This document shows, one piece after another, positions 1 to 64,000 of a stretch of DNA of 64,000 nucleotides. The notes beneath the pieces are model-generated. The model searched no databases, had not been told where the DNA came from, and was given only the letters and a program-made list of their open reading frames with translations. The stretch lies in NCBI GenBank assembly GCA_017525525.1, contig JAFXSQ010000066.1, forward strand, positions 1 through 64,000. The letters run 5' to 3'. Made by a program: the position numbers and the translations under genes. This DNA is from Lachnospiraceae bacterium (GTDB lineage: Bacteria > Bacillota > Clostridia > Lachnospirales > Lachnospiraceae). Every line of letters starts with the position of its first letter. Positions within the stretch are counted from its first letter, which is position 1.

Positions 1-356
1 AAAAACGGCCAAAAAAACGCAAAGAGGCTACCAAAATGGCGAAAAAAGAGCAAAAAGGTAGCCAAAACGCGGTAAAAACGGCCAAAAAAACGCAAAGAGG
101 CTACCGAAATGGCGAAAAAAGAGCAAAAAGGTAGCCAAACCGCGGTAAAAACGGCCCCAAAAACGCAAAGTGGCTACCAAAAAAGCGAAAAAAGAACAAA
201 AAGGTAGCCAAAACGCGGTAAAAACGGCCCCAAAAACGCAAAGTGGCTACCAAAATGGCGAAAAAAGAGCAAAAAGGTAGCCAAAACGCAATCAAAACGG
301 CCGAAAAAAACGCAAAGTGGCTACCAAAATGGCGAAGAAAGAGCAAAAAGGTAGCC
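1..356. repeat. 73-bp tandem stem-loop array (about five units)
   Basis: Units begin at 1, 74, 147, 220 and 293 with a 73-bp period; the last unit is truncated at about 356 and the array probably starts before the window. Each unit carries a perfect 7-bp inverted repeat, GGCTACC-N24-GGTAGCC, at 26-63, 99-136, 172-209, 245-282 and 319-356. Differences between units fall in loops and spacers while all ten stem arms are intact. The array lies directly upstream of the panD leader. A-rich on the plus strand; no credible coding capacity. Confidence 0.95.
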
Positions 357-413
357 GGGATCGGGATAAAAGCAGATTTGCAGCAGATTAATACATTACA
401 CAAGGAGAAACAT

Positions 414-806
414 ATGCTTCTGAATATCTTAAAAGGCAAAATTCATCGTGCGACAGTAGTCCAGGCGGAGCTCGACTACGTCGGTTCGATAACCATCGAC
501 CGCGACCTGATGGATGCGTCCGGCATCCTCGAGTATGAGAAGGTCGCCGTAGTCAATGTCAACAACGGCAACCGCTTCGAAACCTATGTGATCGAGGGCG
601 AGCGCGGCTCGGGCATGATATGCCTTAACGGTGCCGCCGCACATCAGGCTGAGGTGGGCGATAAGGTGATCATCATGTGCTATGCGCAGATGACTCCCGA
701 GGAGTATAAGTCCTTTGATCCTCAGGTTGTGTTCGTTGACGATAAGAACAGGATCGAGCGTGTGACAGCCTACGAAAAGCATGGTCCGCTCGAGGGGATG
801 AATTGA
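414..806 (+). CDS. panD: Aspartate 1-decarboxylase (pyruvoyl enzyme)
   Basis: Decarboxylates L-aspartate to beta-alanine for pantothenate and coenzyme A synthesis in the cytoplasm. The 130-residue product has the family's usual length. It contains the self-processing site Gly24-Ser25 in the motif DYVGSITID, where chain cleavage would turn Ser25 into the pyruvoyl cofactor; Lys9, Tyr22 and Arg54-region residues typical of the family are visible. The ATG at 414 is chosen because AGGAGA lies about 6 bases before it and the protein then starts [12 protein letters not shown] as in the family; the open frame upstream only runs through the tandem array. It is followed by coaBC, so two coenzyme A pathway genes are neighbours, although about 216 bp containing a diverged repeat separate them. 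Confidence 0.97.
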
Positions 807-887
807 AGGCAGTGCAAATATGATTATGGATAAAAGGTTCTTCGTGTTAAAGTCCTTAGAACGACACCAAGGTGATATTCCGGGCGA

Positions 888-1009
888 TGCACACCATAAT
901 ACGAAGCTTTGAGTCGACAGTTTTAGACGCCTAAGGAATCAAAGCGCAAGCCATACCGCATCAGGATGAAATGTGAGAGCTTGCGAAGCAGCAATAAACG
1001 AAGAATCTT
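888..1009 (+). repeat. Diverged third copy of the ~125-bp modular hairpin element
   Basis: The stretch aligns along its length with the element at 54177-54311: shared blocks include AANRCGAAGC, TAAGGAATC, CGCAAGC, GAAATGNGAGNGCTTGCG and the tail GAANGATCTT-like AGAATCTT. It is clearly more decayed than the other two copies. It ends immediately before the coaBC ribosome site (AGGAGGTGA). The rest of the panD-coaBC gap (807-887) shows nothing recognisable. Confidence 0.6.
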
Positions 1010-1022
1010 AGGAGGTGACCTT

Positions 1023-2213
1023 ATGCTAAAAGGAAAGAGAATAGTTTTAGGTGTGGCGGGAGGAATAGCTGCATATAAGATGGCGGATGTGGCAAGCATG
1101 TTAGTCAAGCTTCATGCCGATGTTCGCGTGGTTATGACCAAGAACGCATGCCACTTTATTACACCCGAGACCTTCGAGACCTTGACGGGCAATCATGTGT
1201 ATGTAGATGTGTTTGACACGGCCGGAGACCTTCACGTGCCTCATGTGAACCTTGGAACAAGCGCGGACTGCCTACTTGTAGCGCCGGCTTCGGCTGATGT
1301 GATAGGTAAGATATCTCATGGCATAGCCGACGATATGCTCACAACCACCGTGCTCCCGGCAACCTGCCCGGTGCTTCTTGCCCCATCCATGAATGTACAC
1401 ATGTATGCGAATAAGATAGTTCAGGACAATATGGTCATGCTTGCTTCTTATGGCTATAAGATTATAGAAGCGGACACAGGCTTTCTTGCCTGCCGTGAGG
1501 AGGGCAAGGGCAAGCTTCCGCAGCCTTCGGTACTCGTTGAGCATGTCCTTCTTGCATGCGCTAAGGAGCATGACATGAAAGGAAAGAAGGTTCTTGTAAC
1601 AGCAGGCGCGACCAAGGAAGCGATAGATCCCGTAAGATACATAACCAACCACAGCACAGGAAAAATGGGCTACGCTATAGCCAAGATGGCTGCTTACCGC
1701 GGAGCGGATGTGACTCTTGTTGCGTGTGATACCGCACTTGACGATCCGATCGGAGTTCGTACCGTGCATGTAAAGAGTGCTGCGGATATGTTCATGGCAG
1801 TTAAAACATATGCTGCGGACATGGATATAATAATCAAGGCGGCAGCAGTTGCGGATTATACACCGAAAAATGTGGCCGAGAACAAGATCAAGAAGAAGGA
1901 CGATGATATGTCTATCGAATTAGACAGAACGCAGGACATCCTTGCATGGCTCGGAGACAACAGAAGAGAGAACCAGTTTATCTGCGGATTTTCTATGGAG
2001 ACCGAGAACCTGATCGAGAACTCCCGTGCCAAGCTTATCAAAAAGAAGGTAGATATGATCGCCGCCAACTCCTTGAAGACCAAGGGCGCAGGCTTCGCCG
2101 GAGATACAAATGTAGTTACCATAATCACCAAAGACAGTATGACAGAGCTTCCGCTTCTTTCAAAAGAAGAAACAGCTGACAGACTGCTTGACGAGATAGT
2201 GAAAAAACAGTAA
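1023..2213 (+). CDS. coaBC: Bifunctional phosphopantothenoylcysteine decarboxylase / phosphopantothenate-cysteine ligase
   Basis: Catalyses two consecutive steps of coenzyme A synthesis: ligation of cysteine to 4'-phosphopantothenate (CoaB) and FMN-dependent decarboxylation (CoaC). The 396-residue product has the N-terminal flavoprotein domain (GGIAAYK at about 13, PASADVIGKI near 86, PSMN near 120 and the catalytic cysteine segment ACREEGKGK near 155). The C-terminal synthetase domain starts near 184 with VLVTAGATKEAIDPVR and NHSTGKMG. Length matches the fused bacterial enzyme. The ATG at 1023 follows AGGAGGTGA at ideal spacing; the longer frame from 966 has no such site. A strong terminator follows directly. 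Confidence 0.97.
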   Translation: MLKGKRIVLGVAGGIAAYKMADVASMLVKLHADVRVVMTKNACHFITPETFETLTGNHVYVDVFDTAGDLHVPHVNLGTSADCLLVAPASADVIGKISHGIADDMLTTTVLPATCPVLLAPSMNVHMYANKIVQDNMVMLASYGYKIIEADTGFLACREEGKGKLPQPSVLVEHVLLACAKEHDMKGKKVLVTAGATKEAIDPVRYITNHSTGKMGYAIAKMAAYRGADVTLVACDTALDDPIGVRTVHVKSAADMFMAVKTYAADMDIIIKAAAVADYTPKNVAENKIKKKDDDMSIELDRTQDILAWLGDNRRENQFICGFSMETENLIENSRAKLIKKKVDMIAANSLKTKGAGFAGDTNVVTIITKDSMTELPLLSKEETADRLLDEIVKKQ

Positions 2214-2222
2214 TCAAAGAAC

Positions 2223-2276
2223 AAAATCACCCTTTGAGAACCGGGAAAAGGACTTTCCCAAAGGGTGATTTTTTGA
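2223..2276 (+). terminator. Rho-independent terminator after coaBC
   Basis: A 14-bp perfect outer stem AAAATCACCCTTTG / CAAAGGGTGATTTT encloses a second stem GGGAAA / TTTCCC and ends in a T-run. It begins 9 bp after the coaBC stop codon. Confidence 0.93.
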
Positions 2277-2305
2277 TTGTATAATTGTCGTGTTCGAGTT
2301 ATAAT
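2277..2305 (+). promoter_or_regulatory. Sigma-A-type promoter for the EF-G-like gene
   Basis: TTGTAT and TATAAT are separated by 17 bp, just past the coaBC terminator and about 48 bp before the start codon at 2353. Confidence 0.6.
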
Positions 2306-2352
2306 AGGGGAGTAATTGGGGCTTTAAAAAAATGTATTTTGGAGGTGTAAGG

Positions 2353-4437
2353 ATGAAGGTATTTACAACTGACAAGATCAGAAACGTGGCACTGCTCGGT
2401 CACCCCGGCAGCGGCAAGACTTCTCTTGCGGAGGCTATATGCTATCTCGCGGGGATGACAACTCGTATGGGAACCGTGGATTCCGGGAATACCATAAGTG
2501 ATTTTGAGAAAGAGGAGATCAAGAGAAAGATTTCTTTGAAAACTACGGTAATTCCGGTTCAGTGGGAGGACTACAAGATTAATATTCTTGATACTCCGGG
2601 CTTCCATGATTTTGTGGGTGAGGTAGAAGAGGCTGTGTCCGTTGCTGATGCTGCGATCATAGTTGTATCGGGAAAGACAGGCATCGAAGTCGGAACAAGG
2701 CGCGCATGGGAGCTTTGCGAGAAGAGGAAGATCCCGCGCATGGTATTTGTTACCAACATGGATGACGACAAGGCAAGCTTTAAGAATATCGTTCAGGAGC
2801 TGCAGGAGCTGTACGGAAAGAAGATAGCTCCGTTCCATCTTCCGTTAAGGGAGAACGAGCAGTTCGTGGGCTATGTAAATGTTATACAGCAGAAGGCCAA
2901 GAGATGGAATGACAAGGGTACCGTCGATAAGTCGGATGTGCCCGATTATTCACAGGAGAACTTAGGCGTGTGCAGGGATGCGCTTCTTGAGGCTGTTGCC
3001 GAGACGAGTGATGAGTTCTTAGAGAGATTCTTCGAGGGCGATACATTTTCGGAGGATGAGATCAGGCAGGCGTTAAGAGTAGGTGTTCAGGACTGCTCCA
3101 TGGTTCCGGTGCTTATGGGCTCGAACTCACTGGCAAGAGGAATGTTCACTCTCATGGCCGACATCATCAAGTACTTCCCGGGTCCGGACAAGTGCAAATG
3201 CGCCGGAATCAATACCACTAACAACGAAGTATTCGAAGCAGACTATGACTTCTCCAAGGCTAAGTCGGCTTATGTATTCAAGACAATCGCCGATCCTTTC
3301 ATCGGTAAGTATTCACTTATTAAGGTTAATTCGGGCGTATTGAAGCCGGATGACACACTCTTTAACTATCACAGAGACTCCGACGAGAGACTCGGAAAGC
3401 TCTATGTGATCTGCGCAAATAAGGTTGAAGAGGTATCGGAGCTTCACGCCGGTGATATAGGAGCAATTGCAAAGCTTAATGTAACCCAGACCACGGATAC
3501 TCTTTCCACAAGGAAGAATCCGGTAACCTACATAAGGGCTGCCATATCAAAGCCTTATGTGGCAAGACGCTACAAGGCTGTTAAGAAGGGCGAGGAGGAT
3601 AAGATTGCTCAGGCTCTTGCGAAGATTCTTATGGAAGACCTTACATTGAAGGTTATAAATGACGGTGAGAACGGACAGACACTTATTTACGGCATAAGCG
3701 GGCAGCAGCTTGAGGTTGTGCAGAATGTGCTTCTCGATAAGTACAAGATTGAGATAGAACTTGACAAGCCGAGAATAGCTTTCAAGGAGACCATAACCAA
3801 GAAGGTTGATTCTGAGTATAAGTACAAGAAGCAGTCCGGTGGTCACGGTCAGTACGGACACGTAAAGATGACCTTTGAGCCATCCGGTGATATGGAAACA
3901 CCTTACATCTTTGAGCAGACAGTCGTGGGCGGTGCGGTTCCGAAGAACTACTTCCCGGCAGTTGAAAAGGGTGTGGCTGAGTCGGTAAAGGCAGGTCCTA
4001 TGGCCAAGTATCCTGTTACCGGTATCAAGGCTACGCTTTATGACGGCAGCTACCACACTGTAGATTCATCCGAGCTTGCATTCAAGGTTGCCACAGAGCA
4101 GGCCTTCAAGCAGGGCTTTATGGACGCTAAGCCTATCCTTCTTGAGCCTGTGGTTACGTTGAAGGTTGTTGTACCGGAGCAGTACACAGGCGCGGTTATG
4201 GGCGACTTTAATAAGCGTCGCGCAAGAGTTCTCGGTATGAACCCGACAGATAACGGATATCAGGAGCTTATGTGTGAGATCCCTTACTTAGAGCTTTACG
4301 GTTATGACACCGTTCTTTACTCCATGACAAAGGGCAGCGGTGTATTCTCATACGAGTTCACACGCTACGAGCAGGCTCCCGAGGAGGTTGCAAAGAGAGA
4401 GATTGAGGCTGCGGCTAAGGATGCCGAGGCTAAGTAA
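2353..4437 (+). CDS. Elongation factor G-like translational GTPase (FusA2-type paralogue)
   Basis: A full-length EF-G architecture of 694 residues: G domain, domain II, and domains III-V including the QYGHVKM segment near 500. The P-loop GHPGSGKTS lies near 16 and the G3 motif DTPGF near 81. The G4 position reads TNMDD (near 133) where canonical EF-G has NKMD, which suggests a paralogue and not the housekeeping fusA, normally found beside rpsL/rpsG. EF-G-like paralogues in Firmicutes are poorly characterised; ribosome-associated GTP hydrolysis is an inference. The ATG at 2353 follows GGAGGTGTAAGG. Single gene with its own promoter and terminator. Confidence 0.9.
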   Translation: MKVFTTDKIRNVALLGHPGSGKTSLAEAICYLAGMTTRMGTVDSGNTISDFEKEEIKRKISLKTTVIPVQWEDYKINILDTPGFHDFVGEVEEAVSVADAAIIVVSGKTGIEVGTRRAWELCEKRKIPRMVFVTNMDDDKASFKNIVQELQELYGKKIAPFHLPLRENEQFVGYVNVIQQKAKRWNDKGTVDKSDVPDYSQENLGVCRDALLEAVAETSDEFLERFFEGDTFSEDEIRQALRVGVQDCSMVPVLMGSNSLARGMFTLMADIIKYFPGPDKCKCAGINTTNNEVFEADYDFSKAKSAYVFKTIADPFIGKYSLIKVNSGVLKPDDTLFNYHRDSDERLGKLYVICANKVEEVSELHAGDIGAIAKLNVTQTTDTLSTRKNPVTYIRAAISKPYVARRYKAVKKGEEDKIAQALAKILMEDLTLKVINDGENGQTLIYGISGQQLEVVQNVLLDKYKIEIELDKPRIAFKETITKKVDSEYKYKKQSGGHGQYGHVKMTFEPSGDMETPYIFEQTVVGGAVPKNYFPAVEKGVAESVKAGPMAKYPVTGIKATLYDGSYHTVDSSELAFKVATEQAFKQGFMDAKPILLEPVVTLKVVVPEQYTGAVMGDFNKRRARVLGMNPTDNGYQELMCEIPYLELYGYDTVLYSMTKGSGVFSYEFTRYEQAPEEVAKREIEAAAKDAEAK

Positions 4438-4456
4438 AAAGGGTATATAAAGCAAT

Positions 4457-4500
4457 AAAAAACAGCCGGTGTCAGAATTATCGTGACACCGGCTGTTTTT
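4457..4500. terminator. Bidirectional terminator between convergent genes
   Basis: A perfect stem AAAAACAGCCGGTGTCA / TGACACCGGCTGTTTTT sits between the EF-G-like gene and the reverse-strand channel gene, with an A-run and T-run that allow use in both directions. Confidence 0.92.
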
Positions 4501-4555
4501 ATGCGCAGGATACGACTTCGTCTTTCCTGCTCGAAATATATGCACACCAATTTAT

Positions 4556-5491
4556 TCAAGTTAATAGCTCATCATCTTCGTCTTCGGTTTCGGGCTCATC
4601 ATCGGGGTCTGACTTGACCTCCGAGTAGAAGTTGACGATGATGGATGTAATCAATGCGACTACTATGATCCCGTAGATACCGAGTATTACCGAAAGAATC
4701 CTGCCTACGGTCGAAGTGGCTGTTATATCACCGAAGCCGATGGTGGTAACTATCGCAAAGCAGTACCAGAGTGCATCGCCGTAGCTGCGTCCGTCGAAGC
4801 CCGGATCGAAGAGCCGGAGTATGAAGGAGAAAGCTATGATCAGCATTAACAGGCCGAAGAGTATCTCCACGGCAAATGTTTTCTGTATTATCTTCTTTAA
4901 CGCTGCAATATTGATACGCAGGAACGACAGAGCTATGATGTGACCGAGTGCGCGTAACATGATAGGGATTGTAATGATGGATGCCTGGGCCAGCCTGAGT
5001 AATACAGGGGTAACATCCTTTAATTCGGAAGTGTCTGCAACGCAGGTTGTGAGAAGCAGAATATAAAGGACAGCCATAACGATGATCAGTATTACGCCCC
5101 AGGTTATCTTGATTATACGGTATTTTTTCGCCTTTACCATAACCAGTATGCGGTTGATGATAATGAAGACAAAGTATATCGTTCCGCCAAAGAGAATGGT
5201 ATCGTTGTTTAAACCGAACGCCATGAAAGATATACCGCATATTACAAAAATAAACGCCGAGATTTTGTAGAAAAGAGCGGTCTTTTTTTGAGCATCGGTG
5301 CGCCTTAAGCCGGATCTTAAGAAATATGAAGCTCCGAGCGTGAAGTATAGCACGCCGAATAAAATACTGGCATCTTTATCGTCGAATATTTCGGACATAC
5401 ACTGCATACATAAAAAGAGCGTAGCAGCCGTAACGAAGGCGTTGATAACTGTAAGAAGTGTTTTCTTTGATTCGGGCGTTCTCGTACTCAT
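4556..5491 (-). CDS. Potassium-channel-like membrane protein (two-TM pore family)
   Basis: The 311-residue protein is strongly hydrophobic, with about four transmembrane segments in its first 200 residues. A classic pore module follows near 225-290: a transmembrane helix, a pore helix, the selectivity-filter sequence TTIGFGD (near 249) and a final inner helix. This is the Ion_trans_2 pattern of potassium channels. The C-terminus is short and highly acidic (DDEPETEDEDDE) and there is no RCK/TrkA domain, so gating is not evident. The start at 5491 follows GGAGGAAA. Ion selectivity is inferred from the filter; no partner gene is nearby. Confidence 0.85.
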   Translation of the reverse strand: MSTRTPESKKTLLTVINAFVTAATLFLCMQCMSEIFDDKDASILFGVLYFTLGASYFLRSGLRRTDAQKKTALFYKISAFIFVICGISFMAFGLNNDTILFGGTIYFVFIIINRILVMVKAKKYRIIKITWGVILIIVMAVLYILLLTTCVADTSELKDVTPVLLRLAQASIITIPIMLRALGHIIALSFLRINIAALKKIIQKTFAVEILFGLLMLIIAFSFILRLFDPGFDGRSYGDALWYCFAIVTTIGFGDITATSTVGRILSVILGIYGIIVVALITSIIVNFYSEVKSDPDDEPETEDEDDELLT

Positions 5492-5696
5492 CGAGTTTCC
5501 TCCGTTTGTTTTTTATGATAATCCTAAAACGAATAAGAACCCGTGTCAAGAATTTTTTGGCGTGTTTATGGACCTTGATCCACTTGCTTTTGTTGATAAA
5601 AGTTTTCACTTTGAAGTCTTTATTTTTGAGGTGATATGGGGTATCTTATTATCCGTATGTTTTCTTTAATTTAAGAGATTTGTAAGGAGAATTTAT

Positions 5697-6440
5697 ATGG
5701 CTGACAGTTTAATCTCAATAAAAGGTCTCTCAGCCGGTGTGGACGGGGAGACTATTCTTCATGGCATTAACCTGAATATTAAAAGAGGCGAGACGCATGT
5801 CCTTATGGGACCGAACGGTGCCGGAAAGTCGACGCTCGGGAATGTACTGATGGGCAATCCGGTATACGAGCTTGAAGAGGGCAGCATACTCTTTGACGGC
5901 GAGGATATAACACATGAGTCGGCGGATAAGAGGGCACTTCGCGGAATGTTCCTTTCATTCCAGAACCCCTTGGAGGTACCGGGGCTGACGGTTGATGCAT
6001 TTATCAGAAATGCTCTGCGTGTCAAGAACGGCAAGCCGGTTAAGTTCATGCAGTATAACCGTGAGCTGACGGAGACCATGAAGATATTAGGTATAGATCC
6101 TTCATATGCTGACAGGGACCTGAATGTGGGCTTTTCGGGCGGAGAGAAGAAGAAGGCTGAGATCTTACAGCTTTTGATGCTCAAGCCTTCATTTGCAATC
6201 TTGGACGAGACCGATTCCGGACTTGATGTGGATGCGGTAAAGACCGTGTCGCTGGGAATCAAGGAGTATCAGAAACGTGAGGACGGCGCGCTTTTGATCA
6301 TCACGCACAATGCGAAGATACTTGAGTCATTGAAGGTTGATTACACGCATATACTGGTTAAGGGCAAGATTGTTGCTTCGGGTGACGCTTCGCTGGTTGA
6401 AAAGATTAGTAAAGAAGGATTTGAAGAGTATATTGCATAA
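5697..6440 (+). CDS. sufC: Fe-S cluster assembly ATPase SufC
   Basis: ABC-type ATPase of the SUF scaffold that drives conformational change of the SufBD complex. The 247-residue product has Walker A GPNGAGKST (about 39-47), the SufC-type signature FSGGEKKKAEIL near 148 and Walker B ILDETDSGLD near 168. It is first in the order sufC-B-D-S-U, as in other Clostridia. The ATG follows AAGGAGA. The 205-bp gap to the divergent channel gene must hold the operon promoter; only weak candidates are visible (for example TATTAT at 5647). Confidence 0.97.
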   Translation: MADSLISIKGLSAGVDGETILHGINLNIKRGETHVLMGPNGAGKSTLGNVLMGNPVYELEEGSILFDGEDITHESADKRALRGMFLSFQNPLEVPGLTVDAFIRNALRVKNGKPVKFMQYNRELTETMKILGIDPSYADRDLNVGFSGGEKKKAEILQLLMLKPSFAILDETDSGLDVDAVKTVSLGIKEYQKREDGALLIITHNAKILESLKVDYTHILVKGKIVASGDASLVEKISKEGFEEYIA

Positions 6441-6444
6441 TAAG

Positions 6445-6473
6445 GTGTCACTCTGAGCGAAACGAAGAGTCTT
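6445..6473 (+). repeat. GTCATTCTGAGCGAAG-type short repeat inside the suf operon
   Basis: GTGTCACTCTGAGCGAAACGAAGAGT-type sequence in the 110-bp sufC-sufB gap, with a partial inverted partner (ATGACACTAAGAGTC) about 40 bp downstream. Confidence 0.7.
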
Positions 6474-6550
6474 AGCAGGTAGTGTAAAGAAAAAATGCAT
6501 TTCTCCTCTCAAAATGACACTAAGAGTCAGGATAACAAATAGGTGACAAT

Positions 6551-7954
6551 ATGGCAGATATAGATTTTGAAAGTATGGAGCGAGAAGCCTACGATTTTGT
6601 AGACGAGGAATCGGAGGAGAACTTCTACCGCTTTAAGGAGGGACTTACCGAGGAGATAGTTTTAAAGCTCTCCGAGGAAAAGCATGATCCGGAGTGGATG
6701 AGGGAGTTCAGGCTGAAATCGCTCAAAATATATGAAGAACTTGAGGTGCCGGACTGGGGGCCGTCCATAGAAGGACTTGACATGGACAATATTGCCTCCT
6801 ATGTGCGCTCTAAGTCTAACATGGTAGACAGCTGGGATGACGTCCCGGAGGATATAAAGAACACCTTCGAGAAGCTCGGTATACCTCAGGCGGAAAGAGA
6901 GTCCCTTGCGGGCGTTGGCGCTCAGTATGATTCTGAGCTTGTGTACCACAATGTAAGGGAGGATGTCGCAAAGAGCGGCGTTGTCTACACCGATATGGAG
7001 AGCGCGCTGACCGGTGAGTATGCGGATATGGTGAAGGAACACTTTATGAAGCTTGTTCCGCCGACAGACCACAAGTTTGCGGCGCTTCACGGCGCGGTCT
7101 GGTCGGGCGGCTCATTTGTCTATGTGCCGAAGGGAGTGCATGTGGATATACCCTTGCAGTCGTATTTCAGACTTAATGCAAAGGGAGCCGGACAGTACGA
7201 GCATACGCTTATCATAGTCGATGAGGGAGCGGACCTTCACTTCATAGAAGGCTGTTCCGCGCCTAAGTATAATGTGGCTAATCTTCACGCGGGTTGCGTG
7301 GAGCTTTATGTGAGAAAAAATGCAAAGCTCAGGTACTCTACCATAGAGAACTGGTCTAAAAATATGTATAACCTCAATACGAAGAGGGCGATATGTGAAG
7401 AGGGCGGCATCATAGAGTGGATATCCGGTTCATTTGGCTCACATGAGTCATACCTGTATCCGACATCGGTATTAAAGGGTGATAATTCACATGCGGAGTT
7501 TACCGGAGTAACCTTTGCCGGTAAAGGTCAGAACCTTGATACGGGCGCGAAGATGATCCACATAGGGAAGAATACATCTTCCTTCATTGATACCAAGTCG
7601 ATATGCAAGAGCGGAGGTGTGAGCACCTACAGAAGCTCAGTATACATCGCAAAGTCGGCTGAGGGTTCAAAGGCTTCGGTCAACTGCGGTTCGCTTATGC
7701 TCGATTCTATATCGAGATCGGACACCATACCGGCAGTAGATATCAGAACCGATAAGGCCGATGTCGGTCATGAGGCTAAAATAGGCAGGATAAGCGACGA
7801 GGCCGTGTTCTATCTTATGTCGAGAGGTATAAGCGAGTCGGAGGCAAGAGCTTTGATTGTATCGGGCTTTGCAAATCCTGTATCAAAGGAGCTTCCGCTT
7901 GAGTATGCGGCAGAGATGAACAATCTGATCAAATTGGAAATGGAGGGCGGTTGA
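6551..7954 (+). CDS. sufB: Fe-S cluster scaffold protein SufB
   Basis: Core scaffold on which clusters are built with SufC and SufD. The 467-residue length is typical. It contains the conserved beta-helix core with VPKGVHVDIPLQSYF, GCSAPKYN and the C-terminal segment VGHEAKIGRISDEAVFYLM, in which GHEA and the SRGISESEA block are SufB hallmarks. The start is set by AGGTGACA before the ATG. It is separated from sufC by 110 bp containing a short repeat, and followed one base later by sufD, so translation is probably coupled. Confidence 0.97.
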   Translation: MADIDFESMEREAYDFVDEESEENFYRFKEGLTEEIVLKLSEEKHDPEWMREFRLKSLKIYEELEVPDWGPSIEGLDMDNIASYVRSKSNMVDSWDDVPEDIKNTFEKLGIPQAERESLAGVGAQYDSELVYHNVREDVAKSGVVYTDMESALTGEYADMVKEHFMKLVPPTDHKFAALHGAVWSGGSFVYVPKGVHVDIPLQSYFRLNAKGAGQYEHTLIIVDEGADLHFIEGCSAPKYNVANLHAGCVELYVRKNAKLRYSTIENWSKNMYNLNTKRAICEEGGIIEWISGSFGSHESYLYPTSVLKGDNSHAEFTGVTFAGKGQNLDTGAKMIHIGKNTSSFIDTKSICKSGGVSTYRSSVYIAKSAEGSKASVNCGSLMLDSISRSDTIPAVDIRTDKADVGHEAKIGRISDEAVFYLMSRGISESEARALIVSGFANPVSKELPLEYAAEMNNLIKLEMEGG

Positions 7955-7955
7955 T

Positions 7956-9164
7956 ATGACAAGAGAATTAGCGGTTAATCACCTTCCTGTGCTTACATGG
8001 AACAAACTGAATATCAATAGGGCCAAGCTTCAGATCGAAACAGGAGATGGGCTGAATACCGGAAGGCTCAACCGGATTGCGGTATACCCCGAAGGAATCA
8101 GCGCCAGGACAGTCAAATCCGATGAATTAGACAGACTGATTAACGAATTAGACATAAACAATCCGTCCGAGCTTGTCGTGGCCGGCAAGATACCGATGTA
8201 CAACGAACAGCGCTTTGCAACCGGAATGGGCGCAGAGATCGACAAGCTGCTTGACGAGACGGATATAGATACCGAGCTTATAGTCATAGATGGTTCGTAT
8301 CGGAGTGAAGAACCGGTATACATAGGACTTACCCCGGGTGAGGAGGATATCAGCTTATATAAGAGCGTTATTCACGCAAAGAAGGGCTCGAAGGCAAGCC
8401 TTGTGGTAGGTTTTGAGAGTTCTTCGTGTAATCCGGAGTGTACCGGCATTAAGGAAGGCTGTGATCCGACGGCTGGTAGAGAATCCGGTCTCGCCGGAGC
8501 GTCAACAAGGATAATAATTGAGGAAGGGGCCGAGCTTACAGTGTACCGGGTGCAGCTTTTAAACAAGGGATACACCTTCTTTGATGATATAGGAGCGGTG
8601 AGCGATAAGAATTCCTCGCTCAATATAGTCAAGCTCAACCTCGGCGCGGGAAGAGTGTTTGACGGTCTTAATGAGCTTCAGAGAGGGACAGAGTCTGCGT
8701 TTAATGTGGATTATGGTTTCCTCGGACTCGAGGGAAGCCTGACCGACATCAATTATAACGATGTCTTCACCGGTAAGAGGACAAACGGAGTCATGAGATT
8801 CTTCGGTGCGCTCTTTGAGGATGCGCAAAAGGTCTTTAGAGGTACCCTTGATTTTAGGGCGGGATCGGTGAAGGCTGTCGGAGATGAGCAGGAAGACATA
8901 CTTCTCTTTGGAGAAGATGTAGTTAACAAGACCATACCTCTCATACTCTGTGAGGAAGAGGATGTGGACGGAAGGCACGCAGCTACGATAGGCAGACTGT
9001 CTGAGGATATGCTCTTTTATATGCAGACAAGAGGTATAAGCGAGGAAGACGCAAAGCGCCTAATGGTTAAGTCGTCGCTGAAGAGTATAAGCAGGAAGTT
9101 GCCGAAGGGTACGCTGCGAGACAGAACGGAGCTTAGGATCAAAGAGCTTTTACAGGAGAACTGA
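7956..9164 (+). CDS. sufD: SufD family Fe-S assembly protein
   Basis: Paralogue of SufB that completes the SufBC2D scaffold. The 402-residue protein has a variable N-terminal half and a conserved C-terminal beta-helix ending GRHAATIGRLSEDMLFYMQ then TRGISEEDAKRLM, parallel to the GHEAKIGRISDEA and SRGISESEA segments of SufB. It starts 1 bp after the sufB stop with GAGGGCGG as ribosome site, and ends 3 bp before sufS. Firmicute SufD is more diverged than the proteobacterial protein, so the assignment rests on motif and position. Confidence 0.94.
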   Translation: MTRELAVNHLPVLTWNKLNINRAKLQIETGDGLNTGRLNRIAVYPEGISARTVKSDELDRLINELDINNPSELVVAGKIPMYNEQRFATGMGAEIDKLLDETDIDTELIVIDGSYRSEEPVYIGLTPGEEDISLYKSVIHAKKGSKASLVVGFESSSCNPECTGIKEGCDPTAGRESGLAGASTRIIIEEGAELTVYRVQLLNKGYTFFDDIGAVSDKNSSLNIVKLNLGAGRVFDGLNELQRGTESAFNVDYGFLGLEGSLTDINYNDVFTGKRTNGVMRFFGALFEDAQKVFRGTLDFRAGSVKAVGDEQEDILLFGEDVVNKTIPLILCEEEDVDGRHAATIGRLSEDMLFYMQTRGISEEDAKRLMVKSSLKSISRKLPKGTLRDRTELRIKELLQEN

Positions 9165-9167
9165 TCA

Positions 9168-10379
9168 ATGGATATTAAAGCTGTACGCAGGGATTTCCCT
9201 ATCCTTGCGGATGAAAACTACATATATTTCGATAATGCGGCGACTTCCCAACGCCCGGTTCAGGTGCTTAACGCAATTGCTTCCTTCTACCGGGAAACGA
9301 ATGCGAACCCCTTAAGAGGACTTTACGAGTGGAGCGTAGGCGCTACTGACAGGTATGAGGAAGCAAGGGCAAGGGTGGCTGCTTTTATAGGAGCAAAGCC
9401 TGAGGAGCTTATCTTCACGAGAAATACCACGGAGTCGATAAACTTAGTTGCCTACAGCTACGGCTTAAGCAATATCAAAGAGGGCGACGAGATAGTCCTC
9501 TCGGTCATGGAGCATCACAGCAACATACTTCCGTGGCATATGGTAGCGAGAGAGAGAGGCGCGAAGCTTGTCTGGCTTGAGCCTGATGAAGAGGGCGAGC
9601 TTCCCGAAAAGGAATTTGACAAGATTACGGACAGGTGCTGTATACTTGCGATAGGCATGGTGTCAAATGTACTCGGGGTGACTAACCCTGTAGACAGATT
9701 GATAAAGCTCGCTCACGAAAAAGGAGCGATAGTCGTGATAGACGGTGCACAGAGTACGCCGCATCTTAAAGTGGATGTGAAAGCGCTGGATGCTGATTTC
9801 TACGCCTGCTCCGGACACAAGCTGCTCGGACCCATGGGAATAGGAGCATTGTACGGAAAGAAAGAGTTATTGGATAAGATGCCTCCGTTTTTAACCGGTG
9901 GCGAGATGATAGAATATGTGACGAAGGAAAATGCGACTTATGCCGAGCTTCCCCACAAGTTTGAAGCCGGTACCGTAAATGCGGCAGATGCCTGCGGCTT
10001 TGCGGCGGCTGTGGATTATATAGAGAAAATCGGCTTTGATGCCATAAGGGAGCAGGAGGAGAAGCTTACTGAGACAGCGCTCTCGATTATGCGGGACATG
10101 GAACACATCACCGTGTACGGTTCAAAGGATCCTGCCAAGCATTCGGGCATTATCACTTTTAACATCGAGGGATGCCATCCGCATGACGTGGCTTCGGTGC
10201 TCGACTCCGAGAAGGTGTGCATAAGGGCGGGGCACCACTGTGCCCAGCCGCTTATGAAGTATATGGGAGTTAATTCGACCGCGAGAGCGAGTATGTATTT
10301 TTACAACACAGAGGATGAGGTAATAAGGTTCACCGAGTCTTTAAAGAAGGTAAGGGGGTGGCTCGGATATGGATCTTAA
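9168..10379 (+). CDS. sufS: Cysteine desulfurase SufS
   Basis: PLP-dependent class V aminotransferase-fold enzyme that takes sulfur from cysteine as a persulfide. In this 403-residue protein the PLP lysine is Lys218 in SGHKLLGPMG and the persulfide cysteine is Cys358 in RAGHHCAQPLM, the group II (SufS) motif. Other PLP contacts are present (EHHSNILPW, DGAQSTPH). It overlaps sufU by 11 bp, which fits SufU as its direct sulfur acceptor. Confidence 0.97.
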   Translation: MDIKAVRRDFPILADENYIYFDNAATSQRPVQVLNAIASFYRETNANPLRGLYEWSVGATDRYEEARARVAAFIGAKPEELIFTRNTTESINLVAYSYGLSNIKEGDEIVLSVMEHHSNILPWHMVARERGAKLVWLEPDEEGELPEKEFDKITDRCCILAIGMVSNVLGVTNPVDRLIKLAHEKGAIVVIDGAQSTPHLKVDVKALDADFYACSGHKLLGPMGIGALYGKKELLDKMPPFLTGGEMIEYVTKENATYAELPHKFEAGTVNAADACGFAAAVDYIEKIGFDAIREQEEKLTETALSIMRDMEHITVYGSKDPAKHSGIITFNIEGCHPHDVASVLDSEKVCIRAGHHCAQPLMKYMGVNSTARASMYFYNTEDEVIRFTESLKKVRGWLGYGS

Positions 10380-10803
10380 AAGCATATACAGGGAGATAGT
10401 GAATGAGCACAATCTTCATCCGCAGTATAAAAAGGAGCTTGCTCACCCGACCTACTGTATGCAGGGGGCAAATCCAACCTGCGGTGACGATATTACGCTG
10501 AACATGAACGTGGATGACGACGGGGTGATCAAAGAGGTGAGTTTTACCGGCTCGGGCTGCGCGGTATCGCAGGCCTCAACAGATATCATGCTTGAGCTTA
10601 TAGAGGGTAGGACGAAAGAGGAGGCGCTTGGCTTTGTAGAGGCCTTCATGCGCATGGTCAAGGGCGAAGCGTCGGATGAGGATATAGAGATGCTCGAGGA
10701 TGCGGCAGCGCTTGCAGACGTGGCTCATATGCCTGCACGTGTAAAGTGCGCTACGCTTGCATGGCACACTCTTGAGAAGATTCTTTCAGGAGAAAATGAA
10801 TAA
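10369..10803 (+). CDS. sufU: Zinc-dependent sulfur transferase SufU
   Basis: Accepts persulfide sulfur from SufS and passes it to the SufBCD scaffold. The 144-residue product has all four expected zinc ligands: Cys38 and Asp40 (PTCGDD), Cys64 (GSGCAVSQAS) and Cys127 (RVKCATLAW). It resembles IscU but carries the SufU-type insert. It starts inside the end of sufS. No clear terminator follows; about 15 bp later comes the promoter of the next gene. Confidence 0.96.
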   Translation: MDLKSIYREIVNEHNLHPQYKKELAHPTYCMQGANPTCGDDITLNMNVDDDGVIKEVSFTGSGCAVSQASTDIMLELIEGRTKEEALGFVEAFMRMVKGEASDEDIEMLEDAAALADVAHMPARVKCATLAWHTLEKILSGENE

Positions 10804-10819
10804 AAAACACAAAAACCTA

Positions 10820-10847
10820 TTGAAATAATAGGTAAAGTGTGTATAAT
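10820..10847 (+). promoter_or_regulatory. Promoter of the pyridoxamine kinase gene
   Basis: TTGAAA and a consensus TATAAT lie 16 bp apart, about 50 bp before the start codon. Confidence 0.75.
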
Positions 10848-10895
10848 AGGCACTTGTACAAAAGAAAAAGATTATATTTCAGGAGGAAAGACATC

Positions 10896-11726
10896 ATGAA
10901 GAGAATACTCACTATACAGGACATATCCTGTCTCGGAAAGTGCTCCACCACGGTTGCGCTTCCGATAATTTCAGCTATGGGTGTTGAGACCGTTATACTT
11001 CCGACGGCTGTTCTTTCGACCCATACCATGTTCAAGAACTTTACTGTAAAGGATCTGACTGATCAGCTTATCCCCATCACTGATCACTGGAAGAGTGAGG
11101 GAGTTAAGTTTGACGCCATATATACCGGTTACCTTGGATCAGCAGAGGAGATAGATATAGCAAAGAGGATATTTGACGAGTTCGGCGGAGATGATACTCT
11201 CATCTTTATCGACCCTGTTATGGCAGACAACGGAAAGCTTTATCCGGCCTTTGACGAGGCTTATGCAAAGCTTAACGCGGGGCTGTGCGGTAAGGCGGAC
11301 ATCATAGTTCCTAACATTACCGAGGCATGCTTTATGACAGATACCGAGTACAAGGAAGAGTATGATGAGGATTACATCAAGGAGCTTCTTGCCAAGCTGA
11401 ACAAGCTCGGCGCTAAGATAAGCGTCATAACAGGCGCATCTCTTTCAAGCGGAAAGACAGGCGTATACGGCTATGACAGCAGTACGGGAGAGTATTTCAT
11501 CTACCAGAACGATCGCGTTGATGCAACCTACCACGGAACGGGTGATGTGTTCGCGAGCGTATCGGTAGGCGCTCTTATGAGAGGTCTTTCGTTAAAGGAT
11601 GCTTTTGCGCTTGCGGCCGATTATACGGCTGACACCATCAGGGAGACCTTGAAGAATCCGGAGAAGCCCTGGTACGGAGTTGACTTTGAGGCAACGCTTC
11701 CTGGATTGATCAAGAAACTGAATTAA
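10896..11726 (+). CDS. Pyridoxamine/pyridoxal kinase (PdxY-like)
   Basis: Phosphorylates B6 vitamers; a member of the ribokinase superfamily. The 276-residue protein opens with ILTIQDISCLGKCSTT and has IFIDPVMADNGKLY, IIVPNITEACFMT and the anion-hole/catalytic base region YHGTGDVFAS in place of the usual GTGD motif, with Asp as base. The ATG at 10896 follows AGGAGG at good spacing; an upstream GTG in frame lies inside the -10 box and is rejected. Placement after the SUF operon is suggestive because SufS uses PLP, but the gene has its own promoter. Confidence 0.9.
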   Translation: MKRILTIQDISCLGKCSTTVALPIISAMGVETVILPTAVLSTHTMFKNFTVKDLTDQLIPITDHWKSEGVKFDAIYTGYLGSAEEIDIAKRIFDEFGGDDTLIFIDPVMADNGKLYPAFDEAYAKLNAGLCGKADIIVPNITEACFMTDTEYKEEYDEDYIKELLAKLNKLGAKISVITGASLSSGKTGVYGYDSSTGEYFIYQNDRVDATYHGTGDVFASVSVGALMRGLSLKDAFALAADYTADTIRETLKNPEKPWYGVDFEATLPGLIKKLN

Positions 11727-11730
11727 AAAA

Positions 11731-11804
11731 GATTCTTCGCTACGCTCGGAATGACATGGTTGCGCATATGTGACAAGTGTCATCCTGAACGAAGTGAAGA
11801 ATCT
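11731..11804. repeat. Inverted pair of short GTCATTCTGAGCGAAG-type repeats
   Basis: A reverse-oriented copy (GATTCTTCGCTACGCTCGG, 11731-11756) and a forward copy (TGTCATCCTGAACGAAGTG, 11778-11804) form a long imperfect stem-loop between two convergent genes; it may act as the terminator of both. Confidence 0.8.
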
Positions 11805-11817
11805 AGCTTTAAGCGTC

Positions 11818-13365
11818 TCAGGCTTCGCTGTTGTGGAGCTTGTAGACGCTTTTTTCACTTGTGTGCTTTACAGCGTACATCGCCTCGTCGGCGTATTTGA
11901 TAAGATGGATTATATCGTCTGCATCGTTCGGGAAGACTGCGATGCCTATACTCGTGGATATATCAAATGAATTCTCATCGCATTCAATGGGCTTGTCCAT
12001 GATCCTGCAGATAAGCTTTGCGACGCCTTCGATACTGTCGAGATCCTTTATCTTCTCAAGAACGACCATGAACTCGTCACCGCCGACTCTGAAAGCGATG
12101 CAGTGGTTATGCGGTATAGAGGAAAGCCTCTTGCCTACCTCCTTTAATACCTTGTCGCCCGCATCATGGCCATAGTTGTCGTTGATGGGCTTGAAGCGGT
12201 TAAGGTCAAGCGAGAAGATGGCGAAGGGGTGTGCCTCCTTGTTGTCTACTATGGTGTTAAGGTAGTCAAAGCCGTACCTTCTGTTGTTGAGACCGGTCAG
12301 AGCATCGGTGTTGGAGATCTTCTGAAGGTGATCGTTGATCTGCTGAAGCTCGGCGGTCTTTTCGTTGACCAGTTTTTCCAGGCGGGCGTTCTCGTTCTTC
12401 TCATGCTCGAGCAGCTTCTCGGTAAGCTCACCGGTCTGTATGTTCTTGCACATGATTATGTAGCCGAGAGTTGACACGGTAAGCATATAGATATCGTTCA
12501 TATCAAAGAAGCGTACGAAGTAAAGTATAATGCTTCCTATGATGATAAGCGAAGCATTGGCCCATACGACATGAGGCTTGCTGGTGAAGACGAAGTTGGC
12601 TTTATGTACATGCTCCTGTCGCTTGACTATGGCCGGATCGGAGTAGGAAATTGCGTATATAACAAGCGAGAGCAGGTATATGATGTCGATATACACACTT
12701 TCCGGATCCTTGTCGACGCTCATCATATAGGTGTAGCGTATCTCGAATATGTTATAAACCGAGAGCGCAGCAGCGCTTAAATACGCAGCCCTCGTGTGTG
12801 ATTTAAAGCTCGAGCTTATGAAGATCAAAATCATGATGATCAGGGTGAAGAGCACCACGAAGAAGTAGAGCATGGTTGAAAGTGTCTCGGGGTCGAAACC
12901 GTTGCCGCGGTTGGTCTCTATGAATTTCATGCCGATCATGTAGCCTATGGCCGAGAGCATGAAGGTGGAGACAAGGAGCCGCTGACTGTGGTTTTTGGAG
13001 AATTCATTCAAAACATAGGCAACCAGACCCATGGCAAAGAGGTAGTCGGGGACAAGATACAGATTGTCCTGGACGCCCCAGAGAAAATCATTGTCGGGAA
13101 AACTGTAGGTGCATGTGAATAGGATAACATCGGCTATAAACCATACGCCTATACCGATCATAAAGAATATGGCGATGGATTTGTAACGGCCGAGTGTGGG
13201 TAAAGAAACGGCTATAAGAAGAACACATGTCAGCGCAGTGAGCGGAGACAGGATGTTATAAGCCAGGTCGATGTCCAAAAGAACGGTCACCGCATAGGCA
13301 AACCAAAAAACAAACGGCAGTATCTGCAGTATGCGTTTTTTTATGTTTGCTGTTGACTGCTCCAT
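11818..13365 (-). CDS. Membrane-bound GGDEF protein (probable diguanylate cyclase)
   Basis: The 515-residue protein has about eight hydrophobic segments in its first 300 residues, a short coiled coil (ENARLEKLVNEKTAELQQIN) and a C-terminal GGDEF domain with the intact active-site motif FRVGGDEF near 425. It would make cyclic di-GMP. No RxxD inhibitory site is seen the usual five residues before GGDEF, and no EAL domain is fused. The N-terminal membrane region is not a family I can name with certainty. The start follows AAGGAGAAAG. A possible link to the pilus is that PilB in this window has a MshEN-like N-terminus. Confidence 0.9.
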   Translation of the reverse strand: MEQSTANIKKRILQILPFVFWFAYAVTVLLDIDLAYNILSPLTALTCVLLIAVSLPTLGRYKSIAIFFMIGIGVWFIADVILFTCTYSFPDNDFLWGVQDNLYLVPDYLFAMGLVAYVLNEFSKNHSQRLLVSTFMLSAIGYMIGMKFIETNRGNGFDPETLSTMLYFFVVLFTLIIMILIFISSSFKSHTRAAYLSAAALSVYNIFEIRYTYMMSVDKDPESVYIDIIYLLSLVIYAISYSDPAIVKRQEHVHKANFVFTSKPHVVWANASLIIIGSIILYFVRFFDMNDIYMLTVSTLGYIIMCKNIQTGELTEKLLEHEKNENARLEKLVNEKTAELQQINDHLQKISNTDALTGLNNRRYGFDYLNTIVDNKEAHPFAIFSLDLNRFKPINDNYGHDAGDKVLKEVGKRLSSIPHNHCIAFRVGGDEFMVVLEKIKDLDSIEGVAKLICRIMDKPIECDENSFDISTSIGIAVFPNDADDIIHLIKYADEAMYAVKHTSEKSVYKLHNSEA

Positions 13366-13514
13366 AAAGCTTTCTCCTTAATAAGGAATATACTCTTATA
13401 TTTTAATAAAAATGACAGAAAACTACAAGTATTTTATGATGTAATTGACAAAATGAAACATTTATCCATTACGCGGAACTATGTTCGTTTCATAAAAAGT
13501 TCACGGGTATATAC

Positions 13515-13542
13515 TTGAAAAATCACAGAATTGTGTTAGTAT
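13515..13542 (+). promoter_or_regulatory. Promoter of the moxR operon
   Basis: TTGAAA and TAGTAT are separated by 16 bp, about 60 bp before the moxR ATG. The remaining 13366-13514 gap also has to hold the divergent promoter of the GGDEF gene; nothing clear-cut was found for it. Confidence 0.6.
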
Positions 13543-13601
13543 ATGGAAAGTTGAAAAAGCAGAAGCTGAAATGTTTAATAAATAAAAGGGAGTTTACAAC
13601 C

Positions 13602-14639
13602 ATGGATTCTAATATCAACAATATCAATCAGAACACCCGGACGGCAGCAGATAATAAGAATGTAATAACAAAGGAGCAGTTTGAGTATGCGCAGGATGCC
13701 ATAACAAAGCTCTCTGATTATTATGACGCGAAGATGGTGGGGCAGAGGAATTTGAAGTTCGCTCTTGTTGCCGCAATCTTAGCGGACGGTCATGTGCTTC
13801 TCGAGTCAGTTCCGGGTCTGGCCAAGACTACTGCGGCAAAGACTATAGCCGATGCTGTGGACGGCAAGTTCTCGCGTATCCAGTGCACACCGGACCTTCT
13901 TCCGAGTGATATCATCGGTACGCAGATTTACAACCAGTCCACCGGCAAGTTTGAGACTACACTCGGTCCGGTATTCGCGAACTTCGTTCTTTTGGATGAG
14001 GTTAACCGTTCGAGCGCGAAGACGCAGAGCGCCATGCTCGAGGCCATGCAGGAAAGACAGGTTACCATCGGCGGCGTTACCTACCATATGCCGGATGATG
14101 TGTTCATAGTAATAGCTACGCAGAACCCGATTGAGCAGGAGGGTACCTACCTTCTCTCCGAGGCGCAGACAGACCGTTTCTTAATCAAGGAGAGGATAAC
14201 CTATCCCTCGCCGGATGAGGAAACCGAGATCTTAAACCGTATCGAGAGCGGAGTGATAACCAAAACACCTGCGGTGCTTTCCATAAAGGATATCGATTAT
14301 CTTCAGAATCTGACAGAGAAGATATACATAGATACCGCTGTAAAGAAATACATTTCGTTTATTACAAATGCGACGCGCCACGCCGAGAAGGTGCTTCCGG
14401 CAGAGCTATCGAGATACGTAAGGCTCGGAGCGAGCCCGAGAGCCGCAATCGCATTTATGAAGATATCCAAGGCAGTTGCGCTAATCAACGGAAGAACCTA
14501 TGTTACTCCGGATGATGTAAAGCTTTTGGCGCATCAGGTATTAAGACACAGAATAGAGCTTTCCTACTCGGCCGTAGCGGATGGGGTAGAGGTTGAGACG
14601 ATTATAGACAGGATAGTGGGCTCGATACAGACGCCGTAA
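13602..14639 (+). CDS. MoxR-family AAA+ ATPase
   Basis: Chaperone-like AAA+ ATPase that typically works with von Willebrand factor A proteins from the same operon. The 345-residue product has Walker A VPGLAKTT near 70, Walker B LLDEVNRSSAKTQ near 130, sensor 1 IATQNPIEQEGTY and the C-terminal lid (GASPRA). The ATG at 13602 follows AAGGGAG; the frame open from 13515 would start inside the promoter and is rejected. First gene of a six-gene operon with DUF58, two VWA proteins and a TPR protein. Confidence 0.95.
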   Translation: MDSNINNINQNTRTAADNKNVITKEQFEYAQDAITKLSDYYDAKMVGQRNLKFALVAAILADGHVLLESVPGLAKTTAAKTIADAVDGKFSRIQCTPDLLPSDIIGTQIYNQSTGKFETTLGPVFANFVLLDEVNRSSAKTQSAMLEAMQERQVTIGGVTYHMPDDVFIVIATQNPIEQEGTYLLSEAQTDRFLIKERITYPSPDEETEILNRIESGVITKTPAVLSIKDIDYLQNLTEKIYIDTAVKKYISFITNATRHAEKVLPAELSRYVRLGASPRAAIAFMKISKAVALINGRTYVTPDDVKLLAHQVLRHRIELSYSAVADGVEVETIIDRIVGSIQTP

Positions 14640-14648
14640 GACTTTCGT

Positions 14649-14672
14649 GTCATGTCTTACGCGCAGTGAAGG
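14649..14672 (+). repeat. Short repeat, GTCATGTCTTACGCGCAGTG type
   Basis: Lies in the moxR-DUF58 gap and matches the variant repeats at 22321 and 24524 (GTCATGACTTACGCACAGCG). Confidence 0.5.
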
Positions 14673-14690
14673 AATTTAAACAGAAGTATT

Positions 14691-15566
14691 ATGAATTACG
14701 ATTATCTCTCAAAAATACGCGCTAACATCGCGTTATACACGAACAAGATGACGTCTAATGTGTTAGACGGAGAGTTCAAGTCCATCTTTCGCGGCAGAAG
14801 CCTTGATTTCGATGACTTAAGAGAGTACAGCTACGGTGACAATGTCAAGGATATAGACTGGAAATCCTCATCAAAGACCGGAAAGATCTTGGTTCGAAGG
14901 TATGTTGCATACAGAAAGCACAACATACTTTTCGTGGGAGACTCGGGGGTGAAGTTTACCGGAGATACCATGACGGGCCAGAAGAAAAGTCAGGTAGCGC
15001 TGACGGCCTGCGGCACCATAGCATATCTTGTGGACAGGCACGGAGACGATTTTGCGCTGCTTACAAGCGTGGACGACGGCTATGATTTCTCGTTCTTTAA
15101 TTCCGGAGGAGCTCATTTTGAGCATATACTGACGGATTATGAAAAGTACATAGTCAGGACACCGAAGTACGCAATAGATGATGTGCTCGAGTACGCTGCG
15201 GAGCAGATTAAAAGAAAGATGGTCATAGTACTTATCACTGACATAGAAGGTTTGTCAAAGATAGATGAACCGCTTATCAGAAAGCTTACCGTTAACAATG
15301 ATGTGCTTTGTGTGAACATCACAGATGCCTACATGCACGGCGACAATGTGTACGATGTGGACAGGAAGAGATACGAGGACAGATTTATCTTAAGGGACAG
15401 CAGACTTTTTGCTGCGGAAAAGAAGTTGAAGGACAGGATAACTAAGCAGGCGGATGACCTCTTTACCTCCTATGGCGCTACCATGGTTAGCATGAGCAGT
15501 GAGGAGGAGATTGTAGACAAGGTTGCGCTGCTCTTTGAAAGGCATAAGAATGAAACCCACGGTTGA
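14691..15566 (+). CDS. DUF58 domain protein
   Basis: The 291-residue protein shows the DUF58 hallmark near residues 33-55: FRGRSLDFDDLREYSYGD followed by DIDWKSSSKTGK. The remainder is a vWA-like fold (NILFVGDSGVKF). DUF58 proteins sit between MoxR and VWA genes in Bat/Moco-type operons; their biochemical role is unknown. The hydrophobic N-terminal helices seen in many DUF58 proteins are absent, so this version appears cytoplasmic. It overlaps the next gene by 17 bp. Confidence 0.93.
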   Translation: MNYDYLSKIRANIALYTNKMTSNVLDGEFKSIFRGRSLDFDDLREYSYGDNVKDIDWKSSSKTGKILVRRYVAYRKHNILFVGDSGVKFTGDTMTGQKKSQVALTACGTIAYLVDRHGDDFALLTSVDDGYDFSFFNSGGAHFEHILTDYEKYIVRTPKYAIDDVLEYAAEQIKRKMVIVLITDIEGLSKIDEPLIRKLTVNNDVLCVNITDAYMHGDNVYDVDRKRYEDRFILRDSRLFAAEKKLKDRITKQADDLFTSYGATMVSMSSEEEIVDKVALLFERHKNETHG

Positions 15567-16026
15567 TCTTCAAATGGCATATAATTACAGACCTGCAATC
15601 TATATTACGGTCGGAATTATCCTGCTTGCGATAATTCTTTCTCAGATTATCCTAAGGCACAGGCTTAAGGATGACTTAAAGGAAAAGGGCGATCCAAAGC
15701 TTCAGCCCCCAAAGCCCGAGCAGCTTATAGTGATTAAGAGGCGCTATGTGGAAAAGCTTATAAAGCTTGCGAATAAGATAAGCGCGGGAAAGATAAGCGA
15801 GAGAAAGGCTTACCAGAGCTTAAGCATATTGCTTCGAAGCTTCGTGTACGAGGCGACGAAGATAAGGGTGCAGGATTATACATTGACCGAGATAAGCAGG
15901 CTCGGCATGCCGAGGCTTACTTCGCTTGTGTCGGAGTACTACGAGCCTGAGTTTGCAAGGCATTCCATGGCAGATATATCCGCATCATTAGGCAGAACAA
16001 AGGGAGTTATAGAGGCATGGTACTAA
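15550..16026 (+). CDS. Small single-pass membrane protein in DUF4381-like position
   Basis: A 158-residue protein with one transmembrane helix near 18-36, a short proline/lysine stretch (LQPPKPEQ) and a soluble helical domain rich in basic residues. The topology and the place between DUF58 and the first VWA gene match DUF4381 proteins of MoxR operons, but I could not confirm the family from motifs alone. The ATG at 15550 is chosen over the TTG at 15523 because a Met codon starts a compact N-terminus and AAAGG precedes it. It overlaps both neighbours. Confidence 0.75.
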   Translation: MKPTVDLQMAYNYRPAIYITVGIILLAIILSQIILRHRLKDDLKEKGDPKLQPPKPEQLIVIKRRYVEKLIKLANKISAGKISERKAYQSLSILLRSFVYEATKIRVQDYTLTEISRLGMPRLTSLVSEYYEPEFARHSMADISASLGRTKGVIEAWY

Positions 16027-17105
16027 AGTATCCGCTTGTGCTGTACATCGGCATACCGGCAGTTCTTATTGCCGTTGCGGCAGTACATTTTATAAAGCGT
16101 AAAAGAGAATACAAGGCTGGCACAAGGGCGGCAAATACCTCATTTATAAAAGAGGACAGAAGGTACAGGAGTATTAAGGCCTTCTACGGCGCAGTGGCCG
16201 TTATCGCGGAGCTTGCGATGGTAACCTCACTTATCGCCTCGCTTGTTTTGATAAGCAGGCCGGTGGTGACGGAGAGCCAGAGCAACGGCACGAAGAAGAG
16301 GGACATCTTCCTGTGCATGGACGTGTCATACTCAATCTACGACCTGAATTACGACCTGGTAGACAGTCTTGAGGAGGTCGTGAAGAGCCTTGACGGAGAC
16401 CGCTTCGGCGTGACTATTTACAATACATCGTCCATACTGTATGTACCTATGACGGACGATTATGATTTTATCATAAGCAAGCTTGAGGAGCTCAAGGAAT
16501 ACTTCGTTATGCAGAAGGAGTACATGGCCAAGTATGAGGGCAAATACTTCTCGGAGATAGACTACGACGCATACACCGAGTTAAAGAGCAAGCTTGATTA
16601 TTATGATGCGGGAACGCTTATCAACAATTACCAGAAGGGAAGCTCTCTTATAGGAGAGGGCCTTGCGACGGCGCTTTACAGCTTCCCGAGATTGGATGAG
16701 CAGGACAGGACAAGAATTATCATCATGTCTACGGACAACGCGCAGGAGGCTTTGTCTAAGCCGTTAGTTGAGGTTGAAGAGGCCTGTGACCTGTGCGCGG
16801 GACACGATATAAAAGTATTCGGAATATTTCCATCAAAGGAAAGCTATTACGACGGAAACCGCGTAAGCTATGAGAAGGCCGAGAGTGGCTTAAGGGCTGC
16901 AATCGAGGGAACAGGCGGTACGTTTTACAAAGAGAGTGATACCCTTTCCGTAGCGGAAATGGTTGACGATATAGAAAAGCAGGAGGCGCTCGTGGTGGAC
17001 GAGATTACCGTAACGAGGATAGTGGATAAGCCGGTAATACCGATGATAGTCCTTGCTTCCTCACTGCTTATATTCTTTATGTGCGGAGTTGTGCTTAACT
17101 TATGA
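16017..17105 (+). CDS. VWA-domain membrane protein (BatA-like)
   Basis: The 362-residue protein has N-terminal membrane helices (about 5-22 and 55-80), a von Willebrand factor A domain with the MIDAS motif DVSYS near 102 and supporting threonine/aspartate positions (MSTDNA), and a C-terminal transmembrane helix. This is the BatA layout, with the VWA domain facing outward between helices. Translation is coupled to the next gene through an ATGA overlap. The family is thought to act with MoxR in envelope assembly or stress tolerance; the substrate here is unknown. Confidence 0.9.
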   Translation: MVLKYPLVLYIGIPAVLIAVAAVHFIKRKREYKAGTRAANTSFIKEDRRYRSIKAFYGAVAVIAELAMVTSLIASLVLISRPVVTESQSNGTKKRDIFLCMDVSYSIYDLNYDLVDSLEEVVKSLDGDRFGVTIYNTSSILYVPMTDDYDFIISKLEELKEYFVMQKEYMAKYEGKYFSEIDYDAYTELKSKLDYYDAGTLINNYQKGSSLIGEGLATALYSFPRLDEQDRTRIIIMSTDNAQEALSKPLVEVEEACDLCAGHDIKVFGIFPSKESYYDGNRVSYEKAESGLRAAIEGTGGTFYKESDTLSVAEMVDDIEKQEALVVDEITVTRIVDKPVIPMIVLASSLLIFFMCGVVLNL

Positions 17106-18058
17106 TTACAAAACCCATACTCCCGCCGGTGGTACTTGCAATTATTCTTGCTTTGCTTTTTGCAGGAGTGCTCGTATCCATCATAAGGAGAAAAAACAGT
17201 TTAATAAAAAAGCTTTTAAGCGCGTTCAGGAATTTCATGATATTTGCCCTGATTTTCGTGATTTTGCTTCGCCCCATGAACAGGCGCTTCGATATGGATC
17301 TTGAGCTTAAGAATATCGACGTGCTCTTCGTGGTGGATACGACCATAAGTATGTGGGCAACAGATTACGGCAACGGCAGAACCAGGATAAGGGGAGTAAG
17401 CGACAATGCGGCTTACATCATGCAGGAGTTGTCCGGAAGTAATTTTGGGCTGATACGCTTTGACAACAGGTCGCAGATACTTGCACCGTTTACTCAGGAT
17501 ATGGACAACGTGGACGATGCATTTGCCACCTTGAGAGAACCGGACAGGTATTATGCGAGGGGAAGCTCGCCGAATGTTGTCTACGACGACCTTGAGAAGA
17601 TGCTTATATCCTCCTCCGAAAAAGAAGACAGGATGACAGTGCTCTTCTTCATAACCGACGGAGAGATAACCTCGGATGATGAGACCTTAAGAAGCTTTGC
17701 GGAGCTTTCGCAGTATGTGGATGGCGGCGCGGTTCTCGGTTACGGAACCAAAGACGGCGCAACCATGCAGGATGCAAACGGAACCATCCGCGACCCTGAT
17801 ACCGGCAGCAATGCGATTTCGAGGATAGACGAGGACAACTTAAGGAAGATTGCCGAGGACTTAGACATAGACTATATACACATGATGGATGACAAGAATG
17901 TGACGTATCTCTTAGAGACCATAAAGTCCGGCTCGGTATCTTATGTGGGCAGCGAGGATGCCTACATATATGACGACACATATTTCTGGTATGTGATACC
18001 TCTTGTGGCTCTGCTGCTGTGGGAGATGGTTGTTATATTACGAGAGGGAAGACTGTAA
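17102..18058 (+). CDS. VWA-domain membrane protein (BatB-like)
   Basis: Second VWA protein of the operon, 318 residues: two N-terminal transmembrane helices (about 8-27 and 38-55), a VWA domain and a C-terminal helix (YVIPLVALLLWEMVVIL). Its MIDAS reads DTTIS near 79 in place of the usual DxSxS; threonine can replace the middle residue, so metal binding may be kept or weakened. It starts in the stop codon of the preceding VWA gene (ATGA). Confidence 0.88.
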   Translation: MITKPILPPVVLAIILALLFAGVLVSIIRRKNSLIKKLLSAFRNFMIFALIFVILLRPMNRRFDMDLELKNIDVLFVVDTTISMWATDYGNGRTRIRGVSDNAAYIMQELSGSNFGLIRFDNRSQILAPFTQDMDNVDDAFATLREPDRYYARGSSPNVVYDDLEKMLISSSEKEDRMTVLFFITDGEITSDDETLRSFAELSQYVDGGAVLGYGTKDGATMQDANGTIRDPDTGSNAISRIDEDNLRKIAEDLDIDYIHMMDDKNVTYLLETIKSGSVSYVGSEDAYIYDDTYFWYVIPLVALLLWEMVVILREGRL

Positions 18059-18065
18059 AGCTATT

Positions 18066-18135
18066 GCGACATCCTGAGCGACGTGACATCCTGAGCGAAG
18101 CTAAGGATCTTATAAGGACGAAGGATCTTATAATC
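18066..18135 (+). repeat. Partly duplicated short repeat
   Basis: Two overlapping copies of GACATCCTGAGCGA and two of AAGGATCTTATAA make a rearranged GTCATTCTGAGCGAAG-type element in the 97-bp gap inside the operon. Confidence 0.7.
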
Positions 18136-18155
18136 AAGAAAGAAGAGAAGAATCT

Positions 18156-19031
18156 ATGATCAATAATTTTTCTTCAGAGGAAAAAGAAGAGAGAAAAGCA
18201 AGGCGCAAGCGCGCGAGGGGCATAATGCTTGCCGCGGATATTCTTGGCGTGATAGCCCTTGTTATTGCGTTGTTTTTAGGGGTGAGAATTATCATGAACC
18301 TTGTGTTCCTCAACAACTACAGCAAGGGCGTGTATAATGTGGAGGCGGAGAGAAAGCTTACCGGAACGTTGAACATAGTTGAGGGCTATGTGCCGTATTA
18401 TAACATGGGAAATGCAGCCTATATGAACGGGGACTATGATGAGGCGATAGCGGATTACAGGCTTGCTTTAGAGAAGAATCCGCCGAAGTACTATGAGTGC
18501 CCGGTAAGAATCAATCTTGCGCTTTCGATGATAAAGAAGATAAACTTTGAGAATCTGACAACAGAGAAGAAAATCCTTAACGCCATAAGGCAGCTTCAGG
18601 CGGCGAGGAATGTTCTCTGTGAGGACGACTGCGCAAACCCCGATTACGTGGACGGAGCAAAGGAGCAAAAGCCCATCAAGACTGAGGACGGAGAGGAGAT
18701 AATACCCGAGAAGGGACATAGCGATAAGGCTGAGCAGCTCAAAAAGGAGATAGACGAGGCAATAAAATTCCTTGAGGAGCTTCTCAAGCAGAACAGCCAG
18801 AGTTCACAAAATAACGATGACGGTCAGCAACAGCAGCAGCCTCAGCAGGGCGATGACAATCAGGACAACGGCGGCAATAACAAGGACCGTGAGGACGAGT
18901 TGAGGGATAAGCTCAACGACCAGAAGGAGGACGCCATGGGAGAGAAGGCGGACGCCGAACAGCAGAAGGAGAACGATGCCTCAAGTGGACAGGGCTCCGG
19001 ATCAAACAACTTCAACGGAAAGACATGGTAA
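18156..19031 (+). CDS. TPR membrane protein (BatC-like)
   Basis: The 291-residue protein has a charged N-terminus, one transmembrane helix near 26-48 and a tetratricopeptide repeat region near 80-135 (YNMGNAAYMNGDYDEAI, then YRLALEKNP). A low-complexity tail is rich in Gln, Asp, Asn and Lys. Together with the preceding VWA genes this matches BatC, which pairs with BatB in other bacteria. Last gene of the moxR operon; a terminator follows at 19132. Confidence 0.82.
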   Translation: MINNFSSEEKEERKARRKRARGIMLAADILGVIALVIALFLGVRIIMNLVFLNNYSKGVYNVEAERKLTGTLNIVEGYVPYYNMGNAAYMNGDYDEAIADYRLALEKNPPKYYECPVRINLALSMIKKINFENLTTEKKILNAIRQLQAARNVLCEDDCANPDYVDGAKEQKPIKTEDGEEIIPEKGHSDKAEQLKKEIDEAIKFLEELLKQNSQSSQNNDDGQQQQQPQQGDDNQDNGGNNKDREDELRDKLNDQKEDAMGEKADAEQQKENDASSGQGSGSNNFNGKTW

Positions 19032-19131
19032 ATACTGAACAAAATCCCGCCCGACTTTATTGGCTCGGAGCTTTGCATAAGTTCGAACTAGGCTCACTTT
19101 CGTTCGCCAAGGTCTCACTTATCCCGCTACT

Positions 19132-19170
19132 AAAAAATAGAGGTGCTTTGTGATGCACCTCTATTTTTTT
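19132..19170. terminator. Bidirectional terminator
   Basis: The stem AAAAAATAGAGGTGC / GCACCTCTATTTTTT has an 8-base loop and separates the moxR operon from the convergent acyltransferase gene. Confidence 0.93.
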
Positions 19171-19213
19171 CCGCTCGCGCCGAGAATACAATTTGGTTTT
19201 AAGCGGGATTTTG

Positions 19214-20029
19214 TTATATTAAATTCTCTAACATGATATCAGATGAAAGCTTGCTGAGTTCGGGCGTCTTCAGGCTCTTTACTGTATCCTTGTCGATCAC
19301 GTCGAGCACATCTATCTTGATGTGTATCGGCCTGAACATGAAGCTCTTAAACACGTGGCGTGAGTTTTTAATGGTTGTTACGACTACCGGGCAGCAGGCT
19401 TTTTTTGCTATCTTGAAGGCTCCGTCCCTGAAGGGGAGAAGCGGGATATCGTCAACCTTGTTCTCCTTGCCCTCGGGGTAGATACCGATGCTGCAATATC
19501 CGGTCTTAATATATTCCGCTGCCTTGTTAATGCTCTTTATGGCCTCCTTGGTGGAGGACCTGTTGATTGGTATGCATCCGACTGCGAACATGTATTTTCC
19601 CACAGCGGGGATGCGCATGTTTTCTTCTTTTGAGATCCAGGCTAAATTGTGCTTCTTGAAGAGCTCAATTCCAACAAGGGGATCGAAGAAGCTTCTGTGG
19701 TTTGATACAAGCAGAAAAGGTTCGTTCGGGAGCTTCTCGAGTCCCGTGGAATCAACCTTTATCCTGAAGGAGTCAACAAACACCTTTAGGGTTGCAAGTC
19801 CGTATCTTCTGTATATGGTGTCTATGGTCTTCGGAAGTTTATTTACATTTATGGTCGAGCCGATAATAACGAAAATCAGCAGCTGGACTAAGAACAGCGA
19901 TATATATCCCACAAGCGTAAATGCGAGAAGGAAGGCAACTCTTCCGATGAATGAGAAGGTTACCGCGCCGCTTAAGATAAAGTAAACTCCGAGGCCAAAG
20001 CTTATTATCATGTATATAAAGTGCAGCAT
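19214..20029 (-). CDS. 1-acyl-sn-glycerol-3-phosphate acyltransferase (PlsC family)
   Basis: Membrane-associated enzyme that would acylate lysophosphatidate in phospholipid synthesis. The 271-residue protein has N-terminal transmembrane helices (about 1-60), the catalytic HX4D motif in NHRSFFDP near 112, and the substrate-binding block IYPEGKEN, in which the usual EG(T)R arginine is replaced by Lys. The start at 20029 is chosen because AAGGAGCC precedes that ATG by 8 bases; the longer frame to 20089 has no ribosome site. Substrate specificity cannot be read from sequence. Confidence 0.9.
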   Translation of the reverse strand: MLHFIYMIISFGLGVYFILSGAVTFSFIGRVAFLLAFTLVGYISLFLVQLLIFVIIGSTINVNKLPKTIDTIYRRYGLATLKVFVDSFRIKVDSTGLEKLPNEPFLLVSNHRSFFDPLVGIELFKKHNLAWISKEENMRIPAVGKYMFAVGCIPINRSSTKEAIKSINKAAEYIKTGYCSIGIYPEGKENKVDDIPLLPFRDGAFKIAKKACCPVVVTTIKNSRHVFKSFMFRPIHIKIDVLDVIDKDTVKSLKTPELSKLSSDIMLENLI

Positions 20030-20229
20030 GACAGGCTCCTTGAGTTTGAAATATGAGTACAAAAACAAAAGATGTTTTGCACGTTGCAATATATTAACCT
20101 AAAATAGAACAAAAATCAATATTCCTATATACAAATCTTTCAAAGTTTGGTAAAATAACCCTAATTGCGTGCACAGATGACTTGTGTTATGTAAACATTG
20201 TATAAAGGGGCAGCTGTTAGGAGACGAAG

Positions 20230-20997
20230 ATGATCAATGAGAAAAAGGTGGCTTTGATGACAAAGCTCGCCATATACGAAAAGCATGAGGAGAATGACGG
20301 TCTCTACATGAGCCGTTATTATCAAAGAGATTATGTGAGGTTCAATGTCTTAAAGACCTGGATAGCGGTAACCGTGGCTTTCTGGAGCGTGGTTGGCGGC
20401 TATGTATTTCTACAGTTTCAGACTCTGTTGGAGAAGATCAATGAGATGGATTATTTCGGGATGATGTATGATCTGATCGGCAAGTATGTTTTGGTATGCG
20501 CCGTTTATTTCCTTTTTGCCTGGCTCGTGTACAACGTGAGGTACTACAGGGCAAAGAAAGGTCTGGTGGAGTACAACTCACATCTAAGACAGCTGATTGA
20601 GCTTGAGGAGGGCGGCGGAAAGGTCGTGTCCGAGAGAGAGTCCAGAGTGTCTAACAGGGTGGAAACCAAGCTTGCTCCGACACCGAACGCCGAGCGCGGC
20701 AATGTTACAAAGAGTGACATGATCGGCAAGGTGAAGGCTGAGGAGGAAGAGAAGAAGAAACAGGAAATAATCGAGAACATGAAGCGCATCAACGAACAGA
20801 AGGCCAAGCGCGCCGAGGCTGAGGAGAGGAAGAGGCAGCAGATAGAGATGGAAAAACAAAGGATAAGAGAGAAGAGACGGCAGCTCGAGGCGGAGCAGAT
20901 GGAACGCTTCAAGAAAGAGCAGCAGGAAAGCTTTAAGAGAGTGAATCACACCTATAATGGTGGCGCAAATAACGACAATATGAGAGGTGACGAGTAA
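20230..20997 (+). CDS. Unknown membrane protein with long charged coiled-coil tail
   Basis: I do not recognise the family. The 255-residue protein has two transmembrane helices (about 43-62 and 85-105) followed by a cytoplasmic tail. From about 170 the tail is almost pure Lys/Glu/Arg/Gln coiled coil (EEEKKKQEIIENMKRINEQ). It starts an apparent operon with another membrane protein, cdaA and cdaR, and its stop overlaps the next ATG (TAATG). A scaffolding role near the cyclic-di-AMP synthase is conceivable but only an inference from position. Confidence 0.8.
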   Translation: MINEKKVALMTKLAIYEKHEENDGLYMSRYYQRDYVRFNVLKTWIAVTVAFWSVVGGYVFLQFQTLLEKINEMDYFGMMYDLIGKYVLVCAVYFLFAWLVYNVRYYRAKKGLVEYNSHLRQLIELEEGGGKVVSERESRVSNRVETKLAPTPNAERGNVTKSDMIGKVKAEEEEKKKQEIIENMKRINEQKAKRAEAEERKRQQIEMEKQRIREKRRQLEAEQMERFKKEQQESFKRVNHTYNGGANNDNMRGDE

Positions 20998-22316
20998 TGC
21001 AGGGTTTAATGACGGTTCGTGATGCTATAAGGGATTTCTTGAGAAAATTTCATGAGATAATAGCTCCTTTATGCAAATTTATTTTCGCATATCTTATATT
21101 CACCTCAATCAACAGCATGTACGGAGGTTCGGAGTTCTTTGAGAAGAAGGTTATAGTTTTCCTTCTTTCGGTCATAAGCGCTCTGGTTCCGAATTCGATA
21201 GTTGTATTTATCGGCGGCATATCGATTACCGCGCACTGCTTTGCAACAGTTAAAGAGGGCGGCATGGTATTCGTACTGATCTTCCTTCTCATGTACTGCA
21301 CATATATGAGGATGTTCCCTAAGTGCGCGTGGGTGCTTGCAGTGGTTCCTATTCTTTACATGTGGAAGCTTTACTATGCCATACCGATAGTGGTAGCTGT
21401 GTTCGCGGGAACCGCGGGCATGATACCGGCAGCCTTCGGAGTGATTATTTATCATTACTCGATACTTATCAAGGATGTGTCAAAGCTTGTGCTCGAGGGC
21501 ACGGAGGACGACAAGGCGTTTGCCGTGTATATGCATTTTGTGGACGGTCTGATGAAGAACAAAGAGATGCTAATGACCTGCGTTGTCTTCGCCGTTGTCA
21601 TCCTTTTCACAGCGCTTTTGTATCTGCTTCCTTACGACTATTCCTGGTATGTGGCTATAGTTGTGGGTGGCGTGTTCAATATACTTGCCTTCATGATTGT
21701 GTCGGGCAAGCTTGACCAGACTGTCAATATGAGCGAGCTTGTAGGAGGCTCTGTGGTGGGCATATTGGTAGCCGCGCTGCTGCAATCCATAAAGAGTCTG
21801 GTGGACTATTCGCGAAAAGAGATTGTGCAATTTGAGGATGATGAATATTACTATTATGTCAGAGCTTTGCCTAAAATCACCGGAAGAAAGAAGCCGAAGA
21901 AGCTTACCGGCGAGGATATGAGGGAGGCCGTAAAGGGCTACGGCAAGTCTTTAGATGAGGAGCTTGACACGGAGAGAGAATTCACTCGTGAGGAGGCTGC
22001 AAGAAGAAGACAGGCAAGACAGCAGCGTGAGGCGGCTGAGGGAAATGCTGAGATGAGACGTGAAAGACCCGAGAGACCCGCAGGGGCGCAGCGCCCGGTT
22101 GACGAACAGCGTCCGGTAAGACCTGTGTCCGAGCGCCAGATACCATCAAGCGCTCAGAGAGCTGCGGCGGAACGTCAGAGACCGGTAAATGTTGAGCGTC
22201 CGGCAGACCGGCAGAGGCCCGTGGGAGGACAGCGTCCGGCTGATGGACAGAGACCGCAGAGACCTGCAGGGGGACAGCGCCCGGCCAGACCGTCTGATAC
22301 GGATAATAATGGATAA
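20997..22316 (+). CDS. Polytopic membrane protein with Arg/Pro/Gln repeat tail (unknown)
   Basis: The 439-residue protein has about six to seven transmembrane helices up to residue 265, with a Yip1-like appearance. A cytoplasmic acidic/tyrosine stretch (EDDEYYYYVR) follows. The tail of about 90 residues is built of short repeats such as RPVDEQRPV, RPVGGQRPADGQRP and RPAGGQRP. The tail is intrinsically disordered and strongly basic. No enzyme motif is seen. It overlaps the preceding gene and lies 58 bp before cdaA, so co-expression is likely. Confidence 0.8.
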   Translation: MQGLMTVRDAIRDFLRKFHEIIAPLCKFIFAYLIFTSINSMYGGSEFFEKKVIVFLLSVISALVPNSIVVFIGGISITAHCFATVKEGGMVFVLIFLLMYCTYMRMFPKCAWVLAVVPILYMWKLYYAIPIVVAVFAGTAGMIPAAFGVIIYHYSILIKDVSKLVLEGTEDDKAFAVYMHFVDGLMKNKEMLMTCVVFAVVILFTALLYLLPYDYSWYVAIVVGGVFNILAFMIVSGKLDQTVNMSELVGGSVVGILVAALLQSIKSLVDYSRKEIVQFEDDEYYYYVRALPKITGRKKPKKLTGEDMREAVKGYGKSLDEELDTEREFTREEAARRRQARQQREAAEGNAEMRRERPERPAGAQRPVDEQRPVRPVSERQIPSSAQRAAAERQRPVNVERPADRQRPVGGQRPADGQRPQRPAGGQRPARPSDTDNNG

Positions 22317-22320
22317 GCAG

Positions 22321-22349
22321 TGTCGCGACTTATGCGAAGCAAAGAATCT
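22321..22349 (+). repeat. Short repeat, GTCGCGACTTATGCGAAGC type
   Basis: Variant of the TGTCAT...GAAGAATCT family between the membrane protein gene and cdaA. Confidence 0.5.
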
Positions 22350-22374
22350 GAATTAACAGCAAAGGTAAAGACCA

Positions 22375-23247
22375 TTGAAGAAATTTCTCACATCACTAAG
22401 TGTATATTTTGACTGGTTTTTTCTCCCGAAGATTACCGTTATCGATATTCTGGAGATTATTTTGCTGTCTGTTGCCATATACTACGTCATGCTTTGGTTC
22501 AAGAGAACCAGGGCGTGGACGCTTTTTAAGGGTATAATCATACTTGTTGTGGTTTATGCTTTGGCGTATGTATTCAAGATGAATACAATCCTGTGGATAT
22601 TCAGAAACGCGATAAGTGTGGGAATTATAGCAATCATTATTCTCTTTCAACCGGAGCTTCGCCGCGCTTTGGAGGAGCTCGGACGCCGTAATTTCTTCTC
22701 GGATTTGATTGTTCCCGACAGAGCCGGTGACAAGTTCGAGAGAGTGAATGACAAGACAATAAGAGAGATTGTCGATGCGGCTATCGAGATGGGCAAGGTC
22801 AAGACCGGAGCTCTTATTGTTATGGAGAACGATGTAAGCTTAGGGGAGTACGAAAGCACGGGAATAAGCGTGGACGCGGTTGTGACTCGGGCTCTTTTAG
22901 AGAATATATTCGAGAAGAATACGCCTCTTCATGATGGGGCGGTCATCATAAGAAATAACAGGATTGTTGCGGCTACATGCTACCTTCCGCTTACGGCCAG
23001 GACTGACTTGAACAAGGAGCTCGGAACCAGGCACCGCGCGGCTGTGGGCATAAGCGAAGTTTCGGACAGTCTGACTATAGTTGTTTCAGAGGAAAACGGA
23101 GGTATATCCGTTGCCAGAGACGGACATATAGAGAGAAATTTAGACAGTGATGGTTTAAGAAGACAGCTTGAGGCTCTTCGCACGGGCAGAAATCTTAACA
23201 AGAAACCCCGCCGTGATAAGAAACGCGCGAAGGGAGGGGTTTCATGA
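22375..23247 (+). CDS. cdaA: Diadenylate cyclase CdaA
   Basis: Makes cyclic di-AMP from two ATP at the membrane. The 290-residue protein has three N-terminal transmembrane helices (about 20-90) and a DAC domain with both signature motifs: DGAVII near 187 and GTRHRAAVG near 218. The start is a TTG at 22375; no Met codon lies before the first transmembrane helix, and AAAGG is 10-15 bases upstream. Its stop overlaps the ATG of cdaR, the classical regulator pair; glmM, which often follows, is not present in the next genes. Confidence 0.95.
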   Translation: MKKFLTSLSVYFDWFFLPKITVIDILEIILLSVAIYYVMLWFKRTRAWTLFKGIIILVVVYALAYVFKMNTILWIFRNAISVGIIAIIILFQPELRRALEELGRRNFFSDLIVPDRAGDKFERVNDKTIREIVDAAIEMGKVKTGALIVMENDVSLGEYESTGISVDAVVTRALLENIFEKNTPLHDGAVIIRNNRIVAATCYLPLTARTDLNKELGTRHRAAVGISEVSDSLTIVVSEENGGISVARDGHIERNLDSDGLRRQLEALRTGRNLNKKPRRDKKRAKGGVS

Positions 23248-24494
23248 GCATTAAGGATAAGATATTCAAGAATTTCGGTTACAAGCTGCTTTCGGTGTTC
23301 TTCGCGTGTCTGCTCTGGCTTGTGGTCATGAACACATCGGATTACCAGACTACGAAGGAGATAGATAATATCCCGGTTACGCAGTTGAACGGTGATGTGT
23401 TGAATGAATTAGACAAGCTCTACGAGGTGGCGAAGGGCGATACGGTGGACATTGTAGTCAAAGGAAGAAGATCTGTTATAGGCGATCTTTCCGCATCGGA
23501 TTTTATCGCGACGGCTGATCTTTCGGAGATGTCTATAACCAATACGGTGCAGATTAATGTTATTCCGGTTGACTTAAGCATAAAGAATTCCATATCGATA
23601 ACCATAGTCGATAACATAATGAGCCTGAACCTGGAGGAGAAGGTATCAGCTCAGTTTCCGACGAAGGTCAGGGTAAACGGTGAGCCGAAAGCCGGATACA
23701 CGGTCGGCTCTACTTCGGCAAGTCCGAACATCATAACTGTAGAGGGACCGCAGAGCACTGTGGAGAAGATTACAGAGGCTTCTGTCAATGTGGATGTGAG
23801 CGGTGAGTCTGAGGATTTTGACACACAGTCTACCATAACGCTTTATGATGCTTACGGCAAGCAGATAACCTCGGATAAGCTTACGTTGTCGGATGTCGAC
23901 GTGAAGGTAAGCGTCATTATATTCCCTGTGAAGACCGTGCCTGTGAGGGTATCCTTAAACGGAACTCCTGCGGAAGGATTTGTGGTTGAGGAAACTAAGT
24001 TTTCGCCCGAGAGTGTAAAGATTGCAGCGGACAGAACTGTGCTCAGTGACATAAGCGAGATTGATGTGGACAACATCTCAGTGAGCGGCATAGATGAGGA
24101 TTTGCAACAGACCGTCAGCGCGAATGCGTATCTTCCCGACGGCGTAATATGCGCCGAGGATGAGGATGATATAGTTATCTCGGTAAAGCTGGCGGAGACG
24201 GTGGACAAGACCCTTGATGTGACAAAGAGCGCGATAAAGCTGACCGGTAAGCAGACCGGCTATAATTACAAGCTCATGCTGTCGTCCTTTAAGGTTACCG
24301 CGACCGGCTTTGACAGTGTTGTTCAGGAACTTAAGCTTGCCGACTTTGGAATGACGGTAGATGTGTCGAAGCTTTCCGAGGGCGTGAATTATAATGTTCC
24401 CGTGAGCATCAAGGAGCTTGAGGGTGTGAACATAACCACAAGCGGAAGCGTGAACGTGGAGGTTTCCGCGGTGGAGGATAATACGGAGGAGTAG
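23244..24494 (+). CDS. cdaR: CdaR-like YbbR-repeat protein
   Basis: The 416-residue protein has one N-terminal transmembrane helix (LLSVFFACLLWLVVMN) followed by about four extracytoplasmic YbbR repeats (for example KVRVNGEPKAGYTVG and PVRVSLNGTPAEGFVVE). CdaR proteins bind CdaA and tune cyclic-di-AMP output. The ATG overlaps the cdaA stop, which supports the pairing. The tail is acidic and short. Confidence 0.93.
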   Translation: MSIKDKIFKNFGYKLLSVFFACLLWLVVMNTSDYQTTKEIDNIPVTQLNGDVLNELDKLYEVAKGDTVDIVVKGRRSVIGDLSASDFIATADLSEMSITNTVQINVIPVDLSIKNSISITIVDNIMSLNLEEKVSAQFPTKVRVNGEPKAGYTVGSTSASPNIITVEGPQSTVEKITEASVNVDVSGESEDFDTQSTITLYDAYGKQITSDKLTLSDVDVKVSVIIFPVKTVPVRVSLNGTPAEGFVVEETKFSPESVKIAADRTVLSDISEIDVDNISVSGIDEDLQQTVSANAYLPDGVICAEDEDDIVISVKLAETVDKTLDVTKSAIKLTGKQTGYNYKLMLSSFKVTATGFDSVVQELKLADFGMTVDVSKLSEGVNYNVPVSIKELEGVNITTSGSVNVEVSAVEDNTEE

Positions 24495-24523
24495 CATCAA
24501 GGATTTAAACGCAATGCGTATTT

Positions 24524-24553
24524 TGTCATGACTTACGCACAGCGAAGAATCTT
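24524..24553 (+). repeat. Short repeat directly before the duplicated leader
   Basis: TGTCATGACTTACGCACAGCG followed by AAGAATCTT. It stands immediately upstream of the 100-bp leader element, the same arrangement as at 54177-54320. Confidence 0.65.
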
Positions 24554-24559
24554 TAATGA

Positions 24560-24659
24560 GGGAGGTGCGATTATGACGAAGTCATAATTTTGCATCGCAC
24601 TGACCGACTGGGCAGGATTGCTTTAGCAATCGTGCCATTACATATTATACGAGGGGGTA
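24560..24659 (+). repeat. 100-bp structured leader element, copy 1
   Basis: Differs by a single base from 54321-54420. It contains an outer stem GTGCGAT / ATCGCAC around the hairpin TTATGAC-gaa-GTCATAA, a second hairpin GATTGC-ttta-GCAATC flanked by GGCA / TGCC, then an AT-rich CATATTATAC box and a GAGGGGG ribosome site 6-7 bases before the sirtuin ATG. Confidence 0.93.
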
Positions 24660-24664
24660 GCAAA

Positions 24665-25387
24665 ATGAACGAGAACATCGAGAAGCTAAAGAACGCGATT
24701 GAAGAGTGTAATTACATAGTTTTTTTCGGCGGCGCGGGTGTTTCTACCGAGAGCGGCATACCTGATTTCAGAAGCACCGACGGCCTGTACAATCAGAAGT
24801 ACAAGTACCCGCCGGAAACCATCGTCAGCCACTCATTTTTCACCATGAGAACAGAAGAGTTCTATGAGTTTTATAAAGACAAGATGCTTTTCCCGCTTGC
24901 TTCACCGAACGCGGCGCACAGGAAGCTTGCCGAGCTTGAGGAGAGAGGGAAGCTTAAGGCTGTTGTTACGCAGAATATAGACGGTCTTCACCAGGCAGCA
25001 GGCAGTAAGGAAGTGCTGGAGCTTCACGGATCGGTTTTGAGAAATTACTGCCTTGGCTGCGGCAAGAGGTTTGACGGTCTGGATTATATCATGAAGAGTG
25101 AAGGGGTGCCGAAGTGCGACAACTGCGGAGGTGTGGTTCGCCCTGATGTGGTCCTCTACGAGGAGGGACTTGATTCAAGTATTCTTGCACGTACCATGGA
25201 GCACATAAGCAAGGCGGATATGCTCATAATCGGCGGAACATCTCTTGCGGTGTACCCGGCTGCGGGCATGATAGACTATTTCCACGGCAAATATCTTGTG
25301 GTAATCAACATGGCACCTACACCGAGAGACAAAAGTGCCGATATAGTAATAAATGATAAAATAGGACAGGTGTTTGCACAGTTATGA
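24665..25387 (+). CDS. NAD-dependent protein deacylase (sirtuin, Sir2 family)
   Basis: Removes acyl groups from lysine using NAD+. The 240-residue protein has the NAD motif GGAGVSTESGIPDFRS (about 22-37), TQNIDGLH near 101, the catalytic histidine in LHGS, and a four-cysteine zinc site (CLGCGKRF and CDNCGG). Length matches class U/III bacterial sirtuins. The start is the ATG after the GAGGGGG supplied by the repeated leader; a TTG 75 bp upstream is in frame but lies in the leader hairpins. It overlaps the next gene by ATGA. Confidence 0.95.
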   Translation: MNENIEKLKNAIEECNYIVFFGGAGVSTESGIPDFRSTDGLYNQKYKYPPETIVSHSFFTMRTEEFYEFYKDKMLFPLASPNAAHRKLAELEERGKLKAVVTQNIDGLHQAAGSKEVLELHGSVLRNYCLGCGKRFDGLDYIMKSEGVPKCDNCGGVVRPDVVLYEEGLDSSILARTMEHISKADMLIIGGTSLAVYPAAGMIDYFHGKYLVVINMAPTPRDKSADIVINDKIGQVFAQL

Positions 25388-26124
25388 TTGAGTTAACGGG
25401 AAGATCTTACTCTTCTGCCAATTGGTGGGGCATTGCCGAAGCAGGACTATGGATAGTCGTTTCGGTGGTGGTTGTCCTTACCCTGATCATGATGATCATG
25501 CGGGGGCATCGGGAGAGCAGATTGAAATCGGACAAGTGCATATATGTACCATTTATCGGAGACAAGGATGTATCGATAGATACATCCTTTCTTTCTTATG
25601 AGATGAGAACCGTGCTTTTCATGTATGTTCAGAAGCCGGTGACCTGGCTTTACCGAAGGGCGGAAAGAGATCATCCGTTAAAGCGCGGAAGAGCGAGGTC
25701 GACGGGGGCAAGACATTGTTATAAGGAGAGCCGTGAGTATCTGCTTTACTTTGTGGAGGACATGCTTGAATCTATCGGAGAACTGGCGAGAGTCGGAGCA
25801 GCGATAGGGGAGAGGAGGAATAAGTTTGTTCTCTTCCACGGTTATGACGCGCAGTTTGGCAGGGACAAGGAGGTTCTCTCGCTTATCATGCTCACGGACA
25901 AGGAGCTTGTGCTTGCGGAGAGGCTGAATGTGGTCGAAGAATACTTAAGGCGTATCTATAACGAGATGGAGAAGAGGCGCTTAAACGGCGGCATGCCGAT
26001 ATCCGAGGCTGCGGCAGGCACCGATCCTAAAGATATGCGAGTGCCCTTTATGTTCATGGAGAGCATGAACCATTTAAACAGCAGTAGCTTTGATAAAATA
26101 AAGCGCTTTTATGACGAGAAATGA
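25384..26124 (+). CDS. Unknown membrane-anchored protein
   Basis: The 246-residue product has one N-terminal transmembrane helix near 18-40 (LWIVVSVVVVLTLIMMIM) and a soluble, mostly helical remainder with many charged residues. I recognise no domain or catalytic motif. It is translationally coupled to the sirtuin gene through a 4-bp overlap. The 457-bp gap behind it begins with the second stem-loop array. Confidence 0.75.
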   Translation: MIELTGRSYSSANWWGIAEAGLWIVVSVVVVLTLIMMIMRGHRESRLKSDKCIYVPFIGDKDVSIDTSFLSYEMRTVLFMYVQKPVTWLYRRAERDHPLKRGRARSTGARHCYKESREYLLYFVEDMLESIGELARVGAAIGERRNKFVLFHGYDAQFGRDKEVLSLIMLTDKELVLAERLNVVEEYLRRIYNEMEKRRLNGGMPISEAAAGTDPKDMRVPFMFMESMNHLNSSSFDKIKRFYDEK

Positions 26125-26158
26125 TATGTATAAAAAAATGGATGAAAAGTGATCGTGG

Positions 26159-26416
26159 GCTAACAATGAAGTGTATGTGTGGTAGTTTGTTAGCTGTCAG
26201 GTTGGCTGATCGGTTGCCGAATAGAGTGAAAAGCTAACAATATGATGTTATTTTGGTAGTTTGTTAGCCGGTCAGACTGATTTTATTTTGATTTTGGTGG
26301 TTGTGAGCTAAAAGGATACTGTGTTTGATCAAATCTGTTAGCCGAACGTCTGCGTTTCACTTTGATTTACAGTAAAAAAGGCTAACAATAAGCTGTTATT
26401 TTCTTTCTTTGTTAGC
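26159..26416. repeat. 74-bp-period stem-loop array (four units)
   Basis: Four 36-bp hairpins start at 26159, 26233, 26307 and 26381, exactly 74 bp apart. Each has an 8-bp stem GCTAACAA / TTGTTAGC (unit 3 has GCTAAAAG / CTGTTAGC, so part of its inner stem is lost), a 20-base loop and 38-base spacers. Loops and spacers are strongly diverged; for example loops 1 and 2 agree at about 12 of 20 positions. The stem begins GGCTA and ends TAGC as in the 1-356 array. Confidence 0.92.
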
Positions 26417-26420
26417 TTTT

Positions 26421-26470
26421 GACGAGGTTTCCATAAGACAAAATGTTTCGTTTTGAAACCTTGTCCTTTT
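26421..26470 (+). terminator. Probable terminator between the array and the pilus promoter
   Basis: An 11-bp stem GACGAGGTTTC / GAAACCTTGTC (one G-T pair) with a 23-base loop is followed by CTTTTTTT. The loop is long for a terminator, but the T-run and position right before the pilus promoter support the call. Confidence 0.65.
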
Positions 26471-26518
26471 TTTGTGTGAAAAATGCATGAAATATGGGAA
26501 AAAACGGTGTTCAAAAGT

Positions 26519-26547
26519 TTGACCGTGTCCGATATTTATGGTAGAAT
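26519..26547 (+). promoter_or_regulatory. Promoter of the type IV pilus gene cluster
   Basis: TTGACC and TAGAAT are separated by exactly 17 bp, 55 bp before the first prepilin ATG. Confidence 0.75.
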
Positions 26548-26602
26548 TAACGCGTAAAACTGGGCGAATTCTTAGGGAATTATGTTAACCTGGGAGAAGA
26601 TT

Positions 26603-27427
26603 ATGATTAATCCGAAAAATGATAAAAAGAATAGCGCTTCAAAAAAGAAAGACTATGATAAAGGCTTTACCCTTGTGGAGCTGATAGTTGTTCTTGTCAT
26701 ACTTGCGATTCTTGCCGCAATCCTTGTCCCGATGTTGCTCGGTTACATAGACAGCGCGAAAGAAAAGCAGGACCTCTTGAACGCTAAGAATTGTCTGACC
26801 GCAGCTCAGGCGGAGCTGACTAATTTGTATGCTACAGAGTCGGATAATGTATATTACGGATCTGTAATACCGAATGCAAAAGCGTTGAACTCCAACCAGG
26901 ATGTGCTTGCATTGAAAAGAAACAACCAAAAGCTTATTAATTCCGACTTTGCGGAAAAGGTTTTTACTACGGCGGATGATCATCCGTATTGTTTTATCAT
27001 AGGCATGGAGAGGGTAGATAAGGGTGATTACACGGTAAATAAGGATGTTCCGGCGAGCAAGCCGTCGAAGGTTACGCATGGGAATTATACGGTAATGTAT
27101 GCGCTCTACATGAAGACGGCAGATTCCGCTCCGCTTTACTTTGACGGTACGAGCTGGTCGAAGAATAATCCGAAAAATGTTGGCACATACGTAGACGATA
27201 ATGTTACAACCTTCAACGGCAGACAGGTAAAAATACAATATTATGTTCTTGCCGATGCGGGCGGAAAAGACCCACATACAGGTACTTTTGCAAAACTGAA
27301 CGAAAACATGGATTACTTAAACAGTTCGGATAAACGGAAGTGGTTTGTTCAAAAGTATGGCAAGCCGAATAATATAAAAAATATATGGATGTGGCTTCGG
27401 TTTTATGTATGCGCGGATGATTATTGA
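26603..27427 (+). CDS. Type IV prepilin
   Basis: The 274-residue protein has a lysine-rich leader ending DKG, a cleavage site Gly21/Phe22 and the class III signal FTLVELIVVLVILAILAAIL, with Glu at mature position 5. The helix continues into LLGYIDSAKEKQDLLNAK, then LTAAQAEL. This helix closely matches the small pilin at 45683 (GYIDSAKSKQTVLNAK), so the two are paralogues; the globular part here is larger (about 210 residues) and unlike it. The ATG at 26603 follows GGGAGAAG. First gene of the pilus operon. It may be a minor or alternative pilin. Confidence 0.93.
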   Translation: MINPKNDKKNSASKKKDYDKGFTLVELIVVLVILAILAAILVPMLLGYIDSAKEKQDLLNAKNCLTAAQAELTNLYATESDNVYYGSVIPNAKALNSNQDVLALKRNNQKLINSDFAEKVFTTADDHPYCFIIGMERVDKGDYTVNKDVPASKPSKVTHGNYTVMYALYMKTADSAPLYFDGTSWSKNNPKNVGTYVDDNVTTFNGRQVKIQYYVLADAGGKDPHTGTFAKLNENMDYLNSSDKRKWFVQKYGKPNNIKNIWMWLRFYVCADDY

Positions 27428-27459
27428 TTCATCCGGCGGAAGCGCAAAGGAGTGTGCTT

Positions 27460-30400
27460 ATGGACATAAAGAATAAACAAAAATCAAACAGAATAATTAA
27501 CGGCAATAAAGGCTTCACGTTGGTGGAGCTTATTGTCGTTCTTGTGATAATTGCAATTCTTGCCGCGATAGCCGTTCCGGCGCTCATGGGCTTTATCGAT
27601 AATGCCCATGAAAAGAATGTTATTGCTAATGCGCGAACCGCGCTTTCCGCTACCCAGGCTGCGCTCTCCGACATCTATTCCTCTAACGATAACTGTTATG
27701 ATGACAAGAAGCGTGAAGCAACAAGAATAAAAGCGGGAGCTGATACGACAACCGCATTTACGGTGTGGAATGTCAGAACATTAAGGGACACAAAGATAGG
27801 TACGGATCCGGAAACTCATGCCATTACCGAAGAGATAGGGTCATATACTGTGGGAAAGGCGGTTTACAAGGAGAATGAAAAAACATATGCTGCTTATAAC
27901 GGCTCTGATTGGGTAATTTACGGATCATACAAGGATGCTACGGACGCTATCGGAGTAAGTGATGAGGATGACAATACTATTTTCGTATGGCCATATACAC
28001 TCTATCAGGATTATGCTTATCAGCCGGAGGAGAAAGATCCGGACATAGAGTATGCGGATTATACCGAGGATAAGGAACCGCTTAAGACAAAGACAGTAAT
28101 TCTTAAGATAGACAGACAGGGAAAGTCGCGATTTGTGGATGAAGCAGTCAGCAGCAACAAGCTGAAAAAGATATTACTTACATTTACGCTTTTTAACGAT
28201 GATTCCACCGAATGTACGGGCTGGGTTCCGGATGAGACCGAAGCAAACAGGTTCTTTATCGGGGGTTCATTTTTGAGGCTTATGATGCCTTCTGACATAT
28301 ATAAGTTTGCCACCTGGGAAGATGAAGAAGGTGAGGGCACCTTCAACGAACCGGTATCCATGGGCAGATATGTCTTCTCGGAAGCAAAAGCCGATGTTGA
28401 TACGGTTACATTCTTTGCTAAGCTGGATGTGGAAGACGGAGGTAAAACGGCTACACTGAGCAAAAAATTCTTTACTGATTTTTTGAATGACAATAACACA
28501 GCTATGTATACCAAAAACGGGAATGAATATAAACAAAAAAACGGAAGCAAGCAGACAACAGCTTTTACCAGGGTTGCTACAGACAGTATAGGTATCGAGG
28601 ATTTCCAGGCTAATACCAATAAATACCGAAAGGTAGATGACGGTGCAACCGATTGCAGTATATATGTCTGGTATGAAGGCAGTACATTGTGTTGGTGGTC
28701 CGATGCCATGGAAAAAACTGAGGAAGAACCTGAAGACCATGTATTTATGCCTGTCGACTGCAGCAATCTTTTGGCGCTCAGAAACTTTACTAACTTTGAT
28801 TTCACGGGCTTTAATATGCATAAGGTTCAAACTACGGCTAATATGTTTGACCACTGTGCCAATCTTACAGCGGTGGATTTCGGCGAGAGCTTCTCGGCAC
28901 CTGATCTTACCAATATGTCAGCTATGTTCCAGTTTTGCATAAGTTACGAAAACCCTAATCTGGAAGATATAATCAGTGTCGGTAAAGAAGTAGATATAAG
29001 CAGAATGTTCTATAACATGGATAAAGTAAGTGATGAAAGAGATGGTCAGGAGTACGCTAAGGCAAGTGCGTATCCCAATGCTATATACTCAATTAATTTT
29101 GGTCATTTTCTTGATTATGAATCGATAAATGAAGAAGGTGAGATTATACTTACTAAGGTTACGGCGTGCGAACAGATATTCAGTGGATTGAATCATATCA
29201 CATCACTCGATTTGTCAAGTTGGAATGTATCAGGTATCAAGTCGTGCTATGGCATGTGCGCATGGTGCCAGAATTTAGAGCACATCAGGTTCAGCAAAAA
29301 TCCGGATGGAGTTGAAGATGCCGAGGATGAGGGCTGGTATATGCCCGAAGTCACCAATATGAGTTTCATGTTTTATGAATGTGACAAAATAGTCGACGGC
29401 AACTTTATAGGTAAGCTAAGAACAGGACCCAAGCTTGAAACTCTTTCGAATGCGTTTTGTAAGATGGATAATGTAGAGGTTATAGATTTAGCGGGTATCG
29501 ACCCTACATCGCTGACTAATATTGAGTCTTTGGTTAGATTGGACAAGAAGCTTCATACACTGAAACTTGAGACATGGAGAGGAAGAGCCAAGAAAATTGA
29601 CAGGATGAAGCAGACGTTTGATGATTGTAATTCACTAAAAAGACTTGATATGGGATACTGGGGGGTTAGTGAGATAAAAGTACAGGATTATCTTAGAATT
29701 GATGGAACCTTCAAAAATGTTAACTCACTGGAATATCTCGATATAAGCGGTTGGAAGATTGACAAAGTAGAAATGCCCATAGGTATTCTAAAGAAAGGGA
29801 CGCTTCAAACCGTTATAATGAATGATGCTGAGCTGCACTTTAGTACAAATTATGAATTGAATTATAGCAATAACAAGAATTTGCATACAGTGCAGATGAA
29901 GAACTTTAAATCTGATAATATGACAAAACTGCTGTTTAGTAACTGTACGGGATTGACATCAGCGGACTTTACCGGGGCCAATCTGCCTAAAATGACAAGC
30001 TTTTCGCTTAGCGGTTGTACGGGACTTACATCGGCAGACCTTACCGGAGTTAATTTTCCTGAATTAACAAGCCTTTCGCTCAGCGGATGTCAGGCACTGG
30101 AAGAGGGTAAGCTTGCCGGAGCAAAGCTTCCCAAATTAACAGCTCTCTCGTTTAAGAACTGTAAGGCAATGGTAACTGCAGACCTTTCAAGGATTGAAGC
30201 ACCTTTATTAACTACCGCAGAGTCTATGTTTGAGGGGTGCAGTGCTCTCGAGAATGTAGTACTCAAGGATAATGGCTTTGACGGTCTTAACAGATATAAA
30301 TGGATGTTTAAAGGCTGTACATCACTTACAGGTATAGCTTTTCTGAACGACCTGAATGTCAGACCGGCAGCTTCGGTAAATATGAGCTATATGTTTGAAA

Positions 30401-30834
30401 ACTGTACCGGACTAACAAACCTTGCGGGTGTTAATTCATCGGTATTTGCCAATGCAACAGACTTTAGCGGTTTATTTAAGGGGTGCACAGGACTCGGTGT
30501 AGTTGATGCAAGCAGATGGGATATAAGCAAAGCGACAGTTACTAAGGACTTGTTCATGAATTGTACAGGATTGACGAGCCTGGATATATCAAATTGGTCG
30601 ATGGGCACATCGGTAGATGTTACGAACATGTTTAGCGGTTGTTCGAATCTGACAACGATATTTGCTTCGGACAGATTACCGTACTCTGCAGAAAACACAT
30701 CGGTGTTCTCAGGCTGCAATCTGCTTTGTGGCGGTAATGGAACGCTGAGAACAAACAGAGGCGCAGACAAAGATCAGGCAAAGTATGCACGTATTGACGC
30801 TGAAGGTACACTGGGTTACTTTACACAGAGGTAA
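27460..30834 (+). CDS. Giant prepilin with DUF285/BspA-type repeat domain
   Basis: A 1124-residue protein with a true prepilin N-terminus: cleavage Gly18/Phe19 and FTLVELIVVLVIIAILAAIA with Glu at position 5. After a pilin-like helix and about 350 unique residues come roughly 650 residues of about 23-26-residue leucine-rich-like repeats. Examples are FTGFNMHKVQTTANMFDHC, LDLSSWNVSGIKSCYGMC and LDISNWSMGTSVDVTNMF, with the [NM]xxxMFxxC and LTSLDLS pattern of the bacterial-surface (DUF285/BspA) repeat. Such repeats are linked to host or matrix adhesion in other proteins. Typical prepilins have 150-250 residues. The ATG at 27460 follows AAAGGAG. Likely role: tip or minor pilin presenting an adhesin. 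Confidence 0.9.
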   Translation: MDIKNKQKSNRIINGNKGFTLVELIVVLVIIAILAAIAVPALMGFIDNAHEKNVIANARTALSATQAALSDIYSSNDNCYDDKKREATRIKAGADTTTAFTVWNVRTLRDTKIGTDPETHAITEEIGSYTVGKAVYKENEKTYAAYNGSDWVIYGSYKDATDAIGVSDEDDNTIFVWPYTLYQDYAYQPEEKDPDIEYADYTEDKEPLKTKTVILKIDRQGKSRFVDEAVSSNKLKKILLTFTLFNDDSTECTGWVPDETEANRFFIGGSFLRLMMPSDIYKFATWEDEEGEGTFNEPVSMGRYVFSEAKADVDTVTFFAKLDVEDGGKTATLSKKFFTDFLNDNNTAMYTKNGNEYKQKNGSKQTTAFTRVATDSIGIEDFQANTNKYRKVDDGATDCSIYVWYEGSTLCWWSDAMEKTEEEPEDHVFMPVDCSNLLALRNFTNFDFTGFNMHKVQTTANMFDHCANLTAVDFGESFSAPDLTNMSAMFQFCISYENPNLEDIISVGKEVDISRMFYNMDKVSDERDGQEYAKASAYPNAIYSINFGHFLDYESINEEGEIILTKVTACEQIFSGLNHITSLDLSSWNVSGIKSCYGMCAWCQNLEHIRFSKNPDGVEDAEDEGWYMPEVTNMSFMFYECDKIVDGNFIGKLRTGPKLETLSNAFCKMDNVEVIDLAGIDPTSLTNIESLVRLDKKLHTLKLETWRGRAKKIDRMKQTFDDCNSLKRLDMGYWGVSEIKVQDYLRIDGTFKNVNSLEYLDISGWKIDKVEMPIGILKKGTLQTVIMNDAELHFSTNYELNYSNNKNLHTVQMKNFKSDNMTKLLFSNCTGLTSADFTGANLPKMTSFSLSGCTGLTSADLTGVNFPELTSLSLSGCQALEEGKLAGAKLPKLTALSFKNCKAMVTADLSRIEAPLLTTAESMFEGCSALENVVLKDNGFDGLNRYKWMFKGCTSLTGIAFLNDLNVRPAASVNMSYMFENCTGLTNLAGVNSSVFANATDFSGLFKGCTGLGVVDASRWDISKATVTKDLFMNCTGLTSLDISNWSMGTSVDVTNMFSGCSNLTTIFASDRLPYSAENTSVFSGCNLLCGGNGTLRTNRGADKDQAKYARIDAEGTLGYFTQR

Positions 30835-30840
30835 GTATGG

Positions 30841-31518
30841 ATGAATGATAAGAAGAGCAGAAAAGTCAACAATGCGCAATCCGGCTTTACCCTGGTGGAG
30901 CTGATTGTAGTACTTGTGGTACTTGCAATCCTTGCCGCGATACTGGTGCCTGCGTTTCTCGGATATATAGATGATTCGAGAAGGAAGGAGGAGTATACCA
31001 ATGCGAAGATGGTATACACGGCTCTTCAGAGCAAACTTACCACTCTCTACGACCAGGGAATATCAGCAAATCAGGGTGATCCTGACGAGGATGGAAAGAG
31101 AACTACCGGAAAGGGCGCAAGCGCATATATGTGGAACAGTGTCTTCACGGAAGATGTATTCTATGCTTCAGGATTGAAGGAACGTCCGTATCTTTGTGGC
31201 TTTTTTGCAGGGAGTTTTACCAAGAAGGGAACCGGCAGGTACACCTACGCTGGAAAGAGTATAAGCGGGCTTAAGAAGTCTTATACGGTGTGTGCGTTAG
31301 TATATATGGAGACGAGCTTGAGCAAGCCGGTATTCTACTATAACGGAGAATTCCGTGATGAGCCGCCTGTGTTCGGAAGTGATGAGGGTTGTAAGACACT
31401 CGGAAGTGATAAAGACAAGGTTTATCTGGCAGAGCTTTGTGTGTTGGCCGGGTGCGGCGGAAGTGAAAAGGACAGCGCTTCGGGCACATGGGAAGAAGCT
31501 TTAAACTCAGTCGAGTAA
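30841..31518 (+). CDS. Type IV prepilin
   Basis: The 225-residue protein has cleavage site Gly15/Phe16 (NNAQSGFTLVE) and helix FTLVELIVVLVVLAILAAIL with Glu at position 5. A conserved continuation FLGYIDDSRRKEEYTNAK and a globular domain with cysteines (LCGFF, ELCVLAGCG) follow. It starts 6 bp after the giant prepilin stop, with GAGGTAAG straddling that stop codon as ribosome site. It lies between two giant prepilins and is probably a minor pilin that helps seat them. Confidence 0.92.
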   Translation: MNDKKSRKVNNAQSGFTLVELIVVLVVLAILAAILVPAFLGYIDDSRRKEEYTNAKMVYTALQSKLTTLYDQGISANQGDPDEDGKRTTGKGASAYMWNSVFTEDVFYASGLKERPYLCGFFAGSFTKKGTGRYTYAGKSISGLKKSYTVCALVYMETSLSKPVFYYNGEFRDEPPVFGSDEGCKTLGSDKDKVYLAELCVLAGCGGSEKDSASGTWEEALNSVE

Positions 31519-31550
31519 GATAATAACCGATAAATAACAGGGGTAGTGCG

Positions 31551-34500
31551 ATGCGTAATAAAAAAAGCGCACAATCACATAATGAGAATGGTAATAACAA
31601 AGGCTTTACCAACAAAGGATTTACATTGGTAGAGCTTATTGTTGTGCTTGTGATCATGGCTATTATGCTGGGCTTGGCTGCTATGGGAATCTTTGGCTGG
31701 CAGGACTGGTCGAAGATGAAGCAGGAGCAGGCAAATGCCGAGACGATATTCCTTGCTGCTCAAAACCAGCTCAATGAGTATGCTGCCAGCGGAAGCCTGG
31801 AGAAGGAAGTTCAGTCTATGATTTCGACTTCAGGTGATACATATACAGTAACCGAGATTGTCGAAACAGCTAAAACAGGCAATGAGGAAATGGAAGTTCT
31901 TTTGGGAAGAATAAAGAGCCCTGAAGGAACTAACTATGATTGGGATGAGCTTTGGAGCACAAGCTATGGAGCCAGGGTGACGGATAAGTCCAAGTATCAG
32001 GGAAGGATAGTGTCATTAAGGTCAAGACCTGAAGATTACGAGAAGTATCTGAATCAGGATCCGTCTTTGGGAGACGAGCAGAAGCTTCTGTTTAAGCTTA
32101 TAACATCATATATTTATGACAAATCCATCCTGAACAACGCAGCGATTATGATAGAGTTCTCACCTGATGCTGCTCAGGTATTTGCGGTATGCTACAGCGA
32201 TCGTGTGGATAGCTTTAAGTATGGTGATACCAGCGGTTCGGATGTAAGTGTTATGGATAGAAGAGAAACCGTGCTTAGTGATAATTTCGTTGGATATTAC
32301 GGAGTGGATACCCTTGCCAAGGCTATCAAAGGTAAGAACAAGACACGTTATGATGTAGCTCCGGGACATTTTGAACTTAGAAACGAAGAGGTTTTCTATG
32401 CTGCATTTTGTCCGGAGGATCAGGAAGAGGTATTCTCCGGTTCAAGTAATATAGATTATGTGATTAATGTCTATAATCCGGATATTGAGGAGACTGATCG
32501 TGATGCTCAGAAGGTTATGTCATTGAAGTTCAATATAGCGGGAACTGATCTTCCACCGGTTGGCATAAAGGGTGCCCAGAGAGAAAATGCGATGACTGCT
32601 GAAGCAACTTACTATGCGGACGGTGAGCCGATACAGGTGCCGGCAGATGAGGGTGTGGGTACTAAGAACATGACAGCTTCGTTCCGTGTGCCGGTATGGA
32701 TGGAGTGGACATCAAAGGGCGAGCGCGTAATCTGCTTTGCGCTTGATGCGGCAGATATACAGGCACAGTCGGTGACTTATGCGGAAGCTCTTCTTGGGAG
32801 CTCATTTAACGGTGCAGCTTACGCGGCGGAAGCCTTCAGCCAGACTTACAGTTTCTACAGGTTTGGGCTTAATGTGGACAGAGTGTACCTCGGTATGGAG
32901 CTTTACGAGCGTATTGAGGCTGAGAATGAGACAGAGGGTGCAACCTCAAAACAGCTTATGGAAGAGGTTATAAGCGCAAAGAGCGATAAACCGGGCGTCG
33001 AGAATCCTGAGGGTGAGTATGTAACTTTCAACAAAGTAGAAAGAGGTACGAATAAAACTACTTACGAGATAAGCAACGGCAGACATCTGTACAATATTAG
33101 ATTCGTAGAAGATTACGCCGATAAGATCCCGGAGGTTCCTACTACCATAGGCCAGTTGGCGCACAATACAGACTGGCATAAAAAAAGCATGCACGAGTTT
33201 GTGATCAAGAAGAACATAGACTGGAAGAAGTTCACTGCACGCGATATGTCGGATGGAGTTGCAAGAGAAAACTATTTTCTTGATTCGTATAACAAAATGG
33301 GTATAAAGGTTGAAGAGGACACGGTTGAAATCTATGCAGGTATCGGACTTGCGGGAATAGATACGCAGAAGGCAGAGTTCCCGTCCTTCAGGCAGCTTTA
33401 CGGGGGTAATATTTTTACCCAGGCAGTAAGCTATGAGGATGCAAATGACGAGAACGGAGCATCTTACGTAATCTCCAATCTTGTATTGTCCACTGATGCG
33501 AACGAATTATATGGTTTGTATGGATATGAGACACAGCAGAAAAACATAGCGTCCATGGACAGTTCACAGTCTGAAGATGCAAGGAAAGAAAAGTACGACG
33601 AGCTTGCACTTGACAGGGCGAAGGGAATAAGACCTACAGGTCTGTTCAACATAAACTACGGAACTATCTCCAATATCACACTGGACAGTCATAAGGTTTT
33701 CGGTGCATATAAGGTGGGAGGTTTTACGGGTGAAAACCTCGGTGTTCTTGATAAGCTTTTGTTAAAGAACGAGAAAAATGACAGCGGTAAGCTTGATGAA
33801 GTTGATGAGTATATGGTTGGCAAGCTTACTTCAGCCAATAAGCTGATTATACCCTATTTTTACGGTAGTAACCTGAATGGAAGCGTGCGTTATTACGCAA
33901 TTAAATATAATAATGATGATAAGAAGGCTCTTCGTGAGTATCTGACGGATACTCTCTATGGAAGGAATACCAGCTTTATAGTGGGTGTACAGGATGTGGG
34001 CGGTATAGTAGGTTATCAGAAGAGCATGGTTACGCTTAGTAACAGTGATGCACCAAAGGTAACTTACAACAAGCTTACGAATGAAGCCTGGGTAAGCGGA
34101 CAGGCGTATTTGGGTGGTATTATCGGAAGATCTATAGTAATCGGCGGTACCGAAACAGTAAAGAGTGACAGATACGAAGAGGTTAGTATACCGAATAATG
34201 CGATGGCCTATACAACAACGGGAACGACTTCGCTGAATTTGAAGCCTCTTAAATTTGCCGATTTCAATAGTGATGAGAACTACGGAAGAATACAGGCGCT
34301 TCCTATATATGACAGGACAGGTATAACGAGTATTGATTATTCTGCTCCGAATACAAACGGTGCCTACTATATAGGCGGTATTGCCGGTATGACGTCACAG
34401 AATATCGAAACATTTTCGGGAGATGATGGTATATCATTGATCTCCTGCAGAAGCTGTTCACTGTATACGGATGAGGAGCTTGAGGAAATGGGACTTACAT

Positions 34501-37500
34501 CCGGTATATCGGATGACTCTGCAGTGTTTGATGAGACAAGAGGTATGTTCTGCGGCGGTCTGGTCGGATACGCAAGATACACCAGGTTCACGGATTGTGC
34601 TACAGATGTTCCGGAAGAAAGACAGAAAGAGGATGAGCATCCGTATGTATTCGGCTGGAGCTTCGTGGGAGGCTTTGCGGGTGCAGCGGAAGGTTGTGTC
34701 TTCGAGACTGAGAGTGGCGATAAGACAATCAATGAGACCAATGTTGTCGGTAAAGTACTTGTGGGAGGAATAGCCGGTCTTCTTGGAAGACCTTCGGTTT
34801 ACGGCAAGACAAACTGGAAGGATATAGTGGAGCTTTACCAGCTGGATCCGCAGGAGACCGATATAGCTACTCCGGCTGATGCAGCCGATCTTCCGCATAC
34901 AATTCAAGCTAAAAATATTGTCAATAAAGGTCTTACATTTGCCTTTGGCGATAATGAGGGTACAACCATCGGTACAAACAAAGGGGCTAACAAGAACATG
35001 GCGTGGTGCGGAGGTATATGCGGTTACAATGCTGAACAGATGGAAAACTGTGACAGTCTTCTGTCGGAATATGCAAAGAAGCAGATGCTTGCAATCCGGA
35101 GTAATATTGATGGAAAAATAGACTATCTTGGAGATCGTGTCGGTGGTCTGGCAGGTGAGAATAACTGGGTGATCAACGGCGTTTCGGGCAATGAATCCCG
35201 GGTTAACACCATAGTTATCGGTGAGAACTGCGTGGGCGGTGCGGTAGGATATGTAGATGGAAAGATAACTGATGAAAATGACAATATAGAACGTTCCGTA
35301 AAAAATGTGATACTGAAAGACGGTGAAAACGGTGTAAGTATCGCCGGAGAAGAAATCGATGACTTCAAGGGAAGCTATATACAAGGCTATGACAAGTATA
35401 CAGGTGGAATAGCAGGGTATGAAGGATTAGGCGCCGTATTCAACGATTCGGTGGAGATAACAGACAGTTTTATCGTACACGGAAAGGATTATGTAGGCGG
35501 CTTTATCGGCGGTGTAATGGGTAAGGCTAATTCTTTCGATACACAGTTTGCAGGAACACTTAAGGCAGGACAGGATAAGCTTCAGAGCGTACGCGGAGAC
35601 GGCTTCTATACAGGCGGCTTTGTCGGTGCGGTTGCAATGCAGTCACGAAAGCAAAAATACTTCGCTGATTTGGGCAAAAGAGTAAGTGTATCGGGTGTTT
35701 CGGAAGTTAAAGGTACATATTTTACCGGAGGCTTCGGAGGTGCGGCGATTCTTCCGAGATTTACGGACCAGGAACATGCCGTGGATATAAGCGAGTATAC
35801 GGTTCAGAATGATAAGATGTCCGTATCCGGACGCGCATTTTCCGGAGGATATTACGGATATTATGAAGTGACCGAGAGTCCGACGCAGGAAGAGTACTTT
35901 ATAAAGCTTCAGAATGCGTCAGAGTATCATTTCGGCGATGACGGAGAAGTCGCAAGTGATGTAGAAAGCACGTATTCAAGTATGGGGATTACAGAGAAAA
36001 ACTATAATAATAATTATAATTCTGTTCCCGGAAGAAGCTATGTTAATGATGTGGTCAATAATATGGATATCGATTTATCCGATTCAAAATCCGATTATGT
36101 AAGGGTCGGTTCGGTCACTGCAGGGCTTTATGCGGGCGGTTTGTTTGGCTTTGTGCCCAGGACGCAAAGTCTGAGAATAAGTTATAATAACAAAGCAGCT
36201 GTTGAAGCAACAGACGTTATGGGACTTGATGTTGATAAAAACAGTCTTTGCGGAGGAATTATCGGCAAAGCGGGGAATAATATGGTGCTTGATGGCTGTT
36301 CCAATGAGGGACACATAAAGTCAATATCCGATTATTTTGGGTCGCTTACCGAGGTTAATAATGGTGTGATTATAAACTGCACGGTTAAGAATGCTTTTCC
36401 TGCCGCTGATGCAAACAGCCCCGGATACGATAGCGGGCACGAGTACAAATATGTCGGTGGTTTGTGCGGTTATAATCAGGGCACAATATCAGGAAATATA
36501 AAGGTGGAGGGAGATTCGGAATACCAGGTAGAAGGTGCATATTATACCGGAGGACTTGTAGGAGAAAATCAGGGAACGATACTTCTGTCACCGGAGTACA
36601 GATATCCGATATCGGTACGCTCTACGAAAGGTGCAGCCGGAGGTATATGCGGAATAAGCACCTTTGGATCGATAAGTTGCGCGTATTCGGTTGTAACGGG
36701 TGGAACCGAAGAGGAAATGGCACTTCAAAAAGGACTTAAATCGGCAAATCCTGAGAATAAAACAACGATATCGGCAGCTACTTACGCCGGAATCATTGCC
36801 GGAGAGAACAAATCAGATATCTGTGGTATTACTTTTGATAACAGTGAACAGACATGGATAAGAATTCCGGCTGATCTGAATTTACAGATTAAAGGTGATA
36901 TAGCGACAGGGGCTATAGCAGGGCTTAATAATAAAGAAACGATATGCTATTGCGAGAATGATCTTGATATAACCGTACCTTCAGGTGCCTTAGGCGGTAT
37001 AGCTGGTGCTTCGCAGGGAGGTGAAATCGAGGATTGTATTAATGTCGGAAATCTTGTGTCGACAGAGGGAGTGTCAGGCGGAATAGCGGGGATGACCGGC
37101 GAAGCTGCCAAGATAAATGAGTGTGCGAATTTCGGCTCGGCTGATTATTCCATAACACGCGGAGATGATACAGTAACAATTTCATGCTGTATTGAAGCAG
37201 GCGGGAAAACCGGAGATGCTTTCTTTGCAAATGCCGGCCAGGCACAGTTGAATTATTATATAAGCGGAGTGGCAAGGTATGCTACGGAAGGTGAAGATCC
37301 TGCATCAACAGAAGATGTTATTATTGACGAAGCAGAAGAATACTATGAGCAGGATGTGGCTGTCTCAGTTCCTGTAAGACTTGCGGTTGAAACTCAAGTC
37401 GGGGATGATGGGGATAAATTTGCACTTCATGCCTTGATCGAACAAGATGGGGGATATGTGCCAAAGAGAATAAATGCTACATCAATCAGTGGTGTAAACC

Positions 37501-37604
37501 CGCTGTTTATCAGCGAGAGCACAAATATAACAGATAAGGTAGGAGCTGCTAGAAAACTATATATTGCAATATATAATCCGGACATAAACAATGTATTGTT
37601 TTAA
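31551..37604 (+). CDS. Giant prepilin with GLUG-like repeats (2017 residues)
   Basis: The largest gene in the window. The leader carries a 5-residue duplication, NKGFTNKGFTLVE; cleavage is expected at Gly23/Phe24, giving FTLVELIVVLVIMAIMLGLA with Glu at position 5. From about residue 720 to 1900 there are many GLUG-like segments: VGGFTGENLGVL, YTGGIAGYEGLGAV, YVGGFIGGVMGK, YTGGFVGAVAM, YTGGLVGENQGTI and LGGIAGASQGGEIEDCINVG. These predict a long beta-helix. GLUG repeats occur in secreted adhesins and IgA-peptidase-like proteins. Residues 60-700 are unique. No sortase signal or C-terminal anchor is seen, so incorporation through the pilin helix is the likely route to the surface. Confidence 0.9.
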   Translation: MRNKKSAQSHNENGNNKGFTNKGFTLVELIVVLVIMAIMLGLAAMGIFGWQDWSKMKQEQANAETIFLAAQNQLNEYAASGSLEKEVQSMISTSGDTYTVTEIVETAKTGNEEMEVLLGRIKSPEGTNYDWDELWSTSYGARVTDKSKYQGRIVSLRSRPEDYEKYLNQDPSLGDEQKLLFKLITSYIYDKSILNNAAIMIEFSPDAAQVFAVCYSDRVDSFKYGDTSGSDVSVMDRRETVLSDNFVGYYGVDTLAKAIKGKNKTRYDVAPGHFELRNEEVFYAAFCPEDQEEVFSGSSNIDYVINVYNPDIEETDRDAQKVMSLKFNIAGTDLPPVGIKGAQRENAMTAEATYYADGEPIQVPADEGVGTKNMTASFRVPVWMEWTSKGERVICFALDAADIQAQSVTYAEALLGSSFNGAAYAAEAFSQTYSFYRFGLNVDRVYLGMELYERIEAENETEGATSKQLMEEVISAKSDKPGVENPEGEYVTFNKVERGTNKTTYEISNGRHLYNIRFVEDYADKIPEVPTTIGQLAHNTDWHKKSMHEFVIKKNIDWKKFTARDMSDGVARENYFLDSYNKMGIKVEEDTVEIYAGIGLAGIDTQKAEFPSFRQLYGGNIFTQAVSYEDANDENGASYVISNLVLSTDANELYGLYGYETQQKNIASMDSSQSEDARKEKYDELALDRAKGIRPTGLFNINYGTISNITLDSHKVFGAYKVGGFTGENLGVLDKLLLKNEKNDSGKLDEVDEYMVGKLTSANKLIIPYFYGSNLNGSVRYYAIKYNNDDKKALREYLTDTLYGRNTSFIVGVQDVGGIVGYQKSMVTLSNSDAPKVTYNKLTNEAWVSGQAYLGGIIGRSIVIGGTETVKSDRYEEVSIPNNAMAYTTTGTTSLNLKPLKFADFNSDENYGRIQALPIYDRTGITSIDYSAPNTNGAYYIGGIAGMTSQNIETFSGDDGISLISCRSCSLYTDEELEEMGLTSGISDDSAVFDETRGMFCGGLVGYARYTRFTDCATDVPEERQKEDEHPYVFGWSFVGGFAGAAEGCVFETESGDKTINETNVVGKVLVGGIAGLLGRPSVYGKTNWKDIVELYQLDPQETDIATPADAADLPHTIQAKNIVNKGLTFAFGDNEGTTIGTNKGANKNMAWCGGICGYNAEQMENCDSLLSEYAKKQMLAIRSNIDGKIDYLGDRVGGLAGENNWVINGVSGNESRVNTIVIGENCVGGAVGYVDGKITDENDNIERSVKNVILKDGENGVSIAGEEIDDFKGSYIQGYDKYTGGIAGYEGLGAVFNDSVEITDSFIVHGKDYVGGFIGGVMGKANSFDTQFAGTLKAGQDKLQSVRGDGFYTGGFVGAVAMQSRKQKYFADLGKRVSVSGVSEVKGTYFTGGFGGAAILPRFTDQEHAVDISEYTVQNDKMSVSGRAFSGGYYGYYEVTESPTQEEYFIKLQNASEYHFGDDGEVASDVESTYSSMGITEKNYNNNYNSVPGRSYVNDVVNNMDIDLSDSKSDYVRVGSVTAGLYAGGLFGFVPRTQSLRISYNNKAAVEATDVMGLDVDKNSLCGGIIGKAGNNMVLDGCSNEGHIKSISDYFGSLTEVNNGVIINCTVKNAFPAADANSPGYDSGHEYKYVGGLCGYNQGTISGNIKVEGDSEYQVEGAYYTGGLVGENQGTILLSPEYRYPISVRSTKGAAGGICGISTFGSISCAYSVVTGGTEEEMALQKGLKSANPENKTTISAATYAGIIAGENKSDICGITFDNSEQTWIRIPADLNLQIKGDIATGAIAGLNNKETICYCENDLDITVPSGALGGIAGASQGGEIEDCINVGNLVSTEGVSGGIAGMTGEAAKINECANFGSADYSITRGDDTVTISCCIEAGGKTGDAFFANAGQAQLNYYISGVARYATEGEDPASTEDVIIDEAEEYYEQDVAVSVPVRLAVETQVGDDGDKFALHALIEQDGGYVPKRINATSISGVNPLFISESTNITDKVGAARKLYIAIYNPDINNVLF

Positions 37605-37636
37605 TAGCAGCGGCAAGGAAGAGGTAAAACGGGAAA

Positions 37637-38320
37637 GTGATTAAAAGCATTAAGAAAATCTACAATAAGGATAACAGTAATAAGGGCGTAGCTATGATCG
37701 TGTGCGTTACCATCATCGCGATTCTGGTTGTCTTTTGTTTCTCATTGCTTTTGGTAACTTATACGCTTTATGCTTCCCAGAACAAGAACCTGCAGAGTGA
37801 CAGGAACGCTGAGGCATGTAAGAGCTTAAGTACATCCATAAGGCAGGAACTTACAGAGAGCAGTGAGGAGAGCAACCTGTATAAGTACATCAGATATAAT
37901 GTGCTTCAGGAAAGCTGGCCGTTTTATGATGAGGGACAATCTGATCATCAGAAGGAGGATGCCTTCAGATATTTCAAGCTTGACAAGGCTAATTCGGCTG
38001 ATATAGGCGGTTATCCGGGTGAGATAGAGATATGTATGTATTGGAAACAATCGGACGAACTTATGTCACAGAAGGTAAAAAATGAATCGGGTGAAGTGGA
38101 AACGAGGATGGTTCCGGCCACCAGAGGAACGAGGCTTTTTGTGGTTGTTACCTGTCGCTCCGGAAGTCAGAGTTACTCGATCACGACAGAGTACAGACTT
38201 GCGTTGAGCAGGAAGAATACGAGCCTTAGAACAGTATCGGAGGTTCCGGATATCAATCCTTTCGGTAACTCAATCAATACTAAAGAAACCTGGAAATGGA
38301 AATATGTCGGAAGCGAGTAG
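37637..38320 (+). CDS. PilX-like minor prepilin
   Basis: The 227-residue protein starts with a GTG preceded by GGGAAA, has a basic leader, a candidate cleavage site Gly17/Val18 (SNKGVAMIVCV) and a long hydrophobic helix. Mature position 5 is Val, not Glu. PilX/GspK-like minor pilins commonly lack Glu5 and start a pilus tip complex, which fits the following PulI- and PilW-like genes. The sequence after the helix has a conserved QSDRNAEACKSLS segment like PilX. Confidence 0.8.
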   Translation: MIKSIKKIYNKDNSNKGVAMIVCVTIIAILVVFCFSLLLVTYTLYASQNKNLQSDRNAEACKSLSTSIRQELTESSEESNLYKYIRYNVLQESWPFYDEGQSDHQKEDAFRYFKLDKANSADIGGYPGEIEICMYWKQSDELMSQKVKNESGEVETRMVPATRGTRLFVVVTCRSGSQSYSITTEYRLALSRKNTSLRTVSEVPDINPFGNSINTKETWKWKYVGSE

Positions 38321-38328
38321 GTGGTAAT

Positions 38329-38883
38329 GTGATCAGGAGATTGAGAAAACACAATTATAATAATGGAACGACCATGGTTGAAACTCTTGTCGCATTTACT
38401 GTGCTTGCGATTGTTCTTACCATGCTATTTAAGGTGGTTCAGTTTTCAAACAGGCTTAGGATACTTGCGGTTGATTCCGCTCAGATGAACAGTATGTTTA
38501 TGAGGGAGATATATAAGTATGACGATAAGATAGACCAATCGGACGAAGGATTCGTGAAGATAACAAAGTTTGTTCCGGGTAAGGTGTCAAAGGACGGTAA
38601 CAGCCCGGCAAAACTTGCCTTCGTGTTGGATGTCGGAGAAGGAAAAACCGATATTGATAGAAATTACGGTAAGGCGAGCATACCTGATATGAATGCTTTC
38701 AAGACCAATCCGCCAAGGTTTTTGCTCAATGGAATTGGTGCAAAGAGCTATGAGTGCACCGATGATGTGATTGAAAACGAGCAGATTGCCGCACCTGTGG
38801 TAGTTAATTTCTATTATGAGACGCCGGTGAAAGAAACCAATCCCGGTGAGAGCGGGGATGAGACTTCAGGTGAGACGCCGTAA
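38329..38883 (+). CDS. Minor prepilin (PilV/GspI-like)
   Basis: The 184-residue protein has a short basic leader, cleavage Gly13/Thr14 and TTMVETLVAFTVLAIVLTML with Glu at position 5. The GTG start at 38329 follows AGGTGG and gives a leader of normal size; the ATG at 38296 would overlap the previous gene by 25 bp and add an implausible cysteine-containing leader. The tail is Glu/Gly/Thr-rich (PGESGDETSGETP). Confidence 0.82.
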   Translation: MIRRLRKHNYNNGTTMVETLVAFTVLAIVLTMLFKVVQFSNRLRILAVDSAQMNSMFMREIYKYDDKIDQSDEGFVKITKFVPGKVSKDGNSPAKLAFVLDVGEGKTDIDRNYGKASIPDMNAFKTNPPRFLLNGIGAKSYECTDDVIENEQIAAPVVVNFYYETPVKETNPGESGDETSGETP

Positions 38884-38903
38884 AGTATAAAAGGAATGGT
38901 TTT

Positions 38904-39662
38904 ATGATTGACAGAGCAGAGCAAATACGGAATAAGAGACGAAATAAAGGCAGCACGCTGGTTGAGCTGGTTGTTTGCTTTGCGTTGCTCGGGATATTTA
39001 TGAGTGCGTCTGCTGTTGTTATTTCAAATGTAGCAAATATCTATTTCGATGCAAAGGGCGAGACCTATGCAAGGCAGGTGTCGGACATAGTTATGAGAAA
39101 GATTACTGCAGAGATTGAAGGTGCAAGAATTACAGCGGATGATGCGTCAACTCATCCGGCCATATATAGGACTGAGGAAGACGCTGATGCCGAATACAGA
39201 TCGGGGTATAAGATAGACCTCTATGACAGGACCGATACGCACATTCAGATGTACGAAGAGAATGGCCTTCTTAAGATAAAGTATTTTCCGATAAATATGG
39301 ACTTAGAGGTCGGAGAAGACGGATATGAAGACAGATATGAACAGACCATTTGGAGCTTTGATGAAAGTGTGTACCAGGGCTTTGAGATAGAGGAGTTGAG
39401 GTTTGTTCCGGCCAATCAGGGAATAACTCCGGGTGAGATAAATGAAAACGAAGTAAGCCAGGCGGCAGGTATTTCAACAGTAGACTATGATGCATCCGAA
39501 GAAGATCCGGATTACCCGGGCAATGTGATAGGAGTATATCTTACACTGAAGAGTCCACTTTACGGGGAATTCTACTACTACAAATATGTAAGGATGTATA
39601 ATCTTGATGATAATGCAGCGAGAAACTATAAAGTAAGGCTTCTTACGGAAGAGAGAGACTAA
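38904..39662 (+). CDS. Minor prepilin (PilW/GspJ-like)
   Basis: The 252-residue protein has cleavage Gly16/Ser17 (RRNKGSTLVELVVCFALLG) with Glu at position 5. A helix follows, then a beta-rich domain with the long acidic stretches usual for this cluster. Position after the PilX- and GspI-like genes matches the order of minor pilin operons that prime pilus assembly. The ATG follows AAGGAATG. Confidence 0.85.
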   Translation: MIDRAEQIRNKRRNKGSTLVELVVCFALLGIFMSASAVVISNVANIYFDAKGETYARQVSDIVMRKITAEIEGARITADDASTHPAIYRTEEDADAEYRSGYKIDLYDRTDTHIQMYEENGLLKIKYFPINMDLEVGEDGYEDRYEQTIWSFDESVYQGFEIEELRFVPANQGITPGEINENEVSQAAGISTVDYDASEEDPDYPGNVIGVYLTLKSPLYGEFYYYKYVRMYNLDDNAARNYKVRLLTEERD

Positions 39663-39664
39663 CT

Positions 39665-40129
39665 ATGGCAGACGAAATATCTTATTCCAACAATTCGGCA
39701 TATATACCGATACATAAGCACAGAAAGAGGATGATTACCCTGACGGTTATCATATGTGCGATCATCCTTGTGGCATGTTGCTTCGTTGCGTTTCTTATAT
39801 TTAAGATCAACGGCAACGGGCGCTTTGCACTTCGTGAAGCCAAGAATATCAGGCTTGCGCTTGTTGCGACGGACATAGAACTTTATCCTTCGGGCAATAC
39901 GATTTATGCACCGGAGAGAGCAAGCGGACTTACACCGGGGGTTATAGATTCGGTTAAAAGGCTTGCGGATGTGAACGGGGAGCTTATGCTCGTATCTTAC
40001 GATAAGGTTAATCGTGAGATCAGGAGGATGACATACAAGACAGACAGATATCTGGTAACCTATGTTGCTTCCGACGATGGGAAGGAAAGCTGGGAAGTGG
40101 ATTATCTGTGGAAGATTCTTGATTATTAA
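39665..40129 (+). CDS. Unknown single-pass membrane protein of the pilus locus
   Basis: The 154-residue protein has a basic N-terminal cytoplasmic part (IHKHRKRM), one transmembrane helix near 24-47 and an extracytoplasmic domain of about 100 residues. It has no prepilin cleavage motif and no lipobox. It starts 2 bp after the PilW-like gene, so it belongs to the operon. A PilP-like or assembly-platform accessory role is possible but unsupported by motifs. Confidence 0.75.
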   Translation: MADEISYSNNSAYIPIHKHRKRMITLTVIICAIILVACCFVAFLIFKINGNGRFALREAKNIRLALVATDIELYPSGNTIYAPERASGLTPGVIDSVKRLADVNGELMLVSYDKVNREIRRMTYKTDRYLVTYVASDDGKESWEVDYLWKILDY

Positions 40130-40155
40130 GATTCTTCGCTACGCTCAGAATGACA
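40129..40155 (-). repeat. Short GTCATTCTGAGCGAAG-type repeat inside the pilus operon
   Basis: AGATTCTTCGCTACGCTCAG followed by AATGACA lies directly after the stop codon of the preceding gene, between the prepilin block and pilC. Confidence 0.8.
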
Positions 40156-40202
40156 CAGTGAAGATTATTACTTGAAATAAAACCGTACAGGGGAGGTATG
40201 GT

Positions 40203-41405
40203 ATGGCAGCATACAGGTACAAAGCAAAAGACGAGCAGGGTAAGACTTTCTCGGGCACGATGAATGCCGTGAGTGAGCAGGACCTGCACGAGAAGCTCAA
40301 AGGTGACGGCAAATACCTTATTGAAGCGAAAGAGCAGAAGGGTAAGGTCAGGACCAAGAAGCTGAGGGCCGACAAGCTTTCGGAATTCTCTAGGAACTTG
40401 AGCAAGCTCATTAAGGCCGGTATAACCTTGGTTAAAGCCTTGAGAATCATCTCCGAGGATGAGTCAATCAAGCCTCAGGAGAGGGAGATTTACACGGAGG
40501 TCTTAAAGAATGTCCGGCAGGGCATGACCTTATCGGATGCGTTGATGGAGCAGGGCGATACATTTCCCAATCTGTTCATCAATATGATGAGAAGCTCCGA
40601 GAATGCCGGCAACATGGATACTGTCGCCGAGGAGATGGCAGAGTATTACAGCAAGGAGCACAGATTAAACCAGAAGGTCAAGAGCTCCATGACATATCCG
40701 AAGATACTCGGAGTGCTGATAGTTGTGGTCGTTATAGTGATTATGGGCTTCGTGCTGCCGCAGTTTGATTCGCTGTTCGCGCAAATGGAATCGCTACCGA
40801 CTGCGACTAAAATACTGATGGGCCTGAGTGATTTCGTGTCGCATAAGTGGTATGTGCTGATATTCGCGGCAGTTGTTCTGTATATAGCGTTAAAGCTTGT
40901 GTTCTCGATACCCAAAGTAAAGTATTACAAGGACAAGTTCGAGATACACATGCCGGTGCTCGGCAAGCTTAAGAAGATTATATATACGGCAAGGTTCGCA
41001 AGAACTCTTTCGAGCCTTTACTCGGCGGGTATTTCAATTCTGACCTGCCTTCAGATAGCGAAGACTACCATAGGCAATACTTATATAGAGAGCCAGTTTG
41101 ATGATCTTATCGCGGCGATTCGTTCCGGTGAGACATTGTCTACAGCGTTAGACAGAGTGGACGGCTTTACAAAGAAGCTTTCATCTACCGTTATGGTCGG
41201 GGAGGAGACAGGCTCGCTTGATTCCATGCTTATCTCCATAGCGGATCAGATGGATTACGAGTCGGAGATAGCCATAGGCAAGATGGTGGCCATGCTCGAG
41301 CCGCTTATGATAGTGGTTATGGCGGTAATAGTCGGGTTTATCATGATTGCGGTTATACAGCCAATTTACGGCTCATATCAGTCAATTGCCGGTTCGGTAG
41401 GATAA
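40203..41405 (+). CDS. pilC: Type IV pilus inner-membrane platform protein PilC
   Basis: Integral membrane platform on which PilB acts to insert pilins. The 400-residue protein has the expected cytoplasmic start (YRYKAKDEQGKTFSG), two GspF domains (about 66-190 and 270-395) with the conserved FPNLFINMMRSSENAGNM and VMVGEETGSLDSML blocks, and three transmembrane segments. The ATG at 40203 follows GGGGAGG. Followed at 18 bp by the pilM-pilN fusion gene. Confidence 0.95.
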   Translation: MAAYRYKAKDEQGKTFSGTMNAVSEQDLHEKLKGDGKYLIEAKEQKGKVRTKKLRADKLSEFSRNLSKLIKAGITLVKALRIISEDESIKPQEREIYTEVLKNVRQGMTLSDALMEQGDTFPNLFINMMRSSENAGNMDTVAEEMAEYYSKEHRLNQKVKSSMTYPKILGVLIVVVVIVIMGFVLPQFDSLFAQMESLPTATKILMGLSDFVSHKWYVLIFAAVVLYIALKLVFSIPKVKYYKDKFEIHMPVLGKLKKIIYTARFARTLSSLYSAGISILTCLQIAKTTIGNTYIESQFDDLIAAIRSGETLSTALDRVDGFTKKLSSTVMVGEETGSLDSMLISIADQMDYESEIAIGKMVAMLEPLMIVVMAVIVGFIMIAVIQPIYGSYQSIAGSVG

Positions 41406-41423
41406 CAGAGGGGAGAGAAAACG

Positions 41424-42887
41424 TTGAGTACAGTAATATACATATCCAATAAACAGATACAGATAGTCTCGGCGAAGGGCTCCGGCATGAGCGCAAGGCC
41501 TTCGGCGGCTTACATACTGCCGTCACCTGAGGGAAGCGTTATCAACGGTATAGTCATGGATCCTGATTCGCTGGTTGCTTTCTTTAAGGAATTCTTTGAG
41601 CAGAGCAAGCTTCCGACTAAGGATGTTACCTTGGTTATAAACAGCAGCAAGATTGCGGGCAAGCGTATAGAAATGCCTGCGATGAATCCTAAGAAGACCT
41701 TTGAATTCGTGACAAGGGAGTTCAACGACATCGACCGTGAGGAGATAGTTCCGGTGTTTGCATATACAACTCTTACCGCAGAGAAGGGCAGCAAGGTAAA
41801 GAGGGTTTACGCCGAGACGGTTGATGCGGATTTCATAAAGGATTATATAGACATCTTCAGTGAGATAGGCGTTACATTGAAGGGCATCTATTCGAGTGAA
41901 GGCACCATGATCAAGATGATTGAGCAGACCGCCGGAAAGCGCGGCAGGACCTTCGTGGTGCAGATTGCAGACGACAACATCCTTACAAATGTTCTCTGGG
42001 TCGACGGAAGCTTCTATTATTACTCGAGTCAGAGATGCTTTTCAGATCCGGGCACCGGTGAGTATATGGAGGAGTGCGTGAGGTCTCTTTCACAGCTCAC
42101 TCAGTTCATGAAGGCGAATCAGATTGAGTCGCCAATAGAGAATATCTATGTGGGCGGTATGGGAAACTTAGACCTTAATACATACCAGATACTTACCCAG
42201 AGCTCCCGTATAGAGGCAAATGTAGAGTACTTCGACTGTGGACTTTCGGGTAAGGTAGGGCAGCAGTTCGACCTGACGACGGTTCTGCCGGCGCTTGCAG
42301 GTCTGTTCGGACAGGAAAAGACCAGTAACATGCTTACCAATTACTCGGTCAAGAAGTCCGAAAAACAGGTGGATGCTTTCTGGAAGAAGAGCTTTATCCT
42401 GATAGGCGCTGTTGCCGGAATTATGATAATTCTTACGGCATGGGCCATCTTCAACAAGCTTTCCACAAGCAGGAAGCTTGACGAGGTGAAGGAGTACAAT
42501 GAAAGCCCTGCGGTTCAGATGCAGCTTGCGGCTTACAAGGTGGCGGTTGAGACCATAGCCACGGAGAGCGACAGATACGCAAGCTACAGCAACATCAAGA
42601 ATGCGGTTGAGACCTATCCTATATTTAACAATAATCTTATCTACCCCATTGAGGAATGCGCGGCGGGGTATGCAACCATAGAAATCACAAGCTTCGACGC
42701 CGTGGCCGGGGTTTTGAGCTTTACGGCAAACTCAGACAAGGTTGACGACATCAACAAATTCGTCGCCCGTCTTCAGGAGAATCCGATATTCAGTTCTGTA
42801 TCCTACACCGGATACAGCCTGAACAGCACGGATAATACCTGGGACATACATGTATCCTGCACACTTGCAGAGAGCGCGGGAAGGTAG
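41424..42887 (+). CDS. PilM-PilN fusion protein
   Basis: The 487-residue product has an N-terminal actin-like PilM part (about 1-300; VTLVINSSKIAGKRIEMPAM, VEYFDCGL) and a transmembrane helix near 323-346. The extracytoplasmic PilN-like part ends in a ferredoxin-like segment (DKVDDINKFVARLQENPIF). PilM and PilN are normally separate proteins joined by PilN's short cytoplasmic tail; here they are one chain, as in GspL. The start is TTG at 41424 after GGGAGAG. PilO follows 7 bp later, as expected. Confidence 0.88.
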   Translation: MSTVIYISNKQIQIVSAKGSGMSARPSAAYILPSPEGSVINGIVMDPDSLVAFFKEFFEQSKLPTKDVTLVINSSKIAGKRIEMPAMNPKKTFEFVTREFNDIDREEIVPVFAYTTLTAEKGSKVKRVYAETVDADFIKDYIDIFSEIGVTLKGIYSSEGTMIKMIEQTAGKRGRTFVVQIADDNILTNVLWVDGSFYYYSSQRCFSDPGTGEYMEECVRSLSQLTQFMKANQIESPIENIYVGGMGNLDLNTYQILTQSSRIEANVEYFDCGLSGKVGQQFDLTTVLPALAGLFGQEKTSNMLTNYSVKKSEKQVDAFWKKSFILIGAVAGIMIILTAWAIFNKLSTSRKLDEVKEYNESPAVQMQLAAYKVAVETIATESDRYASYSNIKNAVETYPIFNNNLIYPIEECAAGYATIEITSFDAVAGVLSFTANSDKVDDINKFVARLQENPIFSSVSYTGYSLNSTDNTWDIHVSCTLAESAGR

Positions 42888-42894
42888 GTGACGG

Positions 42895-43746
42895 ATGATG
42901 CAGACACAGATGACAGAGAGAGATAAAAGACTTATAGTTATGCTTTCGATAATTGTCCTTGTTGTAGGCTTCGGCTGGTGGGGCATACGCCCGGCGTTGA
43001 AGGCAAACAAGGAAATGAAGGAGGAGCTTGAACAGCAGGAGAGCGAGCGTGAGATAAATGAGATGAAGCTTGCCAATCTTCCGATGTACGAAGCGGAAGC
43101 AGCGAGCTATGAAGAGCTTATTGCCGAAGAGAGAGTTAACTTCTTCCCTATTATGGCGTCTAATGAGATAGACAGATACTTTACGGATATGATACTCTCC
43201 AAGGGACTTTCGTCTTACGACTTGACCATAAAAGTCGGAGCGGAGCCGGTGCCGGTTGAGCCTTATCAGTATTCAAAGCTTGCGGATCAGGTTGCCTTGG
43301 AGGCTATCGAGCTTGAATTGGGGAACACCTTAAGCACTGATGAAAACAGTAAAGAAAGCGAGGATAGTGAGGACAGTGAGGACAGCGAGTCATCGGGAGA
43401 TGGGTTAGAGGATCCCTTTGCATATACATCTTCCCTGGCGTTTAATTCAGAGATATACGGCGTAGATGTGACCTTAAGGCTTGCGGGAGATATAGACAAG
43501 CTAAAAGCGCTTATAGAGGAACTTTCAACCTCGGAGAAAAAGCTGCTTGTGAGAAACTGCGTGTGGAGCGAGGAGATATCCATGGTCAATGATTACAGCG
43601 GTTACTCAAGCAGCGATGATGAGGAAGAGGACGAGGATGATGCTCCGGTTGCACTCATGAAGTCCACGACTGTATTGAATATAAATCTGACCATGTATAT
43701 GTGCGATCAGACAGACAATAGTGAGAATGCTTCAGCTGATGAATAA
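42895..43746 (+). CDS. PilO-like assembly protein
   Basis: The 283-residue protein has one N-terminal transmembrane helix (about 15-33) and a coiled coil (ALKANKEMKEELEQQESERE). An extracytoplasmic domain follows, with two ferredoxin-like halves separated by an acidic, serine-rich insert (about 147-170, SEDSEDSEDSESSGDG). Another acidic patch lies near 243-252. Topology and location after the PilN part fit PilO, the alignment partner of PilN; direct motif support is weak because PilO is poorly conserved. Confidence 0.82.
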   Translation: MMQTQMTERDKRLIVMLSIIVLVVGFGWWGIRPALKANKEMKEELEQQESEREINEMKLANLPMYEAEAASYEELIAEERVNFFPIMASNEIDRYFTDMILSKGLSSYDLTIKVGAEPVPVEPYQYSKLADQVALEAIELELGNTLSTDENSKESEDSEDSEDSESSGDGLEDPFAYTSSLAFNSEIYGVDVTLRLAGDIDKLKALIEELSTSEKKLLVRNCVWSEEISMVNDYSGYSSSDDEEEDEDDAPVALMKSTTVLNINLTMYMCDQTDNSENASADE

Positions 43747-43791
43747 GAGGCGGAAGAAGAATCTTATAAAACAGGGGAGTAAAACAAGACT

Positions 43792-45477
43792 ATGGAATTA
43801 AAAAGAAACAACGCCATCAGAATAGGAGATGTGCTTAAGGAGTTCGGCTATGTAACCGACGAGCAGATAGGCGAGGCGATAGCCTACCAGAAGGAGAATA
43901 AGGGTGTTCTGCTCGGCGGTGCGCTGATTGCTCTCGGGTTCATAAACGAGCGTCAGATGCTTGATGCCCTCGGCCGAAGGCTTGACCACGAGGTTGTAAA
44001 TGTGGGTGACCTTACGGTTGACATCAAGGTTGTGGAGAAGATCCCCAAGGCCCTCGCCGAGAAGTACTGCATGCTTCCTTACGCGGAGGACGAGCAGTCC
44101 CTTTATCTTCTGGTAAATGATCCGCTGAACTTCTACGGTATAGAGGATATCCGTCAGATAACCGGTGCCCATTTGGAGATAAAGCTTTGCGAAAAGGCAC
44201 AGCTCGAGAATGCGATACAGTACTACTATTCCGAGGTCAGCGCAAGAAAGGCTGCGGACAAGGCTGCTAAGAATTCGAGCTTTACAGAGGAGATAGTCGA
44301 GGTCAATGTTGAGGATGCCGATGACGACACTCCTATCATCAACCTTTTAAACAGCCTTATCATAAGAGCCTACAACTCAAATGTATCGGATGTGCACATC
44401 GAACCCTTCGAGACCCACACCTCGGTCCGTATGCGTATGGACGGTGTCATAACCGACATCATGCAGCTCCAAAAGAGCATACACAATTCACTTATCGCCC
44501 GTATAAAGATACTTGGTGATCTGGACATAGCGGAGCGCCGTATCCCGCAGGACGGACACTTCAGGACGAGCATAGAGGGAACGAGCTTAAACATCCGTGT
44601 GTCCGTTATCCCCACAGTATTTGGAGAAAAGGCGGTCTTGAGGCTTCTTGCTTCGGCGGCGACCATAGATAATTCCGGTACATTTGGTATGAAGGAAAAG
44701 AATTATCAGCTTGTGTCGAAGATGCTCAACTCGCCGAACGGCATCATATACGTGACGGGACCTACCGGTTCAGGTAAGTCTACCACGCTCTACATGATAC
44801 TTGAAGCCCTGTCGAAGAGGGCGGTGAATATATCAACCATAGAAGACCCTGTGGAGAAGAATGTGGCGAAGCTCAACCAGATGCAGGTGAACAACACTGC
44901 GGGACTTACCTTCGAGGTTGGATTAAGAGCTCTGCTCCGTCAGGATCCGGATATCATCATGGTAGGTGAGACGCGTGACAACGAGACTGCGGCAATTTCC
45001 GTCAGAGCGGCTATCACGGGTCACCTGGTTCTTTCCACGCTCCACACCAACGATGCCGCATCCTCTGTCGTCAGACTTGTGGACATGGGCATAGAGCCTT
45101 TCATGCTTGCGAATTCACTCGTCGGAGTTATAGCCCAGAGGCTTGTGAGAAAGGTGTGTCCTTTCTGCTCCACCTGGGGGGAGATGACCGACCGGGAGGC
45201 AGACATAGCAGGCAAGCGCTTTCCGCAGGTTAAGCACGCTGTAGGCTGCGCCCAGTGCAACAACACCGGTTACAAGGGACGTATATCGATCCATGAGATC
45301 CTGCCTATAGACAAGCCAATCAGAGCCATGATCTCGGCAAATGCAACCGCTGAAGAGATCAAGGACTACGGCCGTAAAGAACTCGGCATGCTTACCCTGA
45401 AGGAGAGTGCTCTTGAGCTTGTGGAGGAGGGCATGACCACGGTGGATGAGCTTGTGAAGGTTGCGTACTACGACTAA
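43792..45477 (+). CDS. pilB: Type IV pilus assembly ATPase PilB
   Basis: Hexameric motor for pilus extension. The 561-residue protein has Walker A GPTGSGKSTT near 323, the Asp box and Walker B region LLRQDPDIIMVGETRD near 384-399, the His box (HLVLSTLHTNDA), and a four-cysteine zinc site (CPFC, CAQC) near 456-490. Residues 1-145 form an N-terminal MshEN-like domain with two repeats (RIGDVLKEFGYVTDEQ then LGGALIALGFINERQ), a fold that binds cyclic di-GMP in some PilB/MshE proteins. No pilT gene is in the window. Confidence 0.96.
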   Translation: MELKRNNAIRIGDVLKEFGYVTDEQIGEAIAYQKENKGVLLGGALIALGFINERQMLDALGRRLDHEVVNVGDLTVDIKVVEKIPKALAEKYCMLPYAEDEQSLYLLVNDPLNFYGIEDIRQITGAHLEIKLCEKAQLENAIQYYYSEVSARKAADKAAKNSSFTEEIVEVNVEDADDDTPIINLLNSLIIRAYNSNVSDVHIEPFETHTSVRMRMDGVITDIMQLQKSIHNSLIARIKILGDLDIAERRIPQDGHFRTSIEGTSLNIRVSVIPTVFGEKAVLRLLASAATIDNSGTFGMKEKNYQLVSKMLNSPNGIIYVTGPTGSGKSTTLYMILEALSKRAVNISTIEDPVEKNVAKLNQMQVNNTAGLTFEVGLRALLRQDPDIIMVGETRDNETAAISVRAAITGHLVLSTLHTNDAASSVVRLVDMGIEPFMLANSLVGVIAQRLVRKVCPFCSTWGEMTDREADIAGKRFPQVKHAVGCAQCNNTGYKGRISIHEILPIDKPIRAMISANATAEEIKDYGRKELGMLTLKESALELVEEGMTTVDELVKVAYYD

Positions 45478-45602
45478 TCGTGAACATTTTGTGAAGAGCG
45501 TTAATGTACTTCGTACATATGACGATATATAAACTGAAAGTAACCCGGAGGCGGCATTTGCTTTGTGCAATGTGACAATATTGTATAAAATAGATAAAAC
45601 AA

Positions 45603-45633
45603 CTTGTCAATTATGCACAAGATATGCTATAAT
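45603..45633 (+). promoter_or_regulatory. Promoter and candidate operator of the small pilin gene
   Basis: TTGTCA (45604-45609) and TATAAT (45628-45633) are 18 bp apart. A dyad CTTGT-N9-ACAAG at 45603-45621 overlaps the -35 box and spacer and is repeated with identical spacing at 46977-46995. Confidence 0.72.
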
Positions 45634-45682
45634 AATCAATTAAGAGAGGCTTTATCATTTCATTTCAAGGAGGAAAAAAACT

Positions 45683-46183
45683 ATGAAGAAAAAAGATCAA
45701 AACAAAGGCTTCACTCTCGTAGAACTTATCGTTGTACTTGTAATCCTGGCAATTCTTGCCGCTATTCTTGTACCGGCATTGCTGGGATATATAGACAGTG
45801 CGAAGTCAAAGCAGACTGTGCTTAATGCGAAGAGTGCATTGACGGCAGCTCAGGCAGAGATGAGTAATATCTATGCAACTAAGGAAGAGCTTCCAAGTGC
45901 CATAGAGAATGCTGTTCATACAACGAGTATATCTAATATGGCAGATTTTGCATCTATAGGCATGACAGGTACGGATTCTAAGTTTGAAGTTGCATGTGGA
46001 GCAGGTTTTACAAATGCAGCAGCAAAGAAGACCGAGCACGAAGCATACACTATTAAATGGGCTCATTATAAAGACACTTCAGGGGAGCTGTACTTTAATG
46101 GTAGTGAGTGGCTTGAAACAACTACTGCTCCTGCGACTCCGTCCGGCGCAACTGTATTCCAGATTTATCCTGCAAAGAATTAA
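45683..46183 (+). CDS. Type IV pilin, candidate major subunit
   Basis: The 166-residue protein has the short leader MKKKDQNKG and cleavage Gly9/Phe10. The helix FTLVELIVVLVILAILAAIL has Glu at position 5, followed by VPALLGYIDSAKSKQ. It is the only prepilin of ordinary size with its own strong promoter, an AAGGAGG ribosome site and its own terminator, all consistent with high expression as the main subunit. No disulfide-loop cysteine pair is evident. The lone Cys (VACGAGF) makes it unlike Gram-negative PilA. Located right after pilB. Confidence 0.92.
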   Translation: MKKKDQNKGFTLVELIVVLVILAILAAILVPALLGYIDSAKSKQTVLNAKSALTAAQAEMSNIYATKEELPSAIENAVHTTSISNMADFASIGMTGTDSKFEVACGAGFTNAAAKKTEHEAYTIKWAHYKDTSGELYFNGSEWLETTTAPATPSGATVFQIYPAKN

Positions 46184-46259
46184 AACGTTGGATAGAATGT
46201 TTGGATAGATTAGTTTCACTAACATTTCGACAACCACATTTATGAAAAAACTATAAACG

Positions 46260-46290
46260 AAAATCCCGGCTTCCTCGGCCGGGATTTTTG
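46260..46290 (+). terminator. Pilin terminator, copy 1 of a duplicated terminator
   Basis: Stem AAATCCCGGC / GCCGGGATTT with T-run. The 29 bases 46262-46290 recur exactly at 46898-46926. Confidence 0.93.
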
Positions 46291-46320
46291 TTGACATTAT
46301 TAGTGTGACATAGGTATAAT
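46291..46320 (+). promoter_or_regulatory. Promoter of the toxin-antitoxin-like cassette
   Basis: Consensus TTGACA and TATAAT separated by 18 bp; TTGACA abuts the preceding terminator with no intervening base. Confidence 0.85.
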
Positions 46321-46352
46321 TACAGGTAGTAAGCATGATAAAGGATGCGGTT

Positions 46353-46670
46353 ATGTATTCTATAGACCAGTTTAGACAGTTGAATAAGGAAGAAAATATA
46401 CTCTTGACACAGCATTCAAGGATTCGCTTGGCAGAACGAAGAATAACTATAGCGGATATTATGGGTGCGATAGAGTCAGGCCAAATAATTGAGGATTATC
46501 AAGATGATTTTCCTTTTCCCAGTTGTTTGATATTTGGCAATTCAAAAGGCAGAGTTTTGCATGTTTGTGCAAGTATTGATGAGGGCTATATTTATTTGAT
46601 AACTGCTTACGAACCTGATTTGGAGCGTTGGCAGGAAGATTATAAAACAAGGAGAGTGATAGAGGAATGA
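46353..46670 (+). CDS. DUF4258 domain protein (probable toxin)
   Basis: A 105-residue protein with the DUF4258 pattern: TQHSRIRLAERRIT near the start, IIEDYQDDFPFPSCLIFG, GRVLHVCAS and the ending TAYEPDLERWQEDYKTRR. This family has the small RelE/MqsR-like basic fold and is commonly paired with a YgiT-type zinc-finger antitoxin, exactly the gene that follows here with a 4-bp overlap. The ATG at 46353 is preferred because AAAGGA precedes it and MYSIDQF fits family starts; an ATG at 46335 is possible. RNase activity is inferred only. Confidence 0.82.
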   Translation: MYSIDQFRQLNKEENILLTQHSRIRLAERRITIADIMGAIESGQIIEDYQDDFPFPSCLIFGNSKGRVLHVCASIDEGYIYLITAYEPDLERWQEDYKTRRVIEE

Positions 46671-46894
46671 AATGTATCAGATGCGGAAAAGAAGTATATA
46701 CAAGTACAACAACTGAAGCAATAGAGTATGATTTTGGGGTATTGGTAGTTAGAAAGGTTCCATGTTACAAGTGTAAAGAGTGTGATGAGATTATACTGAC
46801 GGGAGACGTTGTTGCAAAGCTTGAAAAGATAACCGAGACAATGAGAAAGCTTGCAAATGATGTTTCTGTTGTAGATTTTTCAAAAGCAGCATAA
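46667..46894 (+). CDS. YgiT-type zinc-finger protein (probable antitoxin)
   Basis: A 75-residue protein with two CxxC motifs (CIRCGKEV and CYKCKECDE), the MqsA/YgiT zinc-finger fold that neutralises the partner toxin. The C-terminal helix-turn-helix of full MqsA is absent; instead a short helix (VVAKLEKITETMRKLAND) follows. The ATG overlaps the upstream stop codon, with GAGGA as ribosome site. The toxin-first order is like mqsRA. Confidence 0.85.
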   Translation: MKCIRCGKEVYTSTTTEAIEYDFGVLVVRKVPCYKCKECDEIILTGDVVAKLEKITETMRKLANDVSVVDFSKAA

Positions 46895-46897
46895 GTT

Positions 46898-46926
46898 AAT
46901 CCCGGCTTCCTCGGCCGGGATTTTTG
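46898..46926 (+). terminator. Terminator of the toxin-antitoxin cassette, copy 2
   Basis: Exact 29-base copy of 46262-46290 (AATCCCGGCTTCCTCGGCC then GGGATTTTTG). Confidence 0.93.
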
Positions 46927-46976
46927 ATTTTGTGAAATATGAAATATGAATGTTTTATACAAAAGAGACAATAAAA

Positions 46977-47006
46977 CTTGTAAAAAGTGCACAAGTATGA
47001 TAAAAT
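46977..47006 (+). promoter_or_regulatory. Promoter and candidate operator of the secreted CBM-like protein
   Basis: TTGTAA (46978-46983) and TAAAAT (47001-47006) are 17 bp apart. The dyad CTTGT-N9-ACAAG (46977-46995) with TGCACAAG as right arm matches the pilin promoter. Confidence 0.65.
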
Positions 47007-47056
47007 GTCAACTTAGTAGGGAACATTTTGATTTCGAAACAAAGGAGGAAAAACTT

Positions 47057-47932
47057 ATGAGGAAAACAGGAAAAAGGATAGCGGCATTTTGCCTTGCTGT
47101 AATTATGGCTTTTGTCCTGAGTGTAGTTGTTATTGATCCGATTGATACCGGGGCAGCAATTTCTCCGTATACTTTGAGAGCTTCAGGGGAATTCAGCAAG
47201 CAGAATGGCGGCGTAGCTAAAGAGAATCACGGTAAATTTATGGGAATTACAGGTATTGATAACGGCGACTGGGTATGCTACTCGGGAATGAATTTCTCGA
47301 GCGGAGCAAAGAAGTTTATAGTTCGTTATACCAAGGGGACATCATCAAGCGCTACAACGGTTTGTCTTAAGGTCAGAGTAGGCAGCCCGACAGGAAAGAT
47401 TATCGCTTCGGTTAATCTTTCAACCAAGACGGGAAAGTCATGGGAGACAAAGGAAGCTACGGTTAATGAGTATGGCCAGACCTTGATTGGAACATATGAT
47501 GTGTATCTTACATTTGTTGTAGGTAAGGGTATTGAGGAGCATATTGGCGATGCTACACCGCGCCTTGACATCGGCAAGTTCCAGTTTACCAAGAAGACCG
47601 GTGGTGTGGTGAACAGCAGTCAGGCAAAGTCCTCCATCACAAGCACGGCTTTTAAAGAGTGGGATCAGTATGGTGAGCCGGTTCATCTGCTTAAGTGGAG
47701 TTCAGCTTCGGGCGTTACCGGTTATGAGCTTGCAGCCTGTGAGAAGTCGAATTTCAGTTCAAAGGTATACAAGGAACAGTTTACAGGTACTTCCTGCAAT
47801 CTGTATCTTGCTCAGGGACAGGTATGGTATGTACGTGTCAGGACCTACAAGAAATCCGGAAGTCTGACGGTGTACAGCAATTGGAGCAATACTGTTAAGG
47901 TTACGGGTAAAACAGGTCATGCGGTAGGTTAA
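47057..47932 (+). CDS. Secreted protein with CBM6-like and Fn3-like domains
   Basis: The 291-residue protein has a Sec signal peptide (MRKTGKRIAAFCLAVIMAF, hydrophobic to about 25, cleavage probably after the GAA near 34). A beta-sandwich of about 130 residues resembles family 6 carbohydrate-binding modules (NGDWVCYSGMNFSSG, FIVRYTKG, LKVRVGSPTGKIIAS). A C-terminal fibronectin-III-like domain follows (LKWSSASGVTGYELA, WYVRVRTYKKSG). No enzyme domain is attached, so it would be a free binding protein. The ATG at 47057 follows AAAGGAGG. Its promoter shares a dyad with the pilin promoter. Confidence 0.82.
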   Translation: MRKTGKRIAAFCLAVIMAFVLSVVVIDPIDTGAAISPYTLRASGEFSKQNGGVAKENHGKFMGITGIDNGDWVCYSGMNFSSGAKKFIVRYTKGTSSSATTVCLKVRVGSPTGKIIASVNLSTKTGKSWETKEATVNEYGQTLIGTYDVYLTFVVGKGIEEHIGDATPRLDIGKFQFTKKTGGVVNSSQAKSSITSTAFKEWDQYGEPVHLLKWSSASGVTGYELAACEKSNFSSKVYKEQFTGTSCNLYLAQGQVWYVRVRTYKKSGSLTVYSNWSNTVKVTGKTGHAVG

Positions 47933-47943
47933 TTAAAGAGACC

Positions 47944-47977
47944 AAAGTCCTGGCGGTAAAACGCCGGGACTTTTTTT
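47944..47977 (+). terminator. Terminator after the CBM-like gene
   Basis: AAAGTCC-t-GGCG / CGCC-g-GGACTTT stem with a 6-base loop and a T7 run. Confidence 0.92.
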
Positions 47978-47985
47978 GGAAGATT

Positions 47986-48114
47986 CTTCCTGTTGCTTCG
48001 CAAGCCCTCGCATTTCGTCATAAGGGGTACCGCTTGCGGTGGATTCCTTATGACATCGAAGGCCGGCACCTCAACGCTTCGCATTGAGGTCTGCGTCGCT
48101 GCGCTCAGAATGAC
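47986..48114 (-). repeat. ~125-bp modular hairpin element, reverse copy
   Basis: Near-perfect reverse complement of 54177-54311 across its centre, including the hairpins ACCTCAAtGCGAAGCgTTGAGGT and TCATAAGG...CCTTATGA. Its outer ends read AGATTCTTCC and GCTCAGAATGACA, the two halves of the common GTCATTCTGAGCGAAG-type repeat. Confidence 0.9.
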
Positions 48115-48142
48115 ACAGTAAAGGAAAATCAGGAGACATATT

Positions 48143-48853
48143 GTGAAGGTAAGATTCTTGCTTTTTTTTGACAAATTGGTTCTTATATTTATGCAGCTTT
48201 TCTCAGGAAAGCTCGAGAAGGGTTTAAGCGAAAGTCAGCTTGAGGAAAATGTGAAAATCTGGCGGGGAGAGGGCAGCGATGTGCGGTCAAGGGCTTTGGA
48301 TTCTGATGCCAAGTATATCGAGAACCAGCGAGCGCTTGATGCCATATCTTACGGTAAGTCGGGAAAGCTTTCCGACAAGCTCTTTTTCGGTGGTAATCAT
48401 ATGACCGCGGCCGACAATTCCTGTGAGGTTATAGCGGTCTATAATCTGTTTGCTGTCTTGGATATGAGTGAAGGCCACGATCTGCCGGAGCTGCTCAAAG
48501 TCTTCTCGGATAAGGGCATCTGCTTTAAGGGGCGGTTTGGAACAGGCCCTAAGGCTTTGGTTAGCTATCTTAAGACTGAAGGGTTGAAGGTGGAAGCCTT
48601 ATCTGCGGGAAGACTGGAGAAGGAACATATTGACAGGCTCGAGGCGAGGCATGAAGCTTTTATATTCATGGCTTATAATGAGGCGCACAAGGTAACCTCC
48701 ATGGTTCATACTATGTGTATAAGTAAGGAAAAAAGCGGATTTGTGCGGCATAATGGCAGTCGGACAGAACCGTCGCCGACGCTTTATGAGGCGGTGATGT
48801 CTTATAACGGAGGGAAGTCAAGTCCTCTCTTTGTGCTTGGAGCAAAGCGGTAA
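48143..48853 (+). CDS. C39-peptidase-like protein
   Basis: A 236-residue protein with a GTG start after AGGAGA. The segment ADNSCEVIAVYNLFAV resembles the active-site cysteine helix of papain-like C39 peptidases. A later histidine (SMVHTMCIS) could be the second catalytic residue, and the LKVEALS region looks like the C39 core. No Gly-Gly processing partner, ABC transporter or signal peptide is present; the N-terminus is hydrophobic (FLLFFDKLVLIFMQLF) and may anchor it. The assignment is tentative. Confidence 0.65.
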   Translation: MKVRFLLFFDKLVLIFMQLFSGKLEKGLSESQLEENVKIWRGEGSDVRSRALDSDAKYIENQRALDAISYGKSGKLSDKLFFGGNHMTAADNSCEVIAVYNLFAVLDMSEGHDLPELLKVFSDKGICFKGRFGTGPKALVSYLKTEGLKVEALSAGRLEKEHIDRLEARHEAFIFMAYNEAHKVTSMVHTMCISKEKSGFVRHNGSRTEPSPTLYEAVMSYNGGKSSPLFVLGAKR

Positions 48854-48882
48854 AAATGCTCTTTTACGAGAGCATTTCGTAC

Positions 48883-48911
48883 TTGATATTTGACTGCAAA
48901 TAAAGTATACT
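48883..48911 (+). promoter_or_regulatory. Promoter of the Lys/Glu-rich membrane protein gene
   Basis: TTGATA and TATACT with 17-bp spacing, about 39 bp before the start codon. Confidence 0.6.
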
Positions 48912-48949
48912 GTTTTTTATCTATTGTTAGAACTCAGGAGGAACTTAAG

Positions 48950-50041
48950 ATGTCAGAATCGACCCAAGCATGGATATTTCTAATAGGACTTATAGTCTTT
49001 TTTATAGTGCTTTTGATAGTTACCTTGGTTGTCCTTTTCGGAGGCGGCAAGGATGAAGAGGATGAGGAAAAGAGGGTAGAAGAGAAGAAATCCGAGCCCA
49101 AGAAGGCAGATACGAAGGCAGATACCGAGAAGCCTGAACCAAGGAAAAACGAATCTAAAAAGTCTGAGGACAAAAAGTCTGAACCTAAAAAAGCTGATGC
49201 TAAAAAGGAAAGCAAGCCTGCTAAGAGCGTATCAAAGCAGGAGGAAGAAGCCGAAGCTGTTCAGGCTGCTCATGAAGAATACAGTTATGAGGATGAATAC
49301 TACGACGAATACGACGGATATGATGACGAGGATTACGATGAGTATGAGGATGATGAGACCGGAAAGACGGACGAGTTAAAGAATCCGGATATCCCGCCTA
49401 TCGAGGAGATACCCGTTGTTTCGGAAGAGAATCCTGTTGAAAAGCATAAAAAGAGCAAAAAGGATAAGAAAAAGGAGGCTCCTAAGGAGAAGAACGAAGA
49501 TATCTTCACGGTTGCAATGGATGAGGATTCAATAATCAGCCGTATAGAAGGAGACAGTGAGGAAACGACTTCTGAGGATAAAGTTGAAGCTGAGAAAGAT
49601 AATCACGAAGAAGTTCACGAGGAGAATTACTGGTACAATAAGGAGGAGGTTGCCGACCGTCCTTCCTACAGAAAGCCGGAGGCTTATTACCATTACTTCA
49701 GGAGCGCATTTGACAGCTTAGACGAGTTGCTTACAGAGATGTATGACTGCGCTTATGTCAAGACGGAGGAGATAAGATATATCGCTTACGGTATTGAGCC
49801 CAAGACAATCTTCGGAAACGAGGAGCTGCTTGTGGATGAGGATGCGTTTATTGAGAAGTTCAAGACTAAGAAGCCTACCATGCAGGATGGAGTAAAAATC
49901 TATGAGAAATGGTGCGGTTACGTGAAGAGCTTCCTTGAGATAATCGAGTTCCATGCATCGAAAGAGATGATTGAGGATATCAACAAGAAGCTCTGCGAAT
50001 ACGGAAAGAGCGATGCAAAGACATTGATAAAGGGAAAGTGA
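48950..50041 (+). CDS. Unknown membrane protein with long Lys/Glu-rich linker
   Basis: The 363-residue protein has one transmembrane helix near 8-30 and then a cytoplasmic linker. About residues 36-120 are repetitive Lys/Glu/Ser/Pro (KKSEDKKSEPKKAD) and 130-165 are tyrosine/aspartate-rich (YDEYDGYDDEDYDEYEDDE). A compact C-terminal domain (about 240-363) begins YYHYFRSAFDSLDELL and has aromatic and cysteine residues. I do not recognise that domain. The ATG at 48950 follows AGGAGGAA. The charge pattern suggests a tethered, extended protein. Confidence 0.75.
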   Translation: MSESTQAWIFLIGLIVFFIVLLIVTLVVLFGGGKDEEDEEKRVEEKKSEPKKADTKADTEKPEPRKNESKKSEDKKSEPKKADAKKESKPAKSVSKQEEEAEAVQAAHEEYSYEDEYYDEYDGYDDEDYDEYEDDETGKTDELKNPDIPPIEEIPVVSEENPVEKHKKSKKDKKKEAPKEKNEDIFTVAMDEDSIISRIEGDSEETTSEDKVEAEKDNHEEVHEENYWYNKEEVADRPSYRKPEAYYHYFRSAFDSLDELLTEMYDCAYVKTEEIRYIAYGIEPKTIFGNEELLVDEDAFIEKFKTKKPTMQDGVKIYEKWCGYVKSFLEIIEFHASKEMIEDINKKLCEYGKSDAKTLIKGK

Positions 50042-50050
50042 CAGGAGAAA

Positions 50051-50079
50051 AGATGCGTCGCTTCGCTCAGGATGACACA
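50051..50079 (-). repeat. Short GTCATTCTGAGCGAAG-type repeat
   Basis: GATGCGTCGCTTCGCTCAGG followed by ATGACACA, in the short gap before the terminator. Confidence 0.75.
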
Positions 50080-50090
50080 AAAGTATAACA

Positions 50091-50127
50091 AAAAAAGGAA
50101 GCGCAGTTGCTACGCTTCCTTTTCTTT
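50091..50127. terminator. Bidirectional terminator overlapping the DUF368 stop
   Basis: The stem AAAAGGAAGCG / CGCTTCCTTTT has a 9-base loop; its right arm lies inside the last codons of the reverse-strand DUF368 gene. Confidence 0.88.
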
Positions 50128-51015
50128 TGCTCCTAAGCTTCCTATATATAATGTAAGAGCGATAGCTGCTATCAGACTTAAGACTCCGATTATTATCATG
50201 ACCGTTGAGGTGCCGCTTAAGGGGTACTCCTGATTTATCTTGTAGAATACCGATACGGGGGAAGCAACGACAAGCCCGAGGATACCGTAGTAGGTTGCAA
50301 GAGGAAACTTGTTAAGTAGCCAGCTTATGAGCTTGGCGATCAGAAAGAGACCTACAAGGCACCCGAGCGCGAAGGGAGCGAGGACTAAGCCGCGGTCAAC
50401 AAGAAAGGCCATGTCCATGTCCTTTAAAGCTTTGATAAAGTCCCTTACAGCAGTGACTATTCCGAAATAGTAGCCTAAAACCATGAGTATGAGCGATCCG
50501 GACACTCCCGGGATGACCATGGCTGCAGCTGCAATCATTCCCATGAATACTACTATTATCATGGTTGAAGGTGTTGCCTCAAGCAGCATGCCGCTTTCCT
50601 TGTCTCCGTTTAGGAAGGGCATTATCAGTGATACGGCAAGAAGCAGGATAAATACAATCAGGTTTACATAAGTAGGAGTTCTGTCGGGAAGCCCTGAGTA
50701 GCTCTTCAGGTTCTTAAGCAGAGCCGGAATTCCACCTAAAATCAGGCCGGTGAATATACATGCCGTGACAAACGGGATGTTCTCAAGCATGTAAGGTATC
50801 ACGAAGGTAAAGCTTATGATACCGAAGGCCATACCTAACGCAAGCGGAAGGAGTGTTTTAAAGCTTTCCTTGAATTTCTTGAGGATATTTGAGATGGATC
50901 CGACCAGCTTGTCATATACTCCGAAGGAAACTGCCATTGTGCCTCCGGACACGCCGGGAATAACATTTGCGACACCTACAAAGATGCCTTTGATAAAATC
51001 GATTATAAAATTCAT
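50110..51015 (-). CDS. DUF368 membrane protein (PopT-like polyprenyl-phosphate translocase)
   Basis: The 301-residue polytopic membrane protein has the DUF368 signature repeated twice: ANVIPGVSGGTMAVSFGVYD near 17-36 and AAMVIPGVSGSLILMVLGYY near 160-179, in an inverted-topology arrangement. The family has been reported as one of two conserved transporters that recycle undecaprenyl phosphate across the membrane. The start at 51015 follows GAGGGC. It faces other wall-related genes on the opposite strand. Confidence 0.93.
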   Translation of the reverse strand: MNFIIDFIKGIFVGVANVIPGVSGGTMAVSFGVYDKLVGSISNILKKFKESFKTLLPLALGMAFGIISFTFVIPYMLENIPFVTACIFTGLILGGIPALLKNLKSYSGLPDRTPTYVNLIVFILLLAVSLIMPFLNGDKESGMLLEATPSTMIIVVFMGMIAAAAMVIPGVSGSLILMVLGYYFGIVTAVRDFIKALKDMDMAFLVDRGLVLAPFALGCLVGLFLIAKLISWLLNKFPLATYYGILGLVVASPVSVFYKINQEYPLSGTSTVMIIIGVLSLIAAIALTLYIGSLGAKEKEA

Positions 51016-51028
51016 ATTTCTGCCCTCG

Positions 51029-51057
51029 TTGACATATTATAGTATTTGTGATATATT
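51029..51057 (+). promoter_or_regulatory. Consensus promoter in the DUF368-amidase intergenic region
   Basis: TTGACA and TATATT are separated by exactly 17 bp, reading away from DUF368. A TATAAT on the other strand (within 51036-51045) probably serves DUF368, so the promoters overlap divergently. Confidence 0.75.
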
Positions 51058-51063
51058 ACACGT

Positions 51064-51142
51064 GAAGGCGGCAGATTGCCCCTTGGAAGTTTTGGTTAAA
51101 AAATAACCGCCACATATTCCAGTCTGGGGCGGTTATTTTTTG
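51064..51142 (+). ncRNA. Candidate small RNA or attenuated leader (about 78 nt)
   Basis: Bounded by the promoter at 51029-51057 and the strong terminator at 51098-51142, with no open reading frame of note in between. It contains a short GGCGGCAGATTGCC fold before the terminator hairpin. Whether it is a free RNA or an attenuator of the amidase-like gene is unresolved. Confidence 0.5.
51098..51142. terminator. Strong terminator in front of the amidase-like gene
   Basis: A perfect 14-bp stem AAAAAATAACCGCC / GGCGGTTATTTTTT with a 16-base loop. No protein gene precedes it on the plus strand, so it ends the short transcript from the 51029 promoter; the A-run lets it act on the minus strand too. 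Confidence 0.88.
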
Positions 51143-51238
51143 TCTTAATGACTTATCTCAAGGAGTACCTACCGCCAGGTCACATTATAACATAATATGT
51201 GATTATTTCAATGTACTCTTAGTACAAAAGGAGCGAAA

Positions 51239-52327
51239 ATGAAAAAGAAACTTCTATATATAATGTTGTTCGGAATGTGTCTTGCATCTCTTTCGGGATG
51301 CGGGGGCAGCAGTGAGGATGAGACTACGGAAAGCACACAGGCAAAGCCATCCGTTACGACAGAGGCGCATCAGATGACTGAGGCTACAACAGAGGAAGAA
51401 GAGGAACTCGATAAGGACAGTGAGGGCTTTGTAAAGGCGGATGACTATGCGGTCCTTAAGGAAGCGGCTAATATTTATACCGAGGCGGACTTAAGCTCCC
51501 CTATATTTATGATAGGCGAGGAGGGGGACATATATTCGCGAATAGGTTACTTAGGCGACTGGACCAAGATTTCGTACGACGACACATCCTTTTATATAGA
51601 AAGCTCGCTTGTGGAGGTTGCGGAGAAGGAAGCTCCGAAGCCTGCAACTCAGGGGGATGCCGAGACTGAAGATGAGACAAAGAAGGTCAACGAGAGATCG
51701 CTCCCCAAGAAGATTGTTATAGATCCGGCAAATCAATCCGTGCTAAATGTTGAGGTTGAAGAGGTTGCTCCGGGAAGTGGAGAGAGAAAGGCTGCAGCTT
51801 CAATGGGAGGAACCGGTGTTTCGACGGGAGTGAAGGAGTACGAACTTAACCTTACTTATGCACAACTTCTTAAAACCGAGCTTGAGGCCAGAGGATACAA
51901 GGTTACGATGACGAGAGAAACCAGTGACATTGATTTGGGAAATATGGCAAGGGCGGAGATGGTAAATACCTCGGAGGCTTCAGCTGTGATAAGGATACAG
52001 ATGAATGAGAGCAGCAATCCTCGTCTTGCCGGGGCGATGGCGATGTGCATGCCATCGTATTCGGAGTATAACGGTGAGCTTTATGCGGAAAGTCATACGT
52101 TTTGTACCTGGGTTCTGGAAGGGTTGACAGAAAAGACAGGGTGCGAAAATCGTGGAATATACGAAACTACGGGCATGACACTCATAAATTGGACTGAGAT
52201 ACCGTGCTGTGTCGTATCTGTGGGCTTTCTCTCAAACAAAGAGGAGGAGCTCAACCTTGTAAGCTCCGAGTATCAGCGAAAAGTAATAGAAGGTTTGGCT
52301 GACGGAATCGACAAATATTTCAATTGA
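51239..52327 (+). CDS. Lipoprotein with SH3-like and degenerate amidase_3 domains
   Basis: The 362-residue protein has a lipoprotein signal (SLSGCG; lipidated Cys near 21), a Thr/Glu-rich linker and an SH3-like domain near 65-125. A C-terminal N-acetylmuramoyl-L-alanine amidase fold starts near 158 (KKIVIDPANQ). In active enzymes the zinc ligands lie in DPGHGG, a Glu, SIHAN and a late Glu. Here the first is DPANQ, the Glu is kept (GVKEYELNL), the second His is Gln (IRIQMNES), and the late Glu is Ser (VVSVGFLSN). Catalysis is therefore unlikely; a wall-binding or regulatory role is inferred. It starts after AAAGGAGCG. Confidence 0.85.
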   Translation: MKKKLLYIMLFGMCLASLSGCGGSSEDETTESTQAKPSVTTEAHQMTEATTEEEEELDKDSEGFVKADDYAVLKEAANIYTEADLSSPIFMIGEEGDIYSRIGYLGDWTKISYDDTSFYIESSLVEVAEKEAPKPATQGDAETEDETKKVNERSLPKKIVIDPANQSVLNVEVEEVAPGSGERKAAASMGGTGVSTGVKEYELNLTYAQLLKTELEARGYKVTMTRETSDIDLGNMARAEMVNTSEASAVIRIQMNESSNPRLAGAMAMCMPSYSEYNGELYAESHTFCTWVLEGLTEKTGCENRGIYETTGMTLINWTEIPCCVVSVGFLSNKEEELNLVSSEYQRKVIEGLADGIDKYFN

Positions 52328-52401
52328 TACGGTCAATATGACAAAACTATATGAAAAATTATAAAAAAATTGAATAATTATTACAAAAATGTAACAAAGA
52401 G

Positions 52402-52430
52402 TTGACACTTCCCACCTTGAATGCTATTAT
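52402..52430 (+). promoter_or_regulatory. Promoter of the SleB-like hydrolase gene
   Basis: Consensus TTGACA and TATTAT with 17-bp spacing, about 59 bp before the start codon. Confidence 0.8.
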
Positions 52431-52434
52431 GCAT

Positions 52435-52451
52435 TGTAACAGAAACGTAAC
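52435..52451 (+). promoter_or_regulatory. WalR-like binding site
   Basis: TGTAAC-AGAAA-CGTAAC matches the WalR direct repeat TGTWAH-N5-TGTWAH except for the first base of the second half. It lies over the expected transcription start, and another TGTAAC is at 52391-52396. Confidence 0.5.
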
Positions 52452-52488
52452 GAATGCAAAGAATGACGATGCAAAAAAGGTGGGCATT

Positions 52489-53907
52489 ATGAGTAAAAGA
52501 ACTAAAAGGATGGTTGAAAACCTGAGAAGAGTTGTTACAAGGGACATTATAAACCCGAGATTTGTTGTAAGAAATCTTCTCGCATTGATAGTAGCGTTCT
52601 CGCTTGTGGCTGTTTTGGCAGGCGGCGCGATTTATTTCAAGGATGCAAGGAAGGAAGCTAAGGCAGAGCAGACAGCTAAGGCGGATGTGCCTGTAAAGCT
52701 TGCGCTTGATACACCATCTATGATGAAGAAGGATATGCCCGATGATCTTGCGGCAGAGCTTGATGCGAATGCAAAGGCTGATGTGGCAGCGAAGGAAAAG
52801 GAAGTAATCGCGGCTGCGGAAAGCGAGTTTGCGTCAAAGGCAGTTGCCAAGGATATCGTGTATATATATAAGGAAGGCAAGGATGGTTCCGAGGTCGTAG
52901 GTATCATGGATAAGGGTGCCGTAGCCGACATACTTACCAAGAAGGGCGAATGGCTCAAGATTTCCTCGGGCGATGTAACAGGCTTTGTAAAGGAGAGCGA
53001 AACACTTTCCGGCAAAGAGGGTTACGAGCTCGCACAGCAGTACTATGAGGTAGTTGCTGTTGTTAATGAGGATGGCATAAATGTAAGAGTTGAGGCTTCT
53101 GAAGACTCAGACATCTTCGAGGTTGCTTATACCGATGATAAGTATGATGTAGACAAGTCAAAGACCGATAAGAATTGGGTATGTGTAAATACCTGGCTTG
53201 ACAGTGAGGCATATATCTCAAAGGATTACGTAACAATTTCCGAAGGATACAGGGTTGCGCGCGCTTCGGAGACAACCATTTCCGTTAAGAAGAAGACTAA
53301 GGCCGAGATGGAAATAGAAGAGAAGACCACTGAGGACAGTGAAAACGAGTCTGAAGAGGATACTGAGGAAGAAGAGAAAACTACAACAACTTCATCTGCT
53401 ACAACCACTACAAGAGCTACAACAACCGAAGAAGAGGTAACAGAGGAGACTACTACGAAAGAGACAACTACCGAGGAAGTTACAACAACTGAGGCTCCGC
53501 AGTCTACAGAGCCGGTTATTACGGATTCGGGCGCTGTATCCTTAAGTGAGGACGACATAAGACTTATGGCGGTTGTTATGACTCTTGAGTGCGGTAACGA
53601 GCCTTACGACGGTCAGGTAGCTGTTGCAAATGTTATTCTTAACAGATTAAGACTCGGTTATTATGGCAGTACAATCAGTGATGTGGTTTACGCGCCGTAT
53701 CAGTTCTCAGTAGTCGGTACATCATCATTCTATTACTACCTTGAGAACGGTCCTTTCGAGAGCTGTGTTGCAGCAGCAAGAGAGGCTTGCGCAGGTACGA
53801 ATTACGTGAAGGATTATATAGCCTTCAGACCGACATGGGCGATTGACACATCAGCGCTCGACGAGTATATCCAGATAGGAAATCACATATTCTACAGAGG
53901 TTACTAA
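52489..53907 (+). CDS. SleB/CwlJ-type cell wall hydrolase with two SH3-like domains
   Basis: The 472-residue protein has a basic N-terminus, one transmembrane helix or uncleaved signal near 27-48 and an alanine/lysine-rich stretch. Two SH3b-like domains follow (about 120-180, and 187-250 with the segment DGINVRVEASEDSD). A Thr/Glu-rich linker (about 275-345) leads to a C-terminal Hydrolase_2 domain from about 350: LMAVVMTLECGNEPYDGQVA, then VANVILNRL and DVVYAPYQFS. Glu in LECG corresponds to the catalytic Glu of SleB. These enzymes cut the glycan strand. The ATG at 52489 follows AAGGTGG; the upstream TTG falls in the promoter. Confidence 0.9.
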   Translation: MSKRTKRMVENLRRVVTRDIINPRFVVRNLLALIVAFSLVAVLAGGAIYFKDARKEAKAEQTAKADVPVKLALDTPSMMKKDMPDDLAAELDANAKADVAAKEKEVIAAAESEFASKAVAKDIVYIYKEGKDGSEVVGIMDKGAVADILTKKGEWLKISSGDVTGFVKESETLSGKEGYELAQQYYEVVAVVNEDGINVRVEASEDSDIFEVAYTDDKYDVDKSKTDKNWVCVNTWLDSEAYISKDYVTISEGYRVARASETTISVKKKTKAEMEIEEKTTEDSENESEEDTEEEEKTTTTSSATTTTRATTTEEEVTEETTTKETTTEEVTTTEAPQSTEPVITDSGAVSLSEDDIRLMAVVMTLECGNEPYDGQVAVANVILNRLRLGYYGSTISDVVYAPYQFSVVGTSSFYYYLENGPFESCVAAAREACAGTNYVKDYIAFRPTWAIDTSALDEYIQIGNHIFYRGY

Positions 53908-53916
53908 GATTAAATC

Positions 53917-53948
53917 CGGGGCTTCCGCAAGAGCGGAGGCCCTTTTTT
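53917..53948 (+). terminator. Terminator after the SleB-like gene
   Basis: GGGCTTCCGC / GCGGAGGCCC stem with an AAGA loop and a T6 run. Confidence 0.93.
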
Positions 53949-54000
53949 ATGCGCACGACCGCGTAATGTAATCAGCCGCTTTGCGGCACGCGGTCGGCAC
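53949..54000. repeat. Nested GC-rich inverted repeat
   Basis: CGACCGCG (53956-53963) pairs with CGCGGTCG (53989-53996) around an inner GCCGC-ttt-GCGGC hairpin. It abuts the 72-bp element and opens a 518-bp gene-free stretch (53908-54425) made almost wholly of repeat modules; 54073-54176 shows nothing recognisable. Confidence 0.7.
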
Positions 54001-54072
54001 GGCGATAAGTGAGACAGGAAATCTTTGATTTCCGTTGTCGAACTTATACAGAGTAGTAGGGTGCGACTGCGT
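54001..54072 (+). repeat. 72-bp hairpin element, copy 1
   Basis: Agrees with 57686-57757 at 65 of 72 positions. It folds as ATAAGT...ACTTAT around GACAGGAAATC-ttt-GATTTCC..TGTC. Confidence 0.88.
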
Positions 54073-54176
54073 ATTCCCTACTCGATTGCGCAATTTGCCC
54101 GATTGTGTAGGTTTAATTGCAAAATTGTGTGAAATAGTGTAAAGTATATGATCATATAAAGATTCTGACACATCGA

Positions 54177-54311
54177 TGTCATCCTGAACGAAGTGACGCA
54201 GACCTCAATGCGAAGCGTTGAGGTGCCGGCCTTCGATGTCATAAGGAATCCACCGCAAGCGGTACCCCTTATGACGAAATGCGAGGGCTTGCGAAGCAAC
54301 AGGAAGGATCT
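54177..54311 (+). repeat. ~125-bp modular hairpin element, forward copy
   Basis: Starts TGTCATCCTGAACGAAGTGA and ends GGAAGGATCTT, i.e. a GTCATTCTGAGCGAAG-type repeat split by about 100 bp that contain two hairpins (ACCTCAA...TTGAGGT and TCATAAGG...CCTTATGA). Reverse complement of 47986-48114. Confidence 0.9.
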
Positions 54312-54320
54312 TGAATTATA

Positions 54321-54420
54321 GGGAGGTGCGATTATGACGAAGTCATAATTTTGCATCGCACCGACCGACTGGGCAGGATTGCTTTAGCAATCGTGCCATT
54401 ACATATTATACGAGGGGGTA
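54321..54420 (+). repeat. 100-bp structured leader element, copy 2
   Basis: One-base difference from 24560-24659; that base extends the outer stem to GGTGCGAT / ATCGCACC. It supplies the GAGGGGG ribosome site of glf. Confidence 0.93.
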
Positions 54421-54425
54421 CAATA

Positions 54426-55529
54426 ATGAATTACGATTATCTTATTGTTGGCGCTGGACTTTTTGGTTCGGTATTCGCTTATGAGGCTAAGAAAGCAGGG
54501 AAGAAGGTTCTTGTGATAGACAGGAGGAGCCATATAGCCGGAAATGTATATACAGAGGCAGTGAATGGAATAAACGTGCATAAGTACGGTGCGCACATCT
54601 TCCACACATCAAATAAAAAGATATGGGATTATGTAAACCAATTTGCAGAGTTTAATAATTATGTAAACTCACCGCTTGCAAGCTATAAGGATGAGCTTTA
54701 CAACCTGCCGTTCAATATGAATACTTTTTCGAAGCTATGGAATATAAAGACTCCGAAGCAGGCGAAGGAGATGATAGCTTCGCAGATTGCGGATCTGAAC
54801 ATAACCGAGCCGAAGAACTTAGAGGAGCAGGCTCTCTCGTTAGTAGGTAAAGATATATACATAAAGCTTGTCAAGGGCTATACCGAGAAGCAGTGGGGCA
54901 AGAGCTGCACGGAGCTTCCGGCATTCATCATAAAGCGACTTCCGGTGCGCTTTACCTACGACAACAATTACTTCAACGATCCCTACCAGGGCATTCCCAA
55001 GGGAGGGTACACAGCCATAGTTGAAAAGCTCCTTGATGGAATAGAAGTCAAGGTTAACACCGAGTTCAAAGACTTTATGTCAACCACTTCGGACGGCTTC
55101 GATAAGATAGTCTACACCGGAATGATAGATGAATACTTTGATTATAAGCTTGGAGAGCTTTCATACAGAAGTCTTCGCTTCGAGACAGAGTTGATAGAGG
55201 GAGAGGATAACTACCAGGGTAACGCGGTCGTGAACTACACCGAGCGTGAAGTGCCTTATACACGAATAATAGAGCATAAGCACTTTGAATTCGGCAAGCA
55301 GCCCGACACGGTCATTACCCGTGAGTATCCGGCTGACTGGAAGAAGGGTGACGAACCCTATTATCCTGTAAACAACGATGCCACCGCAGAGCTCTACGCC
55401 TCCTACAAGGCCCTCGCTGACAAGGAGGGAAACGTAATCTTCGGAGGCCGCCTCGGGCAGTACAAATACTTTGACATGGATAAGGTTATTGAGGAGGCAC
55501 TTAACTTAGCAGAAATAGAACTGGTATGA
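54426..55529 (+). CDS. glf: UDP-galactopyranose mutase
   Basis: Flavoenzyme that converts UDP-galactopyranose to UDP-galactofuranose for surface glycans. The 367-residue length is typical. It has the FAD-binding start DYLIVGAGLFGSVFAYEAKK, the GLF motif NVHKYGAHIFHT, EKQWGKSC, RLPVRFTYD and the C-terminal VIFGGRLGQYKYFDMD. The ATG at 54426 follows the GAGGGGG of the repeated leader. No galactofuranosyltransferase gene is adjacent; the gene stands alone between a repeat cluster and argG. Confidence 0.97.
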   Translation: MNYDYLIVGAGLFGSVFAYEAKKAGKKVLVIDRRSHIAGNVYTEAVNGINVHKYGAHIFHTSNKKIWDYVNQFAEFNNYVNSPLASYKDELYNLPFNMNTFSKLWNIKTPKQAKEMIASQIADLNITEPKNLEEQALSLVGKDIYIKLVKGYTEKQWGKSCTELPAFIIKRLPVRFTYDNNYFNDPYQGIPKGGYTAIVEKLLDGIEVKVNTEFKDFMSTTSDGFDKIVYTGMIDEYFDYKLGELSYRSLRFETELIEGEDNYQGNAVVNYTEREVPYTRIIEHKHFEFGKQPDTVITREYPADWKKGDEPYYPVNNDATAELYASYKALADKEGNVIFGGRLGQYKYFDMDKVIEEALNLAEIELV

Positions 55530-55590
55530 TCAACCTTACTTTTAGGATATCGATAAATGAAATAAAGTTCATAATGGATTGCATAAAACA

Positions 55591-55672
55591 GCAGCAAAGG
55601 GATGTTGCTATAGGTTAAGTGGGCTATAGAGCGCGAGCGTCCCACGTACCTATACGCACATCTCCCTGCTGC
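55591..55672. other. Long imperfect hairpin in the argG 3' region
   Basis: An ~82-base imperfect palindrome: GCAGC / GCTGC, AGGG-ATGT / ACAT-CT-CCCT, GC / GC, TATAGGT / ACCTATA and GTGGG / CCCAC pair around a GC-rich apical CGCGAGCG. It lies between the ends of glf and argG. On the minus strand it is followed by TGTTTTAT, so it may terminate argG or be a structured RNA. Confidence 0.65.
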
Positions 55673-55697
55673 GTAACTATATATAACTATTCAGTTA

Positions 55698-56912
55698 TTA
55701 CCTTCCGTTCTCCTTGTCGAGCATAGCTCTTACCTGCATCGAAAGTCCGAAGAGATGTATGAAGCCTTCAGCGTCCTTGTGGTCGTACAGGTCTCCGGTT
55801 GTGAAGCTTGCAAGCTTCTCGGAGTAGAGTGAATACGGTGAAGTGGTTCCTGCCTTGATGATGTTGCCCTTATAGAGCTTGAACTTAACCTCGCCGCTTA
55901 CGCGCTCCTCTATGCTGTCAACGAAAGCGCATATAGCCTCGCGGAGCGGGCAGAACCACTTGCCTTCATAGATCATGTCTGCAAGCTTGTCTGCAACGAG
56001 CTTCTTGTAAGCTAAGGTGTCGCGGTCAAGGATGAGCTCCTCAAGCTGCTTGTGAGCCTCCATAAGGATTGTTCCGCCGGGGGTCTCGTATACTCCTCTT
56101 GACTTCATGCCGACTACGCGGTTTTCTACTATGTCAACGATACCTATTCCGTGCTTTCCGCCAAGCTTGTTGAGCTCGCGGATAACATCAGCAACCTTCA
56201 TCTCCTTGCCGTTAACAGCTACGGGAATACCCTTTTCGAACTTCAATGTAACATATTCAGCCTCATCCGGTGCCTTCTCGGGGTAGGTACCGAGTACAAG
56301 AAGGTGATCCCAATTGGGCTCCTGTGAAGGATCCTCGAGCTCAAGTCCCTCATGGCTGATGTGCCAGAGATTTCTGTCACGGCTGTATGAAGAAGATGCA
56401 TCAAAGGGAAGATCGATGCCATGAGCCTTGCAGTATTCAATCTCGTCCTCACGAGACTGCATGGTCCACTCAGGCTGACGCCAAGTAGCGATAACCTTTA
56501 AGTCGGGCGCGAGAGCCTTGATATTAATCTCGAAACGAACCTGATCGTTGCCCTTGCCGGTAGCACCATGGCAGATGGTCGTTGCATTTTCCTTTCTTGC
56601 AATCTCCACAAGCTTCTTTGCGATAAGAGGTCTTGCGTAGGATGTACCGAGTAAGTATGCATTCTCGTATACCGAGCCTGCCTTAACGCCGGGCATGATG
56701 AAGTCCTCGGCAAATTCGTCTACAACATCTAAGATGTAAAGCTTCTCGGCTCCTGAGTACTTTGCTCTTTCCTCGAGACCGTCAAGCTCGCTTTCCTGGC
56801 CTACATCGATACATACGCATATAACGTCGAAGTCGTAGGTTTCCTTGAGCCAGGGGATTATGGCTGTGGTGTCTAAGCCGCCTGAATAGGCGAGAATAAC
56901 TCTTTCTTTCAT
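55698..56912 (-). CDS. argG: Argininosuccinate synthase
   Basis: Joins citrulline and aspartate using ATP in arginine synthesis. The 404-residue protein begins KERVILAYSGGLDTTAIIPW, with the ATP pyrophosphatase SGGLDT motif. It also has CHGATGKGNDQVRFE and SYSRDRNLWHISHEG, all diagnostic. The start at 56912 follows GGAGG; the frame extends to 56963 but without a ribosome site. argH is not adjacent. Its promoter and a palindromic operator candidate lie just upstream. Confidence 0.97.
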   Translation of the reverse strand: MKERVILAYSGGLDTTAIIPWLKETYDFDVICVCIDVGQESELDGLEERAKYSGAEKLYILDVVDEFAEDFIMPGVKAGSVYENAYLLGTSYARPLIAKKLVEIARKENATTICHGATGKGNDQVRFEINIKALAPDLKVIATWRQPEWTMQSREDEIEYCKAHGIDLPFDASSSYSRDRNLWHISHEGLELEDPSQEPNWDHLLVLGTYPEKAPDEAEYVTLKFEKGIPVAVNGKEMKVADVIRELNKLGGKHGIGIVDIVENRVVGMKSRGVYETPGGTILMEAHKQLEELILDRDTLAYKKLVADKLADMIYEGKWFCPLREAICAFVDSIEERVSGEVKFKLYKGNIIKAGTTSPYSLYSEKLASFTTGDLYDHKDAEGFIHLFGLSMQVRAMLDKENGR

Positions 56913-56927
56913 GTGTGTTTCCTCCAA

Positions 56928-56941
56928 ATAATCATGATTAT
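56928..56941. promoter_or_regulatory. 14-bp palindrome, candidate ArgR operator
   Basis: ATAATCATGATTAT is a perfect palindrome between the argG -10 box and ribosome site. Arginine repressor boxes are AT-rich dyads, but the sequence is not an exact match to a known consensus. Confidence 0.45.
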
Positions 56942-56944
56942 GAA

Positions 56945-56973
56945 AGTATACAGCCAACCGCATTATAATTCAA
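56945..56973 (-). promoter_or_regulatory. argG promoter
   Basis: Reading the minus strand, TTGAAT and TATACT are 17 bp apart, ending 33 bp before the argG ATG. Confidence 0.65.
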
Positions 56974-56996
56974 GAAAAACTTGCGAAAATAACCCT

Positions 56997-57024
56997 TGTT
57001 TTTTGTTGCAAAAAAGTTTATAAT
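56997..57024 (+). promoter_or_regulatory. Promoter of the DivIVA-like gene
   Basis: TTGTTT and TATAAT with 16-bp spacing, 35 bp before the ATG. Confidence 0.6.
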
Positions 57025-57059
57025 AACCACTTAGTAAAAACTTTTTTGGAGGAATTGAG

Positions 57060-57590
57060 ATGTTACAGCCAAGTGATATAAGGACCCGCGTATTCAAGAA
57101 AGGTTTATTCGGTTATAAGCCGACAGATGTAGATGCATTCAAGGACGAAGTTCAGCGTGCTTATGAGGAGACCTTCAACGAGAATAATGACATGAAGGAG
57201 AAGCTCTCCAAGCTCAACACTGCAGTTGAGGAGAACAGACTTAAGCTGTTTGACTTAGAGAAGAAGCTCAAGGCAGCAGAGGAAGAGCTTGCCGAGAAGA
57301 AGGAAGAACTTAAGGCGGCAAAGGCGGCAAAGAATGGCACGGCTGCACCTAAGTTTAAGCCACAGCCGAAGGCCGAAGCACCGAAGGCTGAGGAGGCACC
57401 GAAGGCGACAGGTTCATCCAAGTTCTTTAACAAGAAGGCTGAAGAGCCGGCAAAACCGACGGCTGCTGCATCATCAGATGACGATGATGAGGAGATCTTT
57501 ACAGGAGAGATAGAGGAGAGAGCTAAGCCTGAACGCATGATGATCGGAGACGGCGAAGAGGACGGAGACGACGATTTCGAGTTCATGTAG
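57060..57590 (+). CDS. DivIVA-domain protein
   Basis: The 176-residue protein has the DivIVA N-terminal membrane-targeting module (MLQPSDIRTRVFKKGLFGYK followed by PTDVDAFKDEV), a coiled coil (about 38-95) and a low-complexity Ala/Pro/Lys linker. It ends in an acidic tail (DDDDEEIFTGEIEERAKPER) with a final DDDFEFM. It is shorter than classical DivIVA and closer to GpsB-like proteins; it would bind curved membrane at septum or poles. The ATG follows GGAGG. Flanked by its own promoter and terminator. Confidence 0.88.
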   Translation: MLQPSDIRTRVFKKGLFGYKPTDVDAFKDEVQRAYEETFNENNDMKEKLSKLNTAVEENRLKLFDLEKKLKAAEEELAEKKEELKAAKAAKNGTAAPKFKPQPKAEAPKAEEAPKATGSSKFFNKKAEEPAKPTAAASSDDDDEEIFTGEIEERAKPERMMIGDGEEDGDDDFEFM

Positions 57591-57610
57591 AAATTAGCTG
57601 CGTATTAATT

Positions 57611-57645
57611 ACAAAGGCTGCTATGCGTAGTATGGCAGCCTTTTG
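57611..57645 (+). terminator. Terminator after the DivIVA-like gene
   Basis: AAAGGCTGC / GCAGCCTTT stem with an internal TATGCGTAGTATG loop and a TTTTGTTT tail. Confidence 0.88.
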
Positions 57646-57685
57646 TTTATGGGAAGATTGTCACTGCGTGACACGCGTGCGGCGT

Positions 57686-57757
57686 GGCGATAAGTGAGAC
57701 AGGAAATCTTTGATTTACATTGTCGAGCTTATACAGAGCAGCAGGCTTCGACTGCGT
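57686..57757 (+). repeat. 72-bp hairpin element, copy 2
   Basis: About 90% identical to 54001-54072 and in the same orientation; it sits between the DivIVA terminator and ruvA, so the ruvA promoter must lie in or next to it. Confidence 0.88.
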
Positions 57758-57789
57758 CTCACCGGATCGATTATAGGATAGAATAAACT

Positions 57790-58392
57790 ATGCTGGAGTA
57801 TATTAAAGGTACAATAGAAAGAATAGGCCCTAATGACTTTGCGATTGAAACCGGCGGAGTGGGCTTTCATATAGAGGCCGGGACAAGGGTGACCGACAAG
57901 CTGAAGCTGCATGAGACAAGGACCGTCTACACGCATATGAATGTGCGCGAGGACGACATAAGCCTTTTTGGATTTTTGTCCCGGGATGATGTGCAGGTAT
58001 TCCGCATGCTTATCGGCGTAAGCGGGATAGGCCCGAAGGTTGCGCTTTCCATCCTGTCGGAGCTTTCGACGGATGATTTGAGGATGGCGGTGCTGTCCGA
58101 GGATGCAAAGGCGATAGCCAAGGCCAACGGTGTCGGAGCAAAGATGGCGCAGAGAGTTATAATGGAGCTTAAGGATAAGTTTAAGCTTGACGATGTGCTC
58201 GGGACATCTGATGATGAGGATGAAGGCGGTTTGGGAAACGCTTCCGGTGATGTGGTAAGCGACACCGCGCTTGCTTTGACAAGTCTCGGTTACTCGAATA
58301 TGGAGGCTTTAAAGGCCATAAAGAAGGTTAAGGGAAGCGAAACAATGACACCTGAGCAGCTGCTCAAGGAATCGTTGAAGCACTTGATATAA
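57790..58392 (+). CDS. ruvA: Holliday junction branch migration protein RuvA
   Basis: Binds the four-way junction and loads RuvB. The 200-residue protein has the N-terminal OB fold ([16 protein letters not shown]), two helix-hairpin-helix motifs ([16 protein letters not shown] and [17 protein letters not shown]), an acidic linker and the C-terminal RuvB-binding domain ([15 protein letters not shown]). The ribosome site before the ATG is weak (AGGATAGAA). ruvB follows after 4 bp. Confidence 0.97.
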
Positions 58393-58396
58393 AAAC

Positions 58397-59401
58397 ATGG
58401 AAAAACGGATAATCAGTACAGAGCTTACAACTGAAGATGATATACTTGAGCCGGGCCTGCGACCTACATTGCTCTCCGAGTACATAGGGCAGGAGAAGGT
58501 AAAACAGAACCTGAAGGTTTTTATCGAGGCGGCTAAGAAAAGAAAGGAACCCTTAGATCACGTGCTTTTGTACGGACCTCCGGGGCTTGGCAAGACAACC
58601 CTTGCGGGAATAGTGGCCGAGGAGATGGGAGTATCGTTAAAGATTACCTCGGGCCCTGCTATAGACAAGCCGGGAGAGCTTGCTGCGATATTAAACAATC
58701 TTTCGGAAAATGATGTGTTGTTCATAGATGAGATTCACCGCCTGAACAAGCAGGTAGAGGAGGTTCTCTACCCGGCAATGGAGGATTTTGCGATAGATAT
58801 CGTGATAGGCAAGGGCGCCGGCGCAAGATCCATAAGGCTTGACCTTCCGAAGTTTACACTTGTCGGCGCGACTACCAGGGCAGGCATGCTGACGGCGCCG
58901 TTAAGAGACCGCTTCGGTGTAGTGAACAGGCTTGACTTCTACAATGTGGTTGAACTTATGCAGATTATCATGCGCTCGGCAAAGGTGCTCGGCGTCAATA
59001 TAGATGACGAAGGCGCTTTGGAGATAGCGAAGAGATCGCGCGGCACGCCGAGACTTGCAAACAGGCTTTTAAAGCGCGTAAGGGATTTTGCCGAGGTTGA
59101 GTACGGCGGTAATATAGATTACGAGGTGGCTAAAACAGCTCTCGATCGCTTGGATGTGGATTCGGCCGGACTCGACAACACCGACAGGCATATCCTGATG
59201 ACGATGATTGATAAATTCGGAGGCGGTCCCGTGGGCTTGGATACGCTTGCGGCGGCAATCAGCGAGGATGCCGGAACCATAGAGGATGTGTACGAACCAT
59301 TTCTTATAAAAAACGGCTTTATAAATCGCACGCCTCGTGGTAGAATGGTAACCGACAGTTGTTACAGGCATTTTAATATACCTGTTCCGGATGGGGAATA
59401 A
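58397..59401 (+). CDS. ruvB: Holliday junction DNA helicase RuvB
   Basis: Hexameric AAA+ motor of branch migration. The 334-residue protein has Walker [12 protein letters not shown] near 60, Walker B DEIHRLN, sensor GATTRAGML, and the C-terminal winged helix ([16 protein letters not shown]). Typical length. It starts 4 bp after ruvA with no obvious ribosome site, so translation is probably coupled. Confidence 0.98.
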
Positions 59402-59443
59402 AGATTTATCTATAAAAGAATTGTTTTGGAGGGAGTAGACAAA

Positions 59444-59851
59444 ATGGCTAATAAAGTAGACATACCTGTAGTGATCAACGGAAAGGTGTACACCTTAAGC
59501 GGTTATGAAGGGGAGGAGTATCTGCAGAACGTAGCGACTTACATCAACAACAAGATAGCTGAGTGTAAGGCCTCCGATCAATACAGGAGAATGAACGCCG
59601 AGTACCAGGGAGTTCTTCTCGCATTGAATATTGCTGACGATTATTTCAAGGCTAAGTCCAAGGCTGACAGTATGGTCAGTGAGGACTCCAATAAGGAGCA
59701 GCAGCTTTACGACTTGAGACATGATGTTATTGAAGCGCAGATCAAGCAGGAGTCTGCGGCGCGTATGATTGAAGAGTATAAAGAGGAGATAAATGCTCTT
59801 CAGCGCAAGATAATTCAGCTTGAGGCAGAGAAGGGACGCAATGGCAAGTAA
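59444..59851 (+). CDS. zapA: Cell division protein ZapA
   Basis: FtsZ-ring stabiliser. The 135-residue protein has the ZapA domain (VVINGKVYTLSGYEGEEYLQ then VATYINNKI) followed by a long coiled coil ending in the Lys/Glu-rich tail. The ATG at 59444 follows GGAGGGAG; the in-frame ATG at 59426 lies right at that site and is rejected. It overlaps the U32 gene by 11 bp, an arrangement common in Firmicutes. Confidence 0.93.
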   Translation: MANKVDIPVVINGKVYTLSGYEGEEYLQNVATYINNKIAECKASDQYRRMNAEYQGVLLALNIADDYFKAKSKADSMVSEDSNKEQQLYDLRHDVIEAQIKQESAARMIEEYKEEINALQRKIIQLEAEKGRNGK

Positions 59852-62150
59852 TGCATTTAATCCGCAGGGCGTGGAGATTCTCGCACCCTGCGGTTCTTTT
59901 GATATAATGAAATCAGCCATTTCAGCCGGCGCCGATGCATGCTACATAGGAGGCAAGCAGTTTGGCGCGAGGGCTTACGCCGCGAATTTCGGGGATGATG
60001 TAATCTATAATGCCTTGGATTATGCCCATCTCCACGGCGTGAAGGTCTACCTTACAGTCAATACACTGCTTAAGGAGAAGGAGATTTCTACGCTTTTTAA
60101 TTACCTTTGTCCTTTGTACGAGGCAGGGCTTGATGCTGTTATCGTTCAGGACTTAGGTGTATTTTCTTATATTCGGAATTATATCCCGGATCTTCCGATA
60201 CATTTGAGTACACAGATGAATATAACCTCGTACCATGCCGCGAAGATGATGAAGGCTTATGGCGCAAAGAGGGTTGTTCCCGCAAGGGAGATGAGCTTTA
60301 CCGAGATTAAGGCCGTAAAGGACAAGTCGGGACTTGAGGTGGAGGTTTTCTGCCACGGGGCTATGTGCGTGTGCTACAGCGGAAGATGCCTTATGAGCTC
60401 GCTTGCTGGCGGAAGAAGCGGAAACCGCGGGCGCTGTGCCCAAACCTGCCGCAAGTGTTATGACGGAGAGTACAAGCTTTCGATGAAGGACCTCTGTACT
60501 CTGGAGATACTTCCGGAGATACTTGCCACAGGCGTGGATTCGCTTAAGATTGAGGGGCGCATGAAGAACGCTTACTATGTGGCTTCGGCTGTGGAGGCAT
60601 ACAAGAACACGGTTGAGGACATAATGAACGATCGCTTTGACCTGAATGTGGCAAATGAGAGAAAGCTCAGACTTGCCGAGATTTTCAGCAGGGGCGGCTT
60701 TACTACGGGGTATTTCTTCGGAGTGGGAGACCGGTACGATACATACCACGAGATGCCGGGACATACGGGAGTTGAGATAGGAACCGTGGATTCGGCAAAG
60801 GCGGGCGCGGTTGACTTTCAGCTGAGATATGATTTGCATCACGGCGATGTGCTTGTATTCAGGACGAGGGATGGCTCGGAGGTGGAGATAACCTCGGGCA
60901 AGGATGCATTTGCGGGTGAGACTGTTTCGCTTCCGGCGCCTAAGACAAAGTACATAAACCAGGGTGCCAAGGCCTTCAGGGTTAAGAACGAGCCTTTTAA
61001 CGACGACCTATACAAGAGGCATATCAACAGCTTTTCAAGTAAGATACACATTACAGGAGAGCTGGTTGCAAAGAAGGGCGAGAAGCTTATGCTGACCCTC
61101 TTCCAGGAGGTAAGAGGCAATGTGATAAGCGGCATGGCAACTACGAACGAGAGACTTGACACGGCCAATTCTCCCGATCCGAATATGGAGGCGAGTGTTT
61201 TGGAAAAGCTAACCGCCACAGGAGAAACGGAGTATGTGATAGACAAGATAGATACCAAGATAGAGAGCGGAGTGTTCATTCCCTTCAGGCTCGTGAAGGA
61301 TATAAGACGAAAGGCCTTAGATGCTTTGGAGGAGAATGTAAAGGAGTCCTTCAGGCAGTTTAAGCCCGCGACCCCTTTCGGCGAGAAGCCTTACACACCG
61401 GTATTTACTCCTGCGCAGACAGTGCTTAATTATGTGTCTGTTGAGAATATGGAGCAGCTTTACGCCTGCATGTCCTCGGGCATAATGAACGGCGTTATGA
61501 TGAATTATGCGGTGTATAAAAAGGCTGCCGTTGAGGGAACGACGGTAAGACTCAAGCTTAAAGGGGTTAAGATATACATACTTCTTGAGGACATAATCAG
61601 GGCGGGCATCAACGACAAGCTTGATCTGGTAAATGAGGGAGTGACCGGCATCTACATCAAGTGTATCGATGAGGTGGCGCAGGCCAAGGAGCTGGCCGGA
61701 AGAGAGCGCTTTGAAGCCATAGTTTCGAGCTCGGTATACGCAATGAACACCTATGCGGCCGACTTCATCAGAAATAATCTTAAGGAGTTTAAGAGTGTCT
61801 TTCTCGAGGAGCCGCGTGAGCTCAACGAGGCTGAGTTAAATGAACTCGCGGGAGCATACGAGGTGGTTCCTGTGTACGGTTATGAGCAGGTTATGGTCAC
61901 AAGGCAGAGCATTGATTCCGAGAAAATCACGGATGACAACAAGAATTCATACTATGTCATCCAGGGAAAGCTTTACGACAGGATACTTAACGGCACGCCG
62001 TACTATGCGCCGGACAGAGTGAAAATGCAGGAACCCGGCATAGCCTTGTGGCGTTTTACCATAGAAAGCCCGGATGAGATAGTAAAGCTTCTTAACGGGT
62101 ATATACCCAAGAACAAAACCTACGGACACTTAAAGAGGGGAATAACTTGA
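59841..62150 (+). CDS. Peptidase U32 family protein (RlhA-like)
   Basis: The 769-residue protein carries the U32 signature EVFCHGAMCVCYSGRC (near 177-192), the cysteine cluster GRCAQTCRKCY, and an N-terminal barrel start EILAPCGSFDIMKSAISAGA. The C-terminal half is the extra domain of long U32/DUF3656 proteins. Members modify rRNA or tRNA (hydroxylation) in E. coli and B. subtilis; older annotations call them collagenases. The specific substrate is not readable here. The ATG at 59841 follows AAGGGA; a TTG at 59820 is possible. Confidence 0.92.
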   Translation: MASNAFNPQGVEILAPCGSFDIMKSAISAGADACYIGGKQFGARAYAANFGDDVIYNALDYAHLHGVKVYLTVNTLLKEKEISTLFNYLCPLYEAGLDAVIVQDLGVFSYIRNYIPDLPIHLSTQMNITSYHAAKMMKAYGAKRVVPAREMSFTEIKAVKDKSGLEVEVFCHGAMCVCYSGRCLMSSLAGGRSGNRGRCAQTCRKCYDGEYKLSMKDLCTLEILPEILATGVDSLKIEGRMKNAYYVASAVEAYKNTVEDIMNDRFDLNVANERKLRLAEIFSRGGFTTGYFFGVGDRYDTYHEMPGHTGVEIGTVDSAKAGAVDFQLRYDLHHGDVLVFRTRDGSEVEITSGKDAFAGETVSLPAPKTKYINQGAKAFRVKNEPFNDDLYKRHINSFSSKIHITGELVAKKGEKLMLTLFQEVRGNVISGMATTNERLDTANSPDPNMEASVLEKLTATGETEYVIDKIDTKIESGVFIPFRLVKDIRRKALDALEENVKESFRQFKPATPFGEKPYTPVFTPAQTVLNYVSVENMEQLYACMSSGIMNGVMMNYAVYKKAAVEGTTVRLKLKGVKIYILLEDIIRAGINDKLDLVNEGVTGIYIKCIDEVAQAKELAGRERFEAIVSSSVYAMNTYAADFIRNNLKEFKSVFLEEPRELNEAELNELAGAYEVVPVYGYEQVMVTRQSIDSEKITDDNKNSYYVIQGKLYDRILNGTPYYAPDRVKMQEPGIALWRFTIESPDEIVKLLNGYIPKNKTYGHLKRGIT

Positions 62151-63547
62151 TCAATCTGATATGCGAATTGTCACAATATTTCATAATGCTTTTTATGATT
62201 CTATACACGGTTAAGTGCTTTTCGGCGCTCAGCGTGACGGATGAGAAGAAGAGGAAGAAGAAAACGAACAAGCAGATAGGTTATGTGTTCGTGATACATT
62301 TCTTCTGTTATCTTGTGCTTTATTTAAGAACGGAGGATGTGAATATCCTTGTCTTTTACTTAGCGCAGATATTAGTGGCGGTGCTCTATATGCTCATATT
62401 TCACGGCATATATAAGGAGTCTTCGGCACTTCTGTCCAACAACACGGCCTTCCTGCTGCTGGTGGGCTACACCATGCTGACAAGGCTGGATTTCTCCCTT
62501 GCGGTAAAGCAGTTTGTCTTAGCGACCATAGGTCTGGTTTTAACCTCCTTCTTCCCATATATCATGACGAAGACGAAGAATTTAAGAGACCATGCGGTAC
62601 TCTTCGGAGTGCTCGGAATAGTTGCGCTTTTATCGGTCTTCGTTCCGGGACTCGGACAGGAGATATACGGCTCGAGAAACTGGATCCATTTGGGGCCTCT
62701 TTCGCTGCAGCCCATGGAGTTCGTGAAGATACTCTTCGTGCTATTTGTGGCGGGCACGCTTGCTAAGGCCAACACGTTGAAGGATCTTATGATAAATGCA
62801 ATCATCTCTGCCATATTTATGGGCGTCCTCGTGCTTGAGAAGGACCTTGGCGCGGCGGTTATATTCTACCTGACATACGTGTGCATGGTCTACCTTGCGA
62901 CCTCGAGGCCGATATTCTTAATAGGCGGCATAGCTCTCGGCGTCGGCGCGGTTTTATGCGGGTACATGCTGTTCAAGGACAGCCTGTTCTCACATGTTAT
63001 GGTCAGGGTTGCGGCATGGCAGGATCCCTTCGCCAACATAGACGGAAGCGGCTACCAGGTTGCGCAGTCACTCTTTGCCATAGGCACCGGCGGGTATCTG
63101 GGCACAGGCCTTATGAGGGGGCTTCCGGAGGTAATACCGGTTGCGGAAAGCGATTTTATCTTCTCGGCAATATGCGAGGAGCTCGGCGTAATCTTCGGGC
63201 TCACGCTGATACTCGTGATAGTCAGCATATTCATATCCTTTGTAAATGTATCGATGAAGTGCAGGGATCCCTTCTACAAATATGTGTCCTTCGGCTTCTC
63301 GGTGATATACATTGTTCAGTCGTTGTTAAACTTGGGCGGCGTGACAAAATTCATCCCGTCGACCGGCGTGACGCTGCCTCTTATAAGCTACGGCGTCAGC
63401 TCGGTTTTGAGCACACTTGTGATATTTGCGGTTATCCAGGGAATATATGTGGTAACCACAAGAGAGGCAATAAAGAATGAAAAAGACAGAGAACGGGCAA
63501 GAAACTTCCTCGAGCAGGCCAATGCCGCAATCTCAGCAGAAGAGTGA
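62147..63547 (+). CDS. FtsW/RodA-family SEDS glycosyltransferase
   Basis: Polymerises lipid II into peptidoglycan glycan strands together with a class B penicillin-binding protein. The 466-residue protein has about ten to eleven transmembrane helices, the SEDS segments GSRNWIHLGPLSLQPMEFVK and GVLVLEKDLGAAVIF (the Asp is catalytically important), and TGVTLPLISYGVSS near 405. The start is TTG at 62147 overlapping the U32 stop by 4 bp, with GAGGGG upstream. The following PBP gene indicates a cognate pair; whether it serves division or elongation is not clear. Confidence 0.94.
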   Translation: MINLICELSQYFIMLFMILYTVKCFSALSVTDEKKRKKKTNKQIGYVFVIHFFCYLVLYLRTEDVNILVFYLAQILVAVLYMLIFHGIYKESSALLSNNTAFLLLVGYTMLTRLDFSLAVKQFVLATIGLVLTSFFPYIMTKTKNLRDHAVLFGVLGIVALLSVFVPGLGQEIYGSRNWIHLGPLSLQPMEFVKILFVLFVAGTLAKANTLKDLMINAIISAIFMGVLVLEKDLGAAVIFYLTYVCMVYLATSRPIFLIGGIALGVGAVLCGYMLFKDSLFSHVMVRVAAWQDPFANIDGSGYQVAQSLFAIGTGGYLGTGLMRGLPEVIPVAESDFIFSAICEELGVIFGLTLILVIVSIFISFVNVSMKCRDPFYKYVSFGFSVIYIVQSLLNLGGVTKFIPSTGVTLPLISYGVSSVLSTLVIFAVIQGIYVVTTREAIKNEKDRERARNFLEQANAAISAEE

Positions 63548-64000
63548 AGACATTGCGGAGAGGATTCGGAATAAGATTGCTTCGGAAGAAGAATTCTTAA
63601 GAAGAGAAGAGGAAAAGGAAGCCAACAATCGAAGAAAGAACCGGCCGGTGGTCGTAATCACGTATCTTATGGTGGCGGTCTTTATGTGCTTGGTGGTTTA
63701 CATAATCTACTTCATGCAGATGAAGGCAGAGGTTACCATAGCCAACAGCAGAAATGTGAGACAGGATACATTTGCAGACAGGGTTGTGAGGGGAAGCGTG
63801 ATTACCAGCGACGGTGAGGTCATAGCCGAAACCGTGGTTGATGAGAATGGCAATGAAAAGAGACACTATCCTTACGGCAACATGTTCGCACATGCGGTGG
63901 GCTACGATACCCACGGACGCTCCGGGCTTGAGCTTTCGGGCAATTTCTATATGCTGAGGTCGCATACGAACATAGTCGAGAAGATTACTAAGGGCTTAAA
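63478..64000 (+). CDS. Class B penicillin-binding protein, N-terminal part (runs off the window)
   Basis: An open frame of 174 codons to the window end. It has a charged cytoplasmic N-terminus (about 55 residues) and one transmembrane helix near 60-80. The start of the PBP dimerisation domain follows: RVVRGSVITSDGEVIAET, with the RGxI motif, then FAHAVGYDTHGRSGLE. The transpeptidase domain lies beyond the window. Translation probably begins at the ATG at 63478, inside the upstream ftsW/rodA-like gene (70-bp overlap), with GAGG a few bases before. It is the transpeptidase partner of that gene. Confidence 0.85.

Follow-up and report, generated by a model that had tools for sequence, protein, structure and literature searches.

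Palindrome arrays with unit lengths near whole helical turns adjoin genes for a nuclease-like protein in Lachnospirales

Introduction

Tandem repeats that keep a constant unit length while their sequence varies have been described in Bacillus, in families of 52-nt and 20-21-nt units whose function is unknown (Subirana and Messeguer, 2021, PMC8161180). The available text of that report calls the repeats enigmatic, describes short conserved signals, often with their reverse in one repeat, and partial conservation among strains, and mentions no interacting protein. Scattered, palindromic, intergenic repeats, often in tandem, are also known from the REP/TnpA-REP system (REPtron, PMC8266576). According to the available text of that source, a cognate gene lies beside some of the repeats, there is no evidence that the gene itself moves, and enzyme and repeat have co-evolved; REPs carry a GTAG-type tag, and TnpA-REP is an HUH enzyme that acts on single strands.

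Here we describe a family of palindrome arrays in Lachnospirales and the gene for a nuclease-like protein that adjoins many of them. The family has in common with the Bacillus repeats, as far as the available text describes them, a fixed unit length, a variable sequence and several families per genome. Its unit lengths differ, with 74 bp in the reported array and periods of five to eight helical turns in the family against 52 or 20-21 nt in Bacillus; units of 51-54 bp nevertheless adjoin some members of the protein family, including a second copy in the same genome, and 52 nt is about five turns. Among the 27 consensus repeats in Table 1 of PMC8161180, ten have inverted arms that score at least 8, against 0.28% of base shuffles, so at least some of the Bacillus repeats are probably of the same kind. 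The arrays are, like REPs, palindromic, intergenic and scattered, with a cognate gene beside some of them. Unlike REPs they have long-spaced arms and no tag (GTAG occurs only inside the arm of GGTAGC units), their geometry is that of helically phased duplex DNA, and the linked gene has no Pfam match to an HUH (Y1) transposase; the C-terminus of its product resembles PD-(D/E)XK proteins.

Two other kinds of array were considered and set aside. Repeats some 36 bp long that alternate with spacers some 38 bp long recall CRISPR, which we rejected because only the repeat ends are conserved, the repeat interior diverges, and units and spacers within one array are often near copies. The core sites of integron attC arrays have an AAC/GTT core, which the GCTACC arms lack. 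Among the open-licence papers returned by our searches, none connects arrays of this sort with a nuclease in its title or abstract. On the DNA side the system resembles repeats already in print, though unexplained; its pairing with a nuclease-like protein is new within the literature searched.

Results

The array in the window

We analysed a window of 64,000 nt, the whole stretch of DNA under study, from a Lachnospiraceae genome. An initial annotation had described four 36-bp inverted repeats at a step of exactly 74 bp, with only the third altered. The repeats are present as described (Table 1): units 1, 2 and 4 are perfect, and unit 3 has three mismatches to GCTAACAA/TTGTTAGC. With up to three mismatches allowed, the arm pattern matches five times in the window (the fifth at 48896) against 0.26 expected, a number reached by 0 of 100 shuffles. 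A scan for repeated inverted arms returned two sites in the 64 kb, the reported array and the left end of the window, and none in five Markov-shuffled windows. The array at the left end has a period of 73-74 bp and runs off the contig start. Its units at 27-355, at the start of contig C24, are almost the same as those at G000:C11:73634-73888, near the end of C11; because these end arrays are nearly identical in units, C24 and C11 may be contiguous at this point, or one array may be a recent copy of the other.

The gene-free stretch around the array runs for the 478 bp originally given, from the stop codon at 26124 to an ATG at 26603. The array had been placed upstream of a pilus promoter; this order holds, and can be refined, as the array lies between the stop codon of the upstream gene and the apparent terminator of that gene. 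The terminator sequence is conserved in congener G012, which has no array; our terminator scan did not list it because its loop is longer than the scan permits. The promoter-like site is weak, as three such sites occur in 800 bp against 2.1 expected.

Table 1. Positions of the array, its neighbours and the second array in the window
Feature	Position	Strand	Details
Second array, same family	1..356	no strand	five GCTACC-N24-GGTAGC palindromes, 27 to 355
Upstream gene, 246-aa protein	25384..26124	+	ortholog in G012 86% identical
Palindrome unit 1	26159..26194	no strand	GCTAACAA-N20-TTGTTAGC
Spacer 1, 38 bp	26195..26232	no strand	
Palindrome unit 2	26233..26268	no strand	perfect GCTAACAA/TTGTTAGC arms
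Spacer 2, 38 bp	26269..26306	no strand	
Palindrome unit 3	26307..26342	no strand	degenerate arms GCTAAAAG / CTGTTAGC
Spacer 3, 38 bp	26343..26380	no strand	
Palindrome unit 4	26381..26416	no strand	perfect GCTAACAA/TTGTTAGC arms
Stem-loop and T run, read as intrinsic terminator of upstream gene	~26420..26475	+	from sequence; stem in fold
Promoter-like TTGACC-17-TAGAAT ahead of pilin-like gene	26519..26547	+	weak

At the pilus locus of G012, gene order and terminator sequence are kept, and the array site holds about 120 bp of unrelated sequence; the comparison revealed neither a target-site duplication nor a precise junction. G012 is 80% complete, and no homolog of the nuclease-like protein was found there. 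Because this syntenic locus is without an array, no link between the array and the pilus genes is needed. Several pilin-like proteins with a GFTLVELIVVLV-type N-terminus are encoded at 26582-31518; one of 1136 aa (27424-30834) combines this N-terminus with a long repeat-rich region, and its coding sequence includes a 72-bp repeat at 29944-30090. An Rfam scan of the window at gathering score gave no match at the array and only two GA-cis matches elsewhere, at 24557-24646 (43.8 bits) and 54318-54407 (47.9 bits). The former overlaps the listed start of a 265-aa ORF, which we take to encode a Sir2-like protein.

A dispersed family of arrays

The reported array is not a local feature: it belongs to a dispersed family with many scattered members. 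The pattern GCTAMC-N{20,28}-GKTAGC-N{32,44}-GCTAMC gave 47 forward and 54 reverse matches in the window's genome, and a reversed-pattern control gave none. These arrays, with periods of 72-75 bp, occupy at least 25 places on at least 20 contigs, some of the places sitting at contig ends, where they may be two ends of one broken array. The array recognised by the initial annotation is real; what had been missed was the dispersed family and the linked nuclease-like gene.

The pattern had no match in 36 congeners, several with incomplete genomes. When named genome contigs were scanned for two full units, 74 stretches matched; they come from 22 genomes, comprising 19 Lachnospiraceae or Clostridiales MAGs (a ruminant is named in the record title of nine), one MAG labelled Alphaproteobacteria and two Microbulbifer. 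The search for a second genome with the same period, proposed with the initial annotation, was thus successful, as other Lachnospiraceae carry such arrays. We treated the matches in UBA998 and the two Microbulbifer as unrelated, since they overlap or adjoin predicted ORFs in genomes without a homolog; no tRNA was found at any of the three. These three of the 74 loci were kept in the geometry, first A/T-phasing and flanking-gene analyses, and dropped, together with L105 (a duplicate of L128), from the covariation, RNA-folding and one-unit-per-array phasing analyses. Viral contigs contained no two-unit arrays. No predicted ORF is overlapped by 62 of 89 arrays; the other 27 overlap one, mostly short.

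Geometry of the arrays

The arrays have a tightly kept geometry. In 84 sequences the arm-to-arm distance is 30 inside a unit (346 of 375 counts at 29-31) and 44 between units (280 of 299 at 43-44), and the unit-to-unit distance is 74 (255 of 297 at 73-75), totals that take in only distances with at least four counts. An arm with at most one mismatch is absent from the next expected place before the first unit in 66 of 83 arrays and after the last unit in 67 of 82, and most arrays therefore start and finish with a complete palindrome. The pattern first noted in the window, of drifting loops and spacers between arms that keep their sequence, length and period, was borne out across the other genomes.

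One cleanly aligned ortholog pair, L065/L124, differs at 15.5% of loop and spacer positions (41/264, without gaps), at 1.4% of box positions (1/70) and at 4.0% of flank positions (71/1797). In four other ortholog pairs loops differ by 42-58%, boxes by 3.6, 14, 17 and 21%, and flanks by 8.5, 8.0, 17 and 15%, respectively; boxes differ at least as much as flanks in three of these four, where alignment is poor and the comparison unsafe.

In the rest of the sequence, A/T content follows a 10.5-bp period in register with the arms. The power is 0.467, and the highest value among 200 shuffles was 0.012. Taking one unit from each of 88 arrays gave a mean of 0.487 over 50 draws, against at most 0.020. 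The compensatory changes that had been suggested as a check are present, as the arms covary: of 333 units, 259 have A-T, 52 C-G and 22 mixed pairs (C-T in 16, A-G in six), and right arms start with GTTA in 275 units and with GGTA in 58. The two positions adjoining the arms pair above expectation (0.78 vs 0.49 and 0.62 vs 0.33), and the ten inner loop pairs show no pairing beyond composition, at most 0.08 above expectation and often below. Arm covariation fits RNA pairing and a DNA dyad alike, and separates neither. Folded as RNA, 311 of 327 units have their arms paired because the arms form a palindrome, as would any palindrome; the whole array region folds with z = -2.1, and 5 of 100 shuffles were as good. 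The A/T phasing and the whole-turn periods of the relatives described below are properties of duplex DNA. Among the options offered by the initial annotation a protein-binding array fits best, and a structured RNA fits less well.

A nuclease-like protein beside the arrays

Clustering of flanking proteins identified one family of about 270 aa that adjoins arrays in nine loci, each from a different MAG. The gene and the array lie within about 230 bp of each other, and the array is 5' of the gene in eight loci and 3' of it in one; no other flanking family found by sequence clustering lies beside more than nine array loci. Two members are encoded in the window's genome. One, at C4:167-976, adjoins a GCTACC array cut by the contig start; the second, on contig C75, adjoins a 53-bp array with GTCAACC arms, a type barely dispersed in this genome (four exact copies at two places). 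At six of the nine loci (L070, L075, L088, L101, L102 and L122) there is a gene that we take to be ComEC-like, a neighbour which suggests that the nuclease-like gene keeps its place in the chromosome and does not move.

The protein has a helix-hairpin-helix N-terminus and an order of C-terminal elements that fits the helix, three strands, helix and strand of PD-(D/E)XK folds in an AlphaFold model of moderate quality (pLDDT 74.7, pTM 0.49), and its RSK-E, PD and EH residues are invariant in 33 diverse members. Pfam and NCBIfam gave no credible family; no Pfam family matches more than two of the 33 members at E 0.1, the best match, to an unrelated family, having E 0.0018. A sequence search of the PDB returned nothing credible, and no match in a Foldseek structure search of the PDB reached E 0.001. 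The weak Foldseek hits include Bax1, REase-like and DUF820 folds, and many of the best are, we presume, PD-(D/E)XK folds. PADLOC profiles match the C-terminal domain only: PDC-S68 in four members (E 4e-13 to 8e-31) and HEAT_CxxC_PDDEXK in one of the four (E 5e-7). PDC-S68 and related proteins have a related C-terminal domain, but their profiles are about 1,200-1,270 positions long and leave the N-terminal half of the protein unmatched.

Homologs occur in 19 of 37 genomes of the genus, the window's genome included, and in 85 of 392 of the order; in a phylum sample of 398 genomes, nine outside the order match, only from residue 105 on. The order survey scored at most six candidates per genome, so copy numbers from it are lower bounds. 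Six or seven diverged copies per genome were seen in G061, G201 and other order genomes and in G428 and G438, and several of the copies checked in multi-copy genomes adjoin their own array type. Homologs in G020 (L136), G013 (L147), G169 (L169) and G434 (L290) have internal stops or split frames and are apparently decaying. Nine viral loci match the protein only within residues 101-268; this, with the lack of two-unit arrays in viral contigs, led us to reject a viral origin. An unannotated faecal "phage" record matches 87% of the protein, and no array was found in it. Plasmid searches matched 7 and 15 records; no match extends beyond 80% of the query, and most fall in proteins with an ATPase or helicase annotation.

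Tandem arrays at protein loci

We searched protein loci with a tandem-repeat detector that does not require palindromes. An array was found at 24 of 40 further nuclease loci and at 0 of 20 like-sized random stretches from nuclease-bearing genomes, still 0 of 20 at the looser settings used for a larger set of 127 distinct loci. Inverted arms of at least 5 bp are present in 20 of the 24 positive loci, and of at least 7 bp in 13. In the larger set an array lies within 600 bp at 90 loci (77 upstream, at a median of 111 bp from the start codon, and 22 downstream). By source, the genus set has an array at 24 of its 30 loci, the order set at 43 of 67, the set of genomes chosen because they carry arrays at 22 of 29, and the phylum set at its single locus. 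No tandem array was found within 1 kb at 36 of the 127, a count made with a detector that misses diverged arrays, such as that of L101 (the same locus as L273), and that found only a 19-bp sub-repeat in the reported array. The protein gene adjoins tandem arrays in most Lachnospirales loci examined.

Many of the homologs in the genus adjoin arrays of the same plan with other arms, among them GGTAAC, TTACAGTA, TTACCTATAA, GCGGGTATA, TGGGTAT, GGAGYAA and CCGGGCA. Arm sequence appears, by inspection rather than by statistical test, to differ between protein lineages. Periods, taken once per locus, fall at 51-54 bp (20 of 91), 61-64 (17), 71-75 (39), 83-85 (four), 94 (one) and 104-108 (seven), with three elsewhere (45, 47 and 57). 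The 104-108 bp rows are probably pairs of five-turn units; L222 has a period of 54 in one run and 108 in another. Periods near the gene thus cluster at five to eight helical turns, with a circular R of 0.727 at 10.5 bp, the highest among the 9-12.5 bp tried (0.725 at 10.75). The Rayleigh p for all 91 rows, about 1e-21, assumes independence, and the rows share ancestry.

On a FastTree tree of 85 proteins, period class (turn number) requires 20 changes against a shuffled mean of 41, and 0 of 200 shuffles were as low. The tree left out five off-phase rows (L132, L178, L188, L222 and L240) and the short protein L147. For L132 the off-phase row comes from a different repeat, on the downstream side of the gene; the GCTACC array that belongs to this gene is truncated at the contig end and does not enter the count. 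At about position 14000 of L381 (G006:C1:2860001-2880000), GGAGCAA-type arms recur at a 74-bp period; this type otherwise has 63-64 bp in G006, and arms of a single type may thus change their unit length by one turn.

The dispersed arrays of a genome are of the type that goes with the protein it encodes. Units of the TTACCTATA type number 19, 19 and 41 in G008, G014 and G025, with none in G000 or G006. GGAGYAA-type units (forward/reverse) number 20/16 in G006, 14/19 in G026 and 2/4 in G035, with none in G000 or G008; the reversed-pattern control gave 1/1 in G026 and 0 otherwise. A relative of the protein is encoded in 16 of the 19 Lachnospiraceae or Clostridiales MAGs with GCTAMC arrays; judged by E-value, two of the 16 encode nothing closer than a more distant type, and in one a contig end truncates the nearest copy. 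No homolog was found in RUG11835, RUG13935 or RUG12780. The contig with the ComEC-like gene of RUG11835 ends beside its array, so the protein gene may be lost in an assembly gap there, and MAG gaps may be the cause of the missing homologs. Two nuclease-positive congeners had four palindrome arrays in 690 kb and two negative ones had none in 799 kb, both small numbers; without the palindrome criterion, tandem repeats were equally common (10 in each).

Discussion

We think it likely, though far from assured, that the arrays are duplex-DNA sites for a cognate PD-(D/E)XK-like protein that may remodel and scatter them. The best reading, we infer, is a nucleoprotein array on duplex DNA with a nuclease-like partner, similar to REP and TnpA-REP but with an unrelated enzyme. 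Two protein subunits, joined by an N-terminal coiled coil, would hold the two arms of a single palindrome. The subunits would sit on the same face of the phased, bendable DNA with about three turns between them, and neighbours would align every seven turns, giving an ordered nucleoprotein array. The conserved nuclease-like site would let the protein cut at or near arrays, and repair or recombination after cutting would lengthen, shorten, re-copy and scatter them, as proposed for TnpA-REP and REP. Scattered arrays such as the reported one would be non-autonomous copies. A role of the protein in spreading and remodelling arrays is suggested by their dispersal and turnover, by co-variation, by the conserved residues and by analogy with REP and TnpA-REP.

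The protein might instead only bind, shaping the nucleoid or local transcription, with its fold serving for binding; ordinary recombination would then have spread the arrays. Such a structural or regulatory array would fit the helical spacing and the phasing of A/T content, the position of most arrays 5' of the gene, at a median of 111 bp from the start codon, is as in autoregulation, and Subirana and Messeguer, in the available text of their report, suggest that a protein polymerising on such repeats could stabilise the nucleoid (PMC8161180). We nevertheless hold this unlikely: the residues that one would expect in a PD-(D/E)XK active site do not vary among 33 diverse members, which suggests that catalysis matters, and a purely structural array has to be set against the finding that no other flanking family lies beside more than nine loci. 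Use in defence or addiction, with the arrays holding or licensing a nuclease whose targets are foreign DNA or DNA without arrays, is more doubtful again; several copies of the protein per genome and the likeness of its C-terminal domain to the tails of candidate defence proteins (PDC-S68) would suit it, but the PDC-S68 match covers the nuclease-like domain alone, and the nine viral loci match only residues 101-268.

The first option of the initial annotation, an array of RNA hairpins acting in a transcript, is very improbable. The array may be transcribed, because it lies before the terminator of the upstream gene, the available text on the Bacillus 52-nt repeats reports them as transcribed (PMC8161180), and 311 of 327 units fold with their covarying arms paired; yet arms that form a palindrome would pair in any case, pairing at the ten inner positions is no higher than composition predicts, period and A/T content follow the DNA helix, and the z of the region is only -2.1. 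Neutral satellite DNA, grown by slippage and beside the gene by coincidence, is just as improbable. That units within an array are often near copies would suit it, whereas the presence of arrays at 24 of 40 nuclease loci but at none of 20 random stretches, periods near whole turns, a period class that follows the protein tree, and loops in L065/L124 that change without a gap in 264 positions while the boxes keep all speak against it.

The preferred reading, of duplex-DNA sites with a nuclease-like partner, gives the constant-length, sequence-variable arrays of Lachnospirales, which adjoin the gene in many gut and rumen bacteria, a candidate partner gene family. The rule of whole helical turns is quantitative and makes the question of what the arrays do directly testable. 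If the protein builds or moves arrays, palindromes would have a means of spreading that is independent of TnpA-REP, and the protein would be a natural ruler, with repeat length set by the pitch of DNA. More tentatively, and with the odds somewhat against it, nuclease-like "ruler" proteins may create and maintain satellite arrays, each lineage setting its palindrome and a unit of five to eight turns and scattering the product, and this may also explain the 52-nt repeats of Bacillus and other Firmicutes.
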